This document shows, in pieces, positions 1 to 64,000 of a DNA stretch of 64,000 nt. Both the position numbers and the translations under genes were made by a program. Origin of the DNA: Thermoleophilaceae bacterium. Lineage in GTDB: Bacteria > Actinomycetota > Thermoleophilia > Solirubrobacterales > Thermoleophilaceae. Each line of letters opens with the position of its first letter. Positions within the stretch are counted from its first letter, which is position 1. The notes under the pieces were generated by a model. It did not search any database. It was not told the DNA's origin and saw only the letters and a program-made list of their open reading frames with translations. The stretch covers positions 124,001-188,000 of the forward strand of contig JBBDYQ010000015.1 of assembly GCA_040901445.1 (NCBI GenBank), given 5' to 3'.

Positions 1-1444
1 AGCCGTAGGCCAGTACGTTGGTCCACGCCACGCCAACGACAATCGCTGCCGCCACCAGCGCGGCCTCGATTCCCCGTCGCGACCGGCGCAGGCTCTCCAC
101 CCCCACCATCGCCCCGATCATGGCCACGGGTGAGAGGATCATGAGCGCCTTGCCGTCGGCCCATGGCGAGCCGCGGGCGATGGCGTACGCGCTGCCGATG
201 ACCGTGGCCGCCGCCAGGGCCAGCGGACCCGCCGCGGGGCGGCGGAGCAGGAAGAGCAGGCCGAAGACCGCGGCCACGATCACCACTCCGATCAACACGT
301 GCGTGACGGTTACGTGCTCCACCAGAGCCAGGCGATAGTCGCCGCGGGGCCAGATGCCGAACACCTGTGCCAGGCTCAGCGGCCTCAGCAGGTTGCCCAC
401 CTCCTCCGCGCCCGTGAGGCTGACCTCCGCGGTGCGCACGAAGCTCGACACCGAGGCGAGCGTGGGGACGGCCAGCAGCGCGGTGAACACGCCGAGCGCG
501 CCTGCGCGCAGCAGCCGCTCACGCACCGGCACGCTGCGCCGAAGGAGCAGCGCGGCGAGCGCCACCAGCGCCAGCGGGCCGATGTAGGGCGCGGCCGCCA
601 GGTTGAGGGCGCCCAGCGCCGCTGCAGAGACAATCGCCACGGGGATCACGGCGCGCCATCCACCGGCGTCGCGGTCGAACAGGCGCACGGCCAGCGCGGC
701 GAGCAGCGGCAGCAGCGCCACCACCACGATCTCCTTGACGCTGCCCTGCAGGTAGTAGCCGTACACGAGCCCCGGCATCGCGGCCAGCACCCCGGCGAGC
801 GCCCGCAGCCCGTGCGGGCGGATGGTGCCGCGCAGCAGCGCGAAGACCCCGAGCGCGGCCATGGCGGCGGCGAAGGCCAGGAAGGGCTGGTAGACCCAGG
901 CGACCCCCTGGAGCCCGAACGGGCGCACGGCGGCCAGCGCGGCGTGCGTGCCGGTGGGGTAGCCCGTGTCGATGTAGGTGTTGAGCGCGACGGAGTACGA
1001 GGACGCGGTGAGGTCCTCGCCCAGGTGCGGGCCGTGCTCTCCCACCCAGTCGCTGAGCATGAAGTGGATGGCCGAGTCGCCCAGCAGGGTGTATCCGGCG
1101 AAGGTGGCCTCGCCTGACGCCACGATCGGCGCGGCGTAGGCGGCGAACACCACCAGCGCGGCCGCGATGGCCCAGCCGCAGGGGGCGAGCGGGCGCAGGC
1201 GCGCGCGGCCCAGCCAGAGCCCCGCGAGCGCCGCCGCCACGACCACAGCGGTGGCCAGCTCGGCCAGCGGGTCGAGGAACGTGACCGTCTGGGCGAGAAC
1301 GATCAGCGCGGCGAAGCCCAGCGGCAGGATCAGCGCGCCGCTGATCCGGGTGCCGGCCAGGCGCTCCGTGAGCAGGCCCAGGCCGAGGCAGGCGGCGGCC
1401 AGCAGCAGCGGGAACAGGAGCCACGCCCCGAGCAGCTCGAGCAT
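1..1444 (-). CDS. Polytopic membrane protein, GT-C-like, 3' end off window
   Basis: Starts at the ATG at 1444 and leaves the window after 481 codons without a stop, so the C-terminus is unseen. At least ten hydrophobic segments are visible, the first at residues 5-25. After the third comes a polar loop with GDSAIHFMLSDW (about 122-133) followed by a YPTGTH motif. The membrane protein at 43449-45413 has an Asp/His pair and a YP motif in the same relative places, so the two look like distant paralogues. The layout recalls GT-C glycosyltransferases that use polyprenyl-phosphate sugars, but no defining motif is present; function is inferred from context. It follows the DPM1-like transferase by 6 nt and is probably its operon partner. 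Confidence 0.75.
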   Translation of the reverse strand, partial: MLELLGAWLLFPLLLAAACLGLGLLTERLAGTRISGALILPLGFAALIVLAQTVTFLDPLAELATAVVVAAALAGLWLGRARLRPLAPCGWAIAAALVVFAAYAAPIVASGEATFAGYTLLGDSAIHFMLSDWVGEHGPHLGEDLTASSYSVALNTYIDTGYPTGTHAALAAVRPFGLQGVAWVYQPFLAFAAAMAALGVFALLRGTIRPHGLRALAGVLAAMPGLVYGYYLQGSVKEIVVVALLPLLAALAVRLFDRDAGGWRAVIPVAIVSAAALGALNLAAAPYIGPLALVALAALLLRRSVPVRERLLRAGALGVFTALLAVPTLASVSSFVRTAEVSLTGAEEVGNLLRPLSLAQVFGIWPRGDYRLALVEHVTVTHVLIGVVIVAAVFGLLFLLRRPAAGPLALAAATVIGSAYAIARGSPWADGKALMILSPVAMIGAMVGVESLRRSRRGIEAALVAAAIVVGVAWTNVLAYG

Positions 1445-1450
1445 GCCGGG

Positions 1451-2632
1451 CTAGTCGCGCCTGCGCAGCCCGAGGATGCTCAGGAGGAAGGAGGAGAAGA
1501 CGATCTGGATGCCCACGATGACGAGCGTGGCCGCGAGGACGGCCAGGCGCTCCTCGGACAGCGCCCCGAACCCGCGGTCGATCCAGATGCCGGCGATCAC
1601 GGCCGCGATCGCCAGGCCGGCGAGCAGCACCGCGCCCCCGAACAGCAGCCCGTGCTCCAGCCGGAAGCGGGCCCGCATGCGGTCGAACCAGGCCTCGCGC
1701 TCGCCCATGAAATAGAGGCCGTAGGCGTGCGCGCAGAGACCCAGCGCCAGCACCTGGGTGCCGACGATCATGAGCAGCGCGCCGGCGACCATGGTGTGGA
1801 TGTCCCACGCGCGACCGAGCACGTCGATCTCCGCGATCACGGTGACGGAGATGAGCGAGCCGATCAGCGCCATGGCCGCGCCCGGGATCACGAACAGGTG
1901 CGTGGGGCTGTGGACGAGCAGGAAGCGCAGGTGGCGCCAGCCGTCGCGGAAGGTGGAGAGCTTGGACTCGCCCCCGCGCGGGTGGTACTCGATGGGCACC
2001 TCGCGGATGTCGAGCTGCTCCTTGCCGGCGCGGATGACCATCTCGGAGGCGAACTCCATGCCCGTGGTGCGCAGGTCGAGGATGGGCAGCGCGTCGCGCC
2101 GCAGCGCGCGCATGCCGCAGTGGGCGTCCTTCACGCCGGTGCGGAAGAAGAGGTTGAGGATGCCGGTGAGCACCGGGTTGCCCACGTAGCGGTGCAGCCA
2201 CGGCATGGCGCCGGGCTGGATGTTGTCCATGCGGTCGCCCATCACGAGCTGGGCGCCCTCCTCGAGGTGGCGGACGAACTTGGGGATCTCCCCGAAGTCG
2301 TAGGTGAGGTCGGCGTCGGCCATGACGATGAAGTCGCCGCGGGCGGCGTCGAAGCCGGCGAGGTAGGCGCTGCCGTAGCCGCGCCGGGGCTCGTGCACCA
2401 CGCGGGCGCCCGCCGCCGTGGCCAGCTCGGCGCTGCCGTCCTCGGAGTCGTTGTCCGCCACCACGACCTCGCCGAGGATGCCGTGCTCGGACATCACGGC
2501 GATTGAGCGGCGCACGCACTCCTCGATGTTCTCGGCCTCGTTGAGGCACGGGATGACCACGGAGACGCGCGGGGCGCCGGGGCGGACGTGGTCGGGCTCG
2601 ACGGCTCCCGCTGTGTGCTGGATCGTGCTCAT
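1451..2632 (-). CDS. Family 2 glycosyltransferase, DPM1/GtrB-like, with membrane anchor
   Basis: 393 aa. The N-terminal GT-A domain shows VVIPCLNEAENIEE (about 25-38), VVADNDSEDGS (about 57-67) and the metal/nucleotide site MADADLTYDF (about 103-112); KLSTFRDGWRHL near 220 matches dolichyl-phosphate mannose synthase-type enzymes. Four hydrophobic segments follow from about residue 240 to the C-terminus. This family transfers a sugar from a nucleotide donor to polyprenyl phosphate at the inner face of the membrane. The adjoining polytopic protein could use the resulting lipid-linked sugar. The exact sugar cannot be read from the sequence. No TANNNT box or good ribosome site is visible before the ATG. 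Confidence 0.9.
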   Translation of the reverse strand: MSTIQHTAGAVEPDHVRPGAPRVSVVIPCLNEAENIEECVRRSIAVMSEHGILGEVVVADNDSEDGSAELATAAGARVVHEPRRGYGSAYLAGFDAARGDFIVMADADLTYDFGEIPKFVRHLEEGAQLVMGDRMDNIQPGAMPWLHRYVGNPVLTGILNLFFRTGVKDAHCGMRALRRDALPILDLRTTGMEFASEMVIRAGKEQLDIREVPIEYHPRGGESKLSTFRDGWRHLRFLLVHSPTHLFVIPGAAMALIGSLISVTVIAEIDVLGRAWDIHTMVAGALLMIVGTQVLALGLCAHAYGLYFMGEREAWFDRMRARFRLEHGLLFGGAVLLAGLAIAAVIAGIWIDRGFGALSEERLAVLAATLVIVGIQIVFSSFLLSILGLRRRD

Positions 2633-2732
2633 GCGTCTGGCGCCGGGCGCACCGGCGCGTACAGGAGTGCGAACGCGCGAGAGGGATGGAAGTCGCGCGA
2701 CCGCCCGAGGATGCTAGCGCGCCGGGTTGCCA

Positions 2733-2738
2733 TACCCT
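2733..2738 (+). promoter_or_regulatory. -10-like box
   Basis: TACCCT ending 10 nt before the ATG at 2749, with no Shine-Dalgarno between; candidate leaderless promoter. Confidence 0.5.
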
Positions 2739-2748
2739 CAACGGCCGC

Positions 2749-3894
2749 ATGCGGGTCTGCCTCGTCTACGACTGCCTCTATCCGCACACCGTGGGCGGGG
2801 CCGAGCGCTGGTACCGAAACCTGGGCGAGCGGCTGGCCGCCGAGGGCCACGAGGTCACGTACCTGACGCTGCGGCAGTGGCGCCGCGGGGTCGATCCCGG
2901 CGTTCCGGGCGTCCGGGTCGTGACCGCCGGGCCGCGGATGAAGCTGTACGCGCCGGGCGGGCGCCGGCGCATCCTGCCGCCGCTCGTCTTCGGGATCGGG
3001 GTGCTGGCGCACCTGCTGCTGCGGGGTCGCCGCTACGACGTCGTGCACACGGCGTCGTTTCCCTACTTCTCGATGCTCGCCGCAGCCGTTGCGCGGCGGC
3101 CCGGCGGCTACCGGCTGGTCGCCGACTGGCACGAGCTGTGGACCCGTGAGTACTGGGACGAGTACCTCGGCCGCTTGGGTTTGCCGGGCTGGCTCGTGCA
3201 GCGGGCCTGCGTGCGCGTGCGCCATCGCGCGTTCTGCTTCTCGCGCCTGCACGCCGCGCGGCTGCGTGCCGAGGGCTTCCGGGGAGAGGTCGAGGTGCTG
3301 CCCGGCCAGTTCGTGGAGCCCCGCGGCGGCGTCGCGCCCGGGGAGCCCGAGCGGCAGCCGCTGGTGGTGTTCGCCGGGCGCCACATCCCGGAGAAGCGCG
3401 TGCCGGCGCTGGTGCCCGCCGTGGTCCGGGCGCGGGAGCGTCTACCCGAGCTGCGGTGCGTGATCTTCGGCGACGGCCCGGAGCGCGAGGACGTGCTCGC
3501 GGCCGTGGCGTCGCATGGCCTGTCCGGCATGGTGGACGTGCCCGGCTTCGTGGAGGGCTCGCGGGTCGAGCGCGCGCTGGGCAAGGCCCTCTGCATGGTG
3601 CTGCCGTCCCGGCGCGAGGGCTACGGGCTCGTGGTGCTCGAGGCCGCCGCGCGCGGCACGCCGAGCGTGGTGGTGGCCGACCCCGACAACGCCGCGGTGG
3701 AGCTGGTCTCGGATGGCGAGAACGGGGTGATCGCGTGCTCGGCCACGCCCGAGGACCTGTCCGCGGCGATCGTGCGAGTGCACTCCGGGGGTGCGGCGTT
3801 GAGGGCGTCCACGCTCGCGTGGTTCGAGACCAACCGGGCACGGGTGTCGCTCGAGGGGTCGCTGGCGGCGGTCGCGGAGCGCTATGGCGCCTGA
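2749..3894 (+). CDS. Glycosyltransferase family 4 (GT-B)
   Basis: 381 aa. The ATG at 2749 begins MRVCLVYDCLYPHTVGGAE, a typical GT4 N-terminus with the glycine-rich acceptor loop; an upstream in-frame start would add 21 residues unlike the family. The C-terminal half carries FAGRHIPEKRVPALV and the E-x7-E donor motif in PSRREGYGLVVLEAA. These enzymes transfer a sugar from a nucleotide donor to a glycan or lipid acceptor in the cytosol. Divergent from the DPM1-like gene across a 116-bp gap and overlapping the next transferase by 11 nt, so the two form one unit. Donor and acceptor unknown. Confidence 0.9.
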   Translation: MRVCLVYDCLYPHTVGGAERWYRNLGERLAAEGHEVTYLTLRQWRRGVDPGVPGVRVVTAGPRMKLYAPGGRRRILPPLVFGIGVLAHLLLRGRRYDVVHTASFPYFSMLAAAVARRPGGYRLVADWHELWTREYWDEYLGRLGLPGWLVQRACVRVRHRAFCFSRLHAARLRAEGFRGEVEVLPGQFVEPRGGVAPGEPERQPLVVFAGRHIPEKRVPALVPAVVRARERLPELRCVIFGDGPEREDVLAAVASHGLSGMVDVPGFVEGSRVERALGKALCMVLPSRREGYGLVVLEAAARGTPSVVVADPDNAAVELVSDGENGVIACSATPEDLSAAIVRVHSGGAALRASTLAWFETNRARVSLEGSLAAVAERYGA

Positions 3895-4681
3895 GCCGCG
3901 CGTGAGCGTGCTCATCGGCTGCTGGAACAACGCGGCCACGCTGCCGCGGGCGATCGACTCGATCCTGGGGCAGACGCTGCGCGAGCTCGAGCTGATCGTG
4001 GTGGACGACGGCTCGACGGACGAGACTCCCTCGCTGGTCGAGGCGATCGATGATCCACGCGTGCGCCGGCTGCCTCTCAAGCACATGGGCATCTCGCGTT
4101 CGCTCAACGAGGGGCTCGCTGCCGCCCGCGCACCCGTGGTGGCGATTCAGGACGCCGACGACTGGTCGCTGCCCTCGCGCCTGGAGCGCCAGCTCGCCGT
4201 GCTCGACTCCGACCCGTCGGTGGGGGTGGTGGGCTGCCGCATGCGCGAGGTGGACCCCGGCGGCCGCGAGCTGCGCCCTCGCACGGCGTTCGCGGCGGGG
4301 GACGTGCGGGGCGTGCTCATGCGCTTCAACCCGATCCCCAACACCTCGGCGATGTTCCGCCGCGCGGCCGCTTTGCAGGTGGGCGGCTACGACCCGCGCC
4401 GGCGCTACGCGATGGAGTACGACCTCTGGCTGCGCCTGGCCGAGCGCCACGGTGTGGTGACCCTCGACGAGGTGCTGGCCGTGCGCGAGATGGGCAGCTC
4501 GAACGTGGCCGCCACCCGCGAGCGCGCGCAGATCCGCGAGGCGCTGGGCATCCGCGTGAGTGCGCTCCGGCGCCGGCGGACGCTGCGCGGCGCCCGCGGG
4601 CTGGTACTGCCCTCCGTCTCTCTCCTCACCCCGCCGCCGCTCAAGCGGACGCTGCGGCGGCGGCTGGGGCAGGCGCCATAG
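3884..4681 (+). CDS. Glycosyltransferase family 2
   Basis: 265 aa, single GT-A domain with no membrane segment. VLIGCWNNAATLPRAIDS near the N-terminus, VVDDGSTDETP, the DXD-type site IQDADDWSLPSRLERQ (about 86-101) and GGYDPRRRYAMEYDLWLRL in the acceptor part are all standard for small GT2 enzymes of polysaccharide loci. The C-terminal 40 residues are Arg-rich and may lie against the membrane. The ATG overlaps the stop of the upstream GT4 gene by 11 nt, indicating coupled translation. Substrates cannot be assigned. Confidence 0.9.
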   Translation: MAPEPRVSVLIGCWNNAATLPRAIDSILGQTLRELELIVVDDGSTDETPSLVEAIDDPRVRRLPLKHMGISRSLNEGLAAARAPVVAIQDADDWSLPSRLERQLAVLDSDPSVGVVGCRMREVDPGGRELRPRTAFAAGDVRGVLMRFNPIPNTSAMFRRAAALQVGGYDPRRRYAMEYDLWLRLAERHGVVTLDEVLAVREMGSSNVAATRERAQIREALGIRVSALRRRRTLRGARGLVLPSVSLLTPPPLKRTLRRRLGQAP

Positions 4682-4688
4682 AGAACCG

Positions 4689-5093
4689 TCAACTCCTGCG
4701 CGGGCCGACGGCGGCCGGGATGCCGGTCTGCGGGAAGTCCTGGCCCTTGAAGAGGAGGGGCTCCCCGGTAACCGCGGCGAGCGCGTACGCGAAGCAGTCT
4801 CCGAAGTTGAGCCCGGCGGGGTGGCGGCCCTTGCCGTAGCGGCGCCAGGCGTCGCGGGCGAGCTCCGCCTGCTCGGCATCGACCGGGACGACCGCGACGT
4901 CTGCGCGGTGCAGCAGCAGATCGAGCTCCCGCCCCGCAGCCTCGCCGCGGCGAGCCTCGACCAGGATGGACGCCTCGATCAGCGTCCCGGCCGAGATCAG
5001 GCGGCGCGAGTCCACCTCCATCGCCTCGGTGAACGTGCGCCGCTCAGGCTCGTCGAACAGGACGGCGACGAGCGCCGACGTGTCGATGACCAT
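4689..5093 (-). CDS. vapC: VapC-type PIN-domain toxin
   Basis: 134 aa PIN domain. The four acidic metal ligands are in place: Asp4 in VIDTSAL, Glu40 in TLIEAS, Asp99 in NFGDCFAYALA and Asp119 in LLFKGQDF. VapC proteins are Mg-dependent ribonucleases, often cutting tRNA or rRNA, held inactive by VapB. The start codon shares one base with the stop of the antitoxin gene (TGATG), so the two are co-translated. It converges with the glycosyltransferase ending at 4681, 7 nt away. All catalytic residues are intact, so an active toxin is expected. Confidence 0.95.
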   Translation of the reverse strand: MVIDTSALVAVLFDEPERRTFTEAMEVDSRRLISAGTLIEASILVEARRGEAAGRELDLLLHRADVAVVPVDAEQAELARDAWRRYGKGRHPAGLNFGDCFAYALAAVTGEPLLFKGQDFPQTGIPAAVGPRRS

Positions 5094-5347
5094 CAGCGGG
5101 GAAGACCGTGCTCGTCGTAACCGAGGACCTCGTCGCCGGCCCGCTCGTCGAGCACCGGCAGGCTCCCGCAGCGCACGGCGATCTCGTCCAGCTCGTCCGC
5201 GAGCCGGCGCCGTCCGGCGCGTCCGCGCAGCCGGCCGAGGCGCTCGCGCACGGCAACGGTGATCGCCTGCGTGATGGTCTCTCCGGTCTCGGCTGCCAGC
5301 TCACGGGCGAGGCGGTCGGCTTCGTCGTCCTTGATGTTCAGCGTCAT
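5093..5347 (-). CDS. vapB: VapB antitoxin
   Basis: 84 aa. The N-terminal 35 residues (LNIKDDEADRLARELAAETG and the helix after it) have the length and spacing of VapB antitoxins of the Rv0623-like type, and the C-terminal GYDEHGLPR is typical of the part that threads into the toxin. It should bind VapC and the promoter DNA. A strong Shine-Dalgarno (AAGGAGGT on the coding strand, 5359-5366) lies 11 nt before the ATG. The ATG overlaps the stop of the peptidase gene (ATGA, 5344-5347). A perfect inverted repeat flanks the ribosome site (5351-5378). Confidence 0.93.
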   Translation of the reverse strand: MTLNIKDDEADRLARELAAETGETITQAITVAVRERLGRLRGRAGRRRLADELDEIAVRCGSLPVLDERAGDEVLGYDEHGLPR

Positions 5348-5931
5348 AGGATGATTCTACCTCCTTGGGATGAATCATGCCTCACTGCTTGCCTATAGAA
5401 CGGGTCGATGGAGGCACCGCGCACGCGAGCCTCGAAATGCAGGTGCGGGCCGGTGGCGCTGCCGGTCGCGCCCACCCGGCCGACGGCCTCTCCCCGCGCC
5501 ACCCGCTCCCCGCCGCTGACGTGGATCGACGACAGGTGCGCGTAGACCGTGCGCAGGCCACCGCCGTGAGCGATCGACACGGTGCGCCCGAAGCCGCCGT
5601 CGCGCCAGCCCGCCGAGGTCACCACGCCGCCACGCGCCGCCCTCACCGTGGTCCCGTGGGCGGCCGGGAAGTCCACGCCCGCATGGAAGCGATCGCCGCG
5701 CGGGCCGAAGCCGTCGCCGATGCCGCCCGGCACCGGCCGCGCCAGCGCTCCGGGCACTCCGGGCGGCCGCCGCCGAAGCCGGGAGAGCGTTGCGCGCCCC
5801 GCGATCCCGTCGGCGCCGATGCGGGCCCAGCGCTGGAAGCGGCGCAGCGCCGCGGACGTGCGCTCACCCAGGCCGCCGTCGAAGCGACCCGACGGAAAGC
5901 CGTGCCGGGCCAGCAGGAACTGGAGCTTCAA
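5344..5931 (-). CDS. M23 (LytM) peptidase with one peptidoglycan-binding repeat, 5'-truncated
   Basis: 195 aa from a TTG at 5931 that overlaps the stop of the upstream methyltransferase (TTGA). Residues 1-55 resemble one PG_binding_1 repeat; residues 72-180 are an M23 domain with zinc ligands His83 and Asp87 (FHAGVDF) and the HLH pair His163/His165 (GPHLHFE). Such enzymes cut peptide crosslinks of peptidoglycan outside the membrane, but no signal peptide can be encoded here, because the upstream bases code for the methyltransferase. I infer loss of the original 5' end with the secretion signal and perhaps a first binding repeat. The last residues are encoded by the vapB ribosome-site region. 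Confidence 0.75.
   Translation of the reverse strand: MKLQFLLARHGFPSGRFDGGLGERTSAALRRFQRWARIGADGIAGRATLSRLRRRPPGVPGALARPVPGGIGDGFGPRGDRFHAGVDFPAAHGTTVRAARGGVVTSAGWRDGGFGRTVSIAHGGGLRTVYAHLSSIHVSGGERVARGEAVGRVGATGSATGPHLHFEARVRGASIDPFYRQAVRHDSSQGGRIIL
5351..5378. promoter_or_regulatory. Inverted repeat around the vapB ribosome site, candidate VapBC operator
   Basis: ATGATTC (5351-5357) and GAATCAT (5372-5378) are perfect 7-bp inverted arms separated by 14 bp that contain the vapB Shine-Dalgarno. A near-direct repeat GGATGATTC/GGATGAATC overlaps it (5349 and 5368). VapBC complexes commonly autoregulate by binding such repeats just upstream of vapB. The site lies inside the 3' end of the peptidase gene. 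Confidence 0.5.
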
Positions 5932-6848
5932 CGGGGCGGCGGCGATACCTCCGGCCGCTCCGCCAGCAGCCAGCGCCAGTCGCCTCCGCTCGCGCGGCCG
6001 AGCAGGCCGGTGAGCGGGTACAGCAGCATCAGCGCGAGCAGCGCCGGACGCAGCCGGCCGCCGGTGAACACGCAGCGGCCGGCCAGCGCGTACTGCACGC
6101 TGCCGGGCAGGCCGGAGGCGGAGGCGTTGGTGCCGGTTCCGAGCGGCGTGAGGCCGGCACGGCGGGCAGCCTCCTCGAGCGCCTGCGCGTCGAAGTGCTG
6201 GAGGTGGCGAGGCAGGTCGAGGTGGAACCAGCGCGAGCCGAACAGGCGCCGCTGGCGCGATCCCCAGTCTGGGACGACCACGGCCAGTCGGCCGCCGGGC
6301 CTGAGTAGGGCTTGCGCGCGGGCGAGGGCCCCCACGGGGTCCGGCACGTGCTCGAGCGAGTGGTTGAAGACGACGGAGTCGAAGCTTCCCGCTTCCCAGG
6401 GCGCCTCCTCGATCGTGCCCTGGCGGGCGTCCACCCCGAGGGCGCGGGCCGCCTCCACCGCGCTCTCCGACGGCTCGATTCCGCACGCCTCGAAGCCGCG
6501 GCGGGCGAACGCGGCGGCGAGGTCGCCGCGGCCGCAGCCCACGTCCAGGACCCGGCCGGGCTCGCCGAGCCCGCGGAACGGCTGCAGCCGCAGCTTGGCG
6601 TCCACCTGCAGGCGGCGGTTGGCGGCCATGAGGCGCCCGAGCGCGCCGCTGGGCGGCCGGTACGGCTCGTAGCCCTCCTCCGGGTAGTGGCGCGCCAGCG
6701 CGGAGCCCTCCAGCCACGGCTCGGTGAGCGCGAGCCCGCAGCCAGTGCACTCGGCCACCGAGAAGTCGCCCGGGATGTCGAGCAGACGATCGCGGCCGCG
6801 CAGGACCGGTGGACCGGTGGAGGCGGCACAGACCGGGCAGGCGGGCAC
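5928..6848 (-). CDS. SAM-dependent methyltransferase with N-terminal zinc ribbon
   Basis: 306 aa from the GTG at 6848. Two Cys pairs (ACPVC near residue 5 and ECTGCG about 30 residues later) form a probable zinc ribbon; the class I SAM-binding loop is VLDVGCGRGDLAAAF, then GIEPSESAVE and HSLEHVPDP. WFHLDLPRHLQHF is typical of methyltransferases in O-antigen and capsule loci. A hydrophobic segment lies near the C-terminus. I prefer 6848 because AGGG lies 8 nt before it; a second GTG at 6857, one base after the upstream stop, would add three residues. Probable role: methylating a glycan or sugar precursor. Confidence 0.85.
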   Translation of the reverse strand: MPACPVCAASTGPPVLRGRDRLLDIPGDFSVAECTGCGLALTEPWLEGSALARHYPEEGYEPYRPPSGALGRLMAANRRLQVDAKLRLQPFRGLGEPGRVLDVGCGRGDLAAAFARRGFEACGIEPSESAVEAARALGVDARQGTIEEAPWEAGSFDSVVFNHSLEHVPDPVGALARAQALLRPGGRLAVVVPDWGSRQRRLFGSRWFHLDLPRHLQHFDAQALEEAARRAGLTPLGTGTNASASGLPGSVQYALAGRCVFTGGRLRPALLALMLLYPLTGLLGRASGGDWRWLLAERPEVSPPPR

Positions 6849-6858
6849 TCGCGGCACC

Positions 6859-7899
6859 CTAGCCGCGGTCGCCGGCGCCCACCGCCTCGTACACCGCGGC
6901 TGTCTCGCGCACCATCTGCTCGGCGGTGAAGCGGTCGAGCACCCGCGCCCGGCCCGCGGCGCCCAGCCGCTCGCGCTCGGCGGGGTCGCCTGCCAGCCGC
7001 GATAGCGCGGCCGCCAGCGCGCGCTCGTCGCCGAAGGGCACCACCACGCCGGCGTCGCCCACCGCCTCGGGGTTGCCCGGGCCGTCGGAGACCACCATCG
7101 CCAGCCCGGCGGCCATGGCCTCGAGCACGGCGTAGGAGAGGCCCTCGCGCTCGGAAGGCATGACGAAGACGTCGGAAGCGGCGAGCAGCGCCGGGCCGTC
7201 GTCGCGGTGGCCGAGGACGCGGACAGAAGCACCGGCCCTGCGCTCCGCCCCGGAAAGCAGCGGGCCGTCGCCGGCCAGCAGCAGCACAACCGGTCCGTCC
7301 GCCGCCTCCGCCGCCGCCACCGCCGTGAGCGGATCCTTGCGCTCCTCCAGCCGGCCGAGGTAGAGCACCGCCACCTCGTCCTCCGCCAGCCCGAGCCCCG
7401 CCCGGGCCGCGGCGCGCTCCTCCGGCCCGGCCACCGGCGACGGCTCCAGCCCGTTGTAGATCAGCACGAGCCGGCCCGCGTGCTCCGGCGCCGCGATCTC
7501 CGCGAGCTCGGTTCGCTCGGCCTCCGACGTGCAGATCGTGCACTCCGCCGCGGCCACCGCGGCACGCAGACCCCGCCGCGCGAAGCCCAGCCGTGTGCCG
7601 CGGGCCCGGCGCAGGAAATGCAGCCCGTGCGTGCTCCACACCGATGGCCGGCCGCGCAGCAGTGGCAGCGCGAGGATCGCGGCCATGTCGCCGTGGGCGT
7701 GCACGAGCGACGCGCGCCGCGCCCGCGCCGCCACCGCGGGCCAGCGCAGCGGCAGCGACACCGCGGCAGAGGCCGGGGTGCGCCCGGAGCTCAGCGGAAC
7801 GCGCTCGTGCTCGAAGCCGGTGATGCGCTCCATCAGATCCACGTAGGCCTCGCCGCCGCCGCCGCGGTGGGGGAGCACGTGCAGGGCGAGCGGCGTCAT
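6859..7899 (-). CDS. Glycosyltransferase family 4
   Basis: 346 aa GT-B enzyme. VLPHRGGGGEAYVDLMERI at the N-terminus is the acceptor-side glycine loop; VLYLGRLEERKDPLTAV and MPSEREGLSYAVLEAMAAG (with the E-x7-E pair) form the donor site. It is co-translated with the neighbour that starts at 9137 (ATGA overlap at 7896-7899) and is followed within 11 nt by the zinc-ribbon methyltransferase, so three genes run as one unit. Cytosolic; donor and acceptor unknown. Confidence 0.9.
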   Translation of the reverse strand: MTPLALHVLPHRGGGGEAYVDLMERITGFEHERVPLSSGRTPASAAVSLPLRWPAVAARARRASLVHAHGDMAAILALPLLRGRPSVWSTHGLHFLRRARGTRLGFARRGLRAAVAAAECTICTSEAERTELAEIAAPEHAGRLVLIYNGLEPSPVAGPEERAAARAGLGLAEDEVAVLYLGRLEERKDPLTAVAAAEAADGPVVLLLAGDGPLLSGAERRAGASVRVLGHRDDGPALLAASDVFVMPSEREGLSYAVLEAMAAGLAMVVSDGPGNPEAVGDAGVVVPFGDERALAAALSRLAGDPAERERLGAAGRARVLDRFTAEQMVRETAAVYEAVGAGDRG

Positions 7900-9137
7900 C
7901 GGGCCAGCACCCGCTCCATCAGCTCGGCCACGGCGTCGGCGGGTGCGGGGTAGGCGTAGGCGTCCAGCCCGCGCGGCTCGTAGGGCAGCTCGCCACGCTC
8001 CGCGGCGCGCAGCACTTCGGCGATCGCCTGCGTGTCGTCGGGCGCCACGGTCACCCCGGCGCCGGTGTCGCGCACGATCCGCGCCGCCTCGTTGCCCTCG
8101 GCCAGCGCGATCACCGGCCGGCCCGAGGCGAGGTACTCGAACAGCTTGCCCGTGGCCTCCGAGGCGTTGCGCGACGTGACGAGCACGAGCGCGTCGGCCC
8201 GCCGTTGCAGCGCGATGGCCTCGAAGCGGCCGAGTGAGCCCACGTGCTTGACAACCCCTTCGAGCCCGGGCGCGCGGATGAGCCGCTCCTCCTCGGTGTC
8301 GAGCCGGCCGGCCAGCACGAGGCGGATGCGGCCGCCGGCCTGGCGCAGCGCGTCGAACAGCGGGCGCGGGTCGCGCCCCCAGCCGCCGCTCATGGTGCCG
8401 GTGTGCACGAGGTTCACCACCCCCTCCTCCAGCGGCGGCGGCTCGGCGCGCGCGACCTGCTCCTCGAGGTCGGGATCCCAGCCGTTGGGCACGTGCACGG
8501 CGTTAGCCCCGAGGCGCTCCGCGAGGTCACGGGCGATCGGCTCGGTGGCGCCCAGCACGGCGTCCGCACGCAAAGCCACCCGGCGCTCCAGCGACAGGTC
8601 GAGGCGGCGCTGCGCAGCGGCGGGGAACGGGTCGCGCAGCGGCTCGTACGACCAGCCGTCGCGGAAGTCGGCCATCCACGCCCCCACGCTGCGCCGCAGC
8701 GCCAGCCCGACCAGGTGGGTGGACTCCGGCGGCCCGCTCGTCACCAGGCAGTCCACGCCGCCGGAGACGCGGATGGCCCGGCGCGCGGCCGCGAGCGCGA
8801 GCGGCGCCCAGCTAACCACGTGCGGGTCGGGCACCAGCGTGCGCGTGAGCAGGGTGGGCGGCGGCTTGGCGTTGGCGCCGGCCCCGCCGGGCGCGCCGCG
8901 CTCGGGCAGCGCGGGGCGCCGCAGCAGCCGCCTCAGCCCTCCGCTGGCCGCCATGTCGGCCGTGCGCACCGTGCCCTCGCCGTCGTCCTCGGGCAGCGAG
9001 CCGTGCGCCGACGTGGTGATCACACCGACCTCGTGCCCCGCCCGGCGCAGGTGCTTGGCGAGCGCGACCCAGCGCGCGCCGCCACCACCCGGGAAGGGCG
9101 GATGGAAGTAGGTGACGACGAGGATCCTGCGGCCCAT
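7896..9137 (-). CDS. Glycosyltransferase family 4
   Basis: 413 aa from the ATG at 9137 (MGRRILVVTYFHPPFPGGGG). The N-domain has a long glycine loop and the C-domain shows LVHTGTMSGGWGRDPRPLF and ATGKLFEYLASGRPVIAL, the form seen in WcaI/WbuB-like GT4 enzymes. Probable sugar transfer in surface polysaccharide assembly. It lies 13 nt downstream of the asnB stop codon and has a possible promoter of its own overlapping that stop. Confidence 0.88.
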   Translation of the reverse strand: MGRRILVVTYFHPPFPGGGGARWVALAKHLRRAGHEVGVITTSAHGSLPEDDGEGTVRTADMAASGGLRRLLRRPALPERGAPGGAGANAKPPPTLLTRTLVPDPHVVSWAPLALAAARRAIRVSGGVDCLVTSGPPESTHLVGLALRRSVGAWMADFRDGWSYEPLRDPFPAAAQRRLDLSLERRVALRADAVLGATEPIARDLAERLGANAVHVPNGWDPDLEEQVARAEPPPLEEGVVNLVHTGTMSGGWGRDPRPLFDALRQAGGRIRLVLAGRLDTEEERLIRAPGLEGVVKHVGSLGRFEAIALQRRADALVLVTSRNASEATGKLFEYLASGRPVIALAEGNEAARIVRDTGAGVTVAPDDTQAIAEVLRAAERGELPYEPRGLDAYAYPAPADAVAELMERVLAR

Positions 9138-9147
9138 TCGCGGCGCG

Positions 9148-9153
9148 ACTCTA
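9148..9153 (-). promoter_or_regulatory. -10-like box
   Basis: TAGAGT on the minus strand, ending 10 nt before the ATG at 9137. It includes the TAG stop codon of asnB. Confidence 0.4.
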
Positions 9154-10977
9154 CGGGGCGGCCGGCACGGCGGCCCCGCGCAGCCACAGCTCGAGGTTGA
9201 GCGCGCGCCAGACGGCGTTGTGGTCGCGCCAGGCGCCGGCCCGGACGTCCGCCTCCACAGCCGCGCGGTCCAGCCAGCGAGCGGACCGCGTGCCCGCACC
9301 GTCCAGCAGCAGCTCCCCCACGAGCGCGATCGCGGCGGGCTCGTGCAGCCAGCGGCGCTCCGGCGTCTCGAACCCCACCTTGTCCCGGCGCTCCAGCACC
9401 TCGTCCGGCACCACCCCGCGCGCCGCGTCGCGGAGCACCGCCTTGCGCGCGCCGCCGCGGTAGAGGAACTCCGGCGGCAGCGACAGCGCGAGCTCGGCCA
9501 GCCGACGGTCGAGGTAGGGCAGCCGCACCTCGCGCGAGTGGGCCATCGAGTTGCGGTCGGCGTAGCGCAGCAGCATGGGCATGCTCGTGTGGAAGGCCTG
9601 GCGCGAGAGCTCGCGCACCAGCGGGCCGCGCCCGCGGGCGAAGTCCGGCGCATCCACAGTGGTCGTGGCCGCCTCACGCGCCACCCGCGCCTCGGCGTAC
9701 GGCGACGCGGCGCGCAGCCGGTGGCGCCGCGCCACCGCGGCCGGCAGGCGCTCCGCGCCGGCCGCCAGCAGCAGCGCGCGGCGCTCGCCTGTCGTGCCGC
9801 GCGCCAGGGTGCGGAGCGCCGCGCCCGGCCCGGCGGCCCGCAGCGCCCAGCCCTCGCTGCCCACGTAGCCGCCGAACAGCTCGTCGGCGCCCTGGCCGTC
9901 CAGCAGCACGGTGACGCCCGCCTCGCGCGCGGCGCGCATCACGCGCCACTGCGCGTAGATGCTCGAGGTCACCACCGGCTCGCCGTGCGCGGACACCAGC
10001 GCGTCGAGGTCGGCCAGCAGGTCCGCCCCCGTGGGCTCCACCCCGTGGTGCTCCACCACGCCCGCCGCCTGCGCGGCCGCGCTCGCGTAACGCCATTCGT
10101 CGCGCTCGAAGCCGGGGAAGCGGGCGGTGAACGCGTGACGGCGGTGGTCGCCGGCGATCTGCGCGGACAGGCCCACGACGGCCGAGGAGTCCACGCCGCC
10201 GCTCAGCGACGTGCCCACGGGGACGTCGGAGCGCAGGCGCAGGCGCACCGAGTCGAGCAGGAGCTCGCGCACGCGCTCGACGGCGTCCTCGTAGCGGGCG
10301 GGCGCCTCCACCGCGCGGGGCGCCCACCAGCGCCTCAGTTCGGTGCGGCCCTCGCGCACGCGCAGAACATGTGCGGCCGGCACCTGACGGATGCCTGCGA
10401 AGAACGTCTCCTCGACGGCCGGCATGAGGCCCCGCGCGAGGTATGGGCCGAGCGCCTCCTCGCGCGGGCCTGCAAGCGCCGGCTCTGCGTCGATCAGCGC
10501 GCGGACATCGGACGCGAACAGCAGCCGCTCGCCCGTCTGCGCCCAGTGCAGCGGCTTCTCGCCGAAGGCGTCCCGCGCAAGCGTGAGCGTGCGCTCACCG
10601 TCGTCCCAGACCGCGAACGCGAACATCCCGTTGAGGCGGTCGAGCGCACCCTCCCCCCACTCCGCCCAGGCGTGCAGCAGCACCTCGGCGTCGCCCTCGG
10701 TGCGGAACTCGTGGCCTGCCGCGCACAGCTCCTTGCGCAGCTCCCTGTAGTTGTAGATCTCCCCGTTGAACACCAGGTGCAGCGGGCCCAGGTGCATCGG
10801 CTGGTCCGAGCGCTCGTCGAGGTCGATGATCGCCAGCCGGGTGTGCGCGAACCCCACCTGCCCGTCCCTCCAGACGCCCTTCCCGTCGGGCCCACGATGC
10901 GCCATGAGGCCCGCCATCCGCTCGAGGAGCGCGATGTCCGGCGGCGAGCCGCCGGCGGTGCCGCCGATGCCGCACAT
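9151..10977 (-). CDS. asnB: Glutamine-dependent amidotransferase, asparagine synthetase B type
   Basis: 608 aa. The start is fixed by MCGIGG: Cys2 becomes the N-terminal nucleophile of the class II glutaminase. The glutaminase domain has AHRGPDGKG and FNGEIYNYRELRKEL; the synthetase domain has the PP-loop SLSGGVDSSAVVG (about 255-267) and LLDGQGADELFGGY. Classical AsnB makes asparagine from aspartate, glutamine and ATP. Relatives inside polysaccharide loci (the WbpS type) amidate sugar uronic acids, which fits the uronate dehydrogenase at 18199, but sequence alone does not decide. An in-frame upstream extension through the palindromic element is rejected. TACCCT lies 7 nt before the ATG. Confidence 0.93.
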   Translation of the reverse strand: MCGIGGTAGGSPPDIALLERMAGLMAHRGPDGKGVWRDGQVGFAHTRLAIIDLDERSDQPMHLGPLHLVFNGEIYNYRELRKELCAAGHEFRTEGDAEVLLHAWAEWGEGALDRLNGMFAFAVWDDGERTLTLARDAFGEKPLHWAQTGERLLFASDVRALIDAEPALAGPREEALGPYLARGLMPAVEETFFAGIRQVPAAHVLRVREGRTELRRWWAPRAVEAPARYEDAVERVRELLLDSVRLRLRSDVPVGTSLSGGVDSSAVVGLSAQIAGDHRRHAFTARFPGFERDEWRYASAAAQAAGVVEHHGVEPTGADLLADLDALVSAHGEPVVTSSIYAQWRVMRAAREAGVTVLLDGQGADELFGGYVGSEGWALRAAGPGAALRTLARGTTGERRALLLAAGAERLPAAVARRHRLRAASPYAEARVAREAATTTVDAPDFARGRGPLVRELSRQAFHTSMPMLLRYADRNSMAHSREVRLPYLDRRLAELALSLPPEFLYRGGARKAVLRDAARGVVPDEVLERRDKVGFETPERRWLHEPAAIALVGELLLDGAGTRSARWLDRAAVEADVRAGAWRDHNAVWRALNLELWLRGAAVPAAP

Positions 10978-10984
10978 GGCGGCG

Positions 10985-10990
10985 AGGGTA
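10985..10990 (-). promoter_or_regulatory. -10-like box of asnB
   Basis: TACCCT read on the minus strand, ending 7 nt before the asnB ATG; no Shine-Dalgarno. The palindromic element 11017-11089 begins 26 bp further upstream, where the -35 and upstream activator region would be. Confidence 0.5.
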
Positions 10991-11016
10991 TCCGGGTGGG
11001 CGCGGCCGGCCCGCTG

Positions 11017-11089
11017 GGGATTGTGCGCAACTCGTGTGCGTGGGAGGCACACGAGTTGCGCCACGCGCAACTTTGTTGCGCACAATCCC
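11017..11089 (-). repeat. Palindromic element family 1, copy 1 (73 bp)
   Basis: Outer arms GGGATTGTGCGCAAC (11017-11031) and GTTGCGCACAATCCC (11075-11089) are perfect 15-bp inverted repeats. A second perfect 15-bp pair, GCGCAACTCGTGTGC (11025-11039) with GCACACGAGTTGCGC (11047-11061), overlaps the first, and GCGCAAC-TTT-GTTGCGC (11065-11081) is a third hairpin, so several folds exclude one another. The core TGTGCGTGGGAGGCA recurs, inverted, in the copy at 36691-36763. It fills the middle of the longest gene-free gap (10978-11169), 39 bp before the asnB start. I see no gene in the rest of the gap. Confidence 0.85.
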
Positions 11090-11169
11090 GAGGGCGCTCG
11101 GAGCGGGATATGGGGCGGGCGCGCCGAACGGGGGCACGGGGCCGGCGCTTGCGGATGGTCCGGGCCGCG

Positions 11170-12528
11170 CTATGCCGAGCGTCGCAGCCGCTCGCGGACG
11201 AGCCGCGCCACGCGCCGGTAGTCGTCCAGCTCCGAGCGCCCCGGCACCAGCAGCGGCGCCACCCGCAGGCCGGTGACGCGCCGGAAGTAGAACGCGCTCA
11301 GCAGGAAGCTCAGTCCGTACGAGATGCTCGACGCCAGGGCCGCGCCGGTGGCCTCCATAGACGGAACGAGCAGCACGTAGAGCAGGATCGTCGGCGGGGT
11401 TGCGATCAGCGCCGTGTAGAGCGAGTAGATCGGGAACCCGCGCCCGACGGTGGTGGCCGAGAGGACGTTGGCGATCCCGATCAGGGAGACGCCTGGCAGC
11501 AGGATCAGGCCGAGCTCGATGGCGGGGCGGAACTCTGCCCCGTACACCACCTCCACCAGCGCCACGAGACCACCGGCCAGCAGCAGCGCGGACACGAGGG
11601 TGATCACCGCCACGTGGCGCAGGCTCTTCTCCTCCACCATCGCGCGCTGCTCCTCATCACCGGTGCCCGTCAGTGCGGCCACGCGCGGGAAGACGACGGC
11701 CGAGAGCGCCGAGGGCAGCAACCACATCGCGCTCGTGACGGAGATGGCCACGGCGTAATGGCCGACCTTCGCCTGGGCCGCCACGGCGTTGAGGATGAAG
11801 AGGTCGAGCCGGTAGTTGAGGAACTGGAGCGCGTGCGCCGAGTAGCTCTTCACCCCGAAGGAGACCGCCTCGCGCATGGAGGCGAGCCCCGGCTGCGGCG
11901 GCACGTCGTCGGGCGGCAGCCGGCGGCGGTTCCAGACGAGCATCGCCACCGCGGCCACCGCGTGCGAGGCGGCCAGGCCGGCGATGGCGCCGTCGAGCCC
12001 GAATGCCGCCGCGAGCCCCGCGACGCCCGCCAGTGCGACGGCGGACTGCAGCGCGGGCGCGGTCACGTAGCGCTCGTACGCGTCCACCGCCAGTGCGATG
12101 TAGGACGAGAACAGCCACGACAGCGCGAACGGGAGCCCGGCGCACACCACGAGCACGAGCGTCGTGCTCACGCCGTCGAACGCGGCCGGGATCAGGGCGC
12201 GGGCGAGCAGGCCGATCCCCATCCCCGCGAGCCCGAGCACGAGCGCCGCCGCCTGGGCCTGCGCGAACGCCGCGCGCGCGCCCCAGCGGCGGGAGCTGAT
12301 CAGCCAGGTGACCCCGCTCTCGAGCCCGAGCGTCGAGACCGTCATGAGCATCACGAACAGCGACAGCGCCACCGTGAACGCCGCGGTGCCCTCCGGGCCG
12401 AGCAGGCGGGCCACGGCAACGGTGGCGAGCGCGCCCGTGAGCGCCACGGTGACCTGGCTCGCGGCCGTCATCACCGCGCCGCCGGTGATCGGCCGCGGCT
12501 GAGCGGCGCTTGGGTCCTCGGCGGCCAT
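11170..12528 (-). CDS. wzx: Oligosaccharide flippase, Wzx/MATE-like
   Basis: 452 aa from the ATG at 12528, with 12 or more hydrophobic segments across the whole length and the flippase-type opening segment ITGGAVMTAASQVTVALTGA followed by ARLLGPEGTAAFTVAL. These MOP-superfamily proteins move undecaprenyl-linked repeat units across the cytoplasmic membrane. With the Wzy-type polymerase at 29221 it would form a Wzx/Wzy route. The C-terminus is Arg-rich and cytosolic. The start faces the acyltransferase gene across only 30 bp. Confidence 0.9.
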   Translation of the reverse strand: MAAEDPSAAQPRPITGGAVMTAASQVTVALTGALATVAVARLLGPEGTAAFTVALSLFVMLMTVSTLGLESGVTWLISSRRWGARAAFAQAQAAALVLGLAGMGIGLLARALIPAAFDGVSTTLVLVVCAGLPFALSWLFSSYIALAVDAYERYVTAPALQSAVALAGVAGLAAAFGLDGAIAGLAASHAVAAVAMLVWNRRRLPPDDVPPQPGLASMREAVSFGVKSYSAHALQFLNYRLDLFILNAVAAQAKVGHYAVAISVTSAMWLLPSALSAVVFPRVAALTGTGDEEQRAMVEEKSLRHVAVITLVSALLLAGGLVALVEVVYGAEFRPAIELGLILLPGVSLIGIANVLSATTVGRGFPIYSLYTALIATPPTILLYVLLVPSMEATGAALASSISYGLSFLLSAFYFRRVTGLRVAPLLVPGRSELDDYRRVARLVRERLRRSA

Positions 12529-12539
12529 GGCTGCGCGGC

Positions 12540-12549
12540 ACGGTAGCCT
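12540..12549. promoter_or_regulatory. Back-to-back -10 boxes sharing one TA step
   Basis: TACCGT on the minus strand (12545-12540) ends 11 nt before the flippase ATG; TAGCCT on the plus strand (12544-12549) ends 9 nt before the acyltransferase GTG. Both use the TA at 12544-12545. Confidence 0.5.
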
Positions 12550-12558
12550 GCCGCGACG

Positions 12559-13080
12559 GTGACCGCGAGATCGCACGGCAGCGGCCGCTTCGACCCCGGC
12601 GAGCTCGGCACGCTCGGCGAGGGCGCGGTGATCGAGGAGGGCGTGCTCGTCTTCAACGCCTCCCATGTGCACCTGGGGGCCGGCGTGTACGTGGGCCACC
12701 GCGCGATGCTCAAGGGCGACACGCGCGGCGAGCTGCGCATCGGCGACGGGTCGTGGATCGGCCAGGGCGTGTACGTGCAGAGCGCCGGCGGCGTGACCAT
12801 CGGCCGCCGCGTGGGCGTGGGCCCGCGGGTGACGATCGTCAGCTCCACGCATGAGGAGACGCCGCCCGGCGCGGCGATCATCGACGCCCCGCTGGAGTTC
12901 GCCCCCGTGGAGGTGGGCGACGGCTGCGACATCGGCGTGGGCGCCGTCCTGCTCCCGGGGGCGCGGCTGGGCGAGGGCGTGCAGGTGGGCGCGAACGCCG
13001 TCGTGGTCGGAGAGGTCCCCGCGGGCAGCGTGATCGCCGGCGTGCCGGCGCGGGTGCTGCGAACGCGCGGCGGCGGCTAG
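12559..13080 (+). CDS. Left-handed beta-helix acyltransferase
   Basis: 173 aa from a GTG. Most of the protein is made of imperfect hexapeptide repeats ([LIV]-G-x4), for example VHLGAGVYVGHRAML, LRIGDGSWIGQGVYV and VTIGRRVGVGPRVTIV, ending in GSVIAGVPARVLR, the usual close of WbbJ-type O-acetyltransferases; the loop STHEETPPG holds a likely catalytic His. Such trimeric enzymes move an acetyl group from acetyl-CoA to a sugar hydroxyl or amine. It lies among nucleotide-sugar genes, so it could acetylate an amino-sugar (a WbpD-like step) or decorate the polymer. Confidence 0.85.
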   Translation: MTARSHGSGRFDPGELGTLGEGAVIEEGVLVFNASHVHLGAGVYVGHRAMLKGDTRGELRIGDGSWIGQGVYVQSAGGVTIGRRVGVGPRVTIVSSTHEETPPGAAIIDAPLEFAPVEVGDGCDIGVGAVLLPGARLGEGVQVGANAVVVGEVPAGSVIAGVPARVLRTRGGG

Positions 13081-13083
13081 CCT
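13078..13083 (+). promoter_or_regulatory. -10-like box
   Basis: TAGCCT overlapping the acyltransferase stop codon and ending 7 nt before the GTG at 13091. Confidence 0.4.
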
Positions 13084-13090
13084 CCGCGGC

Positions 13091-14062
13091 GTGTCAGACC
13101 CGAGCGGAACCCGTGCGCTCGTCACCGGCGGCGCCGGCTTCATCGGCAGCCATCTCGTGGACGGCCTCATCGCCGCCGGCGCGGCAGAGGTGCACGTGGT
13201 GGACGACTTCTCGCTGGGGAAGGAGGAGAACCTCGCGCCACGGCCGGAGCTGACCGTCGAGCGGGCCGACTGTGCCGACTCCGCCGCGCTGGAGCGCGCG
13301 CTCGCCGGCCGCGACTTCGACCTCTGCTTCAACCTCGCCGTCATCCCCCTGCCGGCCTCGCTCGTGCACCCCGCTCCCACCGTGGACCGCAACGTGGCGA
13401 TGACCACCGCCGTGTGCGAGCTCGGCCGCGCCGGGCGCTACCGGCGGCTCGTGCAGTACAGCTCGTCCGAGGTGTACGGCACGGCCACCGTGGCGCCCAT
13501 GCCCGAGAGCCACCCCCTCCTCCCCCATACCCCCTACGCGGCGAGCAAGGCGGCCACGGATCTCGTGGCCCTGAGCTACGTGACCACCTTCGGGCTGGAG
13601 GGAACCGTCGTGCGGCCCTTCAACACCTACGGCCCGCGCCAGAACGACAAGGCCTACGCCGGGCTGATCCCCGCCGTCGTGCGCCGGGTGCAGGCCGGCG
13701 AACCCGTGATCGTGCACGGCGACGGTGAGCAGACGCGCGACATGGCGTGGGTGGGCGACATAGTGGCCGGCACGCTGGCGGCGGCCACCACCGACGCCGC
13801 CCTGGGCCGCGTGATGAACCTCGGCAGCGGCGAGGAGCACACGGTGAACGACATGGTGCGCTGGATGCTCCAGGCGCTGGGCCGCGAGAACCATCCGGTC
13901 GAGCACGGGCCCGAGCGCCCCGGCGACGTGCGCCGGCTGCTGGCCGACACCAGCCTCGCGGCGGAGCTGATCGGCTACGCGCCGTCCAAGGACATCGCGC
14001 AAGGGCTGCGCGAGACGGTGGACTGGTACGCGGCTAGAGCCGCCGCAGGCAGTCGCCGATAG
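13091..14062 (+). CDS. Extended SDR, nucleotide-sugar epimerase/dehydratase
   Basis: 323 aa from a GTG. The NAD loop is VTGGAGFIGSHLVDGL (about 10-25), the active-site Ser lies in QYSSSEVYG and the Tyr-x3-Lys pair in PYAASKAATD; VRPFNTYGPRQ and GDGEQTRDMAWVGDI complete the extended-SDR signature. Family members convert NDP-hexoses (4-epimerases, 4,6-dehydratases, uronate decarboxylases). The specific reaction is not readable. Its 3' end overlaps the convergent aminotransferase by 29 nt. Confidence 0.87.
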   Translation: MSDPSGTRALVTGGAGFIGSHLVDGLIAAGAAEVHVVDDFSLGKEENLAPRPELTVERADCADSAALERALAGRDFDLCFNLAVIPLPASLVHPAPTVDRNVAMTTAVCELGRAGRYRRLVQYSSSEVYGTATVAPMPESHPLLPHTPYAASKAATDLVALSYVTTFGLEGTVVRPFNTYGPRQNDKAYAGLIPAVVRRVQAGEPVIVHGDGEQTRDMAWVGDIVAGTLAAATTDAALGRVMNLGSGEEHTVNDMVRWMLQALGRENHPVEHGPERPGDVRRLLADTSLAAELIGYAPSKDIAQGLRETVDWYAARAAAGSRR

Positions 14063-15128
14063 CGTCGGCCACCCGCTGCGGATCATCGTCGGCGAGCTTC
14101 TCGTGCAACGGCAGCGCGAGCGTGCGCCGCGCCAACGACAGCGAGACGGGGAACTCCCCGCTGCCCGCATACGCGGGCTCGGCGTGCAACGCGTAGGTGC
14201 CGAGCGTGGATTCCACACCCCTCTCGCGCAGCGCGGCGATGAGCGCGTCACGGTCCACGTCCTCGTCCACCACGCACACGTACGCCTGCCAGCAGTGGCG
14301 AGCGTACGGCGGCTCGAAGGGCAGCTCGATCCCGTCCACGTCCGCGAGCAGGTCCGAGAGCCGAGCGGCCAGCTCGCGGCGGCGCTCCACCACCGCATCG
14401 TGATGCGGCACCTGCACCAGGCCGAGCGCGGCCTGCAGCTCGCTGAGGCGGTAGTTGAAGCCGGGCTCGACGAAGGTGGAGCGCCAGCCGTCGCGCTCGC
14501 TGCCGTGGTTCACGAGCCGGCGCAGCCGCGCGGCCAGCGCGTCGTCGGCCGTCGTGACCATGCCGCCCTCACCGGTCGTGAGCACCTTGCGGGGGTGGAA
14601 GGAGAAGCAGGCGGCCGCGCCGATGGCCCCGCAGCGGCGGCCGTCCCACTCCGCCCCGAGGGCACAGGCGGCGTCGCAGACGAGCGGGACGTCCCCCACA
14701 TCGAGCGCCGTGTAGTCGGCGGGCAGACCGAAGAGGTCGACGGCGATAACCGCCTTCGTGCGCTCGGTCAGGGCGTGGGCGAGCCGATCCGGATCGACGT
14801 TGTACGTGCGCGGGTCCACGTCCACGAGCCGCAGCGAGGCGCCCGTCTGGAGAACGGCGTTGCCGGTCGCGGGATACGTGAAGTCGGGCACGACCACCTC
14901 GTCGCCCGGGCCAAGGTCGAGTGCGGCGAGCACGACGTGGAGCGCCGTGCTGGCCGATGTGGTGGCCACCGCGTGGGGAACCCCGCAGTAGGAGGCGATC
15001 GCCTCCTCGAACGCGGCGACCTTCGGCCCCTGCGTCAGCCGTCCGCCGGCGAGCACCTCGGCCAGCGCGTCGAGGGCGTCGTCACCGAAGCGCGGGGCGG
15101 CCAGGCGGAGGGGCTCGGGGGAGCTCAT
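14034..15128 (-). CDS. DegT/DnrJ/EryC1 aminotransferase
   Basis: 364 aa PLP enzyme. Substrate/PLP motifs: TTSASTALHVVLAAL, VVVPDFTYPATGNAV and the Schiff-base Lys in CFSFHPRKVLTTGEGGM (about residue 182). Family members transaminate keto-sugars bound to nucleotides, giving amino sugars, in the cytosol. It is co-translated with the glycosyltransferase upstream (ATGA at 15125-15128). A second family member lies at 20384, so the locus can make two amino groups or two amino sugars. Confidence 0.92.
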   Translation of the reverse strand: MSSPEPLRLAAPRFGDDALDALAEVLAGGRLTQGPKVAAFEEAIASYCGVPHAVATTSASTALHVVLAALDLGPGDEVVVPDFTYPATGNAVLQTGASLRLVDVDPRTYNVDPDRLAHALTERTKAVIAVDLFGLPADYTALDVGDVPLVCDAACALGAEWDGRRCGAIGAAACFSFHPRKVLTTGEGGMVTTADDALAARLRRLVNHGSERDGWRSTFVEPGFNYRLSELQAALGLVQVPHHDAVVERRRELAARLSDLLADVDGIELPFEPPYARHCWQAYVCVVDEDVDRDALIAALRERGVESTLGTYALHAEPAYAGSGEFPVSLSLARRTLALPLHEKLADDDPQRVADAIGDCLRRL

Positions 15129-16189
15129 GGCAGCGGCGAGCGTAGCTGCCGCACGCCCTCCGGACCGGCCTCGAACAGGCCACGCGGGCGCCCGGCGGCG
15201 TGCGCGTACACGTGCTCGAGCGCGACGGCCACGCGGTCGGCGTCGTGCACCCCGGCGACGTACGCAGCGCCGGCCGCGCCGAGCCTCCCGCGCCGTTCGC
15301 CATCGTCGAGCAGGCGCTCGAGCTCGGCCTCGAGCGTGGCCGGCGACACCCGCACCAGCGGCGCCGCGCGCGCGAACGGGGCGAGCATGGCCGGGTCGTA
15401 CTCGACCAGCACCGGCACGCTCAGCGCCATGGCCTCGAGGGCGAACACACCCGGGGTGTCAGAGTTCAGCTGGTCCACGACGACGTCCGCGCGGGCGACC
15501 TCCGCGAGCACGTCCGGGCGCGCCACCCCGCGCACGAGCCGCGGCCGCAGCGGCCGCCGCGCCGCGACCGCCTCGAGCGCCGCCCCGATCTCGCGCGTGC
15601 CCTTGATCGCGGCGTCGGACGGCGCGTGCAGCACGATCGGCTCCTCGCCCGCCAGAGGCGGCGGAGCCGGGCCCACGTCGAGCGGCAGCTCCAGCGGCGT
15701 GGGCAGCACGTACACCGCTCGGAACCACGGCCGCGCGTGCGCCGCGAGCTCCAGGTCGGACACGAGCGCCGCGGCACACAGCCGCCCGGCCAGCCGCAGG
15801 CGGCGGCGCACCGTGCGGTCGTCGCGCGCCATGGCGTCGAACGCCCGCGCCCGCCCGGGGTGCAGGCGCGCGGTGACCTCGCGGGTGCGCACGTCGTCGC
15901 CCCAGTAGTGCATGACCTGGGTACGCCGGAACGGCCGCGCCCAGGCGGCGTCGACGAACTCCAGCAGGGTGGTCCCGAACTGCCAGTGGAGCACGTCGTG
16001 GCGCAGCGGCGCACCAAGGCCCGCCGCGGCACGGCGCGCGTAGCCCGTGCCCACCGTGCGGTCGTGCGGATAGCCGAACGGGTGCGGGACGAACACGGCC
16101 AGCTCCGCGTCGTGCCCGCGGCGGCGGAGCGCGCGGGCCAGCGCGCCCGCCACTCCGGCCGTCTCGATCGGGGCGAGGAGGACCCGCAC
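15125..16189 (-). CDS. Glycosyltransferase, GT-B fold
   Basis: 354 aa from the GTG at 16189 (VRVLLAPIETAGVAG), the first gene of a two-gene unit with the aminotransferase. The N-domain has the usual glycine/alanine loop; the C-domain reads IVLHAPSDAAIKGTREIG and DQLNSDTPGVFALEAMALS, where the first Glu of the classical E-x7-E pair is replaced by Thr/Pro context while the second Glu remains. This form is common in divergent GT4 proteins. Substrates unknown. Confidence 0.8.
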   Translation of the reverse strand: MRVLLAPIETAGVAGALARALRRRGHDAELAVFVPHPFGYPHDRTVGTGYARRAAAGLGAPLRHDVLHWQFGTTLLEFVDAAWARPFRRTQVMHYWGDDVRTREVTARLHPGRARAFDAMARDDRTVRRRLRLAGRLCAAALVSDLELAAHARPWFRAVYVLPTPLELPLDVGPAPPPLAGEEPIVLHAPSDAAIKGTREIGAALEAVAARRPLRPRLVRGVARPDVLAEVARADVVVDQLNSDTPGVFALEAMALSVPVLVEYDPAMLAPFARAAPLVRVSPATLEAELERLLDDGERRGRLGAAGAAYVAGVHDADRVAVALEHVYAHAAGRPRGLFEAGPEGVRQLRSPLP

Positions 16190-16196
16190 GCGGCGG

Positions 16197-16202
16197 ACCC
16201 TA
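16197..16202 (-). promoter_or_regulatory. -10-like box
   Basis: TAGGGT on the minus strand, ending 7 nt before the GTG at 16189. Confidence 0.45.
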
Positions 16203-16206
16203 GCTC

Positions 16207-16212
16207 TATGCT
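16207..16212 (+). promoter_or_regulatory. -10-like box
   Basis: TATGCT ending 12 nt before the ATG at 16225; divergent from, and 4 bp beyond, the box for the opposite gene. Confidence 0.4.
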
Positions 16213-16224
16213 GGCCGCGCTCCG

Positions 16225-17262
16225 ATGGCCGACGCACAACAGCTGACGGGAGCCGTCGTCGGCGGCGGCGCGATGGGCGCCCTGCACGTGCGCGTGCTGC
16301 GGAGCGTGCCCCAGGTGCGCCAGGTCGTGCTCGTCGAGCCCGACGCGCAGCGGCGCGCGGCACTCGAGCGCGAGCACTCCGGCCTGCGCTGCCATGTCGA
16401 CCTCGACTCCGCGCTCGCGGCCGAACGGCTCGACTTCGCCTGCGTCGCCGTGCCGGTGGGCGCGGCGCCCGGCGTGGCCACGACGCTGATCGAGGCCGGC
16501 ATACCCGTCCTGCTCGAGAAGCCGATGGCGCCCACGATCGACGAGGCAGAGGAGCTCGCCGAGCTCGCGGAGAAGAGCGGCGTGCTCATGTCGATCGGCT
16601 ACGTGGAGCGCTTCAACCCGGCCGTGCGCGCGCTGCGGGAGGAGCTGGCCCGCGGGACCTGCGGGACCGTGTACCACGTGCACGCCCGCCGCCTCAGCCC
16701 CTTCCCCCACCGTGACGGGCTGGCCGGCGTGGCCACCGACCTGGCCACCCACGACCTCGACGTCATGCGCTTCCTCACGGGCTCCGACCCCGTGCGCCTC
16801 TACGCCGAGACCGACCGCGCGCACGGCCACGAGGGCGAGGACCTGCTGTGCGCATCGCTGCGCTTCGAGAACGGCGTCACTGGGCTGATCGAGGCCAACT
16901 GGCTCACGCCGATGAAGGTGCGCCAGCTCTCGGTGACCACCGAGACGGGCATGTTCATCGTGGACTACCTCACCCAGGACCTCTTCCTGCACGAGCAGCC
17001 TCAGAGCGAGCTCGAGTGGGAGGCGATCGGCGTCATGCGCGGCGCCAACGAGGGGCGCATGATCCGCTACGCGCTGGAGCGCCGCGAGCCGCTGCTGGTG
17101 GAGTGGGAGAGCTTCGTCGAGGCGGTCGTCTCGGGCGGTCCCGCGCCCGTCCCCCCCGCCGACGGGGTGTTCGCTCTGGGCGCCGCCCGGGCGATGGTGG
17201 AGTCCGGCCGCACCGCAACCCCCGTTGCACCCGCGGGTTTCAGCCGTCGCAACTCACGTTAG
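16225..17262 (+). CDS. Gfo/Idh/MocA-type NAD(P) oxidoreductase
   Basis: 345 aa. Rossmann loop AVVGGGAMGALHVRVL (about 10-25), the family motif LEKPMAPT (about 97-104), and the C-terminal active-site stretch TDLATHDLDVMRFLTG. WlbA/WbpB members of this family oxidise C3 of UDP-GlcNAcA so that a DegT enzyme can add an amino group. The order here (this gene, WecG-type transferase, uronate dehydrogenase, epimerase, DegT aminotransferase) fits such a pathway, but other sugar or inositol oxidations are possible. Its stop is 55 bp before the next gene. Confidence 0.88.
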   Translation: MADAQQLTGAVVGGGAMGALHVRVLRSVPQVRQVVLVEPDAQRRAALEREHSGLRCHVDLDSALAAERLDFACVAVPVGAAPGVATTLIEAGIPVLLEKPMAPTIDEAEELAELAEKSGVLMSIGYVERFNPAVRALREELARGTCGTVYHVHARRLSPFPHRDGLAGVATDLATHDLDVMRFLTGSDPVRLYAETDRAHGHEGEDLLCASLRFENGVTGLIEANWLTPMKVRQLSVTTETGMFIVDYLTQDLFLHEQPQSELEWEAIGVMRGANEGRMIRYALERREPLLVEWESFVEAVVSGGPAPVPPADGVFALGAARAMVESGRTATPVAPAGFSRRNSR

Positions 17263-17299
17263 ACTCCCCACCCGCCGGGGGAAGGCGAGGAACTGGCAC

Positions 17300-17310
17300 G
17301 GAGGGCAGGG
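17300..17310 (+). promoter_or_regulatory. Ribosome binding site of the WecG/TagA gene
   Basis: GGAGGGCAGGG ends 7 nt before the ATG at 17318 and decides this start over a GTG at 17342. It is one of few operon heads in the window with a Shine-Dalgarno. TAGACT at 17260-17265 is a possible -10, implying a leader of roughly 45 nt. Confidence 0.5.
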
Positions 17311-17317
17311 CCCACGG

Positions 17318-18202
17318 ATGGGGTCACTCCGACGGTCACGCGTGACTCCTGAACAGCGACAAGCAATCGACTTCCCCAGGCCCCTGACGCCCACCGGCGC
17401 CGCGGAGGCCCGCGGGGCTTCCGCGCTCCCGCGTGCGGAGGACATCCCCACGCGCGACATCCTCGGCATCCCCATCGCCATGACGGACTACGCCGAGACG
17501 ATGGACGCGATGGACGGCATGGTGGCCCGCCGCGAGCGCGGCTACGTCTGCGCCGTGGCCGTGCACGCGCTCACGGTCTCCTACGGCGACCCTGAGATGC
17601 GCGACGCCCTGCTGCGCTCCACGCTCACGGTGCCGGACGGCATGCCGCTGGTCTGGGCCGCCAACATGCTCGGCGAGAGCCTGCCCAACCGGGTGTACGG
17701 GCCCGAGCTCATGCGCCGCTACAACGACCGCTGCGCGGAGCGCGGCCATCGCGTCTGGCTGTATGGCGGCCGCGACCAGGGCTCGCTCGTCCAGCTCGCG
17801 CTCAAGCTGCGCCAGCGCCATCCGGGCATCAAGATCGTCGGCGGCTACTCGCCCCCCTTCCGCGCCCTCACGGGCGAGGAGGAGGACGCCATCGCCAAGC
17901 AGATCGACGAGGCCAGGCCCGACGTGCTCTGGGTGGGCATCGGCGTGCCCAAGCAGGAGAAGTGGATGGCGCAGATGCGCGAGCGGCTGAACGTGCCCGT
18001 GATGTGCGCCGTGGGCGCCGCCTTCGACTTCCACGCCGGCCGCATCTCGCAGGCTCCGCCGTGGATGCAGGAGCGCGGCCTGGAGTGGACCTACCGGATC
18101 GCGCAGGAGCCGCGCAGGCTGCTGCCGCGCTACCTCTACTACAACCCCCGCTTCATGCTCGCCTTCGGCCGCCAGCTCGCCCGCGAGCGGCGGGCCGTAT
18201 GA
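17318..18202 (+). CDS. WecG/TagA/CpsF family glycosyltransferase (GT26), copy 1
   Basis: 294 aa. The GT26 domain occupies about residues 55-290: ILGIPIAMTDYAETMDAM, VPDGMPLVWAANMLG (the catalytic Asp region), RVWLYGGRDQGSL and GIGVPKQEKWMAQM. WecG and TagA add ManNAcA or ManNAc to the undecaprenyl-linked first sugar as the second committed step of ECA or teichoic acid. An extra 50-residue N-terminal tail distinguishes it from the 255-aa paralogue at 42685. The stop overlaps the dehydrogenase ATG (ATGA). Confidence 0.9.
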   Translation: MGSLRRSRVTPEQRQAIDFPRPLTPTGAAEARGASALPRAEDIPTRDILGIPIAMTDYAETMDAMDGMVARRERGYVCAVAVHALTVSYGDPEMRDALLRSTLTVPDGMPLVWAANMLGESLPNRVYGPELMRRYNDRCAERGHRVWLYGGRDQGSLVQLALKLRQRHPGIKIVGGYSPPFRALTGEEEDAIAKQIDEARPDVLWVGIGVPKQEKWMAQMRERLNVPVMCAVGAAFDFHAGRISQAPPWMQERGLEWTYRIAQEPRRLLPRYLYYNPRFMLAFGRQLARERRAV

Positions 18203-19437
18203 GCAGCGTCGCCGTCGTAGGCCTCGGCCGTATCGGCCTGCCACTCGCGCTCTCCTTCGCCGACCGGGGCATCGACGTGATCGGGGTGGACCGCGAGCCG
18301 TCGATCGTCGATCCCATCCGCCAGGGCGAGATGCCGTTCGCCGAGACCGGCACGCAGGAGCTGCTCGAGCGGGTGCTGCCCGGCGGCCGCCTGACGCTGA
18401 CCCACGACATCCGCGAGGCCGCCGCGGCGGACCACATCGTGCTCACGATCGGCACCCCGGCCTTCGCCCAGATCGAGATCGACATCTCCCAGGTCCGCGC
18501 CGTGCTCGACGACCTGCTCCCGCTCATCCGGCCCGGGCACACGATCATCCTGCGCTCCACGGTTGCCCCGGGCACGACCGAGTGGGTCGCGGGCTACCTG
18601 GAGCAGCGGCGCGGCTTCACGGTGGGCGAGGACGTGTACGTGGCGCACGTTCCCGAGCGCATCGCGGTCAACCACTTCCTGGAGGAGATCGCCACGCTGC
18701 CGTGCATCGTGGGCGGCGTGGGCACGCGCTCGGGGGAGAAGGCGGCCGAGCCGTTCGCCGCGTTCGGCACGGACGTGGTTCAGACGACCCCCGTGCAGGC
18801 GGAGCTGGCCAAGATCTGGACGAACATCCTGCGCTACACGAACTTCGCGCTGCCCAACCTGCTGATGATGAACTGCGAGCAGCACGGAGCGAACGTGTTC
18901 GAGGTCATCGACCTGATCAACCGCGACTACCCGCGCGGCGGCATCGCCTCCCCCGGCCTCACCGCAGGCACCTGCCTGCGCAAGGACTTCGCCTTCTCGG
19001 AGGAGCGCTCGAGCGCGCCCGGCATGCTGCTGGCCGTCTCGCGCGTGCACGAGAGCGTGCCGAACTTCCTCGTCGAGGGCCTCAAGCGCCGCCTCGGCGG
19101 CTCGCTGCGCGACCGCAAGGTGGCTGTGCTCGGCCTCACCTTCAAGCGCGACACCGACGACCTGCGCGACTCCCTCTCGGCCAAGCTCATCCGCCTGCTC
19201 GAGCGCGAGCTGGCGGTGGTGTCCCGCCACGATCCCTACGTGCCCGACCAGTCCGAGTCGCTTGCCGGGGCGCTCGCCCACGCCGACGCGGTGGTAATCG
19301 CCACCAACCACTCCCCCTACGACGGCCTGCTGCCCATGGTGCCCGCCGGCGCGCTCGTGGTGGACCCGTGGAACACGAGCGGCAGCGGCCAGGTGTTCGC
19401 CTTCGCGGACGAGCTGGCAGCGGTTCCAAGCGGTTGA
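18199..19437 (+). CDS. UDP-sugar 6-dehydrogenase (UDP-Glc/UDP-HexNAc type)
   Basis: 412 aa. VVGLGRIGLPLALSFADRGI is the NAD loop (5-24); RSTVAPGTTEW, ELAKIWTNILRYTNFALPN and the catalytic Cys in LTAGTCLRKDF (about 259-269) follow, then the C-terminal GLTFKRDTDDLRDSLSAKLI. The enzyme oxidises C6 of a UDP-hexose twice to give a uronic acid. Spacing resembles the WecC/WbpA/WbpO (HexNAc) branch more than UDP-glucose enzymes, a judgement by eye. Overlaps both neighbours (ATGA before, TTGA after). Confidence 0.9.
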   Translation: MSSVAVVGLGRIGLPLALSFADRGIDVIGVDREPSIVDPIRQGEMPFAETGTQELLERVLPGGRLTLTHDIREAAAADHIVLTIGTPAFAQIEIDISQVRAVLDDLLPLIRPGHTIILRSTVAPGTTEWVAGYLEQRRGFTVGEDVYVAHVPERIAVNHFLEEIATLPCIVGGVGTRSGEKAAEPFAAFGTDVVQTTPVQAELAKIWTNILRYTNFALPNLLMMNCEQHGANVFEVIDLINRDYPRGGIASPGLTAGTCLRKDFAFSEERSSAPGMLLAVSRVHESVPNFLVEGLKRRLGGSLRDRKVAVLGLTFKRDTDDLRDSLSAKLIRLLERELAVVSRHDPYVPDQSESLAGALAHADAVVIATNHSPYDGLLPMVPAGALVVDPWNTSGSGQVFAFADELAAVPSG

Positions 19438-20387
19438 GCCGCGTCCTCGTGACGGGGGGCGCCGGCACCATCGGCGCGGCCGTGGTGCGCCGGCTCGTGG
19501 GCGACCCCGCCTGGGAGGTGCGGGTGTCCGACCAGCGCGAGGCCCCGGCCTGGATGCGCGAGTCCTGCGAGGTGCATACGGGCGACCTGCGCGCGCGCTC
19601 GGAAGCCGAGCGCGCGATGGAGGGCTGCACGCGCGTGATCCATCTCGCCGCCATCGTGGGCGGAATCGGCAACTTCCACAAGCTGCCCCACACGCTGCTG
19701 GAGACCAACACCGCGCTCTACAACGCCGTCTTCGCCGCCGCGCTCGCGTGCCGCACGGAGCGGCTCGTGTACGTCTCGTCCTCGATGGTGTTCGAGCGCG
19801 CCACCCAGTTCCCCACCACCGAGGAGCACGTGCACGAGGTGCCGGCGCCCGCCTCGGCGTACGGCTTCTCCAAGCTCGCCGGCGAGGTGTACTGCCGCGC
19901 CCTGCACGACGAGCACGGCCTGCCGTACACGATCTGCCGCCCCTTCAACGCCTACGGCCCCGGGGAAGCGCCCGACGACGAGCCGGGCATCGCCCACGTG
20001 GTGCCCGACCTCATCAAGAAGGTGCTCGACGGGCAGCGCCCACTGCAGGTCTTCGGCTCGGGCGAGCAGACGCGCACCCTCACCCACATCGACGACATCG
20101 CCGAGGGCGTGGTCACCGCGATGGCGCACCCCGCGGGGGAGGACGAGGACTTCAACATCTCGGCGTCGGAGGAGCTGTCGGTGGCGGAGATCGCGCGGGT
20201 GGTGTGGGAGGAGTGCGGCGGCGCGCCCGGGGACTTCGTCCTCGAGCACGTGCCGAGCTTCGCCGTGGACGTGCAGCGCCGCTGGCCGTCGGTGGAGAAG
20301 GCTCGGCGGCTGCTCGGGTTCGAGGCGCGCATCGGCGTGCGCGAGGGCATCCGCTCCACGGTCGACTGGCTCAGGACTCCGGCATGA
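19434..20387 (+). CDS. Extended SDR, nucleotide-sugar epimerase/dehydratase
   Basis: 317 aa from a TTG that overlaps the dehydrogenase stop (TTGA). LVTGGAGTIGAAVVRRL is the NAD loop; Ser in VYVSSSMVFE and Tyr-x3-Lys in YGFSKLAGEVYC form the catalytic triad; CRPFNAYGPGE and FGSGEQTRTLTHIDDIAEG are extended-SDR hallmarks. Likely a UDP-sugar 4-epimerase or 4,6-dehydratase. Being between a uronate dehydrogenase and an aminotransferase, it may act on a UDP-uronate. An ATG-only search would miss this start. Confidence 0.87.
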   Translation: MSRVLVTGGAGTIGAAVVRRLVGDPAWEVRVSDQREAPAWMRESCEVHTGDLRARSEAERAMEGCTRVIHLAAIVGGIGNFHKLPHTLLETNTALYNAVFAAALACRTERLVYVSSSMVFERATQFPTTEEHVHEVPAPASAYGFSKLAGEVYCRALHDEHGLPYTICRPFNAYGPGEAPDDEPGIAHVVPDLIKKVLDGQRPLQVFGSGEQTRTLTHIDDIAEGVVTAMAHPAGEDEDFNISASEELSVAEIARVVWEECGGAPGDFVLEHVPSFAVDVQRRWPSVEKARRLLGFEARIGVREGIRSTVDWLRTPA

Positions 20388-21454
20388 CGATTCCGCTTTT
20401 CGCCACCTCGCTTGACTCCCACCTCCCTCGTCTCACCGCCCGCCTGGCCTCGGTCGCCGAATCGGGCAAGTACATCCTCGGGCCGGAAGTGACCGCCTTC
20501 GAGGACGAGTTTGCCCGTTACCTGGGTGTCTCTCATTGCGTCGGGGTGGCCAACGGAACGGATGCACTTACGGTGGGACTTCGGGCTCTGGGCGTCTCGC
20601 CGGGAGACGAGGTGGTCGTCCCGTCGTTGACCTTCTACGCGACCGCCGAGGCGGCCGTGAACGCCGGCGCGGTGCCGGTGTTCTGCGACGTCGATCCGGA
20701 GACGCTGTGCGTCACCGCTGAGACCGTGCGGCCGGTGCTTACCGAGCGCACGAAGGCGATCGTGCCGGTGCACCTGTTCGGCAACGTCGCCCCGGTGCCG
20801 GAGCTGCGCGCGCTTGGCGTGCCGGTGCTGGAGGACGCCGCGCAGGCGGCCGGAGCCGCGCTGGGCGGGGTCCGCGCGGGCGCGCTGGGCCACGCCGCCA
20901 CGTTCTCCTTCTTCCCCTCCAAGAACCTGCCCTGCCTGGGCGACGGCGGCGCGATCACCACCGACTCCGACGAGGTGGCCGAGCGCGCCCGGCAGCTGCG
21001 CTTCCACGGCTCGGTGGACAAGACCGTGCACACGCACGTGGGATACAACTCGCGCCTGGACTCGCTGCAGGCCGCGGTGCTGCGCGAGCTGCTCCCCGAG
21101 CTCGACGGCTGGAACGAGCGCCGCCGAGCGGCCGCAGGGGCGTACGAGCGCGCGGGGCTCGGTACGCATGTCCGCCTCCCGGTGCCGGTCGACGGCGCTT
21201 CGCATGTGCACCATCTCTACGTTGTGCGGTCGGACGACCCGGACGTGCTGGTGGAGACGCTGGCGGCCGCGGGCGTGCAGGCGCGCCGCTACTACGCCAC
21301 GCCGGTGCACCGCCAGCCGGCGATGGAGCGCTACGCGGCGGGGGTGTCGCTGCCGGCCACCGAGGAGGCCGCGCGCTCCATCGTGGCGCTGCCGATGGGC
21401 CCGGAGCTCACGGATGAGCAGGTGGGGGAAGTGGTGGCGGCACTGACGCCATGA
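20384..21454 (+). CDS. DegT/DnrJ/EryC1 aminotransferase (WbpE/WlbC-like)
   Basis: 356 aa. GVANGTDALTVGLRALG, VVVPSLTFYATAEAAV and the PLP Lys in FSFFPSKNLPCLGDGG (about 185) are diagnostic; the GDGG variant after the Lys is typical of the WecE/WbpE branch. It would place an amino group on a UDP-keto-sugar, using glutamate. Last gene of the 16225-21454 run; overlaps the epimerase stop (ATGA). A covarying hairpin follows 18 nt after its stop codon. Confidence 0.92.
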   Translation: MTIPLFATSLDSHLPRLTARLASVAESGKYILGPEVTAFEDEFARYLGVSHCVGVANGTDALTVGLRALGVSPGDEVVVPSLTFYATAEAAVNAGAVPVFCDVDPETLCVTAETVRPVLTERTKAIVPVHLFGNVAPVPELRALGVPVLEDAAQAAGAALGGVRAGALGHAATFSFFPSKNLPCLGDGGAITTDSDEVAERARQLRFHGSVDKTVHTHVGYNSRLDSLQAAVLRELLPELDGWNERRRAAAGAYERAGLGTHVRLPVPVDGASHVHHLYVVRSDDPDVLVETLAAAGVQARRYYATPVHRQPAMERYAAGVSLPATEEAARSIVALPMGPELTDEQVGEVVAALTP

Positions 21455-21472
21455 CCCCCCTGGGCTGCCACG

Positions 21473-21511
21473 TTCCGGAGTTCGCCACCGTATGGGTGGT
21501 CAACTCCGGAA
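21473..21511 (+). repeat. Palindromic element family 2, copy A (hairpin with GTATG loop)
   Basis: TTCCGGAGTT (21473-21482) pairs with AACTCCGGAA (21502-21511); inside, CCACC (21485-21489) pairs with GGTGG (21495-21499) around the loop GTATG. It begins 18 nt after the aminotransferase stop and ends 7 nt before the GTG at 21519. No T-run follows. The copy at 45421-45457 has the same inner stem and loop but a different outer stem. Confidence 0.8.
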
Positions 21512-21518
21512 TGCTGCC

Positions 21519-22478
21519 GTGAGTTGCCCGGCCTGCGGCGGCCCGCTCCAACCGTGGCGGCAGGTCGCGGCGGGTGAACCCTCCGACCCCAGCCTTTACT
21601 TGCTATGCCGTTGTTCCCGCTGCGGCACGGCGATCACAGAGGGCGGCGCGCCCGGAGCCGAGCTGTACGAGTCGGGCATCTACGCGCCCGGCGAGCCGCG
21701 GGCCGCCAAAGCGGTCCGCGCCATCCAGCGCGCCGTCATCGCCCAGCCCGTGCGCATGCTGCGCCGGGCCGGGGTGGCGCCCGGCGCGCGCGTGCTCGAT
21801 GCGGGGGCGGGCCGCGGCCGCCTCGTGGCCGCCCTGGGCGCGGCGGGCTTCGACGCGCGGGGCATCGAGCCGAGCGCGCGCAGCGTGGCACAGGCCGTGG
21901 CGCCGGTGGAGCAGCGCACGATTGGCGAGCACTACGACGACGGCCTCGACGCCGTGGTGCTCTGGCACGTGCTCGAGCACCTCGACGACCCGGCGGCCGC
22001 GCTGCGCCGGATCGCCGGCTGGCTGCGCCCCGGGGGCATGCTGCTGCTGGGCGTGCCAAACGCCGCCTCGCTCCAGGCGCGGATCGGCGGCCCGGGCTGG
22101 CTGCACTTCGACGCCCCGCGCCATCGCACCCACTTCACGCCCGCGGGCCTCGACGCGATCCTCGCTGCCACCGGCTTCGCGCCGGCGCGGACCCACCACC
22201 TGGTGTGGGAGCACAACCTGCACGGCATGTGGATGGCGATGCTCACCCGCCTGGGCATGCGCCCCGGCTTCCCCTTCCACCTGCTCAAGCGCAACATCGA
22301 CCCACGCCCGAAGGACCTGGCCCTGCTGGCGCTCGGCGTGCCGCTGGCGCCGCTCGCAACGGCCCTGGAGGCCGGCGCGGCCGCCGCGCGCCGCGGCGGG
22401 ACCGTGGCGATCCTGGCCCGCCGCACATCGAACTGCTCTAGGGCGGAGCCCGGCGACCTTCAGCCCAGCCCGGCGTAG
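21519..22478 (+). CDS. SAM-dependent methyltransferase with N-terminal zinc ribbon
   Basis: 319 aa from the GTG at 21519, which gives VSCPACGGPLQPW, matching the start of the similar enzyme at 5928-6848. An ATG at 21492 lies within the hairpin loop and would add nine residues; I reject it. Cys pairs SCPAC and CRCSRCG form a zinc ribbon; RVLDAGAGRGRLVAAL is the SAM loop, then WHVLEHLDDPAAALRRI and WLHFDAPRHRTHF. Probably methylates a sugar or glycan end. Convergent with, and overlapping by 19 nt, the next gene. Confidence 0.85.
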   Translation: MSCPACGGPLQPWRQVAAGEPSDPSLYLLCRCSRCGTAITEGGAPGAELYESGIYAPGEPRAAKAVRAIQRAVIAQPVRMLRRAGVAPGARVLDAGAGRGRLVAALGAAGFDARGIEPSARSVAQAVAPVEQRTIGEHYDDGLDAVVLWHVLEHLDDPAAALRRIAGWLRPGGMLLLGVPNAASLQARIGGPGWLHFDAPRHRTHFTPAGLDAILAATGFAPARTHHLVWEHNLHGMWMAMLTRLGMRPGFPFHLLKRNIDPRPKDLALLALGVPLAPLATALEAGAAAARRGGTVAILARRTSNCSRAEPGDLQPSPA

Positions 22479-23593
22479 AGCGCCAGCAGCTCCGTCGTGA
22501 AGCGCTCCTGCGAGAAGCGCTCGCCGGCGCGGGCGATCAGCGCGTCGCCGTCGGCGCGGCGCCGGTGGGGGTCGTCCCACAGCGCGCGCATGGCGGCGGC
22601 CAGCGCCTGCGGGTCGTCGCGTGGCACGCAGCGCTGCTCGCCCACCAGCTCGGGCAGGGCGCCCGCCCGGGCGGCCACCACCGGCACTCCGGCGCCCATG
22701 GCCTCGAGCGCGGACAGGCCGAACGACTCCGACCCGCGGGTTGGCGCCACGAAGAGCGCCGCGCCTCGCCGCAGCCGCCGCAGCTCACGCCCGTCCACCC
22801 GGCCGAGCAGCTCCACCGGCGCGCGGCGGGCGGACACCAGGCGCCGCAGCGCGGGCCGCAGCGGCCCCTCCCCCGCCACCTTCAGCGGCACGCCCGCGAT
22901 CGCCGCCGCCTCGACGGCCGTCTCGAACCCCTTCTCCGCGGCCAGGCGCCCGACCGCCAGCGCGTAGCCGCCGGTGTCGGCCTGCGAGGCGTCCACGAGC
23001 TCCGCGTCCGGCAGGTAGTGCGGCAGCGCCCGGATCCGGTCCGCGGGCACGCCGAGGGCGGTGAGCTGGCCCACGGCGTAGCCGCTGGGCGCCACGAAGC
23101 GGTCCACGGCCGCGAGCACCCGCGGCAGCTGGCGGGCGAGCCCCGCCGCGTACACCGCCGCCTCCGGCAGCGACCCGCGGCAGTTGAGCGCCAGGCCGGG
23201 CAGCGTCGTGCCGTGGTGACAGCGGAAGCACGGCTCGCCATCGCGGAAGGACACGCCGATGGCGCAGAACAGCCGGAAGTTGTGGAGGTGGAGCACCACC
23301 CGCGCCCCCGAGCTGCGCGCCGCCTCCAGGGCGCGCGGGCCGAACAGGGGCTGCATGTTGTGGCAGTGCACGATGCCCGCGCCGAGCTCGGTCGCAGCCC
23401 GGCCCACCGCGCGGGGGTCGTCGCCCCCGCGCAGCATGGCGGCCGCGGCACGGCCGCGCCCGGCAACGGCGGAGTCGCGGTCCAGCAGCCGGTGCTCCAC
23501 GCCGGCGCCCTGCAGCGCCGCCGCGTGCAGCTCCACCGCGCGCTCCTCGCCGCCGCTCACGCGATAGCGGTTGTGGAGGATGAGCACCTTCAC
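22460..23593 (-). CDS. Glycosyltransferase family 4
   Basis: 377 aa from a GTG overlapping the upstream stop (GTGA). MKVLILHNRYRVSGGEERAV is a classical GT4 start; an insertion with Cys/His residues, CAIGVSFRDGEPCFRCHHGT, follows HLHNFRLF and is seen in a WcaL/ExpE-like subset where it probably binds a metal or acts as a lid. Donor site: AVGRLAAEKGFETAVEAA and PTRGSESFGLSALEAMGAG. Acts in the cytosol on a lipid-linked glycan; sugar unknown. Confidence 0.9.
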   Translation of the reverse strand: MKVLILHNRYRVSGGEERAVELHAAALQGAGVEHRLLDRDSAVAGRGRAAAAMLRGGDDPRAVGRAATELGAGIVHCHNMQPLFGPRALEAARSSGARVVLHLHNFRLFCAIGVSFRDGEPCFRCHHGTTLPGLALNCRGSLPEAAVYAAGLARQLPRVLAAVDRFVAPSGYAVGQLTALGVPADRIRALPHYLPDAELVDASQADTGGYALAVGRLAAEKGFETAVEAAAIAGVPLKVAGEGPLRPALRRLVSARRAPVELLGRVDGRELRRLRRGAALFVAPTRGSESFGLSALEAMGAGVPVVAARAGALPELVGEQRCVPRDDPQALAAAMRALWDDPHRRRADGDALIARAGERFSQERFTTELLALYAGLG

Positions 23594-24621
23594 GTGAGCA
23601 GCCTCGGCAGCACCTGCTCGCGCACGGCGGCGAGCACGGCCTCGCGGCGGTAGGGGGAGAGAAGCGCCCGCGCACGCTCGGCATAGGAAGCCCGCGCGGC
23701 GTCGTCGAGCGCGAGGCCCGCGCGCAGGGCGCCGGCCAGCGCCGCAGCCGAGCCATCAGCGGCCACGAGCTCGGAGGCGAGCTCGTGCGCGAGCGGCAGC
23801 GCCTCGTAGGGCCCGGGCGAGGGCACGGTCACGAGCGGTGTGCCGGAGGCGAGTGCCTCGAGCTGCGCGAGCCCGTGGTCCTCGCGCCGGGAGGCATTCA
23901 CGAACATGCGAGCACGGGCCACGAGCCCGAGCCATTCGCCGCGCCCAAGCGCGCCCAGCCATTCCACGCCGCCGGGCTCGGGCACTCCGTTGCGCTTCAG
24001 CCAGGCAAGGCCCTTGTGGCGATCGCAGCCGCCCACCAGCAGCCGCGCGCCGTCCGGCACGGTGCGGCCCCAGGCGTCGCAGAGCACATCCAGGCCGCGC
24101 TTCCACGGCCAGCCGGCATAGGCCACGGCGTCCAGGTCGCGGACGGCCGCGCCCGCTGCCGCCTCCACCGGCACGGGCAGCGTCACCACGTCGGGCCCCT
24201 GCACGGGGATCGCCTCGGCGGCCGCCCGGCCCCACGGCAGCAGCAGCCGCGCCTCGCTCATCACCCGCTGCTCCCGCCGGCGCTGCCACGCCCCGCCGAT
24301 TCCGGGCCGGTTGAGGGCGGCGGGAGCATCGAAGCGCACGGCGTAGGCGCCCGGCATCGGCCGGGCCAGCAGCGCGGCGGTAACGGTGGAGAAGATCACT
24401 GCCCCTGCCTGCACCCCGCGGGCCGCCCTCGCGGCGGCCCGCGCCTCCACCAGGTCGGTGACGGCCGCGTGCCGGCGCAGCGCCCCCGCCGCGCCGATCC
24501 GCGCAGCTCGCAGCTCGCAGCTCGCGCCCGCCTCGCGCAGCAGCTCCGCGAGCGTGACGTCGGCGTGGCGCAGCCCGGGCGTGGTGCCCAGCGAGATCAG
24601 GGCGATGTCGGGCCGGGGCAT
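23590..24621 (-). CDS. Glycosyltransferase, GT4-like
   Basis: 343 aa from the ATG at 24621 (MPRPDIALISLGTTPGLRHA). The N-domain is Ala/Arg-rich with a glycine-containing loop; the C-domain has AVAYAGWPWKRGLDVLCDAW, LLVGGCDRHKGLAWL and NASRREDHGLAQLEALASG carrying the E-x7-E pattern. First gene of a two-gene unit. It faces the GT2 gene at 24645 across 23 bp. Confidence 0.85.
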   Translation of the reverse strand: MPRPDIALISLGTTPGLRHADVTLAELLREAGASCELRAARIGAAGALRRHAAVTDLVEARAAARAARGVQAGAVIFSTVTAALLARPMPGAYAVRFDAPAALNRPGIGGAWQRRREQRVMSEARLLLPWGRAAAEAIPVQGPDVVTLPVPVEAAAGAAVRDLDAVAYAGWPWKRGLDVLCDAWGRTVPDGARLLVGGCDRHKGLAWLKRNGVPEPGGVEWLGALGRGEWLGLVARARMFVNASRREDHGLAQLEALASGTPLVTVPSPGPYEALPLAHELASELVAADGSAAALAGALRAGLALDDAARASYAERARALLSPYRREAVLAAVREQVLPRLLT

Positions 24622-24628
24622 GCGGCGC

Positions 24629-24638
24629 AGGCTAACCT
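24629..24638. promoter_or_regulatory. Back-to-back -10 boxes sharing one TA step
   Basis: TAGCCT on the minus strand (24634-24629) ends 7 nt before the ATG at 24621; TAACCT on the plus strand (24633-24638) ends 6 nt before the GTG at 24645. The TA at 24633-24634 belongs to both. Confidence 0.5.
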
Positions 24639-24644
24639 CCGGCC

Positions 24645-25481
24645 GTGCCGCCCCCTGTCGTCTCCGTCGTCGTCCCCACCTCCAACCGCGCCTCCTACCT
24701 GGAGGTCGCGCTCGCCTCGATCGCGCGCCAGGACACCGACCACGAGGTGATCGTGGTGGACGACGGCTCGTCCGACCGCACACCCCAGGTGGTGGCCGCG
24801 GCCGGCGTGCGCTGCATCCGCCATGACCCGCCCCGCGGCGCCAACGCGGCCCGCAACGCCGGCATGGAAGCTGCCGCAGCCGACCTCGTGGCGCTCGTGG
24901 ACGACGACGTCGAGGCGCCCCCCGGCTGGCTGCGCGCCCTGGCCGACGGCGCGCAGCGCCACCCGGGCGCCGAGGCCTTCGGCGGCCCCATCCGCGCCCG
25001 GCTCGAGGGCCCCGCCCCGCGCGCCTGCGGGCGCGAGCTGCCCCCGATCACCACGCTCGACCTCGGCCCCGCCGACCGCGAGGCCGAGCTCGTGTGGAGC
25101 GCGAACATGCTCGTGCGCCGGAGCGCGATCGAGCGCGTGGGCGGCTTCGACGAGACCTTGCCCACGGGCGGCGACGAGGAGGAGTGGCTGCGGCGCCTGC
25201 GCGCGGCGGGCGGAAGCGTGGTGTACGTCGCCGCCGCGGGTCTGGACCACCGCCGGACGGGCGACGACGCGCGCCTGCGCTCGCTCATGCGCGGCGCCTA
25301 CCGGCGCGGCCGCAACCTGCGCGCCTACGACCGCCGCCGCGGCGCCGCGCCCAGCCTGGGCCGCGAGCTGCGGGTGCTGGCCGGCTGCGGCTGGCACGCG
25401 CTGCGGCGCGCCTGCCCGCAGGGGCTGGTGATGGGCGCGCACTCCGCCGGCCGGGCGATCGAGGCGGTGCACCCGCGGTGA
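24645..25481 (+). CDS. Glycosyltransferase family 2
   Basis: 278 aa from a GTG. VVSVVVPTSNRASYLEVAL, VIVVDDGSSDRTPQVV, the metal site ALVDDDVEAPPGWLRAL (about 84-100) and GGFDETLPTGGDEEEWLRRL are full GT2 signatures; the last is the acceptor-side ED-x motif. The C-terminus is basic with one weak hydrophobic stretch. First of four consecutive transferase genes joined by GTGA overlaps (25478, 26321, 27520), so probably one transcript. Confidence 0.9.
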   Translation: MPPPVVSVVVPTSNRASYLEVALASIARQDTDHEVIVVDDGSSDRTPQVVAAAGVRCIRHDPPRGANAARNAGMEAAAADLVALVDDDVEAPPGWLRALADGAQRHPGAEAFGGPIRARLEGPAPRACGRELPPITTLDLGPADREAELVWSANMLVRRSAIERVGGFDETLPTGGDEEEWLRRLRAAGGSVVYVAAAGLDHRRTGDDARLRSLMRGAYRRGRNLRAYDRRRGAAPSLGRELRVLAGCGWHALRRACPQGLVMGAHSAGRAIEAVHPR

Positions 25482-26324
25482 GCGGCCTGCCCGCGCCCGA
25501 GACCTTCCTCTCGGGCGAGACCGGCCATGTGGGCGGGCTCCGCCGCACAGCGCTCCGGCGCGGCGCCGACGCGCTCCTCGACATCCGCCTGGCGGCGGCG
25601 CGCCCCCCCCACCACCCCCACGCGGCGGCCGCCCCCCCCCCCCCCCCCCCCCCCGCCCCCCCCCCCCCTCGACCGCCTGGCGGCGGACGCGCCCCGGCGC
25701 TCCGTGCTCGCCGCGTGCGTGCACCGGCCGGGCGCCCAGCCCCCGCCGCTCACGTCCGAGCGCCACGACCTGCGCATGGTCACGGGCTCCACGGCCGAGC
25801 TCACGGGCGGCAAGTTCGAGAACGTCGGCACGCTGCTGGGAGACTCTCCGGACGCCGACTGGACGCTCGTGGTGGACGACGACGTGGAGCTGCCGGGGCA
25901 CTTCCTCGACCGCTTCCTGGGCGTCTGCGAGCACCTGGGCCTGGCCCTCGCCCAGCCCGCCCAGACGCTGGCCAGCCACGCGGCCTGGCCCGTCACGCGC
26001 CGCCGCGGCGGCGTGCTGGCCCGTGAGACCCGTTTCGTGGAGATCGGCCCCGTGACCGCGTTCCGCCGCGACGTGGCCGAGGCGCTGATGCCCTTTCCCG
26101 CCCTGCGCTACGGCTGGGGACTCGACCTGCACTGGTCCGCCGTCGCGGCGCGGCGGGGCTGGTGCCTGGGGATCGTGGACGCCACGCCGGTGCGCCACGA
26201 GGGCGCGCCGGTGGCCAGCAGCTACCCCGCCGCCGAGGCGATCGAGGAGGCGCGGAGGTTCCTCGCCGAGCGCCCGCACGTGACGGCTGACCAGGCGGGC
26301 GAGACGGTGGCGGTGCACCGGTGA
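25478..26324 (+). pseudogene. GT2-like glycosyltransferase, frame broken at a poly-C tract
   Basis: Starts at a GTG overlapping the previous stop (GTGA) and reads VSGLPAPETFLSGETGHVGG and about 40 more residues before running into a C-rich tract at 25602-25668. The rest of a plausible protein continues in another frame: PDADWTLVVDDDVELPGHFL holds the GT2 DDD metal site, and YGWGLDLHWSAVAARRGW the acceptor region, to the stop at 26322-26324. One C fewer or two more would join the frames. Either a sequencing or assembly error in the homopolymer or a real off-phase gene. The expected protein is about 281 aa. The neighbours are intact. Confidence 0.7.
25602..25668 (+). repeat. Poly-C rich tract inside a glycosyltransferase gene
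   Basis: Eight Cs at 25603-25610, then C23 at 25632-25654, one G, and C13 at 25656-25668. No other homopolymer of this size is visible in the window. It is the point where the reading frame of the surrounding gene changes. Confidence 0.85.
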
Positions 26325-27523
26325 GGGTGGCCGTCGTGGCCGAGTACTACCCGCGCCGCCGCGACCCCGTGCTCGGCGTGTGGGCGCATCGCCAGGCGCT
26401 GGCCGCGCGGGCCGCCGGGGCCGACGTGCGCGTGCTCGTGCTTGAGCGGCCGGTGCCGCCCGCCGCGCAGGCGCGTCAGGCGCTGCGCGGTCGCCCGCGC
26501 CCGGCGTTGCGCACGCTGCGATCGATGGCGGCCCAATCCCGCCGCGACGAGGTCGACGGCATCGAGGTGGAGTACGTGCGCTTCCTCGCACCGCCCCGGC
26601 GCGGCCGCTACGCCGGCTGGGAGCGCTGGGCGCGCCGGCCGCTCACGGGCGCTCTGGAGCGGCTCCACGCGCGCGCGCCGCTCGATCTCGTGCACGCCCA
26701 TTACGCGCTGCCCGCGGGCGGCGCCGCCGAGGGCTTCTGCAAGGCGCAGCGGCTGCCGCTGGCGGTCTCCGTCCACGGCGGCGACGTGCTCGGCCCCGAG
26801 CTGCGGGCGCCCGGCGCGAGCGCCCGCGTGGGCGCCGTCCTTGCCGGAGCCGCGGCCGTGCTCTGCAACAGCCGCGCCACGCTGGCGGCCGCCGCCGAGC
26901 TGGCGGGCCGCGAGGAGCACATGCGCGTGGTGCACCTGGGCGCGGAGGCCCCCCAGCGCGCCGGCCCGCGCCGCGAGCATCCCACCCTTGCCACGCTCGG
27001 CCACGTGATCGCCCGCAAGCGCCACGGCGACGTGCTGCGCGCGCTGCGGCTGGCCCGGCGCGAGCACGCCGAACTGCGCTGGCTCGTGATCGGCGACGGG
27101 CCGGAGCTGCCCGCGCTGCGCGCGCTCGCCACCGAGCTCGGTGTGGATGGCGCCGTGGAATTCGCCGGGCAGCTTGCGCCGGAGCAAGCGCTGCAGGAGC
27201 TGGCCCGCTGCCACCTCATGGCGCTCCCGAGCGTGGACGAGGCCTTCGGCGTGGCCTACGTCGAAGCGCTGGCGTGCGGCGTGCCCGCCATCGGCTGCCG
27301 CGGCGAGGGCGGCCCGGAGGAGATCGCCGCGGCCGGCAAGGGCATGCTGCTCGTGCCGCCCGGCGACGTGGAGGAGCTGGCCGCCACCATCGCCGGCGCG
27401 CTGGATCCGCAGCGGCTGCGCGAGCTGGCCGCCGCCGCCCGCGCCACCGCGCGGGAGGCCTTCTCCTGGGAGCGCTGCGGGCGCGAGACGGTGGCCGCAT
27501 ACGAGGGGGCGCTGCACCGGTGA
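26321..27523 (+). CDS. Glycosyltransferase family 4
   Basis: 400 aa from a GTG overlapping the previous stop. MRVAVVAEYYPRRRDPVLGV is the N-domain start, VHAHYALPAGGAAEGF and SVHGGDVLG the acceptor region; the donor site is HVIARKRHGDVLRAL and PSVDEAFGVAYVEALACG. EAFGVAYVEALA is typical of GT4 enzymes making alpha-linked hexose bonds, but specificity cannot be read. Third gene of the four-gene transferase run; because its start is coupled to the broken gene, off-phase termination upstream might lower its translation. Confidence 0.9.
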   Translation: MRVAVVAEYYPRRRDPVLGVWAHRQALAARAAGADVRVLVLERPVPPAAQARQALRGRPRPALRTLRSMAAQSRRDEVDGIEVEYVRFLAPPRRGRYAGWERWARRPLTGALERLHARAPLDLVHAHYALPAGGAAEGFCKAQRLPLAVSVHGGDVLGPELRAPGASARVGAVLAGAAAVLCNSRATLAAAAELAGREEHMRVVHLGAEAPQRAGPRREHPTLATLGHVIARKRHGDVLRALRLARREHAELRWLVIGDGPELPALRALATELGVDGAVEFAGQLAPEQALQELARCHLMALPSVDEAFGVAYVEALACGVPAIGCRGEGGPEEIAAAGKGMLLVPPGDVEELAATIAGALDPQRLRELAAAARATAREAFSWERCGRETVAAYEGALHR

Positions 27524-28590
27524 GGCCCGCCTGCCTTGTGACGAGCGTCGTCAGCGACTACCGCGAGGAACCCTTCCGGATGCTGGCCGAGGCCGAGGGA
27601 CTCGAGGTGCTGGCGTTCGCCGACGGCGGCCGCGAGCATGCCGGCCTGGCGGTGCGCCACGTGACCCAGCGCGGCGCCGCGCGGCTCGTGGCATCCGGCC
27701 GCTACCGCGCCGTGATCTGCGGGCTCGGCGGCCGGGTCGCGCTGCCCGCCACCTACCTCGGGGCGCGCCGCGCCGGCGTGCCGTTCGTGCTCTGGGCCTC
27801 GGTCTGGAGCCACCCGCGCACTCCCGCCCATGCCCTGTCGTGGCTCCCCACGCGCAGGCTCTACCGACGCGCCGGCGCCGTGGCCACCTATGGCCCGCAC
27901 GTGAGCCGCTACGTGGCGGCGCGGCGCGGCACCAGCGAAGGCGTCTTCGAGGCCACGCAGGCGGTGTCGGCCGAGCACTTCGGCCGGCCGATCTCAGACG
28001 GCGAGCGCCGTGCCGCCCGCGAGCGCGCCGGCGCGTCGGAGGACGGCGTCCTCGCGCTGTTCGTGGGCCGGCTCGAGCGCGAGAAGGGCGTGCCGGTGCT
28101 GCTCGAGGCCTGGCGACAGGCCGACCTCGGCGGCCACGCGACGCTGGCCATCGCCGGGGAGGGCAGTGTCCCCGTTGCGGGTCCGGGGATCAGGGCGCTC
28201 GGAAAGGTGGCGCGCAACGACCTGCCGGCCCTCTACGCGGCCGCCGACCTGCTCGTGCTCCCCTCCGTCCGAACCGCAACTTTCACGGAGCCGTGGGGGT
28301 TGGTCTGCAATGAGGCGATGCATCAGTCAACGCCTATCGTCGCCACCGACGCCGTGGGCGCAGTGGTCGGGGGGCTCGTCAAGGACGGGCGTAACGGGCT
28401 CGTCGTCCCGGAGAGGGACGCGGCCGCCCTCGCCGCGCGTCTGCGCGCCGTTGCCTATGCTCCGGGCCTTCGGGCTCGACTGGGCGCGGCCGCGCACACG
28501 GATGTCGGGGCATACACATACGCTGCGTGGGTAAACGGGATGCGCGACGCCCTGGCCCACGCGTCAGAACACCCGATTCCCAGGAGCTGA
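27520..28590 (+). CDS. Glycosyltransferase family 4
   Basis: 356 aa from a GTG overlapping the previous stop. The N-domain is compact (ACLVTSVVSDYREEPFRML); the C-domain shows LFVGRLEREKGVPVLLEAW, LALYAAADLLVLPS-type residues and TEPWGLVCNEAMHQSTPIV, where EPWG-x5-E supplies the E-x7-E pair. This TEPWG form recurs in a GT4 subset found next to Wzy polymerases. Last transferase of the run; an 11-nt gap separates it from the secreted protein. Confidence 0.88.
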   Translation: MRPACLVTSVVSDYREEPFRMLAEAEGLEVLAFADGGREHAGLAVRHVTQRGAARLVASGRYRAVICGLGGRVALPATYLGARRAGVPFVLWASVWSHPRTPAHALSWLPTRRLYRRAGAVATYGPHVSRYVAARRGTSEGVFEATQAVSAEHFGRPISDGERRAARERAGASEDGVLALFVGRLEREKGVPVLLEAWRQADLGGHATLAIAGEGSVPVAGPGIRALGKVARNDLPALYAAADLLVLPSVRTATFTEPWGLVCNEAMHQSTPIVATDAVGAVVGGLVKDGRNGLVVPERDAAALAARLRAVAYAPGLRARLGAAAHTDVGAYTYAAWVNGMRDALAHASEHPIPRS

Positions 28591-28601
28591 CTTTCCCCCC
28601 A

Positions 28602-29252
28602 ATGCGAATCCTTCGCACGCTGCTCATCGCACTGGCGCTTCTTGCGCCCGCGCTCGTCCCCACCGGCGCCATGGCGTCCGGGGCCGACGTGATCGACGAC
28701 TGCGCCGACGACGGCGTGATCGACGGCCGCTACACCGACGACGAGCTGCGGGAGGCCGAGCGCGAGCTCCCGAGCGACGTGGACGAGTACACCGACTGCC
28801 GTGAAGCCATCCGCGGCGAGCTCGGCGGCGGCCGCGAGGGCCGCTCCGGGGGCTCGGGCGGTGGCGGGGCGAGCGATCCCTCGCTCGTCACCGACTCCGG
28901 CGCCGTGGCCGGCTCGCGCGACGACATCGAGGCCCTCGACGATCTCACCGGCGGCGGCGGCGGCTCCGGCGGCGACCGCGGCGAGGCGCCCTCGATCGAC
29001 ATCGGCGGCCGCGAGGTCTCACCGGGCGCCGGCGGAAAGCTGCTCGGCCTCGCCAACAGCTCGAACGAGCTGCCCCTGTCCATGCTGTCCGCGCTCGTGC
29101 TGCTCGCCCTGATGGCGATTGGCGGCACGGTGCTGCTGGTCCGCCGACGCGGCCTGCCCGCGCCGGTCGCGGCTCGCCTCGAGCGGCTGCCCAGCATCAG
29201 TGCGCCGGCCTTCCTCCGACGTGTCAGGCTCCCCGCTCGCTTCCGCCGTTAG
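28602..29252 (+). CDS. Secreted or membrane-anchored protein of unknown function
   Basis: 216 aa from the ATG at 28602. Residues 1-25 form a signal peptide (MRILRTLLIALALLAPALV, then TGAMASG). The mature part begins with an acidic, Cys-containing module: two Cys (DDCADDG and EYTDCRE) 31 residues apart could form a disulphide, around the segment DGRYTDDELREAERELPSDV. A Gly/Ser-rich linker follows, then a C-terminal membrane span near 172-195 and a basic cytosolic tail. I do not recognise the family. The gene lies between a transferase and the Wzy-like polymerase, which it overlaps by 32 nt, suggesting a role in polymer assembly. Confidence 0.75.
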   Translation: MRILRTLLIALALLAPALVPTGAMASGADVIDDCADDGVIDGRYTDDELREAERELPSDVDEYTDCREAIRGELGGGREGRSGGSGGGGASDPSLVTDSGAVAGSRDDIEALDDLTGGGGGSGGDRGEAPSIDIGGREVSPGAGGKLLGLANSSNELPLSMLSALVLLALMAIGGTVLLVRRRGLPAPVAARLERLPSISAPAFLRRVRLPARFRR

Positions 29253-31326
29253 CGCGCCGCCCGAGCGCGGACGGCGCCTGAGGGCGCCGAGCCGCGCGGA
29301 GGCGCGAGAGGCTCTCGGGCACCCGGCGTTCCGGTCGGGTGCCGCGAGCCTCGTGCTGGGCCTCGCCCTCGCCGCCGTGGCGTTCGGCGCCGAGGGGGGG
29401 AACGAGCTGTCAGGCACCACGACGGTCGCGATCCTGGCCATAGTCGTGAGCGGGCTGGTGGCCGCCGCGTCACTGGCGCTCGCACCGGGCGAGCGGGCCT
29501 GGGGCGTGGGAACCCTGGCGCTGCTGGGCCTGCTGGCCATCGTCACGGGGCTGTCCGTGGTGTGGTCGGTCTCGCCCGAGCAGAGCTGGTTCCACGCCAA
29601 CAAGACGCTCGCCTACCTGTTCGTGTTCGCCGGCGCCGTCGGAGCGGTGCGCCTGGCGCCGGACGGCTGGCCGGTCGTGCTGAAGGGCATCCTGATCGGC
29701 GCAGCCATCGTCACGGCGTACGCGCTGGCGTCGCGGGTGTTCCCGGGCACATTGGCGGAGAACGAGCTCTACGCGCGCATCGGCGCGCCGTATGACTACT
29801 GGAACGCCGTGGGCACCACCGCGGCGCTCGCGGTCGTGCCCGCACTGTGGCTGGGGGCGCGCCGCTCCGGCCACCCACCGCTCAACTCGCTGGCCTTCCC
29901 CCTGCTCGGGATGCTCATCGTCGCCCTCTTCCTCTCCTACTCCCGCGGCGCTCTCGCCGCCGCGGTCATCGGCACAGGGCTCTGGCTCGCGTTCGTGCCG
30001 CTGCGACTGCGCAGCCTGGCCGTGCTGGGCGTCGCCGCCGCCGGCGCCGCGCCGGTGATCCTGTGGGCGCTGTCCAAGGATGCCTTCACGGCCGACGGGG
30101 TCCCGATCGCGGTGCGCGAGAGCGTGGCCTTCGAGTTCGGGCTCTTCCTCCTCGCCATGCTGGCTGTGCTGCTGGCCGCGGGCCTCGGCGCCGGCTTCCT
30201 GGCGGCCCGTCGCGCCCCGTCGCGCACCATGCGCCGGCGCGCGGGCATCGCCGCGATCGCGGTGGGTGCCGCATTGCCGCTGCTGGCCTTCGGCTCCGTC
30301 GCGTTCAGCGACCGCGGGATCGGCGGCACCATCTCCGACCTCACCAACGAGGACGCCGCCGTCACGGGCGGCCCCGAGCGCCTGACGACAGCCAGCTCCT
30401 CCCGGGCCCGCTACTGGCGCGAGGCCTTTGACGTGTTCGGCGACAGCCCCGTCCTCGGTGCGGGCGCGGACAGCTTCCGCACGGCGCGCCTCCCCTACCG
30501 CGAGGACGTGCTGGTGTCCAGCCACGCACACGGCTACGTGGCGCAGACGGCGTCCGACCTCGGCCTGCTCGGCCTGATCATCTCGCTGGGGCTGGCGGGG
30601 GCGTGGCTGCTGGCCGCATCTCGCACGCTGGGGGTGGGCCGCCGCATACGCGAGCTGCAGTTCGACGCCGAGCGCGCCGGGCTGGCGGCGCTCGCGCTCG
30701 CGGCGCTCGTCTTTGGCCTGCACTCCGCCATCGACTGGACCTGGTTCGTGCCCGCCCCGGCGTTCATGGCGCTGATCGCGGGCGGCTGGGTGGCGGCCCG
30801 GGGGCCGCTCGGCCAGAAGCCGGCCGAGACGGCACGGCCCTCACGCCTCGCCGGCGTGCCGCGCGAGCGGCTGCTGGGCGCGGGCCTCGTGGTGCTCACC
30901 GCGCTTCTGTGCGCCTGGACGGCGTGGCAGCCGGCGCGCTCGAACGCGGCCAGCAACCACGCGCTCGCGCTGCTGGCCGACGGCGACCTCGCCGAGGCCG
31001 CGCGCGAGGCCGACAGCGCCTACGACATCAATCCCCTCTCGCCCAAGCCGCTGTTCGTCAAGGCGCAGGTGCAGGACCGCGCAGGCAACCCGATGGCCGC
31101 CGAGTCCACGCTCGAGCAGGCCGTGGTGGAGCATCCGGCGCGCCCCGAGGTGTGGCTGCAGCTGGCCGAGTTCCAGCTCCGGCAGCTCGATCGGCCGCAG
31201 GCGGCCATCGACACCTTGCGCGGCGCCCTCTACCTTGATCCAAGGTCGCGGCAGGCGCAGACGACATTTTTCGAGGCCCGCGCGCGTTTACGTGAACAGG
31301 AGGCGGCGCGCGCCGCAGGGTCCTAG
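29221..31326 (+). CDS. wzy: O-antigen polymerase/ligase (Wzy/WaaL-type) with C-terminal TPRs
   Basis: 701 aa from a GTG at 29221. About ten to twelve membrane spans fill residues 40-560. The Wzy_C signature is present: LSYSRGALAAAVIG, then after a large external loop SSHAHGYVAQTASDLGLLGL, the H-x-x-x-E/D-x-G-x-x-G form. Residues about 590-690 contain three TPR-like repeats ([20 protein letters not shown] and two more). Wzy polymerises lipid-linked repeat units on the outer face. WaaL-like ligases have the same fold, so ligation of glycan to a lipid or protein is the alternative. TPRs suggest a partner protein. Confidence 0.85.
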   Translation: MSGSPLASAVSAPPERGRRLRAPSRAEAREALGHPAFRSGAASLVLGLALAAVAFGAEGGNELSGTTTVAILAIVVSGLVAAASLALAPGERAWGVGTLALLGLLAIVTGLSVVWSVSPEQSWFHANKTLAYLFVFAGAVGAVRLAPDGWPVVLKGILIGAAIVTAYALASRVFPGTLAENELYARIGAPYDYWNAVGTTAALAVVPALWLGARRSGHPPLNSLAFPLLGMLIVALFLSYSRGALAAAVIGTGLWLAFVPLRLRSLAVLGVAAAGAAPVILWALSKDAFTADGVPIAVRESVAFEFGLFLLAMLAVLLAAGLGAGFLAARRAPSRTMRRRAGIAAIAVGAALPLLAFGSVAFSDRGIGGTISDLTNEDAAVTGGPERLTTASSSRARYWREAFDVFGDSPVLGAGADSFRTARLPYREDVLVSSHAHGYVAQTASDLGLLGLIISLGLAGAWLLAASRTLGVGRRIRELQFDAERAGLAALALAALVFGLHSAIDWTWFVPAPAFMALIAGGWVAARGPLGQKPAETARPSRLAGVPRERLLGAGLVVLTALLCAWTAWQPARSNAASNHALALLADGDLAEAAREADSAYDINPLSPKPLFVKAQVQDRAGNPMAAESTLEQAVVEHPARPEVWLQLAEFQLRQLDRPQAAIDTLRGALYLDPRSRQAQTTFFEARARLREQEAARAAGS

Positions 31327-31355
31327 CGCGCCCGCCGACCTCCGGCCAGACCGTC

Positions 31356-33020
31356 ATGAGCAGGTTCTTCAGCGCCGCCATCCTCGTCACAGCGCTCTGC
31401 GCGGCCGCCGCCGTGCCCGCTTCCGCCGGGCGCACCCAGGAGTCGATCGTGATGGACGACGCCCACATCGTCTATGTCACGCCCGAGCAGCTCGACGCCA
31501 ACTTCGCCGAGCTCAAGGCGATCGGCGTGGACCGCGTGCGCGTGTCGGTCTACTGGCGGCTCATCGCTCCCGCCTCCGAGCAGAAGCAGCGCCCGAACTT
31601 CGACGCCGGCAACCCGGCCGCCTACCCGCCCGAGCACTGGGACCGCTACGACGCCATCGTGGCGGCGGCCCAGAAGCACCGCCTGGGCCTGCTGTTCTCG
31701 ATCACCGGGCCGGCGCCGCTGTGGGCCACGGGCACGCCGGACCGGAGTGACATCGAGGCCACCTACGACCCCAACGCCGACGAGTTCCGAGAGTTCGTCC
31801 GGGCCGTGGGCACGCGCTATTCAGGCAGCTACCGCGCCGAGGTGGCCGCCCCGCCGCCGGAGCAGGAGTGCGATCTGCTCGGCTGCCGCGAGGAGCAGCA
31901 GGAGACGCCCCCGGGCGAACTGCTCGGACGCGTGGACCACTGGTCGGTCTGGAACGAGCCCAACCACCCGGGCTGGCTCACGCCGCAGTGGCTGCCCGAC
32001 CCGCGCAACCCCGCCCTGCCGATGCTGCCCGCCGCGGCGCGCATCTACCGCGGCCTCACCGACGCCGCGTTCGCAGGCCTGGAGGCCAGCGGCCACGGCG
32101 GCGACGTGATCCTGCTCGGCGAGACGGCCCCGCGCGGCCTGAACGACCGCGGCGTCACCCGCGCCATCCGCCCGCTCGAGTTCATCCGCGAGCTCTACTG
32201 CCTCGACCGCCGCTTCCGCCCGTTCCAGGGCGAGGCGGCACAGGTGCGCGGCTGCCCGGGCACGCGCGACGCGTTCGTCGCTCAGCATCCCGTCTTCTTC
32301 CGCGGAACCGGCTGGGCGCATCACCCCTACGCGCTGGAGCAGCGCCCCGACCGCGGCGACCGCCGGCGCGACAACGTGGTGCTCGCCGACATGGACCGCC
32401 TCACCCGCGAGCTCGACCGCATCTTCCGGGTGCACGGCCAGTCGCGGCGGCTGCCGATCTGGCTCACTGAATACGGCTACCAGACCGATCCGCCCGACCC
32501 CACGATCGGCGTCTCGTGGTCGCGCCAGGCCGCCTACCTCAACCACGCGGAGTACTTGAGCTACAGCAACCCGCGGATCGCCTCCAGCGCCCAGTTCCTG
32601 CTCTTCGACGATGGGCCGCTGATGGAGTTCCAGTCGTCAGATCCGCGCCACTGGGGCACCTTCCAGTCCGGCCTGAAGACCAACGCCGGCCGCGAGAAGC
32701 GCTCCTACACCTCCTATCAGCGACCCATCCACGTGTCACCGGCGCGGGTGCGCCGCGGCCGCGCGGTGCGCGTGTTCGGCCAGCTCCGCAGCGCGCCGAA
32801 CGGGCGGCGGCTGAGCGCCAGGCTCCAGTACCGCAGCACGCGCTCGCGGCGCTACCGCACGATCAAGCGCCTGACCGTGCGCAACCGCCGCGGCTATGTC
32901 CTCACCCGGACCCGGCCGCGCACGTCTGGCTACTACCGGATCGTGTGGCGCGACCCGGGCACGGGCAAGAGCCTCACGACCCGCCGCGTGCGGGTCGGCG
33001 TCAGCCGCCCTCGGCGCTGA
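31356..33020 (+). CDS. Secreted glycoside hydrolase, clan A (beta/alpha)8 fold
   Basis: 554 aa. Signal peptide at residues 1-25 (VTALCAAAAVPASAG). A TIM barrel follows: VDRVRVSVYWRLIAPA, then the acid/base Glu201 in VWNEPNHPGW and the nucleophile Glu372 in IWLTEYGYQT, both at strand ends as in GH5/GH39-like enzymes. About the last 100 residues form a basic beta-rich domain that may bind glycan. It may trim the polysaccharide made by this locus, or act in its release. The exact GH family cannot be fixed by eye. Compare 51781-52983, which lacks the first Glu. Confidence 0.82.
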   Translation: MSRFFSAAILVTALCAAAAVPASAGRTQESIVMDDAHIVYVTPEQLDANFAELKAIGVDRVRVSVYWRLIAPASEQKQRPNFDAGNPAAYPPEHWDRYDAIVAAAQKHRLGLLFSITGPAPLWATGTPDRSDIEATYDPNADEFREFVRAVGTRYSGSYRAEVAAPPPEQECDLLGCREEQQETPPGELLGRVDHWSVWNEPNHPGWLTPQWLPDPRNPALPMLPAAARIYRGLTDAAFAGLEASGHGGDVILLGETAPRGLNDRGVTRAIRPLEFIRELYCLDRRFRPFQGEAAQVRGCPGTRDAFVAQHPVFFRGTGWAHHPYALEQRPDRGDRRRDNVVLADMDRLTRELDRIFRVHGQSRRLPIWLTEYGYQTDPPDPTIGVSWSRQAAYLNHAEYLSYSNPRIASSAQFLLFDDGPLMEFQSSDPRHWGTFQSGLKTNAGREKRSYTSYQRPIHVSPARVRRGRAVRVFGQLRSAPNGRRLSARLQYRSTRSRRYRTIKRLTVRNRRGYVLTRTRPRTSGYYRIVWRDPGTGKSLTTRRVRVGVSRPRR

Positions 33021-34185
33021 ACGTGGCCCGCTCGAGCTCCTCGAGGCGATCGAGCGAGAGCGGCCCCGGCCCGGTGCCGCCGGAGACCTCGAGCAGCAGC
33101 TGCTCGTAGGCCGTGGCCACGGCGTCCCAGGAATAGACCTTCGCCCGCTCGAGCGCGAGCCCGCGGTAGCGCTCCACCGCCTCGGGATCGGCGATCAGCT
33201 GCTCGAGCTTGCGCGTGAGGTCCGGCACGCCGTCCTGGCCGGAGAAGTACGCCCCGGCCTCGCCCACCGTCTCGGCATTGGGCTTCCAGTCGTTCACCAG
33301 CACGCAGTTGCCGGCGGCGAGCGCCTCGAGGATGACGGGGTGGGTGCCGCCGACCTCGGTGGGCGCGCAGAACAGGTAGGCGTTGCGCTGCAGCTCCCAG
33401 TAGCCGCGGCCGAACACGTAGCCCGGGAAGATCACCCGCGGGTCCGCCGCGCGGCGCACGCCCTGGATGTACTCCGACGCGTACGGCGCCCCGCCCACCA
33501 CCACGAGCTTCATCCCCCTCGCCGCCGCCGTGGAGATGCGCGACCACGCCTCCACGAGCAGGTGCGGGTTGTTCTCGGGCTCGAGACGCCCGACGAACAG
33601 CACGTAGCGGCGCGGCTCCAGGCCCAGGCGGTCGAGGATGTCGGTGCCGGTGTCCGGCGGGGACTCGGCGCCGTAGGGCACGACGCCGATCTGCTTGCCG
33701 AAGCGCTGCTCGAAGATCTTCGCGACGGCGTGGGAGTCGGTGATCGCGCGGGTGGCCATCGTGGGCGAGAGCCGCTCGGCGATCCGCAGATAGGCCTTGG
33801 CCACGCGGTTCCACTTGCGGCGGTCGGAGTCGAGCCCGTCCACGTTGATCACGGTGGGGATGCCACGCGCCCGCGTGATCAGGCAGAGCGGGCTGTTGCC
33901 CGCGATGAAGAAGAGCGCGATGTCGGGCTTGAGCACGTAGGCCACGTGCAGGCTGGCCAGCAGGGTGTGCACGAAGGTGTCGAGGTACTTGTTCTTGACG
34001 GTGGGGAGGTGCACGAGGCGCGCCCCCTTCCAGGTGGTGTGCTCGCGCGACACCACGTGCGGGCGGCAGTAGACGATGACCTCGTGCCCGCGAGGCGTGA
34101 GGCGGCTGGTGATCTGCTCGACGGCGGTCTCGAAACCGCTGTACGCCGCGGGAATCCCCCGCGTCCCCAGGATGGCGACTCTCAC
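33001..34185 (-). CDS. Glycosyltransferase family 4 with DUF1972 N-domain
   Basis: 394 aa from a GTG. The opening MRVAILGTRGIPAAYSGFET is the DUF1972 signature of rhamnosyltransferase-like GT4 enzymes; VINVDGLDSDRRKWNRVAK is typical of the same group. Donor site: VLFVGRLEPENNPHLLVEAW and APTEVGGTHPVILEALAAG. A rhamnose or related 6-deoxyhexose transfer is likely by family resemblance, not proven. It is co-translated with the epimerase (GTGA at 34182-34185) and overlaps the convergent glycosidase gene by 20 nt. Confidence 0.9.
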   Translation of the reverse strand: MRVAILGTRGIPAAYSGFETAVEQITSRLTPRGHEVIVYCRPHVVSREHTTWKGARLVHLPTVKNKYLDTFVHTLLASLHVAYVLKPDIALFFIAGNSPLCLITRARGIPTVINVDGLDSDRRKWNRVAKAYLRIAERLSPTMATRAITDSHAVAKIFEQRFGKQIGVVPYGAESPPDTGTDILDRLGLEPRRYVLFVGRLEPENNPHLLVEAWSRISTAAARGMKLVVVGGAPYASEYIQGVRRAADPRVIFPGYVFGRGYWELQRNAYLFCAPTEVGGTHPVILEALAAGNCVLVNDWKPNAETVGEAGAYFSGQDGVPDLTRKLEQLIADPEAVERYRGLALERAKVYSWDAVATAYEQLLLEVSGGTGPGPLSLDRLEELERATFSAEGG

Positions 34186-35102
34186 GCCCGCAGCGTAGTA
34201 CGCGCCGAGGCCGCGGCGAGGTGCGCGACCTGGCGCGCGATTCCCTCCTCGAGCGGCGTGCCGGGCGCGTATCCGAGCTCCGCCCGCGCGAGCGTGAGGT
34301 CGGCCGCGGTGGAGCGGTGCTCGCGCGGGTCGCGCGGGCGCCGCTGCAGCGGCGGCGCGCCGCCCGCTTCGCGCGCGATGACCGCGAGCGCGTCCGAGAG
34401 CGCCACCGGACGGCCCCCGGACACGTTGTAGGCGGCGCCCGGGCGGCCGCGCTCGAGGGCGAGCAGCGTGGCCGCGGCGGCGTCGCCGACGTAGGTGAAG
34501 TCGCGCACCTGCCTGCCGTCGCCCAGGAGCGGGGCGGGGATGCCCGAGAGCGCGGCGTCCACGAAGCGGCTGAACGCCATGTCGGGACGCTGGCGCGGTC
34601 CGTAGACGGTGAAGTAGCGCAGGCGCACGAGCTCGACCCCCAGCTCGCCGGCGAGCCGCGTCGCGGCGCGCTCCGCGTCGAGCTTGGAGCGGCCGTAGTC
34701 CGAACGCGGCGCGAGCGGGGCGCGCTCGGCCACCGGCCCCTCCGCCGGCGCGTACACCGACGACGAGGACGCCAGCACCACCCTCCGGATGCCGGCACGC
34801 ATGACCGCCTCGGTGGTGTGGACGTTCGCCGCGTCGAACAGGCCGGGCGACCCTCCGCGCACCCCCGGCCGGCCGGCCAGGTGGACGGCGGCGTCGGCGG
34901 GCGGGATCCCGCCGAGCACGTCGCCCTCGACGAGCCGGAAGCCCGGCGCGGTGCGCAGGGCGGCCACGTTGGCCTCCTTGCGCTCACGCGCGTAGAAGCG
35001 CGTGAACGCGTCTACGCCCACGACCTCGTGCCCCGCCGCGAGCAGGCCCTCGCACACGTGGGAGCCCACGAATCCGGCCGCGCCTGTGACCACCACCCGC
35101 AT
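34182..35102 (-). CDS. Extended SDR, UDP-glucuronate/UDP-glucose epimerase-like
   Basis: 306 aa. MRVVVTGAAGFVGSHVCEGL is the NAD loop; SSSSVYAPAEG holds the Ser and SDYGRSKLDAER the Tyr-x3-Lys; LRYFTVYGPRQRPDMAFSRF is the form seen in UDP-glucuronate 4-epimerases. It would supply a uronic acid or hexose epimer to the neighbouring transferase. TAGGGT on the coding strand lies 12 nt before the ATG, next to the upstream methyltransferase stop. Confidence 0.87.
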   Translation of the reverse strand: MRVVVTGAAGFVGSHVCEGLLAAGHEVVGVDAFTRFYARERKEANVAALRTAPGFRLVEGDVLGGIPPADAAVHLAGRPGVRGGSPGLFDAANVHTTEAVMRAGIRRVVLASSSSVYAPAEGPVAERAPLAPRSDYGRSKLDAERAATRLAGELGVELVRLRYFTVYGPRQRPDMAFSRFVDAALSGIPAPLLGDGRQVRDFTYVGDAAAATLLALERGRPGAAYNVSGGRPVALSDALAVIAREAGGAPPLQRRPRDPREHRSTAADLTLARAELGYAPGTPLEEGIARQVAHLAAASARTTLRA

Positions 35103-35114
35103 CGGAATTAGGGC

Positions 35115-35120
35115 ACCCTA
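35115..35120 (-). promoter_or_regulatory. -10-like box
   Basis: TAGGGT on the minus strand, overlapping the stop codon of the methyltransferase and ending 12 nt before the ATG at 35102. Confidence 0.35.
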
Positions 35121-35690
35121 ACGAGATGCGCGGGCGAGCAGCGTCCCGCCCCTGCGCGCGATTCCCTCGACATCGAAGCCGAGGTCGTCCAGCAGCCGGG
35201 CGAGCGCGCGTTTTGTGAGGAAGCGCAGGTGCGGGCTCAGCGGCGGGAAGCGGCGCTCAAATCCGCGGACGAGTACGTCGAGCCCGGTGAGCCGCGAGTG
35301 CGCCGGAGTGGTGACCGCCAGCCTGCCGCCGGGCTCGAGCACGCGACGCAGCTCCGACAGCAGCAGCTGCACGTCGCGGACGTGCTCGATGGTCTCCGCG
35401 CACAGCACGAGGTCGAACTCGCCGTCCTCGAAGGGCAGCGGAGCGTCGAGCGCGACCTCGACGAGTCGTGCGCCGGGCAGTCGCCAGGCCGCGCGGTCGA
35501 GCGCCAGGCGCGAGACGTCCGCCGCGGTGATCTCGTCCGCCGCGAGGTCGGCGGTAAGGCGCCCGTCGCCACAGCCGAGGTCCAGCGCCCGGCGTGCACG
35601 CTGCAGCCCGCGGACGAAGGCCGTGAGGTGCGGCGGCGGCGGGCCGGGGTCCTCGGGAACGAGCTCCCAGATCTCGTCGTCGTAGGGCAC
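35118..35690 (-). CDS. SAM-dependent methyltransferase, class I, small
   Basis: 190 aa from a GTG. ALDLGCGDGRLTADL is the SAM loop, ITAADVSRLALDRA the acidic strand after it, and LCAETIEHVRDVQLLL and LEPGGRLAVTTPAH the post-I and catalytic parts (UbiE/Methyltransf_11 type). No zinc ribbon or membrane segment. It lies between a MerR-controlled small gene and the epimerase, with 10 nt on one side and 15 nt on the other, so may be co-transcribed with either. Substrate unknown. Confidence 0.82.
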   Translation of the reverse strand: MPYDDEIWELVPEDPGPPPPHLTAFVRGLQRARRALDLGCGDGRLTADLAADEITAADVSRLALDRAAWRLPGARLVEVALDAPLPFEDGEFDLVLCAETIEHVRDVQLLLSELRRVLEPGGRLAVTTPAHSRLTGLDVLVRGFERRFPPLSPHLRFLTKRALARLLDDLGFDVEGIARRGGTLLARASR

Positions 35691-35700
35691 CCGGGCATTC

Positions 35701-35916
35701 TCACGCCTCGATCGCCAGCACGAGGGCGTCGCCGTCGCGCTCGAGCGTCAGCCCGGCCGCCGGGCAGCACGCGTTCTCCAGGCGGATGAGCTCGCGCAGG
35801 CGCTCCTCCACGCCGGGTTCGCCACCGAAGCGAAGGCGGCCGTCGAGGAGGGGGAGCTCGGCGAAGGCCAGCAGGCGCTCGGAGAGCTGGGGCTTGGTGA
35901 GGGAGCAGGCGTCCAT
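35701..35916 (-). CDS. Small Cys-containing protein divergent from MerR regulator
   Basis: 71 aa. MDACSLTKPQLSERLLAFAE begins the protein; RLENACCPAAGLTLERDG near the C-terminus holds a vicinal Cys pair, with Cys4 as a third thiol. As I recall, similar short proteins with DAC near the start and ACC near the end occur beside MerR-type metal or thiol sensors in actinobacteria, but I cannot name a characterised member. A MerR-type promoter points at it (TTGACT, 19 bp, AAGCCT). Likely a metal or redox-stress function; this is inference from context and Cys content. Confidence 0.7.
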   Translation of the reverse strand: MDACSLTKPQLSERLLAFAELPLLDGRLRFGGEPGVEERLRELIRLENACCPAAGLTLERDGDALVLAIEA

Positions 35917-35921
35917 CTCGC

Positions 35922-35927
35922 TAGGCT
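35922..35927 (+). promoter_or_regulatory. -10-like box of the merR-type gene
   Basis: TAGGCT ending 10 nt before the GTG at 35938. The start codon itself lies within the operator palindrome, so bound regulator would block its own transcription. Confidence 0.45.
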
Positions 35928-35953
35928 TGCAGTTGAAGTGGACTTCAAGTCAA
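35923..35953 (-). promoter_or_regulatory. MerR-type promoter with operator in a 19-bp spacer
   Basis: On the minus strand TTGACT (35953-35948), a 19-bp spacer, then AAGCCT (35928-35923), 6 nt before the small-protein ATG. The spacer carries the palindrome TTGAAGT-GG-ACTTCAA (35933-35948, perfect 7-bp arms). The long spacer with a dyad inside is the architecture MerR proteins remodel. The plus-strand TAGGCT for merR (35922-35927) overlaps the same -10 region. Confidence 0.65.
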
Positions 35954-36330
35954 GCGCCGGGCTCACGATCGGCGAGGTTGCGGCCCGCGCCGGCCTCGCC
36001 ACCTCCGCCATCCGCTACTACGAGCGGATCGGGTTGCTGCCCGAGACCGAGCGCGTGTCCGGGCGCCGCCACTACGACGACGAGGTGCTGGAGCGCCTGG
36101 CGGTCATCGCCACGGCGCAGCGCGCCGGGCTGTCCCTCGAGGAGGCACGCGAGTTGCTGGACGGCGTGGACGCCGGGGAGCCCGCCGGAGAGCGGCTCCA
36201 GGCGCTGGCGCAGCGCAAGCTGCCGGAGGTCGAGGCGCTCATCGCGCGCGCGCAGGCGGTGCGCGGCTGGCTCCTGGCGGCGGCCGACTGCCGCTGCCCC
36301 ACCCTCGACGACTGCCCTCTGTTCGAGTGA
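35938..36330 (+). CDS. MerR-family transcriptional regulator
   Basis: 130 aa from a GTG. The winged-helix DNA-binding part is [20 protein letters not shown] (9-28), then [15 protein letters not shown]; a coiled helix about 75-110 makes the dimer. The C-terminal end has [15 protein letters not shown]: three Cys resembling the SoxR iron-sulphur loop but lacking its first Cys, so it probably binds a metal ion or thiol reagent rather than a [2Fe-2S] cluster. It should control the divergent small Cys gene and its own operon with the YnfA-like gene (GTGA overlap). Confidence 0.9.
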
Positions 36331-36653
36331 TCCCCCAGTCCATCGGCCTCTTCGCGCTCGCCGCGGTGGCCGAGATCGGCGGCGCCTGGCTCGTCTGGCA
36401 GGGAGTGCGCGAGGGCCGCGGCGCGTGGCTGGCCGTGGTGGGCGGGCTGGCGCTGGTGGCCTACGGCCTCGTGGCCACCCTCCAGCCCGACAACAACTTC
36501 GGGCGGGTACTCGCCGCGTACGGAGGCGTGTTCGTGGCGGGCTCGCTGCTGTGGGGCACCCTCTTCGACGGCTTCCGCCCCGACCGCTGGGACCTCATCG
36601 GCGCCGGCATCTGCCTGGCGGGCGTGGCCGTGATCATGTACCCGCCGCGCTGA
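36327..36653 (+). CDS. ynfA: YnfA/UPF0060 family inner-membrane protein
   Basis: 108 aa, four membrane spans: [20 protein letters not shown], then [39 protein letters not shown] and the last around [16 protein letters not shown]. The acidic residue in the first span (AEIGGAW) and the DGFRPDRWD loop are family hallmarks. YnfA is related to small multidrug exporters; its substrate is not established. Co-translated with the MerR regulator (GTGA), so it is probably part of the same stress response. Confidence 0.92.
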
Positions 36654-36690
36654 GCGGGAGCCGGCGCCCCTTCCCCTCACGGCCCCGCTG

Positions 36691-36763
36691 GGGATTGTGC
36701 GCAACTCCGTTGCCTCCCACGCACATCGTGTGCTTCCCACGCAGTTCTTGTGCGCACAATCCC
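36691..36763 (+). repeat. Palindromic element family 1, copy 2 (73 bp)
   Basis: Arms GGGATTGTGCGCA (36691-36703) and TGCGCACAATCCC (36751-36763) are perfect inverted repeats; the right arm is part of the 12-bp palindrome TTGTGCGCACAA. The centre holds two TCCCACGCA units and a GCACA-TCG-TGTGC hairpin. Reversed, it shares TGTGCGTGGGAGGCA and GAGTTGCGC with copy 1. The bases just outside the left arm (CCCGCTG) are also the same in both copies. It ends 28 bp before the glycosyltransferase ATG at 36792; nothing else is visible in the 36654-36791 gap. Confidence 0.85.
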
Positions 36764-36791
36764 AAGGGGGCTGCTGCGATGATCGCGCCCC

Positions 36792-37865
36792 ATGTCCGCG
36801 CGCGTCCTCTGCGTCACCCAGGCGGCCGAGCTCGGCGGCGCCGAGTACGCCCTGCTGCGGATCGCCAGGCGGCTGCCGGGCCGCGGATTCGAGATCGAGG
36901 CGACCGCGCCCGGCAGGGGCGCGACCGAGGAAGCCTTCCGCGCCGCGGGCTTCCCGGTGCACCGGCTGGCGGTCGGTCCGCTGCGGGCGGGCGGCTGGCC
37001 GCGGGCGCTGCTCGAGCTGCCGCGTGGGCGTGCGCTCGCGCGGCGCACGCAGCCGGACATCGTCTACCTCAACGGCACCGTGGCGCAGCGGCTGGCGCCC
37101 GCGCTCGCCGGCCGCACGCTCGTGCCCCACCTGCACGACCTGCTCGAGGCCGTCCCCCGCCCGTGGCGCAGCCGCCGCTTCTGGGACTCCGTGCCGGTGG
37201 TGCTGTGCGCGTCCGGCGCGGTGGCGGAGAGGGCGGAGGAGCTCGGCGCGCCGCCGGAGCGCCTGCGCACGGTGTTCTGCCCGATCGAGCCGGCCGAACC
37301 CGCGCCGCGGCCCGACTGGCGCAACGGCGAGGGGCCGGTCGTCGGCTTCGTGGGCCGCGTGGAGCCGCGGAAGGGCGTCCTCGACCTGCTGCGCGCCGCG
37401 CCCGTCCTGCTCGAGCGGCGCCCGGACGCCCGGATCGTGATCGTCGGCGACGACGAGCTGGGCGCGTCGCGGGGCTACCGCGACGAGGCGCGCGCCCTCG
37501 CGAGCGGAATCGGCGAGCGCGTGCTGCTCACCGGCGCGGTGCCCGAGGCCAACCGGCTGATGGCGTGGTTCGACGTGCTCGCGGTGCCGTCGCTGGTGGA
37601 GCCGTTCGGCACCGTGGCCGCGGAGGCGCTCGCCGCCGGAACCCCGGTGGTGGCCACGCGCTCGGGCGGGATGGCGGAGTACGTGGTGGAAGGCCGCAAC
37701 GGAGCGCTCGTGGATCCCGGCGACCCGCCGGGGCTCGCGGGCGCGCTCGACCGCGTGCTGGCCGACGCCGAGGCCCTGGGCGCAACCGGGCGCGAGGACG
37801 CGGCCCGCTTCGCGAGCGACCGGGTGGCCTCGGCGGTCGCCGACGCGCTCGGGGAGGCGCTCTGA
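36792..37865 (+). CDS. Glycosyltransferase family 4
   Basis: 357 aa. VLCVTQAAELGGAEYALLRI is the N-domain start with the GGAE loop; DIVYLNGTVAQRLAPALAG is in the acceptor part. Donor site: VGFVGRVEPRKGVLDLLRAA and PSLVEPFGTVAAEALAAG, where E-P-F-G-x4-E gives the E-x7-E motif. First gene after the palindromic element, with a TGATG overlap to the next transferase. Cytosolic; substrates unknown. Confidence 0.9.
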   Translation: MSARVLCVTQAAELGGAEYALLRIARRLPGRGFEIEATAPGRGATEEAFRAAGFPVHRLAVGPLRAGGWPRALLELPRGRALARRTQPDIVYLNGTVAQRLAPALAGRTLVPHLHDLLEAVPRPWRSRRFWDSVPVVLCASGAVAERAEELGAPPERLRTVFCPIEPAEPAPRPDWRNGEGPVVGFVGRVEPRKGVLDLLRAAPVLLERRPDARIVIVGDDELGASRGYRDEARALASGIGERVLLTGAVPEANRLMAWFDVLAVPSLVEPFGTVAAEALAAGTPVVATRSGGMAEYVVEGRNGALVDPGDPPGLAGALDRVLADAEALGATGREDAARFASDRVASAVADALGEAL

Positions 37866-38785
37866 TGCGGGTGGCCTTCGACGCCCGGGCGCTCGAGGAC
37901 CCGGCGCTCGCCGAGCGCGGCATCGGTCGCTATGCGCGCTGCCTGCTGGACGCGCTGGGCGACCGCGTGGTGACCGACCGCCGTTCCAAGGCCGATGTGC
38001 TCCACTCGCCCTCGATCGACGGAATCAGCGTCTGGCCCCGCGCGGCGCTCGTGGTCACGCTCCACGACCTCGTCCCGCTCAAGTACCCGGATACCTACCT
38101 GCGCACGGGCATCAGACACCGCGTCCGCTACGCCGCCGTCAGGCGCGCGACCCGCGTGATCGTGCCGTCCAACGCGGTCGCCGAGGACGCGGAGCGTCTG
38201 CTGGAGGTAGGCGCCGACCGCATCAGGGTGGTGCCGGAGGCGCCCGCTCCGGTCTTCGGACCCACCGAGCGCTCGGACAGCCTCGATCTCCCCGAGCGCT
38301 TCCTGCTCTGGGTCGGCGGGCTCGACCCGCCCGACCCTCGCAAGCGCGTGGAGGGCCTTGCGCGGGCCGTGAAAGGGCGTGACGGGCTGCCGCTCGTGCT
38401 GGCCGGCCGGACCGGCCCCGAGGCGCAGCAGCTTGCGGCGCGGGGACGAGTCGTCCTGACCGGCCGCGTGTGCGACAAGGAGCTCGCCGGCCTCTACACG
38501 GCCGCGGAGGCGCTCGTCTTCCCCTCCCAGGAGGAGGGCTTCGGGCTCCCGCCGGTCGAGGCGCTCGCCTGCGGCACCCCGGTGGCCGCATTCGCCGGCG
38601 GCGCGCTGGGCGAGACGCTGGCGAACCAGCCGGCCGCAGCGCTCGTGGAGCCGTCCGGCGACCTGCACGCCCTGCTCGACGCCGCCGAGGCCCTGGCGGG
38701 CACCCGCGCGGAGCCGCCGCCGCGCACGTGGGCGGAGGTGGCGAACGAGACCTGGGCCGTCTACGAGGAGGCGGCCGGGGCCTGA
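37865..38785 (+). CDS. Glycosyltransferase family 4
   Basis: 306 aa from the ATG at 37865, sharing one base with the upstream stop. MRVAFDARALEDPALAERGI with GIGRYARCLLDAL is the start typical of mannosyltransferase-like GT4 proteins; TLHDLVPLKYPD is a conserved acceptor-side motif in the same group. Donor site: LLWVGGLDPPDPRKRVEGL and PSQEEGFGLPPVEALACGT. Shorter than usual (350-380 aa) because the N-domain is reduced. Overlaps the convergent flippase-like gene by 25 nt. Confidence 0.9.
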   Translation: MRVAFDARALEDPALAERGIGRYARCLLDALGDRVVTDRRSKADVLHSPSIDGISVWPRAALVVTLHDLVPLKYPDTYLRTGIRHRVRYAAVRRATRVIVPSNAVAEDAERLLEVGADRIRVVPEAPAPVFGPTERSDSLDLPERFLLWVGGLDPPDPRKRVEGLARAVKGRDGLPLVLAGRTGPEAQQLAARGRVVLTGRVCDKELAGLYTAAEALVFPSQEEGFGLPPVEALACGTPVAAFAGGALGETLANQPAAALVEPSGDLHALLDAAEALAGTRAEPPPRTWAEVANETWAVYEEAAGA

Positions 38786-39747
38786 TCCCCCAGCCGCTCG
38801 CGCACGCGCTCCACCATGCGCCGCGGCGAGACCGTGCCCAGCTCGCGGCCGAGGATCGCGATCGATATCAGGATGCCGGTGAGGAACAGCGACGCGCCCA
38901 CGCCGAAGGAGAACGCAGTGATGGCGGCGATGTCCACGACCTCGCCGGTGACCTCCACGAAGCCGTAGCTGAGCATCGCGATGCGCAGGCCGGCGCTGGC
39001 GGGCGCGATCGGGATGATCTTGCCGCCTCCCTGCGCGGCCATCACGAGCACCACCGTGGCGACCGTGACCGGAAGCGCGAAGGCGACCATGAAGCAGGCC
39101 AGCGAGCCCAGCCGGATGAGCCGCCCGAGCGCCTGCCAGGTGACGACGCCCGTGAAGAAGTCGCGCGGGCGGTCGAGGATGGCGAGGCCGAGCTTGAGCC
39201 GCGCGAACAGCGCCCGGGCATGGCGCAGGACGAGAACGGTGACCGCGGTGCCGGCCGCAAACACCGCGGCGGAGATGAACGGGTGCTTGATCACCAGCGA
39301 CACGTCCACGGACGGCAGATCGCTCGGTGCTGTGGGCACCGGCAGGAAGCCCTGCGACAGCGCCCAGATCACGAGCCCGATGCCGAAGAGCGTCTCGAAC
39401 AGGGTCTCGGGGACGAACGTGCCGATGAGGGTGGACCAGCGCGTCTCCGGCGCCCGGCGGCGGACGAGGTAGAGCTTGGCCAGGTCGCCACCGCGCGCGG
39501 GCACGATGCCGTTGAGGCCGGCGCCGGCGAGGTATGCCTTCGTCACGTCGCGCGCGCGCAGCTCCGTGGCCCCGGGGTAGGCGGCGCGGATGATGTTCCA
39601 CCAGCCGCGCGTGCGGACGATCTGGTGGATGACGTGGAGGACGACTCCGGCGGCCAGCCACCAGGGGCCGACCTCGGCAACGTCCTCCGCCACGAGCTCG
39701 AGCGCGTGGCGGGCGCTGCGCCAGGCAGATTCGATCCGGTCGATCAC
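38761..39747 (-). CDS. LPG-synthase-TM / UPF0104 family membrane protein
   Basis: 328 aa from a GTG, about seven to eight membrane spans. NIIRAAYPGATELRARDVTK, then AGLNGIVPARGGDLAKLYLV and VPETLFETLFGIGLV, are hallmarks of the flippase-like membrane domain of lysylphosphatidylglycerol synthases. There is no aminoacyltransferase half. Stand-alone members may move lipid-linked sugars or lipids across the membrane; the activity here is unknown. TACCCT lies 10 nt before the start codon. Confidence 0.87.
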   Translation of the reverse strand: MIDRIESAWRSARHALELVAEDVAEVGPWWLAAGVVLHVIHQIVRTRGWWNIIRAAYPGATELRARDVTKAYLAGAGLNGIVPARGGDLAKLYLVRRRAPETRWSTLIGTFVPETLFETLFGIGLVIWALSQGFLPVPTAPSDLPSVDVSLVIKHPFISAAVFAAGTAVTVLVLRHARALFARLKLGLAILDRPRDFFTGVVTWQALGRLIRLGSLACFMVAFALPVTVATVVLVMAAQGGGKIIPIAPASAGLRIAMLSYGFVEVTGEVVDIAAITAFSFGVGASLFLTGILISIAILGRELGTVSPRRMVERVRERLGDQAPAASS

Positions 39748-39757
39748 GACTGAGTCG

Positions 39758-39763
39758 AGGGTA
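39758..39763 (-). promoter_or_regulatory. -10-like box
   Basis: TACCCT on the minus strand, ending 10 nt before the GTG at 39747. Confidence 0.45.
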
Positions 39764-39801
39764 CGCCTGCCATGAGCCTGTTATCGGCAGGCGGCGGCGT
39801 T

Positions 39802-40692
39802 TCAGCGATGCGGATCGCGCCGTCCCAGCAGCCCGCGCGCGCCCGGCACCCGCAGCAACGCCGCCAGCAGCCGCTCGCGCGGTCCCGGCGGGCCGGCATC
39901 CGCCAGCGCCTCACGGGCGCCGGCGTAGTCGCGCCGCCGCACCCGCCCGCGGGCGAGCGCGGTGAGGTCGCGGGCGCGGACCCGGCGCACCACCTCGGGC
40001 GACACGAGCGAGGCGTGCTCGGCGTGGATGGCCAGCGAGGCCTCCGCGAGGCGTGCCACGTCAGCGGTCACTCCCCCCGGGTGGCGGCGGTACTCGATCC
40101 TGGCGCGCGGCTCGCACACGAAGGACGCGCCGCGGCGCACCAGCCGCAGCCAGAGGTCCCAGTCCGAGCCCAGGTCGGCGGGGCCCGCGAACCCGCCCGC
40201 GTCCAACAGCGCGTCGCGGCGCACGATCACGCTCGACGCCGGAATCGGGTTGCGCTCATACAGCAGCGGGCCGAGCTCCTCCGCGGAGTGCACCCCGCCG
40301 CGCAGCGTCTCCCACTCCTCGCCGGTGGGTCGGCCGTCCGGCCCCACGACCAGGGCGCGGCCGAAGCACAGCGCGGCGTCCGGGTGGGCGCCGAGCGCGT
40401 CGAGTTGGGCAGCGAGCTTCCCGGGCAGCCAGCGGTCGTCGGCGTCGGCGAACGCCACGAGATCGGCGTCCGGCGCAGCCGCGAGTCCGCTCTCGCGCGC
40501 GGCGGCGGGCCCGCCGCGCTCGTCCCGGCGCACGAGGCGGCAGCGGCCTTCCGGGACCGAGACCGGCTCGGGCGAGCCGTCGTCGACCACCACCACCTCG
40601 TCAGGCGCCGGGTCCTGCCCGAACAGCGCGTCGAGAGCCCCTTCCAGGTAGGGGCTCCGCCCGTGGACGGGAACGATCGCGACGACGGCCAT
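39802..40692 (-). CDS. Glycosyltransferase family 2
   Basis: 296 aa from the ATG at 40692 (MAVVAIVPVHGRSPYLEGAL); an upstream in-frame start would run into the opposite gene. VVVVDDGSPEPV, the metal site FADADDRWLPGKLAAQL and LGSDWDLWLRLVRRG are GT2 features. The C-terminal 80 residues are helical and Arg-rich. It stands alone on the minus strand, 54 bp upstream of the flippase-like gene, and faces the GT4 at 40716 across 23 bp. Confidence 0.9.
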   Translation of the reverse strand: MAVVAIVPVHGRSPYLEGALDALFGQDPAPDEVVVVDDGSPEPVSVPEGRCRLVRRDERGGPAAARESGLAAAPDADLVAFADADDRWLPGKLAAQLDALGAHPDAALCFGRALVVGPDGRPTGEEWETLRGGVHSAEELGPLLYERNPIPASSVIVRRDALLDAGGFAGPADLGSDWDLWLRLVRRGASFVCEPRARIEYRRHPGGVTADVARLAEASLAIHAEHASLVSPEVVRRVRARDLTALARGRVRRRDYAGAREALADAGPPGPRERLLAALLRVPGARGLLGRRDPHR

Positions 40693-40699
40693 GGCTGCC

Positions 40700-40709
40700 A
40701 AGCTACCCC
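40700..40709. promoter_or_regulatory. Back-to-back -10-like boxes sharing one TA step
   Basis: TAGCTT on the minus strand (40705-40700) ends 7 nt before the ATG at 40692. On the plus strand TACCCC (40704-40709, last base off consensus) ends 6 nt before the ATG at 40716. Both contain the TA at 40704-40705. Confidence 0.4.
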
Positions 40710-40715
40710 GCCGGG

Positions 40716-41732
40716 ATGCCCACCGTCGCCGTCGACACAAGCGATGCAGCCGACCCCCGCACGCGCGGATGGGGGCGGTACGTGCGCGAGCTGACCCGCG
40801 CCATGCGCGAGCTCGACCCGCCCGACCTGGACCTCCGCTTCCTCGTGCGGGACTCGCGCGGTCCCGAGCTGCTGTGGGAGCAGGTACGCCTGCCGCGACT
40901 GTTGCGGCGCGAGGGCGCCCAGGCCGTGCACGCCCCCAACTGCTTCCTGCCCCTGCGCCGCCCCTGCGCCGGGGTGGTCACGATCCACGATCTCGCGTTC
41001 GAGGACCATCCCGAGGACTTCGCCCGCAGGACCGGCTGGAAGTACCGCGCGCTCGCCCCGCGGGCCGCGCGCTCCGCGGAGCGGGTGATCTGCGTGTCGG
41101 AGCACACGCGCGAGGACGTGTGCCTCCGCTACGGCGTGGACCGCGAGCGCACGCGCGTGGTGCTCTCCGCCCCCACCCTTCCGCACACCGGCGCCGAGCC
41201 GCCCGGCGGCCCCTACCTGCTCGCCGTCGGGGACCTGCGCAGCAAGAAGAACGTGGTGCGGCTGGCCGAGGCCTTCCGCGCCCTTCACGCCGAGGGGCTG
41301 CCCCACCGCCTGGTGCTCGCGGGCATCGATGCCGGCGAGGGTCCGCGCGTGCTCGAGGCGGCCGGAGACGCGCCGGTCGAGCTCACCGGCTGGGTGGCCG
41401 ACGACCGGCTCGACGCGCTCATGCGCGGTGCCGACGCCCTGGTCCATGCCAGCCTCTACGAGGGCTTCGGGCTCGTGCTGGTCGAGGCCATGGCGCGCGG
41501 CTGCCCCGTGGTGGCCGCCGACGCCACCGTCCTGCCCGAGACCGGCGGCGACGCCGCGGCCTACTTCGATCCCCTCGACCCGGCCGACATCGCCCGCGCC
41601 ATCCGCGAGGTGGTGGAGGACCGGGCGCTGCGCGCGGCGCTGGTCGAGCGCGGCCGCGCCCGGGCGGCCGGGCTGTCGTGGGAGCGCACGGCCCGCGCCA
41701 CCCTCGACGTGTACCGGGAGCTGCTCGCGTGA
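40716..41732 (+). CDS. Glycosyltransferase family 4
   Basis: 338 aa. MPTVAVDTSDAADPRTRGWG with GWGRYVRELTRAM is the start of mannosyltransferase-like GT4 enzymes; TIHDLAFEDHPEDFARRTGW corresponds to the LHDL motif of the paralogue at 37865. Donor site: LLAVGDLRSKKNVVRLAEAF and ASLYEGFGLVLVEAMARG. First of four genes joined by GTGA/ATGA overlaps up to the large membrane protein. Sugar unknown. Confidence 0.92.
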   Translation: MPTVAVDTSDAADPRTRGWGRYVRELTRAMRELDPPDLDLRFLVRDSRGPELLWEQVRLPRLLRREGAQAVHAPNCFLPLRRPCAGVVTIHDLAFEDHPEDFARRTGWKYRALAPRAARSAERVICVSEHTREDVCLRYGVDRERTRVVLSAPTLPHTGAEPPGGPYLLAVGDLRSKKNVVRLAEAFRALHAEGLPHRLVLAGIDAGEGPRVLEAAGDAPVELTGWVADDRLDALMRGADALVHASLYEGFGLVLVEAMARGCPVVAADATVLPETGGDAAAYFDPLDPADIARAIREVVEDRALRAALVERGRARAAGLSWERTARATLDVYRELLA

Positions 41733-42688
41733 CGGCCACGATCCTGCTGATGAGCGCCGGCGAGGCGCCGCTGCTGCGCCACTCGCTGCCCGCGGCCATG
41801 GCGCAGGAGGGAGCGCGCGTGGTGGTGCTCGACAACGCCTCCGGCGACCAGACGGAGGCGGTGGCGCGCGAGCACGGCGCCGAGTACCTGCGTCTCCCCG
41901 AGCGGCTGCCCTACGCGCGCGCGATGAACGAGGGCATCCGCCGCACCGAGGGCGCCGCCCTGCTGCTGCTCAACGCCGACTGCTTCCTCGCTCCCGGCTT
42001 CCTGGCCGCCGCCATGGCGCGGCTCGCAGAGCCGCGCACCGGCTCGGTGGCCCCCAAGCTGCTGCGCACCGAGGGCCCGGAGCCCGAGCGCCGCCTCGAC
42101 GCCATCGACGCCGCGGGGATGGTGGTGGACCGGCGCCGCAAGAACACGCTCGTGGGCCACGGGCGCCCGTCGCTGGCCTATGACGATCCGGGCGAGGCCT
42201 TCGGCGCGGACGGCGCCGCCGCGCTCTACCGCCGCGAGGCGCTCATGGACTGCGCGCTGGGTGCCGACGTCTTCGACGAGGACATGGAGCTCTGGGCCTC
42301 CGATGTGGATCTCGCGTGGCGGGCGCGGGTGCTGGGCTGGCGCTGCGCCTACGAGCCGCGCGCCGTTGCCTACCATGTCCGGTACTACAGCCCGTCGACG
42401 CGCGCGCGGGTGCCGGCCGCCGACCGGCGCCTGCAGTTCAGGAATCGCTACCTCATGATGGTCAAGAACGACACGGCGGGCGGGCTCGTCCGCGACCTGC
42501 CCCACCTCGTCCTCTACGAGGCCCTCGCCCTCGGCTTCGCCCTGCTGCGCGAGCGCACGCTCCTGCGCGGCTACGTCGACGCCGCCCAGCTCGCCCCGGC
42601 GGCCTGGCGCAGGCGCCGCGCGATCCAGGCCCGCCGCCGCGAGCGCGGCCTCGGCGGTGCGCCGCTGGGGCTGGAGCCGGCGCCATGA
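41729..42688 (+). CDS. Glycosyltransferase family 2, rhamnosyltransferase-like
   Basis: 319 aa from a GTG overlapping the previous stop. VVVLDNASGDQTEAVAREHG, then LLLNADCFLAPGFL (a DCF in place of DXD, as in WbbL-like enzymes), FGADGAAALYRREAL and ELWASDVDLAWRARVLGW are features of the WbbL/rhamnosyltransferase GT2 group. RFRNRYLMMVKND-like residues with tandem Arg follow. Likely adds a deoxyhexose or galactofuranose-like sugar early in repeat-unit assembly, by family resemblance only. Confidence 0.9.
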   Translation: MTATILLMSAGEAPLLRHSLPAAMAQEGARVVVLDNASGDQTEAVAREHGAEYLRLPERLPYARAMNEGIRRTEGAALLLLNADCFLAPGFLAAAMARLAEPRTGSVAPKLLRTEGPEPERRLDAIDAAGMVVDRRRKNTLVGHGRPSLAYDDPGEAFGADGAAALYRREALMDCALGADVFDEDMELWASDVDLAWRARVLGWRCAYEPRAVAYHVRYYSPSTRARVPAADRRLQFRNRYLMMVKNDTAGGLVRDLPHLVLYEALALGFALLRERTLLRGYVDAAQLAPAAWRRRRAIQARRRERGLGGAPLGLEPAP

Positions 42689-43452
42689 CCATCGCGGAGG
42701 ACTGCCAGATCCTCGACGTGGGGGTGGACACCGCGCCCCCCGCGGACCTGCTGCGACGCATCGTCGGCTACGCCGAGCGCGGCGAGCACCGGCGGGTGAC
42801 CTACGTCAACGCGCACGTGCTCAACCAGTCGGTCACCCACCCCGACCTGCGCCGCTCGCTGCTGGCCTCCGACCTCGTGTATTGCGACGGCTACGGCGTG
42901 CGACTGGCGGCCAAGACGCTCGGCCTGCCCGTGCCCCACCGCATGACCGGTGCGGACTGGATCTGGGGCGTCGGCGCCCTGTGCGAGGAGGCCCAGCGGT
43001 CGCTCTACCTGCTCGGCTCGGTGCCCGGATCGGCCGCCGACGCCGCCGCGGAGCTGAGTCGCTGGTATCCGCGTCTCGAGGTGCGCGGCACCCACCACGG
43101 CTACTTCGGCCTCGACTCGCCCCACAACGAGCGCGTGCTCGAGCACATCGCCGAGCACAAGCCCGACGTGCTGCTCGTGGGCATGGGCACCCCGCAGCAG
43201 GAGCTGTGGGTGGACCGCTACTTCGACCGCATCGACGCCCACGTTGTGTGGAGCGTGGGCGCGCTGTTCGACTACATCTCGGGCCGCATGCCGCGCGCGC
43301 CGCACTGGATGGCCGACCACGGCCTGGAGTGGATCTTCCGCCTGGCGATGGAGCCGCGACGGATGTGGCGGCGCTACCTCATCGGCAACCCGGCGTTCCT
43401 GTACCGGGTCATGCAGGAGCGCAGGCGGCGGTCGATGAACGGCACGCGATGA
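42685..43452 (+). CDS. WecG/TagA/CpsF family glycosyltransferase (GT26), copy 2
   Basis: 255 aa, the usual length for the family. ILDVGVDTAPPADLLRRIVG, VTYVNAHVLNQSVTHPDL, LVYCDGYGVRLAAKTLG (the catalytic Asp), SLYLLGSVPGSAADAAAEL and LLVGMGTPQQELWVDRYF are all present. It would add the second sugar to an undecaprenyl-linked primer. A second enzyme of this family lies at 17318. Overlaps both neighbours by ATGA. Confidence 0.93.
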   Translation: MTIAEDCQILDVGVDTAPPADLLRRIVGYAERGEHRRVTYVNAHVLNQSVTHPDLRRSLLASDLVYCDGYGVRLAAKTLGLPVPHRMTGADWIWGVGALCEEAQRSLYLLGSVPGSAADAAAELSRWYPRLEVRGTHHGYFGLDSPHNERVLEHIAEHKPDVLLVGMGTPQQELWVDRYFDRIDAHVVWSVGALFDYISGRMPRAPHWMADHGLEWIFRLAMEPRRMWRRYLIGNPAFLYRVMQERRRRSMNGTR

Positions 43453-45413
43453 GCGTGCGGGCACCCGCGCGGCCGCACGACGGTGTCAGGTCGTGCAATC
43501 CAGCGGACGCTGGATTGCACGACCTGACACCGGCTACCTTGCTCGGCTGGGCCCTGGCGCTCGCCGCCGCCGCCGTCGCCGCCCTCGCGATCGCGGACGA
43601 CGCCGGCGTGGCCGGCCCTGCCGCGCTGCCCGACGTGGCGCGCGCGCTGGCCGCTTCGGTGGCCGTGCTCGGCGTCTGCGGCTTCCCGCTCGCGCGGCTG
43701 CTCGTGCCCGAGTCGATCGCCGCCTGGCGGCCGCTGCTCGTGCTCCCGCTCGGCGCCGTGGGCTGCGCACTCGCGCTCACGCTGCTCGGCTTCGCCCTGG
43801 TGCCGTTCGGCGTGTCGCTGCCGCTCGTGCTCGCCGCGGGAATCGTGGGCTGCGTGCTCACGGCGCGGCGGCCGGTCACGGGCTCGCCCGCCCCCGCCCC
43901 GCACCTGCTCGGCCTGGCCGCCGTCGGCCTGCTGATCGTGGCCGTCGCGCTCGTGCCCAGCTTCCGCTCCGGCCTGGCCACCGTCACCGGCTTCGGCTCC
44001 GACGCCCACATGGCCGCGGGGACCGCCTTCTTCCTCCAGCACGAGCACCCCACCGGCCTCGACACCGCGCTGCCGATCGACGAGGTCACACCCGCCTGGC
44101 GCTCGAAGTACCCGATCTACTACGCGCTCGGAGCCGTCTCGACCGTCGCCGGGCTGGAGACCTGGGAGACGCTGATGACCTTCGGCGCGGTGATGCTGGC
44201 GCTCGCCGGCGCGGGCTTCTTCCTGTTCGCGCACCGCACGTTCCGCGCGGGCGTGGGCGTGGCCGCGGTGGCGGCGGCGGTGGCCATCCTCGACCAGCGC
44301 GTGCTCCACCTGCCGATGCACCCGTACTACAACCAGCTCTGGGGCCTGTTCACATTGCCGTTCTCCCTGGTGTTCGCGCACCTGTGGTTCGAGGAGCGAT
44401 CGCGGCAGATGCTCGCCCTGCTCGTGCTGTTCACGCTGATGGGGGCGCTGGCCTACCCGCTCATGCTGCCCTTCCCGGGAGTGGTCATCGCCGGTGCGTG
44501 GGCGCTGGAGCAGCGCCGCCGCGGCGAGCGCGTGCTCCCGCGGATCCGCGGGCGGCGCCCGCGCTGGTGGATGGTGCCGGTGGGCATCCTGCTCGCCGTC
44601 CCGATCTTCGGCGTGCTGGAGAAGATCGGGCAGGCCGTCGCGCTGCTAGGCAACCTCGACTCCGCGCTCGAGGACTGGCAGGGTGACCTGTCCTTCCACC
44701 CCCCGGTGGGCGAGTTCCTCGCGGTGGCGGACGTGCCGGGACGTACCGCGCTCGTGGTGCTCGTCTGCCTGCTGGCGATCGCCGGCGTCCGGCGCATGCC
44801 CCGCCGGGTGGGACTGCCGCTGCTGGTCACGCTCGGCCTCGCCGGCATGGCGGGCGCCCTGTTCGGCGTGCTGAAGGACGGCCAGTACCTCTACTTCAAG
44901 ATCCTCGCCTTTGCCGGGCCGCTGATCGTGGTGGCGGCAGTCGTGGCGGTGGGATCGCTGCGCGGACGGCTGCGACCGCTGGCGGTCGCCGGCCTCGTCC
45001 TCTTCTCCGCCTCCGCGCTCCTCGGCGCGCGCGACGAGATCGAGCTCTCGTTCGACCAGCTCACCCCGCAGACCATCGAGCTGGGCGAGTGGGCGGAACG
45101 CCTCCCCCCGGGGGCGAGCATCCGCCTGGACACGCCGCCACCCGCCCAGCTGTGGGAGGCCTACATCCTCAGCGGCCGCCCGCTCGGCTCCCGCAGGCCC
45201 AACCCCCACTACCCGCACGTGCCGCGCAGCGCCGGGGCCGACTACGCGATCGACTGGAGGCGCCGCCCGGTCCCCGCGGACCGCGCCGGCCCTCCGCTGC
45301 TCACCAACTCGCGCTACCGCCTCTGGAAGCTCGACGGCAGCGGCGGCGAGGACACAACCTCCCGGCGGCAGTTCAGCGGCGGCGCGCTGGGCTCGCTGGC
45401 CGACCCGGGCTGA
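43449..45413 (+). CDS. Large polytopic membrane protein, GT-C-like, with an in-frame palindrome
   Basis: 654 aa from the ATG that overlaps the WecG stop (ATGA). Residues 11-29 are encoded by a perfect palindrome (43481-43532); the first membrane span begins just after it at ATLLGWALALAAAAV. About twelve to fourteen spans follow, with the polar loop VTGFGSDAHMAAGTAFF after the fourth and a YPIYYALG motif, then a C-terminal external domain of about 100 residues. The order matches the partial gene at 1-1444. Likely a polyprenyl-sugar-using transferase; not proven. A TTG at 43539, just after the palindrome, is an alternative start. Confidence 0.78.
   Translation: MSVRAPARPHDGVRSCNPADAGLHDLTPATLLGWALALAAAAVAALAIADDAGVAGPAALPDVARALAASVAVLGVCGFPLARLLVPESIAAWRPLLVLPLGAVGCALALTLLGFALVPFGVSLPLVLAAGIVGCVLTARRPVTGSPAPAPHLLGLAAVGLLIVAVALVPSFRSGLATVTGFGSDAHMAAGTAFFLQHEHPTGLDTALPIDEVTPAWRSKYPIYYALGAVSTVAGLETWETLMTFGAVMLALAGAGFFLFAHRTFRAGVGVAAVAAAVAILDQRVLHLPMHPYYNQLWGLFTLPFSLVFAHLWFEERSRQMLALLVLFTLMGALAYPLMLPFPGVVIAGAWALEQRRRGERVLPRIRGRRPRWWMVPVGILLAVPIFGVLEKIGQAVALLGNLDSALEDWQGDLSFHPPVGEFLAVADVPGRTALVVLVCLLAIAGVRRMPRRVGLPLLVTLGLAGMAGALFGVLKDGQYLYFKILAFAGPLIVVAAVVAVGSLRGRLRPLAVAGLVLFSASALLGARDEIELSFDQLTPQTIELGEWAERLPPGASIRLDTPPPAQLWEAYILSGRPLGSRRPNPHYPHVPRSAGADYAIDWRRRPVPADRAGPPLLTNSRYRLWKLDGSGGEDTTSRRQFSGGALGSLADPG
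43481..43532. repeat. Palindromic element family 3, 24-bp perfect arms inside a gene
   Basis: Left arm 43481-43504 and right arm 43509-43532 are exact reverse complements of 24 bases around the loop GGAC. The arm begins CGGTGTCAGGTCGTGCAATC. It is read in frame as part of the N-terminus of the membrane protein without introducing a stop. Confidence 0.85.
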
Positions 45414-45420
45414 GGAAGCG

Positions 45421-45457
45421 TGCGGACTTGACCACCGTATGGGTGCTCAAGTCCGCA
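45421..45457 (+). repeat. Palindromic element family 2, copy B, between convergent stops
   Basis: TGCGGACTTGA (45421-45431) pairs with TCAAGTCCGCA (45447-45457), a perfect 11-bp stem; inside, CACC pairs with GGTG around the same GTATG loop as copy A. It begins 8 nt after the stop of the plus-strand membrane protein, and the minus-strand glycosyltransferase stop (45447-45449) lies in its right arm. It could end transcription in both directions; no T-run is present on either side. Confidence 0.75.
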
Positions 45458-46508
45458 ACGCCGGCCGGGAAAGCGCGGCGTCCACCGCCGCGCGCAGCTT
45501 CTCGGCCGTGCGCTCGTAGGCGAACTCCTCGAGGCGCGCGCGGCCGCGGCGGATCAGCTCGCCGCGCAGGTCCTCGTCGCGCACGGCCAGCTCGAGCAGC
45601 TCGGCGACGACCGCCACGTCGTCGTCCTGCGCCCATAGCACGGCGTCGCCGCCCACCTCGGGCATGCCGCCCACCGGCCGGGCCACCACGGGCACGCCGG
45701 CGGCAAAGGCCTCCAGCAGCGGCACGCAGAACCCCTCGTGCTCGGACAGGGTGAGGAAGACGGAGGCCCCCGCGTAGCGACGACCGAGCTCCTCGTCGGA
45801 GACCGGGCCGGTCAACTGCACCCTCATTCCCCCGGCCCGGCGCGCCAGGTCGTCCAAGCGATCGCGGTAGGCAACCGACAGCGGCTCTCCCACAAGCGCC
45901 AACGACGCATCAGCAGCATGCTCCCGCTGCCACAACGCGAAGGCGCGAACCACGAGATCCTGCCGCTTGTGCGGCACGAGCCGGCCGACGCCAAGCACGG
46001 ACGGGCCGGCGTCGGCGCGGATAACCGAGCGTGCCGAAATCTCAGGCGGCTCGAACAGGATCGGCACCACCCGCACCTCCGCCGCCCCGGCCTCCCGCAA
46101 CTCGCGAGCGTTGTACCCCGACACCGCACATGCCACATCAACAGCCCGCGCATACCGCGGCAGGTGATCCCGCCCGAGCTGGCACAGCGTGGCCACGTGC
46201 GGGTGGTGGCTCCAGAGATACCTCGCAGGCGTGACGTTGTGGTACACGAGCAGCTTGCGCTGGGGCAGCTCGAGCAGCGGCTCGAGCCGCGGCGCGTAGG
46301 CGGAGTAGTGAATGAGGAGGAGGTCGTCGGGCGCGGGCTCCAGCCGCTTCAGGGGCAGCACCCCGGCGTTCAGCCGCGGCTCGATGGCGGCCGCGTGAAC
46401 CTCCCCCGCCATCCCCCAGCGCTCGAACAGCCGCCGGTACTCCAGCGCCTGCGAGGTGACCGCGTCCACCGGGCCCGCGCCCGACAGGAGCTGGTGGATG
46501 CGGCTCAC
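45447..46508 (-). CDS. Glycosyltransferase family 4
   Basis: 353 aa from a GTG at 46508 (VSRIHQLLSGAGPVDAV) overlapping the stop of the small protein (GTGA). LIHYSAYAPRLEPLLELPQR and VYHNVTPARYLWSHHPHVA are typical of GT4 proteins next to Wzm/Wzt exporters. Donor site: VLGVGRLVPHKRQDLVVRAF and LSEHEGFCVPLLEAFAAG. Last gene of the minus-strand operon Wzm-Wzt-small protein-transferase; its stop lies in a hairpin. Confidence 0.9.
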   Translation of the reverse strand: MSRIHQLLSGAGPVDAVTSQALEYRRLFERWGMAGEVHAAAIEPRLNAGVLPLKRLEPAPDDLLLIHYSAYAPRLEPLLELPQRKLLVYHNVTPARYLWSHHPHVATLCQLGRDHLPRYARAVDVACAVSGYNARELREAGAAEVRVVPILFEPPEISARSVIRADAGPSVLGVGRLVPHKRQDLVVRAFALWQREHAADASLALVGEPLSVAYRDRLDDLARRAGGMRVQLTGPVSDEELGRRYAGASVFLTLSEHEGFCVPLLEAFAAGVPVVARPVGGMPEVGGDAVLWAQDDDVAVVAELLELAVRDEDLRGELIRRGRARLEEFAYERTAEKLRAAVDAALSRPALRT

Positions 46509-46843
46509 GGGCGGCCGGGGTCGCGCTCGCGCTCGCGCTCTTCGAGCCAGCCCAGCACGCCGACGTTGAAGCGCGTCTGCTGCGCCTCGAGCTCGGTGGT
46601 GTACTGGCGCAGCAGCCGCAGCAGCATCCGCTTGGCGAACGTGACCGGGCCCCCCAGGCGACGGGTGGAGTACACCAGCGACGGGTCCACCTCGATCAGC
46701 GCCCACTCGCGCAGCTGGTCCAGCGACGGGCGCTCCGGCACGGGCGGCTCCTCCAACCCCTCCGGCTCGGCGTAGCCGCCCTCGGCGCGGCGCCGTGAGG
46801 CGGCAGCGCGGGCAGCGTCCAAGGCGTCCTCAGGCCGGGTCAC
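46505..46843 (-). CDS. Small conserved-looking protein between Wzt and a glycosyltransferase
   Basis: 112 aa from a GTG at 46843, 14 nt inside the end of wzt. The N-terminal half is charged and Pro-rich (EPEGLEEPPVPERPSLDQL); the C-terminal half has STRRLGGPVTFAKRMLLRLL, an amphipathic helix, and then YTTELEAQQTRFNVGVLGWL. The RLL-x-QY-x-E-x-QQ-x-RFN pattern resembles the linker helix preceding methyltransferase or transferase domains in Wzt-containing loci. No catalytic domain. I infer an adaptor holding the transferase at the exporter or membrane; not shown. Confidence 0.7.
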   Translation of the reverse strand: MTRPEDALDAARAAASRRRAEGGYAEPEGLEEPPVPERPSLDQLREWALIEVDPSLVYSTRRLGGPVTFAKRMLLRLLRQYTTELEAQQTRFNVGVLGWLEERERERDPGRP

Positions 46844-48017
46844 GAACGAGCACCTCCCAGCTTCCGCGCAGGTCCACGAGGCCCTCGCCGTCCGAGCTCC
46901 GGGCCACCGAGAAGCGCGCCACCCGGTCGAGCAGGCGGCTCTCCGGCGCGTCGTGCCCGTAAGCGCCCACGGCCAGGTCGTAGTCGCCGCCGAGCAGCGC
47001 GAGTGAGGGCACACAGAAGCCGGCGCGCACCTCCCCCGACACGGTGCCGAGCGAGGTGTCGGTGCGAAAGCACAGCTCGCCGCGCATGTCGCGCACCTCC
47101 AGCGCGAGCAGCGCGCGCTCCTGCGGCTCGGCGGCCCGCACCGTGATGGCCACCGTGAGCGGCTCGCCGGTGCGGAACATGTGCCGCCGCCGGCCCTCGG
47201 CGTCGCGCAGCTCGAGCTCGGCCACGTCGAGCTCGCTGCGGCGATCGGGGCGCAGCACGGCCGACGTGCCGTGCTCGGTGCCGAGCATGCGGTGGTAGAA
47301 GAGCAGCCCCTCGGCCACCGGCCCGTCGAACGCCACCGAGCCCTGGTCGAGCACCACCACGCGCTCGCACACGCGCTCGATGGCCGTGGGGTCGTGCGAG
47401 ACGAGCACGAGCGTGGCCCCGCGCGCCATCTGCTCCGAGATCCGCGTGAGGCACTTACGCTGGAACGACTCGTCGCCCACGGCCAGGATCTCGTCGATCA
47501 GCAGCACGTCGGCGTCGAGGTGGGAGACGATCGCGAACCCGAGGCGCAGGTACATGCCGGCGGAGTACGCGCGCACGGGGACGTCGATGAACCCGCCGAG
47601 CTCGGAGAACGCGATGATCGCCTCCAGCCGCTGCTCGATCTCCTCACGCTCGAAGCCGTGCAGCGCACCCGAGAGGTAGATGTTCTCCCGGCCCGTGAAG
47701 TCCGGCCCGAAGCCGGCCCCCAGCTCGAGCAGCGACACGGTGCGCCCGCCGCTGTCGGCGCGGCCGGAGTCGAGCGGCACGATGCCCGCCAGGCAGCGCA
47801 GCGTGGAGGTCTTGCCCGCCCCGTTGCGCCCCACCATGCCTACCGCCTCGCCGGGGTCCACGGCCAGCGTCACGTCGCGCAGGGCGTGCACGCGCGGCCG
47901 CTCGCGCCCGCGGCGCACCAACAGCTCCTTGAGCGTGCGCCGGCGGTCCTGGGCGAGCGCGAACGAGCGCGTGGCGCGGTCGAGCACGATCTCGCCCGCT
48001 CGCAGCCCGGCGGTCAC
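46830..48017 (-). CDS. wzt: Polysaccharide ABC exporter, ATP-binding protein with C-terminal glycan-binding domain
   Basis: 395 aa from a GTG overlapping the permease stop (GTGA). Walker A GMVGRNGAGKTSTLRCL, the Wzt-type signature RAYSAGMYLRLGFAIVSHLD, Walker B DVLLIDEILAVGDESF and the switch His in LVSHDPTAI are complete. Residues about 255-395 form a beta-rich domain (HMFRTGEPLTVAITVRA, then GGDYDLAVGAYGHD), the Wzt C-terminal module that in other systems recognises the capped end of the polymer. Exports finished, lipid-linked polysaccharide with Wzm. Confidence 0.95.
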   Translation of the reverse strand: MTAGLRAGEIVLDRATRSFALAQDRRRTLKELLVRRGRERPRVHALRDVTLAVDPGEAVGMVGRNGAGKTSTLRCLAGIVPLDSGRADSGGRTVSLLELGAGFGPDFTGRENIYLSGALHGFEREEIEQRLEAIIAFSELGGFIDVPVRAYSAGMYLRLGFAIVSHLDADVLLIDEILAVGDESFQRKCLTRISEQMARGATLVLVSHDPTAIERVCERVVVLDQGSVAFDGPVAEGLLFYHRMLGTEHGTSAVLRPDRRSELDVAELELRDAEGRRRHMFRTGEPLTVAITVRAAEPQERALLALEVRDMRGELCFRTDTSLGTVSGEVRAGFCVPSLALLGGDYDLAVGAYGHDAPESRLLDRVARFSVARSSDGEGLVDLRGSWEVLVRDPA

Positions 48018-48790
48018 AGGATCACCGCCAGGTCCCGCTCCATCCGCCGGAACACGAACACGCCCAGCGCGAGCGCCCCGAGCCCAACGCCCGCGATGTA
48101 GAGCAGCTGGCCTCCGCCCGGCGTCACCCCGGCGTAGACGATCTCGCGCACCGCGTCCACGAACGGCGCCACGGGGTTGGCCCACAGCAGCAGGTCGCCT
48201 AGCCACTCGCGATCGGCCACGCCCGGGAAGTCCTCCACCCTCAGGAAGATCGGGGTGAGGAAGAACCAGGGCAGCAGCGCCGCGGCCAGCACCGGCTCGA
48301 CGTCGCGGTAGTGGGCGTTGAGCACCGCGGCGAGCAGCGAGAAGCCCAGCACCAGGCAGAACAGCAGCACCACGATCGGCACGAGCAGGAGCAGTGCGGG
48401 GTCAAGCGAGTCGCGCACGAGCAGCGCGACGGGCAGCAGCAGCGCGAGCATCACGACGAACGTGGCCAGCTGGACGGTGGTGACCGACGCCGGGATGGCC
48501 TCGCGCGGGAAGCGCACCTTGCGCACCAAAGGCGCGTTGTTCACCAGGCTCGGCGCGGCGGCAAGCAGCGACTGCGCGAAGAACACCCACACGATCAGCC
48601 CCGCGAGCAGGAACAGCGGGTAGTCGGGCACGTTGGCAACCTTCAGCAGCACGCTGAACATGAGCGCGTAGGCGCCCATCAGCACCAGCGGGTTCACGAG
48701 GTACCAGACGACCCCGAGCGCGGAGCCCTTGTACTTCTGGCGCAGCTCGCGCCGGACCATCTGCTCGAAGAGGAAGCGGTAGCGGAGCAT
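48014..48790 (-). CDS. wzm: Polysaccharide ABC exporter, permease
   Basis: 258 aa with six membrane spans. The cytosolic start RRELRQKYKGSALGVVWYLV and NNAPLVRKVRFPREAIPASV are the ABC-2/Wzm hallmarks; SPAFxTP-like residues appear as LPWFFLTPIFLRVEDFPG, and ANPVAPFVDAVREIVYAG closes the conserved part. Forms the channel with Wzt. It follows the phosphoglycosyltransferase by 19 nt. TACCGT on the coding strand (48809-48804) ends 13 nt before the ATG, slightly further than at other genes. Confidence 0.95.
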   Translation of the reverse strand: MLRYRFLFEQMVRRELRQKYKGSALGVVWYLVNPLVLMGAYALMFSVLLKVANVPDYPLFLLAGLIVWVFFAQSLLAAAPSLVNNAPLVRKVRFPREAIPASVTTVQLATFVVMLALLLPVALLVRDSLDPALLLLVPIVVLLFCLVLGFSLLAAVLNAHYRDVEPVLAAALLPWFFLTPIFLRVEDFPGVADREWLGDLLLWANPVAPFVDAVREIVYAGVTPGGGQLLYIAGVGLGALALGVFVFRRMERDLAVIL

Positions 48791-48809
48791 GGCGCCGCCG
48801 CCGACGGTA

Positions 48810-50312
48810 CTACCAGGCGCCCTTGGAACGGATGACCGCCGGGATGGTCTTCAGCAGGATCGAGAGGTCCACGAACACCGACCAGCGCTCGACGTAGAGG
48901 AAGTCCAGGCGCACGAGCTCGTCGAAGTCGAGCTCGGAGCGGCCCGACACCTGCCATAGGCCCGTGATGCCCGGCAGCACGAAGTAGCGCTTGCGGTGCC
49001 AGTCCTCGAGGCGGTCGTAGTCGCGCTGGGGCAGCGGGCGCGGGCCCACCAGCGACATCTGGCCGCGGAGCACGTTGAAGAGCTGGGGCAGCTCGTCGAG
49101 CGACCAGCGGCGCATGAAGCGGCCGACCGGCGTGACGCGGGGGTCCTGGCGGATCTTGAAGATGGCCCCGCCGGCCTCGTTGGCGTGCTCGAGCTCCCTT
49201 TGGAGCCGGTCGGCGCCGTCGTACATGGTGCGGAACTTCAGGCAGGGAAACGACTCGCCGCCGATGCCGGGGCGAATGGAGCGATAGACGACGGGACCGC
49301 GGGACGTGAGCCGGACGGCGAGAGCCGACGCCAGCAGCACGGGGGAGAGAGCGAGCAGCAGCAGGCTGGAGCCGACGATGTCGAATGTCCGCTTGATCGC
49401 GAAGTCCACACCCTCGAAGACCGGCGGCTTGAGCTCGAACAGCGGCAGCGTCTGCCCGGGTACGAACTCCACCCGGTCCATCAGGATCTCCATCGTGGAG
49501 GGCGCCACGCGCACGCGGATGCCGCGGCGGTGGCAGCGGTCCACCAGCTCGACCGCCTGGTCCTGGGGGAAGTCCGGGTCGGCGATGAGCACCTCGTCGA
49601 TCTCGGAGAAGTGCTCCTCGAGCCGCTCGAGCGGGCCGAGGTCCTTGAGCCCGTTCTCGGGCCGCGGCGTGAGCGACACGAAGCCGACGGGGTGGATCTC
49701 GGGGTGCGGAGCGCCCTTCAGCGCCTGGGCCACCGCCTCGATATGCGCGCCCGAGCCCACGAGCACCGCCCGCCGGTGGTAGCCACCGGCGCGCAGGATC
49801 AGCCCGCTGACCTTCTCGAACACCCAGCGGAAGCCCGTGACGTAGAAGAGCGCGAACAGCAGCGAGCCGTAGAAGATGTAGTACGAGGAGAACGTCTCGC
49901 CCTCGACCAGCGCGTAGATCAGCACGATCACGGTCGTCTGGAAGAGGCAGGCGATGATGCGCGCGAAGCCGGGGCGCACGGAGCGATCGGCGTACAGGCC
50001 GGAGCGGGCGAAGAGCAGGATCGTGACCAGCGTGGCCAGCGGCGCGATCTGCTGCGCCTGGTCGAACGAGAGCGCGAGGTTGGGCTGGGCGAGGATGACC
50101 GCCTTCAGCTCGAGGGCGGTCCAGACGGCCATGTACAGCCCGAGGCTGTCCAGCCAGGCGAGCGTCGCGACCCGCGTCCCCTTCCTCAGCGTGTCGGCGC
50201 CGACCAGGCCCCGCAGCAGCAGGGGCCTCTTCGCACGGACATCACGCGTCGGCAGGACGACCGGCTCAGCCGGCTTCAGTTCCTGCAGCTCCTTGACCAG
50301 TCCGTTTGCCAT
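48810..50312 (-). CDS. Polyprenyl-phosphate sugar-1-phosphate transferase, WbaP/exosortase-type
   Basis: 500 aa from the ATG at 50312 (a TTG one codon earlier is possible). Four N-terminal membrane spans (about 50-170), a CoA_binding_3-like middle domain (RRAVLVGSGAHIEAVAQAL), then the bacterial sugar transferase domain: IKRTFDIVGSSLLLLALSP, CLKFRTMYDGADRLQ, SLDELPQLFNVLRG, GQMSLVGPRPLPQRDYD. It starts glycan synthesis by moving hexose-1-phosphate from UDP-sugar to undecaprenyl phosphate. A purine-rich ribosome site (GGGGAAGGGA) precedes it, unlike most operon heads here. Divergent from the sigma factor. Confidence 0.95.
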   Translation of the reverse strand: MANGLVKELQELKPAEPVVLPTRDVRAKRPLLLRGLVGADTLRKGTRVATLAWLDSLGLYMAVWTALELKAVILAQPNLALSFDQAQQIAPLATLVTILLFARSGLYADRSVRPGFARIIACLFQTTVIVLIYALVEGETFSSYYIFYGSLLFALFYVTGFRWVFEKVSGLILRAGGYHRRAVLVGSGAHIEAVAQALKGAPHPEIHPVGFVSLTPRPENGLKDLGPLERLEEHFSEIDEVLIADPDFPQDQAVELVDRCHRRGIRVRVAPSTMEILMDRVEFVPGQTLPLFELKPPVFEGVDFAIKRTFDIVGSSLLLLALSPVLLASALAVRLTSRGPVVYRSIRPGIGGESFPCLKFRTMYDGADRLQRELEHANEAGGAIFKIRQDPRVTPVGRFMRRWSLDELPQLFNVLRGQMSLVGPRPLPQRDYDRLEDWHRKRYFVLPGITGLWQVSGRSELDFDELVRLDFLYVERWSVFVDLSILLKTIPAVIRSKGAW

Positions 50313-50428
50313 CAAATCCCTTCCCCTGCCCGGGAATCAATCACAGAACACCACAGAGGGGCGAAAAGCGCGCACCTCGACCCTTCACCCGTCTGATTGG
50401 AAGTTTCGACAGGGGCGTCCGTTCACTT

Positions 50429-50434
50429 GAGGGG
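50429..50434 (+). promoter_or_regulatory. Ribosome binding site of the sigma-factor gene
   Basis: GAGGGG followed by two more Gs, ending 5-7 nt before the ATG at 50442; this decides the start over an upstream in-frame GTG at 50397. The 129-bp gap to the divergent sugar transferase holds no clear -35/-10 pair that I can defend. Confidence 0.55.
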
Positions 50435-50441
50435 GGCAAGG

Positions 50442-51698
50442 ATGCTTTCGACACGCAGACAGCGACAGGGACGCCCCACGCGGGCGGAGATCGATCCGGC
50501 GGCGCTGGACCTTATCTCCCGTTTCGGACCCCAGATCCTCGGGACGGCCCGCCGCTACTCGCTGAACGCCGACGATGCGGAGGACGCCTACCAGCGCGGC
50601 CTGGAGATCCTGCTCACGAAGGCGCCCACCACCCGCTCCGACGAGCTCGTGCCCTGGCTCAAGACCGTGGTCAAGCACGAGGCCTTCGCCATCCGGCGCC
50701 AGCGCGAGCGCGCGGCCCCCGTGGCCGGCGACGAGGGCATGCTCGATCGCGAGGCGCACGGGCAGGACACCGGCGAACACGCCGAGCGCTACGAGCGGCT
50801 GCGACTCGGGGCGGAGGCGCTCGGGCGGCTCAAGCCGCAGGAGGTGCGCTGCCTGCTGCTGCGAGCCGAGGGCTACAGCTACAAGCAGATCTGCGAGGTC
50901 ACCGGCTGGACCTACACGAAGGTCAACAGGTGCCTCACCGAGGGCCGCGCCGCCTTCCTCGAACGGCTCGACGGCATCCAGTCCGGCGCCGAGTGCGAGC
51001 GGCTCGCGCCCCACCTGTCCGCCCTCGCCGACGGCGAGGCCAGCGCCAGCGACATGGCCGCGCTGCGCCCGCACCTGCGCAGCTGCCTCTCCTGCCGCGC
51101 CACGCTGCGCGAGTTCCGCGCGGCGCCGCAGCGCGTGGCCGCGCTCGTGCCGGCCGCGGCAATCGGCGCGGGGCCCGCCGGCACCCCCGGCTGGCTCGAC
51201 TCGCTGCTCGGCTGGGCAGGGGACCGCACCGCCTCACTCACGCTGAAGGCGCAGAGCGCCGTCGAGATCGTGTCCGCGCAGAAGGTCGCCGCCGTTGCCG
51301 CCTCCACAGCCGTGCTCGCCGGCGGAGGCGTCGCCACGATCAAGACGATCGACCCCGGCCGGGCCGCGGAGCCCGGAGACGAGCGCATGGAGCGGCCGGC
51401 GGACGTGGCGGGGCCCTCGCGCGCGGCGGCGCCGGTCCGCGTGCCCGTCGCCCCCGCCCGTCCTCCGGGCCCGCGGCGCGCGCAGCCGCGGGCCGCCGAG
51501 GCCCGCCGCGAGCGCCGCCGCGCCGCCCCGCGGCCGCCGCGCGACGACGCGCTCAGCCCCGAGGCCGCCGAGTTCGACCCAACCGGGGACCCCACCGGTG
51601 CCGCCCCCTCCCCGCCGCCCACCCCTGCCCCCCCGGCGGGCGCAGGGGGCGGCACCGACCCGCAGCCGTCACCAGCGGAGGCCGAGTTCGGCCTGTGA
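50442..51698 (+). CDS. ECF-type sigma factor fused to a zinc-finger (anti-sigma-like) and membrane tail
   Basis: 418 aa. Sigma region 2 at about 20-75 (DLISRFGPQILGTARRYSLN, then DDAEDAYQRGLEILL), sigma region 4 at about 125-180 (LKPQEVRCLLLRAEGYSYKQ with HTH VTGWTYTKVNRCL). A zf-HC2 motif follows: ECERLAPHLSALADGE, then HLRSCLSC with His-x3-Cys-x2-Cys. A hydrophobic span VAAVAASTAVLAGGGVATI near 284-302 leads to a Pro/Ala/Arg-rich end. This is the order expected of ECF sigma factors carrying their own anti-sigma domain (ECF52-like, from memory). Likely membrane-tethered, perhaps controlling the divergent polysaccharide genes. Confidence 0.87.
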   Translation: MLSTRRQRQGRPTRAEIDPAALDLISRFGPQILGTARRYSLNADDAEDAYQRGLEILLTKAPTTRSDELVPWLKTVVKHEAFAIRRQRERAAPVAGDEGMLDREAHGQDTGEHAERYERLRLGAEALGRLKPQEVRCLLLRAEGYSYKQICEVTGWTYTKVNRCLTEGRAAFLERLDGIQSGAECERLAPHLSALADGEASASDMAALRPHLRSCLSCRATLREFRAAPQRVAALVPAAAIGAGPAGTPGWLDSLLGWAGDRTASLTLKAQSAVEIVSAQKVAAVAASTAVLAGGGVATIKTIDPGRAAEPGDERMERPADVAGPSRAAAPVRVPVAPARPPGPRRAQPRAAEARRERRRAAPRPPRDDALSPEAAEFDPTGDPTGAAPSPPPTPAPPAGAGGGTDPQPSPAEAEFGL

Positions 51699-51764
51699 GT
51701 CGCGCGGGTCGAGCGACCGGGACCAAAGATGGTTGACCCTTGTTCAAGTTTTCGCCGAAGTGGG

Positions 51765-51770
51765 TAACGT
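51765..51770 (+). promoter_or_regulatory. -10-like box
   Basis: TAACGT ending 10 nt before the GTG at 51781; GGAGG between them is only 4 nt from the GTG, so its use as ribosome site is doubtful. Confidence 0.35.
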
Positions 51771-51780
51771 CGGAGGCACG

Positions 51781-52983
51781 GTGGGGCCTCGAGGGAGAAA
51801 GGCGTTCGCGGGGACGCTGGCGGCGGTGGCCGCTCTGGCGTGCGCGCCGGCGGCCGGCGCGGGGACCTGCGGTGGGCTGCTGCAACCCAAGTGCCCGCCC
51901 CCGCCCCCGCCCGCCCCGGACCCCGGCGGCATCGAGAGCCCCGACCAGCCCGTGCCCGCCCCCGGCAAGCAGTTCGGGTTCAACTCGCAGCTCTACCGCG
52001 GCGGCGCCGCCACCGTGGACCAGGAGCTCGGGGCGGCGCAGGATGCCGGCGCCACCGTGCACCGCATGCCGGTCCAGTGGAGCACGATGCAGCCCAACCC
52101 CGCCGACCCGCCGGTCCCGGAGGGGCAGGCCACGGACGAGATCGACATCTTCTACGCCGAGGCGCTCGCCCGCGGCATCACCCCGATCCTGATCCCGTTC
52201 GCCGCCCCGGGGTGGGCCACGAAGTACCGCAGCTGCGGGCTCCTGGACTTCACCTGCCGCCACATGGCCACGACGGGCGGCCTGGCGCTCATCCCGGACT
52301 GGCCGTTCATCGACGAGTACGAGACCTTCGTGCACGCCGTAAAGGCGCGCTGGCCGAGAGCGATCATCGAGTCCTGGAACTCGCCCAACCACTACTACAA
52401 GCACCCGACCTACCGGGGCTCGCTCGACTTCACCGCCGCCCCGGGCCACTTCGCCCGGATCCAGTGCGCCGCCTATCGGGCATCGAAGCGCGTGAACGAC
52501 GACCCCGTGCTCGCCGCGGGCTGGGCCAGCCGGCTGTACGTGGAGTACGTGCGCGGCGTCTACGCGGCGGGCGGCGCCGACTGCTGGGACCGCGCCAACC
52601 TGCACGCCTATCCCGGCGAGTCAACGAGCTTCGGGGCGGGCACGAACATCGCGCGGGTCTTCCGGGACGCGCGGATGCTGCGCTCGCAGTACGGCGACGA
52701 GGATCCGATCTGGATCACCGAGACCGGCTACTCCACGAGCGGCCCGTACGCGGTGAACGAGGCCACCCAGGCTGACGGGGCGCGGCGCCTCTACAACCGC
52801 TACGCCACGATGCCGGACGTCGAGGCCGTGATCTTCCACACCCTCCGGGACGCGGCCACGGAGCACTACACGAGCCAGGAGCACCCGGAGTACGGCTTCG
52901 GCTTCCTGAGGACCAATTGGTGGCCCAAGCCGGTCTATTGCCACTTCGCCGGGATGGCCGGCTCCGCCTACCCGGGCTGCTGA
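51781..52983 (+). CDS. Secreted glycosidase-like protein lacking the acid/base Glu
   Basis: 400 aa from the GTG at 51781, giving the signal peptide GRKAFAGTLAAVAALACAPA (5-24). After a Pro-rich linker, residues 64-400 form a clan A TIM barrel: HRMPVQWSTMQPNP, SWNSPNHYYKHPTYRG and WITETGYSTSGPYAV. The nucleophile Glu314 is kept, but the place of the acid/base Glu in WNEPN is Ser201 (codon TCG). Eight or more Cys suggest disulphides. Such a protein could bind glycan without cutting, act with an altered mechanism, or be an enzyme of a family with another proton donor. Overlaps the convergent membrane gene by 16 nt. Confidence 0.82.
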   Translation: MGPRGRKAFAGTLAAVAALACAPAAGAGTCGGLLQPKCPPPPPPAPDPGGIESPDQPVPAPGKQFGFNSQLYRGGAATVDQELGAAQDAGATVHRMPVQWSTMQPNPADPPVPEGQATDEIDIFYAEALARGITPILIPFAAPGWATKYRSCGLLDFTCRHMATTGGLALIPDWPFIDEYETFVHAVKARWPRAIIESWNSPNHYYKHPTYRGSLDFTAAPGHFARIQCAAYRASKRVNDDPVLAAGWASRLYVEYVRGVYAAGGADCWDRANLHAYPGESTSFGAGTNIARVFRDARMLRSQYGDEDPIWITETGYSTSGPYAVNEATQADGARRLYNRYATMPDVEAVIFHTLRDAATEHYTSQEHPEYGFGFLRTNWWPKPVYCHFAGMAGSAYPGC

Positions 52984-54176
52984 GCCGCGGCGCTGACCGC
53001 GAGGCCGGCCAGCACCGCCGCCACCGCCACCTCGAGCGCCACGAACTGCGGCGCGCTTTCCGGGCCGGTCGTGGCGTAGGTGTGGTGGAGAGACGCCACC
53101 ACGAGCAGGGCCGCCGCGAGCACCGCCTGCCACGGGCGCAGGCGCAGGGAGAGCGGTATCGCCGCGACCGCCACCAGCAGCGGCACGAGCCCGATCGCCG
53201 ACAGGCGCGTCTCGTTGTCGGCCGCGTACTCGGGGCTCAGCCCCAGCGGCTGAGCCACGACCAGCGCCCAGGTCGCCAGACCCAGCCAGAAGAGCGCAGG
53301 AAGGCGCCGCGGTGGCACGCGCGCCAGCCACAGCACCGTCGCGAGGAGGGCCAACGGCACGACATGCGGAGCCAGCACCCGCAGCGCGTGCTCGCCCAGC
53401 TCCGAGGCGCTGCCAGGCGAGAGCAGCGTGAGGTCCCCCACGCTGGGGGGCGTCTCGGGCGTGCTCCCGAAGTCGGACAGGCCGAGCGTGGCGGGCAGCG
53501 AGAACGGGCCGGAGACGAGCCGCAGCAGCACGTAGGGCGCGAGCACGCAAGCGGCCGCCGCGGCCCCGAGCAGCGCGCGCCGCCGCGCGTCGAGCTCGCG
53601 CCAGCCAGGCCCCAGCGCAATCCAGGCCAGGATCAGGGGCAGCAGGGGGATCAGCGTCTCGCGCCCGACCGCGCCCACCACCAGGGCAGCCGCGACCACC
53701 GCGAACCGGCGCGCCACCAACCCGTAGAGCGCCCACGCGAGGCCGGCCACGAGCACCAGGTCGGCCAGCACCCCCGGCGCGATCGCGTAGTAGCGGAACG
53801 CGTACGCGTTGGCCACCAGCAGCGCCATCGCGAGCCAGTAGGCGCCCCGGCCGGCGCGCAGCCGCGCGAGGGTGAGATGCAGCGCGGCCACGATGGCGAC
53901 CACCAGCAGCCCCCAGGCCACCCGGTACAGGGCGTACAGGTCGATCCCCGTCGCGTCCGCGGCGGATCCCAGCGCCCAGTGGGGCACGAAGCGACGCGCG
54001 TGCTGGGCGGGGAGGTCCTGGTCCGGCAGGCCGGGCGCGGCCGCCGCGATCGTCTCGTAGGAGCGCACGTCGCTCGCCTCGAGCAGGCGGATGCCCTCGT
54101 CCCAGGTCGTCCACTCGTTCGTGGCCGCCAGAAGCACGGCGAGAGCGGCCAGGGCCGCGAGGAGCCGGGTGGTCAC
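52968..54176 (-). CDS. Polytopic membrane protein, possible GT-C enzyme
   Basis: 402 aa from a GTG. About nine to ten membrane spans. Early acidic loop TNEWTTWDEGIRLLEASDV and, further on, QHARRFVPHWALG lie outside; LARLRAGRGAYWLAMALLVA and VVGAVGRETLIPLLPLILAW are typical of GT-C-like and DUF2029-like proteins. The WDEG in the first loop could be the acidic GT-C motif. No known family is recognised with certainty. It faces the similar-sized membrane transferase at 54203 across 26 bp. Confidence 0.75.
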   Translation of the reverse strand: MTTRLLAALAALAVLLAATNEWTTWDEGIRLLEASDVRSYETIAAAAPGLPDQDLPAQHARRFVPHWALGSAADATGIDLYALYRVAWGLLVVAIVAALHLTLARLRAGRGAYWLAMALLVANAYAFRYYAIAPGVLADLVLVAGLAWALYGLVARRFAVVAAALVVGAVGRETLIPLLPLILAWIALGPGWRELDARRRALLGAAAAACVLAPYVLLRLVSGPFSLPATLGLSDFGSTPETPPSVGDLTLLSPGSASELGEHALRVLAPHVVPLALLATVLWLARVPPRRLPALFWLGLATWALVVAQPLGLSPEYAADNETRLSAIGLVPLLVAVAAIPLSLRLRPWQAVLAAALLVVASLHHTYATTGPESAPQFVALEVAVAAVLAGLAVSAAAQQPG

Positions 54177-54183
54177 AGGCGGA

Positions 54184-54193
54184 GTTCTAGTCT
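54184..54193. promoter_or_regulatory. Back-to-back -10-like boxes sharing one TA step
   Basis: TAGTCT on the plus strand (54188-54193) ends 9 nt before the GTG at 54203. On the minus strand TAGAAC (54189-54184, last base off consensus) ends 7 nt before the GTG at 54176. The TA at 54188-54189 is shared. Confidence 0.4.
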
Positions 54194-54202
54194 CTCACCG
54201 CC

Positions 54203-55699
54203 GTGCGCGACCGAACGACCCAGATCCTGGCCGGCATCGTCACGCTCGCGGCCGCGCTGCGCTTCCCCACGCTGGACGTTCAGAGCTTCTGGAGCGACGA
54301 GGCCGTGACGGTGCTGCTGCTCGACGGCTCCTTCTTCGACCTGCTGGAGGACATCCCCGACAGCGAGTCCACGCCGCCGCTCTACTACGCGCTCGCCTGG
54401 CCGTGGACCCAGCTTTTCGGCACGGGCGAGGTGGGGCTGCGCTCGCTCTCGGCGCTGTTCGGCACCCTCTGCGTGCCCGCTGCGTTCCTCGCCGCGCGCG
54501 AGCTCGTGTCCGCGCGCGCCGGGCTGGTGGCCGCCGCGCTCGTGGCCACCAACCCGCTGCTCGTCTGGTACTCGCAGGAGGCGCGCGCCTACGCGCTGCT
54601 CGTGCTCCTGGCCACGCTCTCGCTGCTGTTCTTCGCCCGGGCCCTGCGCGGCGACCGCGAGGGACTTGCGGGCTGGGCGCTCACCGCGGCGCTCGCGCTG
54701 GGCACCCATTACTTCGCGCTGTTCGTGGTCCTCCCGCAGGCCCTCTGGCTGCTGTGGCGCGTCCGGCCGCTCCGGGGCACCGCCGCGGCGGTGGCGGTGC
54801 CGGGGGCGGCGGGGTTGGTTCTGCTGCCGCTTGCCCTGCACCAGCGCTCGAACGAGGGCGCGGCGTTCATCGAGGACAGCGGCCTGGGCTTCCGGCTGGC
54901 TCAGGTGCCCAAGCAGTTCCTGGTGGCGTTCGACGCTCCCGCGGAGGTGCTCCTCACCGTGCTGGCCGCGGCGCTGGCAGCCGCCGGGCTGGCACTCCTG
55001 GCGCTGCGGGCGCCCCGGGCGGACCAGCACGGCGCCGCCGTGGCCGCCGCAATCGGCGCAGCCGCGCTCCTCATTCCGCTGGCGCTGGCGGTGGCGGGCG
55101 TGGACTTCATCCTCACCCGCAACCTGATCGCCGCGCTGGTCCCCCTGCTCATCGTGTTCGCAGCGGGCCTCGGGGCGCGCGCCGCCGGCGTGACCGGACC
55201 CGCCGTCGCCGCCGCGCTCTGCACGCTGTGGGCCGTCCTGATCGTGTGGGTCGCCGCCGAGCCCGACTACCACCGCCAGAACTGGCGCGGGGCGGCTCAG
55301 GTGCTCGGCCCGCCGGCTGTGGACCGAGTGGTGGTGGCCACCCCCGTCAACGGCAGCGAGCCGCTGCAGGTGTACCTGCCCGGGGCGCGGGTCGTGCGCT
55401 TCGACGAGGTGATTCCCGTTCGCGAGGTGGACTACCTCGGGCTGGTGCGCCGATCGCCAGGCGAGGAGGCCGTGCAGCCGCTGGAGCCCACGCCGGACGC
55501 CCCTGGGCTCGGCGGCTTCACGCTGGTTGAGCGGGTGCAGGGCGAGCAGTTCCTCGTGCTTCGCTATGCCGGCCCCGCGCCGCAGCCGGCCAGGCCGCCC
55601 GAGATCGCCCGCTTCAAGCTCGACGACGGCTTCTCGGTCATCCTGCATCAGCCGTCCGGCGCCGGCGCAGCAGATGCTCGTCGCCCCGGCGGATCGTGA
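54203..55699 (+). CDS. Family 39-like (GT-C) membrane glycosyltransferase
   Basis: 498 aa from a GTG. FWSDEAVTVLLLDGSFFDLL in the first external loop carries the acidic pair of PMT_2/ArnT-like enzymes; STPPLYYALAWPWTQLFGTG, WYSQEARAYALLVLLATLSL and a dozen membrane spans follow, with an external C-terminal domain of about 140 residues. These enzymes use polyprenyl-phosphate sugars to modify glycans, lipids or proteins outside the membrane; the DPM1-like gene at 1451 could make such a donor. The last 62 nt overlap selB on the other strand. Confidence 0.88.
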   Translation: MRDRTTQILAGIVTLAAALRFPTLDVQSFWSDEAVTVLLLDGSFFDLLEDIPDSESTPPLYYALAWPWTQLFGTGEVGLRSLSALFGTLCVPAAFLAARELVSARAGLVAAALVATNPLLVWYSQEARAYALLVLLATLSLLFFARALRGDREGLAGWALTAALALGTHYFALFVVLPQALWLLWRVRPLRGTAAAVAVPGAAGLVLLPLALHQRSNEGAAFIEDSGLGFRLAQVPKQFLVAFDAPAEVLLTVLAAALAAAGLALLALRAPRADQHGAAVAAAIGAAALLIPLALAVAGVDFILTRNLIAALVPLLIVFAAGLGARAAGVTGPAVAAALCTLWAVLIVWVAAEPDYHRQNWRGAAQVLGPPAVDRVVVATPVNGSEPLQVYLPGARVVRFDEVIPVREVDYLGLVRRSPGEEAVQPLEPTPDAPGLGGFTLVERVQGEQFLVLRYAGPAPQPARPPEIARFKLDDGFSVILHQPSGAGAADARRPGGS

Positions 55700-57182
55700 C
55701 CTTCTCCGCGTCGAGGTGCTCAAGCAGCGCCTGCGCGTAGCGGCGCGAGGTGCCCAGCTCGTCGCGCACGCCGGCGATCGTGGCGCTGCCGTCGCGTTCA
55801 CAGGCGGCCACCACGCGCGCCAGGAGCTGCTCGAGGACCTCCAGGTCGAAGTGCAGGTTGTGTGCCACGCGCACCACCTGGCCGGCGCGCGCGAGCCTCG
55901 CCAGCCGCTCGGCCGCCACGGCGGCGCTCAGCCCGGCGGCCTCGGCCAGGTCGCCGTCGGCACGCGGGCGCTCACCGTCGGCGCGCAGCAGCGCCGCCAG
56001 CGCGAGCGCTGCGTCGTCGAGCGCGGGCGGCTCTGGAGCATCGGGCTCGGGCTCCGCCGGCTCCGGTTCCGGCTCAGGCGGCGCCTCCCCGCGTTCGAGC
56101 GCGCGCAGCCTCGCCACCACCCCCGCGCCCGGCCCGTGCTTGCGCGGCCGGGGATCGACGACCACCCCTCCGCCCAGCGTGTCGGGCGGCGCAACCTGGC
56201 GCAGGATCAGCCGGTCCCCCGCGGCCGGCACGAGCGGTGCCTCCAGCCTCAGCTGGGCGTAGCCGTCGCCGAGCGGCACCACCCGCGCGGGCGCCTCGCG
56301 CGTGCCGTGGTGCACGTGCAGCCGCGTGCCTCGCTCGAGCGGGCGGGCGCCGGGCTCCAGCCGCACCCGCGCGTCCACCAGATAGGTGGGCGCCGGCGTG
56401 TCCGGATCCGTGCACACCACGTCGCCGCGGGCAATCTCGCGCCAGCCCGGCCCTGCCAGCGCGAGCGCCACCCGCTGCCCCGCGCCGGCCCGCTCCACCG
56501 GCTCGTCGTGCACCTGCACCGAGCGCACCCGCGCCTCCAGCCGGCGCGGGAGGATCGTGACCGAGTCGCCCGCGCCCAGCGACCCGGACCAGAGCGTGCC
56601 GGTGACCACCGTTCCGATGCCGCGCAGGGTGAACGACCTGTCCACGTGCAGCCTTGCCGGCCCGCCCGTGCCGGCGCGCCCCGGCAACGGCGCCGCCACA
56701 CGCCCGAGCTCTGCGCGCAGCTCGTCCAGGCCGCTGCCCGTCCTCGCCGACACCGGCACGGCCGCCACATCGGGCAGCAGCTCGCCCGCCTCGGCAGCCG
56801 CCACGGAGGGGTCGATCAGGTCCGACTTGGTGATGGCCACCACGCCCGCCTCCACGCCGAGCTGGCGCAGCACGGCCAGATGCTCGCGCGTCTGCGGCAT
56901 CACGCCGTCGTCGGCCGCCACGCAGAGCAGGAACAGGTCGATGCCCGTCGCCCCCGCCACCATCGTGCGCACGAAGCGCTCGTGCCCCGGCACGTCCACC
57001 ACCGACAGCGAGCGCCCGTCCGGCAGGTCCAGCCGCGCGTAGCCCAGCTCGATCGAGATGCCGCGCGCCTTCTCCTCCGGCAGGCGGTCGGTGTCGCGCC
57101 CGGTGAGCGCCGCGATCAGCGCCGTCTTGCCGTGGTCGATGTGGCCGGCCGTGCCCAGGGTGAGCGGCGGCGGGGCGCTCAC
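55638..57182 (-). CDS. selB: Selenocysteine-specific elongation factor SelB
   Basis: 514 aa from a GTG overlapping the selA stop (GTGA). G1 loop [38 protein letters not shown] is the SelB-type switch (GISIELGYA); [20 protein letters not shown] and ITKSDLID complete the GTPase. Domains II-III to about 350, an acidic Pro/Glu linker near 360-380, then winged-helix repeats ending [20 protein letters not shown]. SelB carries Sec-tRNA to UGA codons with a SECIS. Shorter than the usual 590-630 aa, mostly in the winged-helix part. 3' end overlaps the membrane transferase gene. Confidence 0.95.
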
Positions 57183-58516
57183 CGCGCCAGCGCGGCGGAC
57201 ACCGCCGCGGCGGCCTGTCCCGCCGCGGCATCCGTGAGCGTGCGCGGGTCGAGCACCAGCCAGCCCTCGCGCGCGCGGCCCACCAGCGGTGGCTCGCCGG
57301 CCCGCAGCCGCGCGGCCAGCTCGTCCAGGCCAAGCGGCGCCGGGTCCACCGCGCACACGGGCCCCTCGAGCTCCAGCAGCGGCAGGGCGCCCCCGCCCAC
57401 GGCCGCGCTCGCCCGCAGCACCCGGGCGGAGCTGCCGATCGCATCGCACATGAGCTCGGCGCGCGCCCGCAGCTCCTGCTCGCCCGCCAGAAGCATCGCC
57501 AGCACGGGCAGCTCGCGCGCGGCCGCCGGGTCGCGGTAGAGCTCCAGCGTGGCGCAGAGCGCCGCAAGCGACAGCTTGTCGATGCGCACGGCGCGCGCGA
57601 GTGGATGGGCCCGGCAGCGGTCGATGGCCTCGCGGGTCCCCACCATGAGCCCCGCCTGCGGGCCTCCCAGCAGCTTGTCGCCGGAAAAGCACACCAGCGC
57701 GCAGCCGGCCGCCACCGAGCGGCGCACCGGCGGCTCGTCGCGGAGCTCCGGCACGCCCTCGGCCAGCACGCCCGAGCCAACGTCGTCGATCACGGGCACG
57801 CCGAGCCCGCAGAGGGCCTCGATCTCCACCTCGGCGGTGAACCCGAGCGTGCGGAAGTTCGACGGGTGTGCCCGCATCACCGCGCCCGTGTCCGGCCCGA
57901 TGGCCCGCTCGTAGTCGGCCAGGCGCGTGCGGTTGGTGGTGCCCACCTCCACGAGCCGGGCGCCCGACTGGGCCACGACATCGGGGATCCGGAAAGAGCC
58001 GCCGATCTCCACCAGCTGCCCACGGGAGACAACGAGCTCGCGGCCGCCCGCGAGCGCCGCCGCCGCCAGCAGCACGGCGGCCGCGCAGTTGTTCACGGCC
58101 ATCGCCGCCTCGGCGCCGGTGACCTCCCGCAGCATCCCGTCCACGTGATCGTGGCGCGAGCCGCGCGCGCCTGCCGCCAGGTCGTACTCCAGGTTCGAGT
58201 AGCCGCCCGCCACCGAGACCGCCGCCGCCAGCGCCCGCTCGTGGAGGGGCGAGCGGCCGAGGTTGGTGTGCACGATCACGCCGGTGGCGTTGAGCACCGG
58301 GCGCAGCGGAAGCTCGGGCGCCGCCGCCAGCCGCGCGGCCTCGGCCTCGATGTCGCCCGCCTCCCCGCCCGCCAGCAGGCGCGCGCGAGCCGCGGCGACC
58401 GCCTGGCGCGCCGCGTTCACCGCCAGCGCGTGCGGCACGCCGTCGAGCCGCTCCGCGACCTCGCCGACCGCGGGCAGCGCCCGCAAGCTCTCAGTGGACC
58501 CAGCGTCCCTCGCCAC
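57179..58516 (-). CDS. selA: L-seryl-tRNA(Sec) selenium transferase SelA
   Basis: 445 aa from a [23 protein letters not shown] is the SelA hallmark; [40 protein letters not shown] and the PLP Lys in [19 protein letters not shown] (about 285) are intact. Converts Ser-tRNA(Sec) to Sec-tRNA(Sec) with selenophosphate. Its GTG lies 26 nt inside the molybdopterin-synthase gene and its stop overlaps selB, so the three genes are co-translated. selC and selD are not in this window. Confidence 0.96.
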
Positions 58517-59117
58517 CGTCGACCTCCTTCTTCCAGATCGGGGCCTCGGCCTTCACCCGGTCGATGATCTCGCGGGCGCCGGCGAACGCCTCGGGGCGAT
58601 GCGCGGCCGAGCAGGCCACCGCCACGCTGGGCTCCGACAGCGGCACGTCCCCCACGCGGTGCTCGCACGCCGCGCCACGGAGGCCGTGGCGCTCGATGGC
58701 CTCGGTCACGATCGCGGCAATCCGCTCTTCCGCCATCTCGGCGTAGGCCTCGTACTCGAGTCGCTCGACGTCGCGCGTGACCCCCTGGAACGTCACCACG
58801 GCGCCGGCGCGCGGGTCGCGGACGCGAGCCACGAGAGCGTCGAGCGAGAGCGGCTCGGCGGTGATGCGGGAGTGGGCCGCCGCCACCGAGCCCCCGCTGA
58901 CCGGCGGGATCAGCGCCAGCTCGTCGCCAGGGTCGAGCACCTGGTCTCCACGCGCATACTCGCGATTGACCGCCATGAGCAGCGGCAGTCCCTCCGCCAG
59001 CTGGTCGAGGGCCGCCACGGCGTCGCGCACGCGGGCGCCCTCGGGCAGGTCGATTGTGAGCTCGCGCGCCCCCGCGCGCTCGCGCAGGGTGGCGAACAGG
59101 CGGACGGTGACCTGCAT
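58491..59117 (-). CDS. moaX: Molybdopterin synthase fusion MoaD-MoaE (MoaX-like)
   Basis: 208 aa. Residues 1-77 are a MoaD ubiquitin-like domain (VTVRLFATLRERAGARELTI) whose C-terminal Gly-Gly is internal (ALIPPVSGGSVAAA, about 70-83). Residues about 85-208 are MoaE: GAVVTFQGVTRDVERLEYEA, CEHRVGDVPLSEPSVAVACS, EIIDRVKAEAPIWKKEV with the catalytic Lys pair. In mycobacterial MoaX the fused chain must be cut after the GG to act as sulphur carrier; the same is expected here. First gene of the moaX-selA-selB unit, suggesting a selenium- and molybdenum-dependent oxidoreductase such as formate dehydrogenase in this genome. Confidence 0.93.
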   Translation of the reverse strand: MQVTVRLFATLRERAGARELTIDLPEGARVRDAVAALDQLAEGLPLLMAVNREYARGDQVLDPGDELALIPPVSGGSVAAAHSRITAEPLSLDALVARVRDPRAGAVVTFQGVTRDVERLEYEAYAEMAEERIAAIVTEAIERHGLRGAACEHRVGDVPLSEPSVAVACSAAHRPEAFAGAREIIDRVKAEAPIWKKEVDGGEGRWVH

Positions 59118-59123
59118 GGGCGC

Positions 59124-59129
59124 AGCCTA
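59124..59129 (-). promoter_or_regulatory. -10-like box of the moaX-selA-selB unit
   Basis: TAGGCT on the minus strand, ending 6 nt before the ATG at 59117. Confidence 0.45.
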
Positions 59130-59195
59130 GAGGCTTGATGCGGGTTCGGCGTGCGCTTCCGCCTGCCTTTGCAGTGGCCGGCCCGCAGATGACGA

Positions 59196-59211
59196 TACAG
59201 TACGGTACAGT
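59196..59211. promoter_or_regulatory. TACAGT direct repeat, candidate TetR operator over the -10
   Basis: TACAGTACGGTACAGT contains two TACAGT units exactly 10 bp apart. The second (59206-59211) fits a -10 hexamer and ends 6 nt before the alcohol dehydrogenase ATG. Read as a dyad, GTAC-G-GTAC lies at the centre. The TetR gene that follows the dehydrogenase is the obvious candidate to bind it. Confidence 0.5.
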
Positions 59212-59217
59212 CTCGCC

Positions 59218-60252
59218 ATGCGGACCCTCACCTACAGCGGTACCGACAGCCTCGAGTGGCGCGAGGCCCCAGAGCCGCGGCTTGGCGGCGACGGGGAGGC
59301 GGTCGTGCGTCCGCTGGCCGTGGCCACCTGCGACCTCGACGACCTGATCGTCGGCGGTCGGTCGCCCTTTCCGCCGCCGTTCGTGCTCGGCCACGAGGGG
59401 GTCGCCGAGGTGGTGGAGGTGGGCGATGGCGTGATCAGCATCCGGCCGGGCGATCGCGTGGTGGTCCCGTTCCAGATCAGCTGCGGCAGCTGCCCGGCTT
59501 GCGCCGAGGGCCGGAGCGGCAACTGCGCGACCGTGCCTTTCTCGGCCACATACGGGTTCGGCTTCGGCGCCGAGGGCACGCGCTGGGGAGGCTTCCTCTC
59601 CGACCTCGTCCACGTGCCGTACGCGGACGCCATGCTCGTGCCCGTGCCGGACGGGCTGGGGCCCGAGATCGCCGCCGGCGCGTCCGACAACCTGACCGAC
59701 GCCTACCGCGCCGTGGGCCCGCCCCTGGCCGCTCGGCCCGGCGCGCCGGTGCTCGTGGTGGGCGGCTCGCATCCGGGCTCGATCGGGCTGTACGCCGCCG
59801 CGCAGGCGCTCGCGCTGGGGAGCGACAGCGTGCTCTACGTCGACGCCGACCCCCGGCGGCGCGCGATCGCCGAGGCCTACGGCGCCGAGACGCTCGACCA
59901 CCTGCCGGAGCGCCTGGACCGGCGCTTCCCGATCACGGTGGACCACTCGGCGGACCCGCGCGGGCTGGAGCTCGCGCTGGGCAGCCTCGACCGCGACGGG
60001 ATCTGCACGTCGACGGCGATCTACTTCGACGGCGGCGCCCAGCCCCGCATGCCGCTGCTGTCGATGTACGTCATGTCCACCACGTTCGTCACCGGCCGCA
60101 TCCACGCGCGCCGTGACGCGCCCGAGGTGCTCGACCTGCTCGCGTCCGGCGGGTTCGACCCCCAGCCTGTCACGACGAGCGTCGTGCCCTTCGAGCACGC
60201 CCAGGACGCGCTCACCGCGCACGACTACACGAAGCTGATCTTCACGCCGTGA
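59218..60252 (+). CDS. Zinc-dependent alcohol dehydrogenase, MDR superfamily
   Basis: 344 aa. Catalytic-zinc ligands Cys38 (VATCDLDDL) and His59/Glu60 (VLGHEGVAEVVEVG); structural zinc loop CGSCPACAEGRSGNC with four Cys; cofactor part VLVVGGSHPGSIGLYAAAQA, whose GGSHPGS is a variant of GxGxxG. It oxidises an alcohol or reduces an aldehyde with NAD(P). Substrate not predictable. The stop overlaps the TetR start (GTGA). Confidence 0.92.
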   Translation: MRTLTYSGTDSLEWREAPEPRLGGDGEAVVRPLAVATCDLDDLIVGGRSPFPPPFVLGHEGVAEVVEVGDGVISIRPGDRVVVPFQISCGSCPACAEGRSGNCATVPFSATYGFGFGAEGTRWGGFLSDLVHVPYADAMLVPVPDGLGPEIAAGASDNLTDAYRAVGPPLAARPGAPVLVVGGSHPGSIGLYAAAQALALGSDSVLYVDADPRRRAIAEAYGAETLDHLPERLDRRFPITVDHSADPRGLELALGSLDRDGICTSTAIYFDGGAQPRMPLLSMYVMSTTFVTGRIHARRDAPEVLDLLASGGFDPQPVTTSVVPFEHAQDALTAHDYTKLIFTP

Positions 60253-60824
60253 CGCCGCGCGAGCGCGTCATGAAGGCGGCCTCCAGGCTCTTCTACCGTG
60301 AGGGCATCCGCGCCGTGGGCGTCGACCGGATCGCCGCCGAGGCGCACGTGAGCAAGATGACGCTCTACCGGCACTTCGCGGCGAAGGATGATCTCGTCGT
60401 CGCCGTGCTCCAGGCGCGCGACGGGCCGGCGCGCGCCCTCCTGGGCGCCGCTGCCGGGGCCGCGGCCACCCCCCGGGAGCGCCTGCTGGCCAGCTTCGCG
60501 ATGCTGGAGCCGTGGTTCACGAGCGCCGGCTTCCGGGGCTGCCCGTTCATGAACGCGAGCCTGGAGCTCGCCGACCCGGGCCACCCCGCACGGACGGTGG
60601 CCGAGCAGCACAAGCTCGCCACGCGCGACCACTTCGCCGCCTTCGCGCGCGAAGCGGGAGCCCCGGATCCCGGCGGCTTGGCGGACCAGCTCGCCGTGCT
60701 GTTCGACGGGGCCATCGCGCAGGCCCAGATGCGCGAGCCGGCGGAGGCCGCACGGGCCGCCCTCGCGGCGGCCGAGACGCTCGTCGACAGCGAGCTGGGC
60801 CGCGCCGCGAACGTCCCGCGCTGA
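60249..60824 (+). CDS. TetR-family transcriptional regulator
   Basis: 191 aa from a GTG. HTH at about 8-50: MKAASRLFYREGIRAVGVDR, AEAHVSKMTLYRHFAAKDDL. The C-terminal ligand domain includes FRGCPFMNASLELADPGHPA, typical of the subgroup of TetR regulators next to oxidoreductases. As it is co-translated with the dehydrogenase, it likely represses both genes through the TACAGT repeat and is released by the dehydrogenase substrate or a related toxic compound. Confidence 0.92.
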   Translation: MTPRERVMKAASRLFYREGIRAVGVDRIAAEAHVSKMTLYRHFAAKDDLVVAVLQARDGPARALLGAAAGAAATPRERLLASFAMLEPWFTSAGFRGCPFMNASLELADPGHPARTVAEQHKLATRDHFAAFAREAGAPDPGGLADQLAVLFDGAIAQAQMREPAEAARAALAAAETLVDSELGRAANVPR

Positions 60825-60870
60825 TGGCCATAAGAGGCTGTCTCACGGGTACTCCGGGTTCGGTGCGTGA

Positions 60871-62313
60871 TCAGGCGTGCTCGAGGGCGTGCAGCGGGAT
60901 CTCGATCCGGAACGCCGTGCCACCGCCGCCCGGGCCCTCGACGAGCACGGCTCCGCCATGGTCCTCGAAGACCGCGCGGGCGAAGTCGAGCCCGCCGCCG
61001 CTGCCCGGGTCCACGGTCAGCTCCACGACCGCCACGCCCGCGCGGGGGAACAGACGCGCGTCCACGCGGCCCCCCGGCCCCGCCGCGGCCATCGCCCGGC
61101 TCACCACCTCGTCCAGCCCGAGCGAGATCCGGTCCGGGTCGCCCGCGCAGCGCGGCACGCTCTCGAGCGCGAGCGTGACCTCGACGCCGCGCCCCTCGGC
61201 CTCAGGCCGCGCAGCCTCCACGCTCTCGCGGGTCAGGCGGACGAGGTCCACCTCACGCGACGGAACGCTTGGGCGCGCCTCTGCCGGCTGCAGGCCGGCG
61301 GCCGCATGGGGCGCGACCATCTCGGCCAGCTCGACGTCGGCCGCGTCGAAGGGTCCGCCGCCGAGCCGTGCCAGCGTGAGCACGCCCACGGCCGCAGGCC
61401 CGCGCCGCAGGGGCACGTGCAGCTCGTGGCGGACGGCCACGTCGCGTCCGTGCGCCCGGACGGCCAGCGCCGTCTCGTCATAGGAGGCGGCCACGGGCCG
61501 CAGCTCCGCGGCGGCCCGGCCGGCCAGGCCCTCGCCGAGGCGCAGCTCGTCGCCGACGGATTGTCCCTCCAGCCCGCGGACCGCCGCGAGCCGGAACGGC
61601 CCGTCGCCGGCGCGCACGTAGAGCGCGCCCAGCTCGGCCTCGAGCGCGTCGGCCAGCTCGCGCAGCAGGGTGTCGGGCTCGCCGCCGGCCACGATCGCCT
61701 CACCCACCGCATGGTGGATCCGCAGGTGCCGGGCCGCCAGTTCCCCCGGGCGCATGCGCCGCCGGGCCGAGCGAGCCAGCAGCAGACCACACAGCACGGC
61801 GAGGACGAGGACCGCGGCCGCCCCGGCGAAGGCCGCCAGGCGCAGGTCGTCCGCCCGCGCCGCGGCGCGATCGTCGGCCGCCACGGCGGCCCGCGCGCGC
61901 GCGTCGGCGAGCGCATGGGTCTCGGCTCGCAGCTCCTCCCCCCGCGCCAGCGCGCCCCCGCGGGCGATGGCGATGCGGGCATCGCGCCGGTCGCCCCGTG
62001 CCAGCGCGATGACCGGCTCGAGCTCCTCGCGGATGTATGCGTCCACCCGCGGGTCGGCGCCCTCGAGCCCTGATCGGGCGACCCGGTACTGCGCCAGCGA
62101 GCGCTCTCGGCCGGTGATCACGAAGTCGCGCACCCCACGCTCGAGGTCGGCCACCGCCCGCTCGTGCTCGTGGCCGCCCCGCGCCGCAGCCGCGGCATCA
62201 CGCGCCTCCTCGGCCGCATCGCGCTCGGAGTCCGCGATCAGCGCGACCGCTCCCAGAGCAGCCGCGCCCGCCAGGGCGGGAACCGCCATCGCCGCCGCGA
62301 TCCGGCGTGACAT
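60871..62313 (-). CDS. Membrane sensor with GAF and degenerate histidine-kinase ATPase domain
   Basis: 480 aa from the ATG at 62313 (seven codons shorter than the longest reading). Two membrane spans at about 5-27 and 158-182 bracket an Arg/Ala-rich, CHASE3-like helical sensor. A GAF domain spans about 200-335. The last 125 residues look like HATPase_c (DHGGAVLVEGPGGGGTAFRI), but the N-box Asn is lost (DEVVSRAMAAAGPGG), the G1 DxGxG is altered (DPGSGGGLD), and no HisKA helix with His is seen before it. It may bind a nucleotide or another kinase rather than phosphorylate. TAGGCT ends 8 nt before the ATG. Confidence 0.8.
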   Translation of the reverse strand: MSRRIAAAMAVPALAGAAALGAVALIADSERDAAEEARDAAAAARGGHEHERAVADLERGVRDFVITGRERSLAQYRVARSGLEGADPRVDAYIREELEPVIALARGDRRDARIAIARGGALARGEELRAETHALADARARAAVAADDRAAARADDLRLAAFAGAAAVLVLAVLCGLLLARSARRRMRPGELAARHLRIHHAVGEAIVAGGEPDTLLRELADALEAELGALYVRAGDGPFRLAAVRGLEGQSVGDELRLGEGLAGRAAAELRPVAASYDETALAVRAHGRDVAVRHELHVPLRRGPAAVGVLTLARLGGGPFDAADVELAEMVAPHAAAGLQPAEARPSVPSREVDLVRLTRESVEAARPEAEGRGVEVTLALESVPRCAGDPDRISLGLDEVVSRAMAAAGPGGRVDARLFPRAGVAVVELTVDPGSGGGLDFARAVFEDHGGAVLVEGPGGGGTAFRIEIPLHALEHA

Positions 62314-62321
62314 GCCGCTGG

Positions 62322-62327
62322 AGCCTA
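62322..62327 (-). promoter_or_regulatory. -10-like box
   Basis: TAGGCT on the minus strand, ending 8 nt before the ATG at 62313. Confidence 0.45.
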
Positions 62328-62333
62328 AGCCCA

Positions 62334-62339
62334 TATCCT
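62334..62339 (+). promoter_or_regulatory. -10-like box of the mutase gene
   Basis: TATCCT ending 9 nt before the ATG at 62349; divergent from the sensor-gene box 6 bp away. No Shine-Dalgarno. Confidence 0.45.
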
Positions 62340-62348
62340 TCGTCCCCC

Positions 62349-63968
62349 ATGGCTACCCGCCCCGAGCCAAAGTCGAGCATCGCGCCGATCGTCGGCCCCG
62401 ACGACGAGCGCCGCTTCACCGACTCCGGCATCGAGATCCAGCCCCTCTACACCGAGGACGACGTCGCCGCCCGGCTCGAGGAGCGGCTGGGCGAGCCCGG
62501 CTCGTACCCGTTCACCCGCGGCATCCACCCCGGCATGCACCGGGAGCGGCTCTGGACCATGCGCCAGTACGCGGGCTACGCCACGGCGCAGGAGACCAAC
62601 GCGCGCTTCCACTACCTGATCGAGCACGGCTCCACCGGCCTGTCGATGGCGTTCGACCTCCCCACCCAGCTCGGGCGCGACTCCGACGACCCGCTCTGCG
62701 AGGGCGAGGTGGGCCGCACCGGCGTGGCCATCGACTCGATCGACGACATGCGGAACGTGTTCGACGGCATCCCGCTGGACCAGGTGTCCACGTCCATGAC
62801 CATCAATGCGCCGGCGGCGGTCCTGCTCCTGCTTTACGAGCTCGTGGGCGAGGAGCATGGCGTGCCCGCCGACGTGCTGCGGGGCACCACCCAGAACGAC
62901 ATCCTCAAGGAGTACATCGCCCGCGGGAACTTCATCTACCCGCCCGAGCCGGCCATGCGGCTGACCACCGACCTGTTCGCCTACTGTCGGGAGCGCATCC
63001 CCAAGTGGAACACGATCTCGATCTCGGGCTACCACATGCGCGAGAAGGGCTGCTCCGCCGTGCAGGAGGTGGGCTTCACGCTCGCCAACGGCATCGCCTA
63101 CGTGCAGGCGGCCATCGACGCCGGGCTCAAGGTGGACGAGTTCGGGCCCCGCCTGGCCTTCTTCTTCAACGGCCACAACAACGTCTTCCAGGAGGTGGCC
63201 AAGTTCCGCGCCGCCCGGCGGATGTGGGCGCGCATCATGCGCGAGCGCTTCGGCTCGGAGAACCCCAAGTCGCAGACCATCCGCTTCCACACGCAGACCG
63301 GTGGCGTCACGCTCGCGGCCCAGCAACCCGAGAACAACATCGCGCGCGTGGCGCTGCAGGGCTTCGCCGCCGTGTGCGGCGGCACCCAGTCCCTGCACAC
63401 CAACGGCTTCGACGAGGCGCTGGCCCTGCCCACCGAGCGCTCAGCGCGCATCGCCCTGCGCACACAGCAGATCATCGCCCACGAGTCCGGCGCCACCGAC
63501 ACCGTGGACCCGTTCGCGGGCTCCTACCTGGTGGAGGCGCTCACGGACGAGATCGAGGAGCGCGCCCAGGAGCTGATCGACAAGGTGGACGAGCTGGGCG
63601 GTTCGGTCGGGTCGATCCAGTTCATCCGGGCGGAGGTCGAGGAGTCCGCCTGGAGCTACGAGCAGCGCTACAAGCAGAAGCAGGACATCGTCGTGGGCGT
63701 CAACGACTTCGTCACCGAGCAGATCGAGGACGTCGAGATCCTGCGCGTGGACCCGGAGTCCGAGCGCCAGCAGCTCGACGGCCTGAGGCGCTTCAAGGCC
63801 GACCGCGACGCCGACGAGGTCGGCAAGCTGCTCGAGGAGCTGCGCCAGACGGCCCAGGGCAGCGGAAACCTGCTCGTGCCCATGCGCGAGGCGCTGCGCG
63901 CGCGCGCGACGATCGGCGAGGTCTCCGGGGTGCTGCGCGAGGAGTTCGGGGAGTACACCGAGGCCTGA
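62349..63968 (+). CDS. Methylmalonyl-CoA mutase, large subunit without B12 domain
   Basis: 539 aa, the full substrate-binding TIM barrel: YPFTRGIHPGMHRERLWTMR, RQYAGYATAQETNARF, GLSMAFDLPTQLGRDSDDP, RGTTQNDILKEYIARGNFIY and QTGGVTLAAQQPENNIARVA. From memory of the Propionibacterium enzyme, the Tyr in RQYAGY and the Arg in EYIARG are kept, favouring methylmalonyl-CoA over isobutyryl- or 2-hydroxyisobutyryl-CoA. The C-terminal cobalamin domain with DXHXXG is absent, so a separate small subunit is needed; it is not in the 32 bases left here. Interconverts methylmalonyl-CoA and succinyl-CoA in propionate metabolism. Confidence 0.94.
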   Translation: MATRPEPKSSIAPIVGPDDERRFTDSGIEIQPLYTEDDVAARLEERLGEPGSYPFTRGIHPGMHRERLWTMRQYAGYATAQETNARFHYLIEHGSTGLSMAFDLPTQLGRDSDDPLCEGEVGRTGVAIDSIDDMRNVFDGIPLDQVSTSMTINAPAAVLLLLYELVGEEHGVPADVLRGTTQNDILKEYIARGNFIYPPEPAMRLTTDLFAYCRERIPKWNTISISGYHMREKGCSAVQEVGFTLANGIAYVQAAIDAGLKVDEFGPRLAFFFNGHNNVFQEVAKFRAARRMWARIMRERFGSENPKSQTIRFHTQTGGVTLAAQQPENNIARVALQGFAAVCGGTQSLHTNGFDEALALPTERSARIALRTQQIIAHESGATDTVDPFAGSYLVEALTDEIEERAQELIDKVDELGGSVGSIQFIRAEVEESAWSYEQRYKQKQDIVVGVNDFVTEQIEDVEILRVDPESERQQLDGLRRFKADRDADEVGKLLEELRQTAQGSGNLLVPMREALRARATIGEVSGVLREEFGEYTEA

Positions 63969-64000
63969 GCGGCGATGTGGCCACCTGATGCTAAGGTGGT

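What the first reader, a model, noticed from the sequence alone, without database searches (positions are those of the whole stretch)
21473..21511. Covarying hairpin with constant GTATG loop after a stop codon (copy A)
Compared with copy B (45421-45457) the inner stem and loop CCACC-GTATG-GGTG are kept while the outer stem changes with compensation: GGAGTT/AACTCC becomes GGACTT/AAGTCC (G-C to C-G), and the neighbouring C-G pair becomes G-C. Paired changes in two copies point to selection on structure. Both copies are in the same orientation, 8-18 nt after a plus-strand stop codon. Without a T-run it is not a standard terminator; it may be a processing site, a stabilising 3' end or a protein-binding RNA.
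Basis: partly seen in the sequence, partly recalled or inferred. Interest (0 to 1): 0.6.

Follow-up and report, generated by a model that had tools for sequence, protein, structure and literature searches.

The report
Scattered palindromic repeat at gene ends
The hairpin is one copy of a short palindrome scattered between genes in soil bacteria related to Solirubrobacter, most likely a small dispersed DNA repeat that settles at gene ends rather than an RNA signal belonging to these particular genes.

Summary
The hairpin is real (17-nt arms, 5-nt loop, z = -7.2 on the + strand), but it is not just a pair. The own genome holds 26 such palindromes (covariance model R2, E<=0.01). The family is patchy: 29 of 399 genomes of the class, 28 in the own order, Solirubrobacterales. 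Of 119 non-redundant copies 59 lie between convergent genes, 44 between tandem, 7 between divergent genes, 7 in predicted ORFs, 2 at contig edges. None of 122 has a T-run. At two orthologous junctions it is present in some genomes and absent in others. Outer stems are genome-specific. Five own copies share an identical 39-mer, with flanks shared in blocks. REP tags and the RAYT transposase are missing.

Neither the same-orientation rule nor an RNA-strand signature holds. Best reading: an untagged, REP-like intergenic palindromic repeat, apparently undescribed as a family, known as a kind.

The parts
21473..21511 (+). Copy A of the palindromic repeat, written with loop GTATG; between two + strand genes
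   Evidence: R2 match 21473-21511, 50.3 bits
45421..45457 (+). Copy B of the palindromic repeat; between convergent genes
   Evidence: R2 match 45420-45458, 53.5 bits
45447..45449 (-). TGA stop codon of the minus-strand gene 46508-45447, supplied by the right arm of copy B
   Evidence: protein ends ...ALRT*
20384..21454 (+). Gene before copy A; DegT/DnrJ/EryC1-type aminotransferase
   Evidence: gene call; one search finds this Pfam family once among the 40 flanking proteins, assigned to this gene by reading its sequence
21519..22478 (+). Gene after copy A, probably a methyltransferase with an N-terminal CxxC motif; start uncertain (ATG 21492 in the loop, GTG 21519, or later)
   Evidence: Methyltransf_23 is found once among the 40 proteins, assigned by reading
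43539..45413 (+). Gene before copy B
45447..46508 (-). Convergent gene whose 3' end lies in copy B, probably a group 1 glycosyltransferase
   Evidence: Glycos_transf_1 is found once among the 40 proteins, assigned by reading

Best explanation
Copies A and B belong to a family of about 47-bp intergenic palindromes (arms of about 20 nt, loop mostly RYATG) that has been copied to new places within Solirubrobacterales genomes: an untagged, REP-like dispersed repeat. It lands or survives almost only between genes and mostly at 3' ends, where it breaks neither a reading frame nor a promoter; it even carries a TGA that can close a flanking reading frame. Shown: dispersal, the palindrome, 3'-end placement, presence/absence at orthologous junctions, genome-specific subfamilies, absence of REP tags and of a Y1 (RAYT) transposase. 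Inferred: spread as DNA, perhaps as a hairpin or cruciform, by an unidentified enzyme or by replication template switching; the latter could also correct one arm to match the other and so imitate covariation. A side effect as a two-way transcription barrier or mRNA 3' stabiliser is plausible and untested.
For: 26 places in the own genome beside unrelated genes (67 Pfam families over 40 flanking proteins, only GGDEF seen twice). Five copies with an identical 39-mer and flanks shared in blocks up to about 280 bp. Genome-specific outer stems: identity 0.85 within and 0.53 between genomes. Placement 59 convergent, 44 tandem, 7 divergent against 31.4, 46.6, 32.0 expected (p = 3e-10). Absent at the same convergent junction in G189 and G407 (gap of 0-7 bp) where Solirubrobacter CPCC 204708 has it in an 83-bp gap; present in 2 of 24 readable greA-lysS junctions. 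No orientation rule and no G.U excess on the transcribed strand. Duplicated or arrayed copies in G034 and G753.
Against: No insertion event with exact ends or target duplication was resolved. No mobilising enzyme was found. The greA-lysS copy is shared by the own genome and G006, so some copies are old or kept. Strong outer-stem pairing may also mean selection on structure. The own genome alone gives a significant lack of divergent sites (p = 0.01) but not a significant convergent excess (p = 0.09).
Confidence: 0.76

Rival explanations
1. A two-way, tail-less transcription terminator or 3'-end stabiliser kept by selection, above all between convergent genes; copies resemble each other because terminators are duplicated or converted within a genome.
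For: Very stable hairpin on both strands, half of the copies between convergent genes, median 25 nt from the nearest 3' end. In G406 an unrelated hairpin occupies the same junction. In E. coli most hairpins after stop codons are parts of intrinsic terminators (PMC6060812, passages).
Against: No T-run in 122 of 122 copies. Loop and TTGACC box are conserved in sequence, which termination does not need. Orthologous convergent genes do without it in G189 and G407. In this window most convergent pairs overlap and carry no such hairpin. Copies between greA and lysS lie inside a tandem gene pair.
Confidence: 0.15
2. A protein-binding or processing RNA element in 3' UTRs.
For: Paired changes at several positions; conserved RYATG loop in the own order.
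Against: Loop orientation is not tied to gene direction (18 vs 26, p = 0.29); G.U is not favoured over A.C on the transcribed strand (25 vs 28); the sister family in G753 has the same arms with a variable loop; no Rfam match above threshold.
Confidence: 0.05
3. A DNA site for a dimeric chromosome-organising or regulatory protein that reads TTGACC...GGTCAA.
For: That box is kept across genomes while outer stems change. The abstract of PMC2817692 (seen in the listing) says that E. coli-type REPs and BIMEs are binding sites for several proteins.
Against: Patchy distribution, 29 of 399 genomes; strong avoidance of divergent (promoter) gaps; outer stem differs from genome to genome.
Confidence: 0.04

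Closest known systems
Untagged REP-like palindromic repeats (PMC3733652 names M. tuberculosis, D. radiodurans, Bordetella, Brucella and cyanobacteria)
   Same: Short dispersed palindrome, intergenic, no terminal tag, no known transposase
   Different: Different sequence and host group; arms of about 20 nt are longer than those of the tagged families; low copy number. The sequences of those families were not compared here
CGTC-tagged REPs (PMC3733652)
   Same: Dispersed palindromes mostly between convergent and tandem genes, close to 3' ends, with no dedicated transposase
   Different: No unpaired CGTC tag (directly abutting in 1 of 119); stems of about 20 bp instead of 8-9; the paper lists five phyla for CGTC repeats, Actinomycetota not among them
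GTAG-tagged REPs with RAYT transposases
   Same: Hairpin repeats at gene ends; single copies and arrays
   Different: No GTAG tag (directly abutting in 0 of 119); no Y1 transposase in the own genome
Intrinsic (Rho-independent) terminators
   Same: Stable G+C-rich hairpin just after stop codons, often between convergent genes
   Different: No T-run; conserved dispersed sequence including the loop; absent from most orthologous junctions examined

Membership tests
REP-like dispersed palindromic repeat (broad sense) | Short palindrome (tens of bp) in many places of one genome | tested here: met
   26 places in the own genome at E<=0.01; low for a REP, usually over 100 copies per genome (abstract of PMC2817692, listing)
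REP-like dispersed palindromic repeat (broad sense) | Intergenic, mostly between convergent or tandem genes | tested here: met
   103 of 119 convergent or tandem, 7 divergent, 7 in predicted ORFs, 2 at contig edges
REP-like dispersed palindromic repeat (broad sense) | Gain and loss at orthologous places | tested here: met
   Two junctions compared; direction of change (gain or loss) not proved
GTAG REP / RAYT system | Unpaired GTAG tag at one end | tested here: not met
   0 of 119 directly abutting; 16 of 119 within 12 nt on any strand, no alignment of position
GTAG REP / RAYT system | Y1 (RAYT) transposase in the genome | tested here: not met
   0 matches in the own genome; of 14 repeat-bearing genomes only G034 has one
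CGTC REP | Unpaired CGTC tag, stem of 8-9 bp | tested here: not met
   1 of 119 directly abutting. In 13 of 119 a C precedes GTC of the stem, but those bases pair; stem about 20 bp
Intrinsic terminator | Run of T after the hairpin | tested here: not met
   TTTT within 12 nt in 0 of 122 on either side
Intrinsic terminator (tail-less) | Transcripts end at the hairpin | not testable with these tools
   Needs Term-seq
Known Rfam RNA family | Match at or above the gathering score | tested here: not met
   0 in the window; none at E<=1 for copy A; two sub-threshold hits for copy B, 21.3 and 20.5 bits against cut-offs of 99 and 58
MITE with terminal inverted repeats | Target site duplication and a related autonomous element | tested here: inconclusive
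   No repeat of the flanks was evident in the sites read; arms were never found alone in 464 kb; no systematic search for an autonomous element was made

The most novel reading that the evidence does not exclude
A family of nearly perfect 47-bp palindromes spreads in Actinomycetota as DNA hairpins without any RAYT, through an unknown enzyme or replication-linked template switching. Each genome evolves its own outer-stem 'address' around a shared TTGACC core, and the element settles at gene ends where it supplies both a stop codon and a two-way transcription barrier.
Probability: 0.25. Interest if true: 0.6.

Novelty: new member of a known kind. Interest (0 to 1): 0.36.

Why it matters
How palindromic repeats without a RAYT spread is an open question (PMC3733652 raises it for CGTC repeats). 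This family can be counted across many genera (18 of 128), shows presence/absence at orthologous junctions, and pairs genome-specific stems with a shared core, so gain, loss and the responsible enzyme can be looked for directly. It is also a caution: covariation between two copies of a palindrome need not mean RNA structure, since palindrome correction or arm exchange gives the same picture.

Tried and rejected
Rfam: no gathering match in the window, none at E<=1 for copy A, two sub-threshold hits for copy B taken as chance. RAYT association: rejected. A shared neighbouring gene: rejected. Arms as ends of a longer element: the 15-mer arm GCGGASTTGACCACC occurs 3 times in 464 kb, each time in a palindrome. 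Phages and plasmids: the sister repeat of G753 found nothing in either collection; the core 19-mer found nothing in viral contigs; a 15-mer in viral contigs gave 52 stretches, which I take as mostly chance and did not read. Literature: searches showed no paper that describes this repeat in Thermoleophilia; only their listings were seen, apart from PMC3733652 (opening part and passages) and PMC6060812 (passages).

Limits. Searches over many genomes scored few candidates per genome (16), so counts per genome there are lower bounds. G257 and G390 appear from contig names and lengths to be two assemblies of one strain, CPCC 204708, so they are not independent. The one class member outside the order (G130) rests on a single match (L112) of 85% G+C inside a predicted ORF and may be chance. 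Copies found by a covariance model favour pairing by construction; the six were found by their 13-mer alone.

Rows dropped before counts: one search left out loci L090-L099, loci repeating others (L085, L086, window) and one identical duplicate (L102), giving 122; searches also dropped L153, L154, L174 (G390 copies that repeat G257 copies), giving 119. Pair statistics use the 84 distinct 39-nt sequences of genomes with at least 4 distinct copies. At greA-lysS 27 loci were read, 24 had both anchors; the loci of G007, G004 and G029 (L212-L214) were not read; absence of the repeat in 22 was judged by eye on printed sequence, cut at 420 bases for the two longest (G019, G030), which had no R1 match.

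Full report
What was checked. Both fold far better than shuffled sequence on either strand (z from -6.1 to -7.2). The window holds no third copy: one search adds only a two-mismatch match at 41384, and 3 such matches are not rare in shuffles (11 of 100). The 3.54-Mb genome has six exact copies of the 13-mer against none of its backwards control, all six inside palindromes.

Extent of the family. Two covariance models were used, R1 from those six and R2 from 38 diverse copies. R2 finds 26 distinct places in the own genome at E<=0.01 (35 rows at E<=0.1, both strands merged by hand). R1 finds matches in 14 of 61 genomes, the own one and 60 relatives (E<=0.1). R2 finds matches at E<=1e-4 in 29 of 399 genomes of the class, 28 of them in the own order, and in 8 of 396 of the phylum, 4 of them outside the own order. 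One of these four, G753, has a rich sister family with the same kind of arms and a variable loop; 1 other of the 24 genomes of its family has a match. Named carriers are Solirubrobacter deserti CPCC 204708, Solirubrobacter sp. CPCC 204708 and a Thermoleophilaceae MAG, MGR_bin207. Four further stretches in that list come from Nitrospirota, Bacteroidetes and unplaced MAGs; among these the model matches only L093 at E<=0.001, so the others are probably chance hits of the 19-mer. Contig lengths tie G257 to S. deserti, G390 to Solirubrobacter sp. CPCC 204708 and G004 to MGR_bin207. This places the own genome in the order Solirubrobacterales, class Thermoleophilia (kinship; lineage; GTDB and NCBI ranks may differ).

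Anatomy. Beyond the 39-nt model about 4 further positions per side pair more than chance (76, 86, 68, 59 of 121 against 39, 55, 30, 36 expected), so the palindrome is about 47 bp. The loop is mostly R-Y-A-T-G. The outer stem is genome-specific (TGCGGA and TCCTGC in the own genome, TCCTGA in G027, TGTGGA in G043, CGGTCA in Solirubrobacter), while TTGACC...GGTCAA is widely shared. Identity of the outer stem is 0.85 within and 0.53 between genomes; for the inner part it is 0.77 and 0.64.

Covariation, re-examined. On the six pattern-found copies 5 of 16 pairs show two-sided changes (17 of 500 shuffles reach this); on 38 copies the covariation score is 0.485 against 0.186 (copies chosen by a model that rewards pairing). 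Shuffling arms within genomes separates the pairs. Pairs 3/37, 5/35, 7/33, 13/27 and 15/25 pair more than expected (81 vs 70.6, 77 vs 65.4, 77 vs 66.6, 83 vs 74.6, 79 vs 69.6 of 84). Pairs 8/32, 11/29, 12/28 and 17/23 do not (47 vs 44.1, 45 vs 47.8, 41 vs 42.6, 52 vs 50.5). Nine own copies have G.G there; A and B each restore the pair by changing a different arm. Arm exchange between copies, or palindrome correction by template switching, would give exactly this, so it is not evidence for RNA. The two greA-lysS copies (own genome and G006) differ mainly in the right arm and loop, without matching changes in the left arm (L023 and L039).

Placement. Genes were called with a small codon-usage caller trained on the window; it leaves a gap at about 55.7-57.2 kb and covers 86% of the 400 kb of contig C2. 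Of 119 non-redundant copies 59 are convergent, 44 tandem, 7 divergent, 7 inside predicted ORFs and 2 at contig edges; the 110 classified compare with 31.4, 46.6 and 32.0 expected from intergenic bases of 464 kb of the own genome (p = 3e-10). That background comes from one genome and is applied to all. In the own genome alone (20 of its 26 places) the numbers are 9, 10 and 1: the lack of divergent sites is significant (p = 0.01), the convergent excess is not (p = 0.09). Median distance to the nearest 3' end is 25 nt. In 13 of 171 gene 3' ends the stop lies inside the palindrome, in 9 of them at the same offset, the palindrome's TGA, as for the minus-strand gene beside copy B.

Strand tests. Loop orientation relative to tandem genes is 18 same and 26 opposite (p = 0.29). 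On the transcribed strand of those copies G.U pairs number 25 and A.C mismatches 28; outside the loosely paired columns 3 and 9. There is no sign of selection on the RNA strand. No copy of 122 has a T-run on either side.

Presence and absence. At one convergent junction in Solirubrobacter the palindrome is in G257 and G390 (83-bp gap; probably the same strain), absent in G407 (gap of 4-7 bp) and G189 (0-1 bp), replaced by an unrelated hairpin in G406, and not seen in a 483-bp gap in G327; G405 has a different neighbour. At greA-lysS it is in the own genome and in G006 and not in 22 other readable junctions. Copies come and go, and some are kept across genera.

Dispersal. Five own copies (L014-L018) have an identical 39-mer, and the repeats around them share flanks in overlapping blocks up to about 280 bp. 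The 40 genes flanking 20 own copies are unrelated. G034 has two copies 277 bp apart in a repeated stretch, and G753 an array of five units at 73-74 bp spacing.

Mechanism. Best supported is a dispersed, REP-like palindromic repeat that spreads within genomes and is tolerated at gene ends. Copy number, placement, presence/absence and subfamilies are shown; the route of spread is inferred. Against the RAYT route: no Y1 transposase in the own genome, and among the 14 repeat-bearing genomes only G034 has one. The tags that define GTAG and CGTC REPs are missing. PMC3733652 (opening part and passages) describes the same placement for REPs, mentions untagged families elsewhere and notes that CGTC repeats lack a transposase. 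PMC6060812 (passages) shows that hairpins after stop codons in E. coli are mostly parts of intrinsic terminators, which is the main support for the terminator rival.

Verdict. A real repeat family, not found in print by my searches, of a known kind; not a gene-specific RNA element.

Noticed in passing
window 43481-43532; contig C2:241538-241591: Perfect palindromes with 24- and 25-bp arms sharing GTCAGGTC(G/T)TGCA, intergenic; a separate palindrome family in the same genome.
   Followed up: partly
window 11009-11097 and 36684-36770; contig C2:76942 onwards: MITE-like elements of about 75-90 bp with terminal inverted repeats GGGGATTGTGCGCA and shared inner parts (TTGCCTCCCACG...), three in 464 kb.
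   Followed up: partly
contig C2:77599-77643, 89847-89893, 96733-96779 (L073, L074): Three copies of a related-looking palindrome, GCTGGGTCGCTTTGCCCC-GACAT-..., all between convergent genes; possibly a third subfamily with longer arms.
   Followed up: partly
L224:1424-1762 (genome G753): Tandem array of five palindromes of the sister family at 73-74 bp spacing, between convergent genes; loop sequence varies between copies of this genome while the arms are kept.
   Followed up: partly
L177 (G406), junction orthologous to L101: An unrelated perfect hairpin (ACCTAAAGGGG...CCCCTTTAGGT) occupies the same convergent junction.
   Followed up: no
window 21492-21521; L019 near 1501-1539: In copy A and in L019 the loop ATG opens a frame MGGQLR... 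into the downstream gene; the real start of these genes is uncertain.
   Followed up: no
L021, L055, L056 (and L052, L053), just after the palindrome: A shared block (TCACTGCCAACC...GCGGCGAAAGGACAC) follows palindromes of two different subfamilies, so the repeats sit in mosaics.
   Followed up: no

Follow-up and report, generated by a model that had tools for sequence, protein, structure and literature searches.

Palindrome-bounded arrays of 20-bp-spaced dyads linked to a small XRE regulator gene in Thermoleophilaceae

Repressors of the Cro/CI fold sit side by side on tandem operators. In the lambda OR region, the C-boxes of C proteins, and the operators of SinR and DdrO, a small helix-turn-helix (HTH) protein of this fold (XRE) is encoded by the adjacent gene, several short dyads lie at a regular helix-related spacing, and cooperative autoregulation is expected. 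The element described here shares these features but differs in that its arrays are bounded by inverted arms of about 10-20 bp with a lineage-specific sequence, and in that up to seven further arrays occupy unrelated loci, also between convergent genes. Moreover, no restriction-modification or prophage genes were seen beside the element.

Two classes of dispersed repeats are also comparable. REPIN and REP sequences with RAYT (PMC3116915, PMC3733652) are likewise short dispersed intergenic palindromes of lineage-specific sequence, with one copy beside a single partner gene; in contrast, the partner of the present element is an HTH protein without a transposase, the genome lacks Y1_Tnp, the arm ends lack the GTAG/CGTC tag, the copies are few, and each contains an internal 20-bp dyad array. 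MITEs share the perfect terminal inverted repeats and are similarly short, non-coding, and dispersed, whereas in the present element no target-site duplication was seen, a parent transposon with the same ends is absent, and the length and spacing are constant despite a divergent interior.

Layout and genomic setting of the element

The genome carrying the element (3.54 Mb, 25 contigs) contains five copies, located on contigs C2, C10, C15 (two copies, designated C15a and C15b), and C17. Both C15 copies lie in the window, that is, the whole 64,000-nucleotide stretch of DNA analyzed, and are exactly 73 bp long with identical termini (GGGATTGTGCGCA...TGCGCACAATCCC). All four intact copies exhibit the same arrangement, arm(10)-dyad(13)-linker(7)-dyad(13)-linker(7)-dyad(13)-arm(10), in which the right arm is the inverse of the left arm, the three 13-bp dyads are of the form GCA-N7-TGC and follow one another in 20-bp steps, and the 7-bp linkers are G-rich. 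The features of the window are as follows.

36691..36763, no strand: C15b, whole element, a three-dyad array with inverted arms (copy comparison)
36691..36700, plus strand: C15b left arm, GGGATTGTGC, identical in all copies
36701..36713, no strand: C15b dyad 1, GCAACTCCGTTGC
36714..36720, minus strand: C15b linker, GTGGGAG on the minus strand
36721..36733, no strand: C15b dyad 2, GCACATCGTGTGC
36734..36740, minus strand: C15b linker, GTGGGAA on the minus strand
36741..36753, no strand: C15b dyad 3, GCAGTTCTTGTGC
36754..36763, minus strand: C15b right arm, GCACAATCCC, inverse of the left arm
36327..36653, plus strand: YnfA/UPF0060 membrane protein gene upstream of C15b (Pfam PF02694)
36792..37865, plus strand: GT4 glycosyltransferase gene downstream of C15b (Pfam PF13692/PF00534)
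11017..11089, no strand: C15a, whole element, 73 bp, with dyads at 11027-11039, 11047-11059, and 11067-11079
9151..10977, minus strand: asnB-type asparagine synthase gene, start codon 39 bp from C15a (Pfam PF00733)
11170..12471, minus strand: polysaccharide flippase-type gene, ending 80 bp from C15a (Pfam PF13440)

The GCA and TGC triplets all fall on a 10-bp grid, with a single substitution, in C2. Invariance was observed at 11 of the 12 internal GCA/TGC positions compared with 8 of 35 other positions (Fisher p=4e-5), and the 10-bp rhythm of internal conservation was matched in 3 of 50000 permutations. Identity between the copies was 100% in the arms, 97% at the dyad ends, 67% in the linkers (GTGGGAG-like), and about 40% in the dyad centres. 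A search for GGGATTGTGCGCAA with at most one mismatch returned 11 matches in the 3.54 Mb, against 0 for a reversed-pattern control; 10 were arms of the five elements, and the remaining one, with one mismatch and no partner arm, apparently lies in coding DNA. At other genomic sites, single TGCGTGGGAGGCA-like matches were set aside, their surroundings containing no array. Judged from the copies, ends and spacing that stay perfect while the interior drifts fit a protein-binding array and are unlike recent or decaying transposon copies. Because the arms are identical while the dyad centres drift, the arms of this genome are probably recognized in trans rather than homogenized by copying.

These results bear on an earlier sequence-only reading, which had described C15b as a second copy of equal length and termini, ending 28 bp before its start codon, with C15a ending 39 bp before that of asnB. 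Both statements were confirmed (ATG at 36792 and asnB ATG at 10977). The reported core, TGTGCGTGGGAGGCA, is half a dyad, a linker, and another half dyad. The claim that C15b carries two GCGTGGGA(A/G)GCA units and C15a only one was correct for C15b, in which both units have the same orientation; C15a has one unit plus a reversed variant, and the difference is one of linker orientation. The CCCGCTG proposed as a shared extension outside the arm is common only to both window copies and C10, and CTG just outside the left arm is general.

The central argument of that reading was that both copies point the same way and lie upstream of their genes. C15a lies between the flippase gene and asnB, and C15b between ynfA and the glycosyltransferase gene. 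The C10 copy separates divergent ALDH and XRE regulator genes, and the C17 copy lies between glycosyltransferase and LysR genes, its linker opposite in sense to those of the window copies. The C2 copy is flanked by a SnoaL gene on the plus strand and, on the minus strand, a gene for which Pfam gave no meaningful match; the pair is apparently convergent, with C2 downstream of both, although the composition-based call at this site conflicted with the Pfam-supported gene and the latter was used. Gene orientations throughout are ORF calls by codon composition, and Pfam backs only part of the neighbours. Since linker orientation varies with respect to the downstream gene, the earlier argument fails; the genome-wide list of copies largely corresponds to the pattern, random orientation or mostly downstream placement, that the reading itself had named as contrary evidence. 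In relatives, too, several arrays lie between convergent genes (supported by Pfam matches for both flanking genes at G022:C9 and G015:C8a).

Two irregularities were noted at the copies outside the window. Right beside the C2 element, a 30-bp unit is repeated about six times in tandem (L012 7066-7256). The C17 copy (L015 6948-7112; G000:C17:51647-51811) is broken by poly-G/poly-C and 10 N, an assembly artefact for which the hairpin is a possible cause.

Arrays and XRE genes in relatives

The XRE gene (G000:C10:41692-42111) lies 80 bp from the C10 copy and encodes a protein of 140 aa with an HTH_31 domain (Pfam). The Cro/CI type of this HTH was backed by Pfam, a PDB profile, and fold matches; the predicted fold matched the DNA-binding domains of C.BclI, C.AhdI, ClgR, DdrO, SinR, and lambda repressor, with weak Foldseek E-values (best 2e-3) and a mean pLDDT of 73 for the model. 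A protein search of 31 genomes identified homologues in about half, the convincing ones being confined to the same family. Strong matches to this subfamily were likewise restricted to the family in a search of approximately 400 class genomes and approximately 400 phylum genomes, the latter set sampling the family thinly.

The exact repeat is absent from the genomes carrying XRE homologues, and on this ground the XRE gene had been considered an unrelated neighbour. A covariance model built from the four intact copies and searched over 31 family genomes overturned this view. The best foreign matches were in G010, G005, G018, and G015; in G005, G018, and G015:C19 the array immediately precedes a gene that the independent protein search had identified as encoding a homologue of the C10 XRE protein. 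Weak matches in G363:C66, G006:C148, and G010:C10 contained no recognizable array and were discarded. An array adjoins the XRE gene on C10 and in G005, G018, G015, G010, G014, G022, and G382, and more weakly in G016.

Upstream of most XRE homologues, which come from about ten genera of the one family, CAA-N5-TTG dyads follow one another at intervals of exactly 20 bp, and inverted, lineage-specific arms usually bound them. Scoring three such dyads in the upstream regions yielded 12-18 of 18 in 10 of the 11 tested, compared with maxima of 12-14 in 300 dinucleotide shuffles. Eight of the 11 regions scored above all 300 shuffles; the observed score was reached by 2/300 shuffles for G015 and 5/300 for G016, and the G006 region, with 10 of 18, was indistinguishable from its shuffles. 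The arrays that accompany the XRE genes of G006 and G016 are atypical or weak. Two XRE paralogues in G010 (78% identical; L189, L190) each have their own array, one of them with only two clear dyads. Although G005 and G018 belong to one genus and show synteny around the XRE gene, their arms differ.

A second model, consisting of the three-dyad core and built partly from XRE-adjacent arrays, identified approximately 8 arrays in G014, 5 in G022, 7 in G015, and fewer in G010, G005, and G002; several genomes carry 1-7 extra arrays at unrelated loci besides the XRE-adjacent one. The co-occurrence of arrays with the XRE gene is partly circular under this model, and the test counts dispersed arrays only (6/10 genomes with the gene vs 1/21 without, p=0.002). 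G002, which is 76% complete, has an array, and the XRE gene was not found in it. Among the gaps between dyads in the arrays of other genomes, 65/82 were exactly 20 bp and 10/82 were 12 bp, the latter at the junction of two triads; control stretches contained a single chance dyad pair.

Arm pairing was significant (p<0.005) in six genomes of five genera, and the arm sequences differ between genomes. Within a genome the arms are common to the copies, being CCTACCGACTTAG in G014, CCCCGCCGATTCG in G022, and the window arm in the present genome; those of G015 and G010 are less uniform. In G014 and G022, which belong to the same genus, arrays occupy three orthologous intergenic spots, and the arms have changed in concert. 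Neighbourhoods also recur across genera, namely enolase-divIC (g15, g16) and lysC-asd (g11, g15), although the intergenic gap is not identical. According to ORF calls, convergent genes flank about 6 of the 25 non-XRE arrays and tandem genes about 16, with no clear promoter preference; many are inside housekeeping operons (nadA-nadC, argJ-argB, tilS-hpt), and the functions of the neighbours formed no obvious regulon. The G022 arrays on C185 and C9 (L246 2495-2625, L247 2518-2645) are near-identical over approximately 130 bp, including the dyad centres, in unrelated surroundings, which suggests recent copying or gene conversion.

Candidate roles of the arrays

On the basis of these findings, the element is best explained as a multi-dimer binding platform for the small lineage-specific XRE protein, probably autoregulatory, with dispersed satellites; from the sequence evidence, we assign this reading a probability of roughly 0.6. 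Binding of the array by the XRE protein, autoregulation, and an effect on neighbouring genes are what we infer from the layout and the linkage. Weighing against the binding-platform reading are the weak Foldseek E-values, the indifference of non-XRE arrays to promoters, the lack of an obvious regulon, the G002 array, and the atypical or weak arrays of G006 and G016. Three near-palindromic pairs of half-sites, of the CAA-N5-TTG class and with the form GCA-N7-TGC in this genome, at steps of 20 bp or about two helical turns, would allow XRE dimers to line up next to each other along the same helix face. The array before the XRE gene would mediate autoregulation, and the four other copies would place the same complex near asnB, the glycosyltransferase gene, the LysR gene, and the convergent gene pair, where it might act as a repressor, obstruct RNA polymerase during elongation, or serve as a mark on the locus. 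The inverted arms are probably recognized in trans, by the XRE protein itself or by some partner, or else act as a stem. Because array positions exhibit no clear promoter preference, the satellites may serve as elongation roadblocks, in local repression, or in chromosome organization, or may simply persist in a REPIN-like manner. For C.Kpn2I, a related controller protein, a roadblock to elongation has been documented (PMC6237814). The earlier proposal of a regulatory unit thus survives in part: the XRE-gene linkage, exact 20-bp spacing, and lineage-specific arms support a protein-binding role, but not a dedicated switch controlling asnB together with a transferase.

The main rival holds that the arms are the ends of a self-copying intergenic unit, a REPIN- or MITE-like mobile palindrome, with the XRE gene either a mere host-linked neighbour or in control of its dispersal. 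Such a unit would be expected to show copies at unrelated loci, identity that stops at the arms, lineage-specific sets sharing arms, and indifference to gene orientation, and the G022 pair on C185 and C9 indicates that some copying or conversion has occurred. However, a PF01797 search of the genome for a Y1/RAYT transposase returned 0 matches, no autonomous parent with these termini was found (all but one chance arm match belonging to the five elements), and inspection by eye of the flanks of the five copies revealed no obvious target duplication. Copies that diverge strongly inside while keeping arms and spacing perfect are also unlike recent or decaying ones, and three positions were retained between species while the arms changed. 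We therefore consider this explanation unlikely. A site for chromosome organization or segregation, functionally like parS or matS, at which the XRE protein would coat arrays for nucleoid architecture rather than control adjacent genes, would account for the small number of arrays per genome (1-8), the unrelated neighbours, the lack of promoter preference, and the pairing of 13-bp palindromes with a single small DNA-binding protein gene; its patchy presence in the family, with many genera lacking both array and XRE gene, and the variation in array number from 1 to 8 render this role improbable.

The least probable reading is that the transcribed array folds through its arms into a long stem-loop acting as a terminator, stabilizer, or riboregulator. 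A 13-bp stem is present in every copy, folding energies range from -32 to -50 kcal/mol, and the arms still pair while their sequence changes, but the C15b interior folds no better than shuffles, interior structures differ among copies, and no Rfam match was found in the window; the exact 20-bp helical dyad spacing and the indifference to orientation are, moreover, DNA-like. A guide array of the TIGR or CRISPR kind was set aside on the dispersed copies, the absence of long spacers, and the lack of any noticed effector.

The binding-platform reading ties an anonymous repeat to a specific candidate partner protein and makes the system testable. The concerted arm change at conserved positions in two congeneric species would be a natural experiment on the co-evolution of a protein with many sites or, alternatively, on the spread of a palindrome without a transposase. 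More tentatively, and as a possibility we rate below even odds, an XRE protein and its arrays may have spread together in the family, with arms changing in concert, as a class of dispersed, palindrome-bounded sites of protein assembly not described before, which would act genome-wide, in architecture or in transposase-free REPIN-like dispersal, rather than as ordinary promoter operators.

Searches beyond the family and neighbouring repeats

The full-arm pattern had no match in 84,980 genomes and, among 399 class genomes, occurred in the present genome only. Searches of viral contigs and of phages and plasmids yielded chance matches or none, and a literature search revealed nothing on this element-XRE system. 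Of the 78 loci identified by an anchor-only pattern, most were unrelated tandem repeats with a 20-bp unit.

Mycobacterium talmoniae (L084, L088, L109, L121, L137, L139, and others) has many intergenic arrays in which 20-bp units (GCATCGAGTCTGCGGTGAGG) form long inverted halves; a literature search returned no account of them. They resemble the present element in having GCA-N7-TGC at 20-bp steps, an intergenic location, and a long imperfect inverted arrangement, but they lack the GGGATTGTGCGCA arms and their 20-bp units are directional. A Neisseriaceae MAG contains repeated three-unit 20-bp arrays (GCACTTCCCGTGC) adjoining TTTCAGGCAGCCTGAAA palindromes (L090 1570, L110 903, L148 63).

Elsewhere in the window, a long C-rich stretch at 25592-25695 includes a run of approximately 37 bases that are nearly all C and may be an assembly artefact. 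An inverted repeat of approximately 24 bp with a 2-bp spacer (GGTGTCAGGTCGTGCAATCCAGCG / CGCTGGATTGCACGACCTGACACC) is located at 43480-43533.
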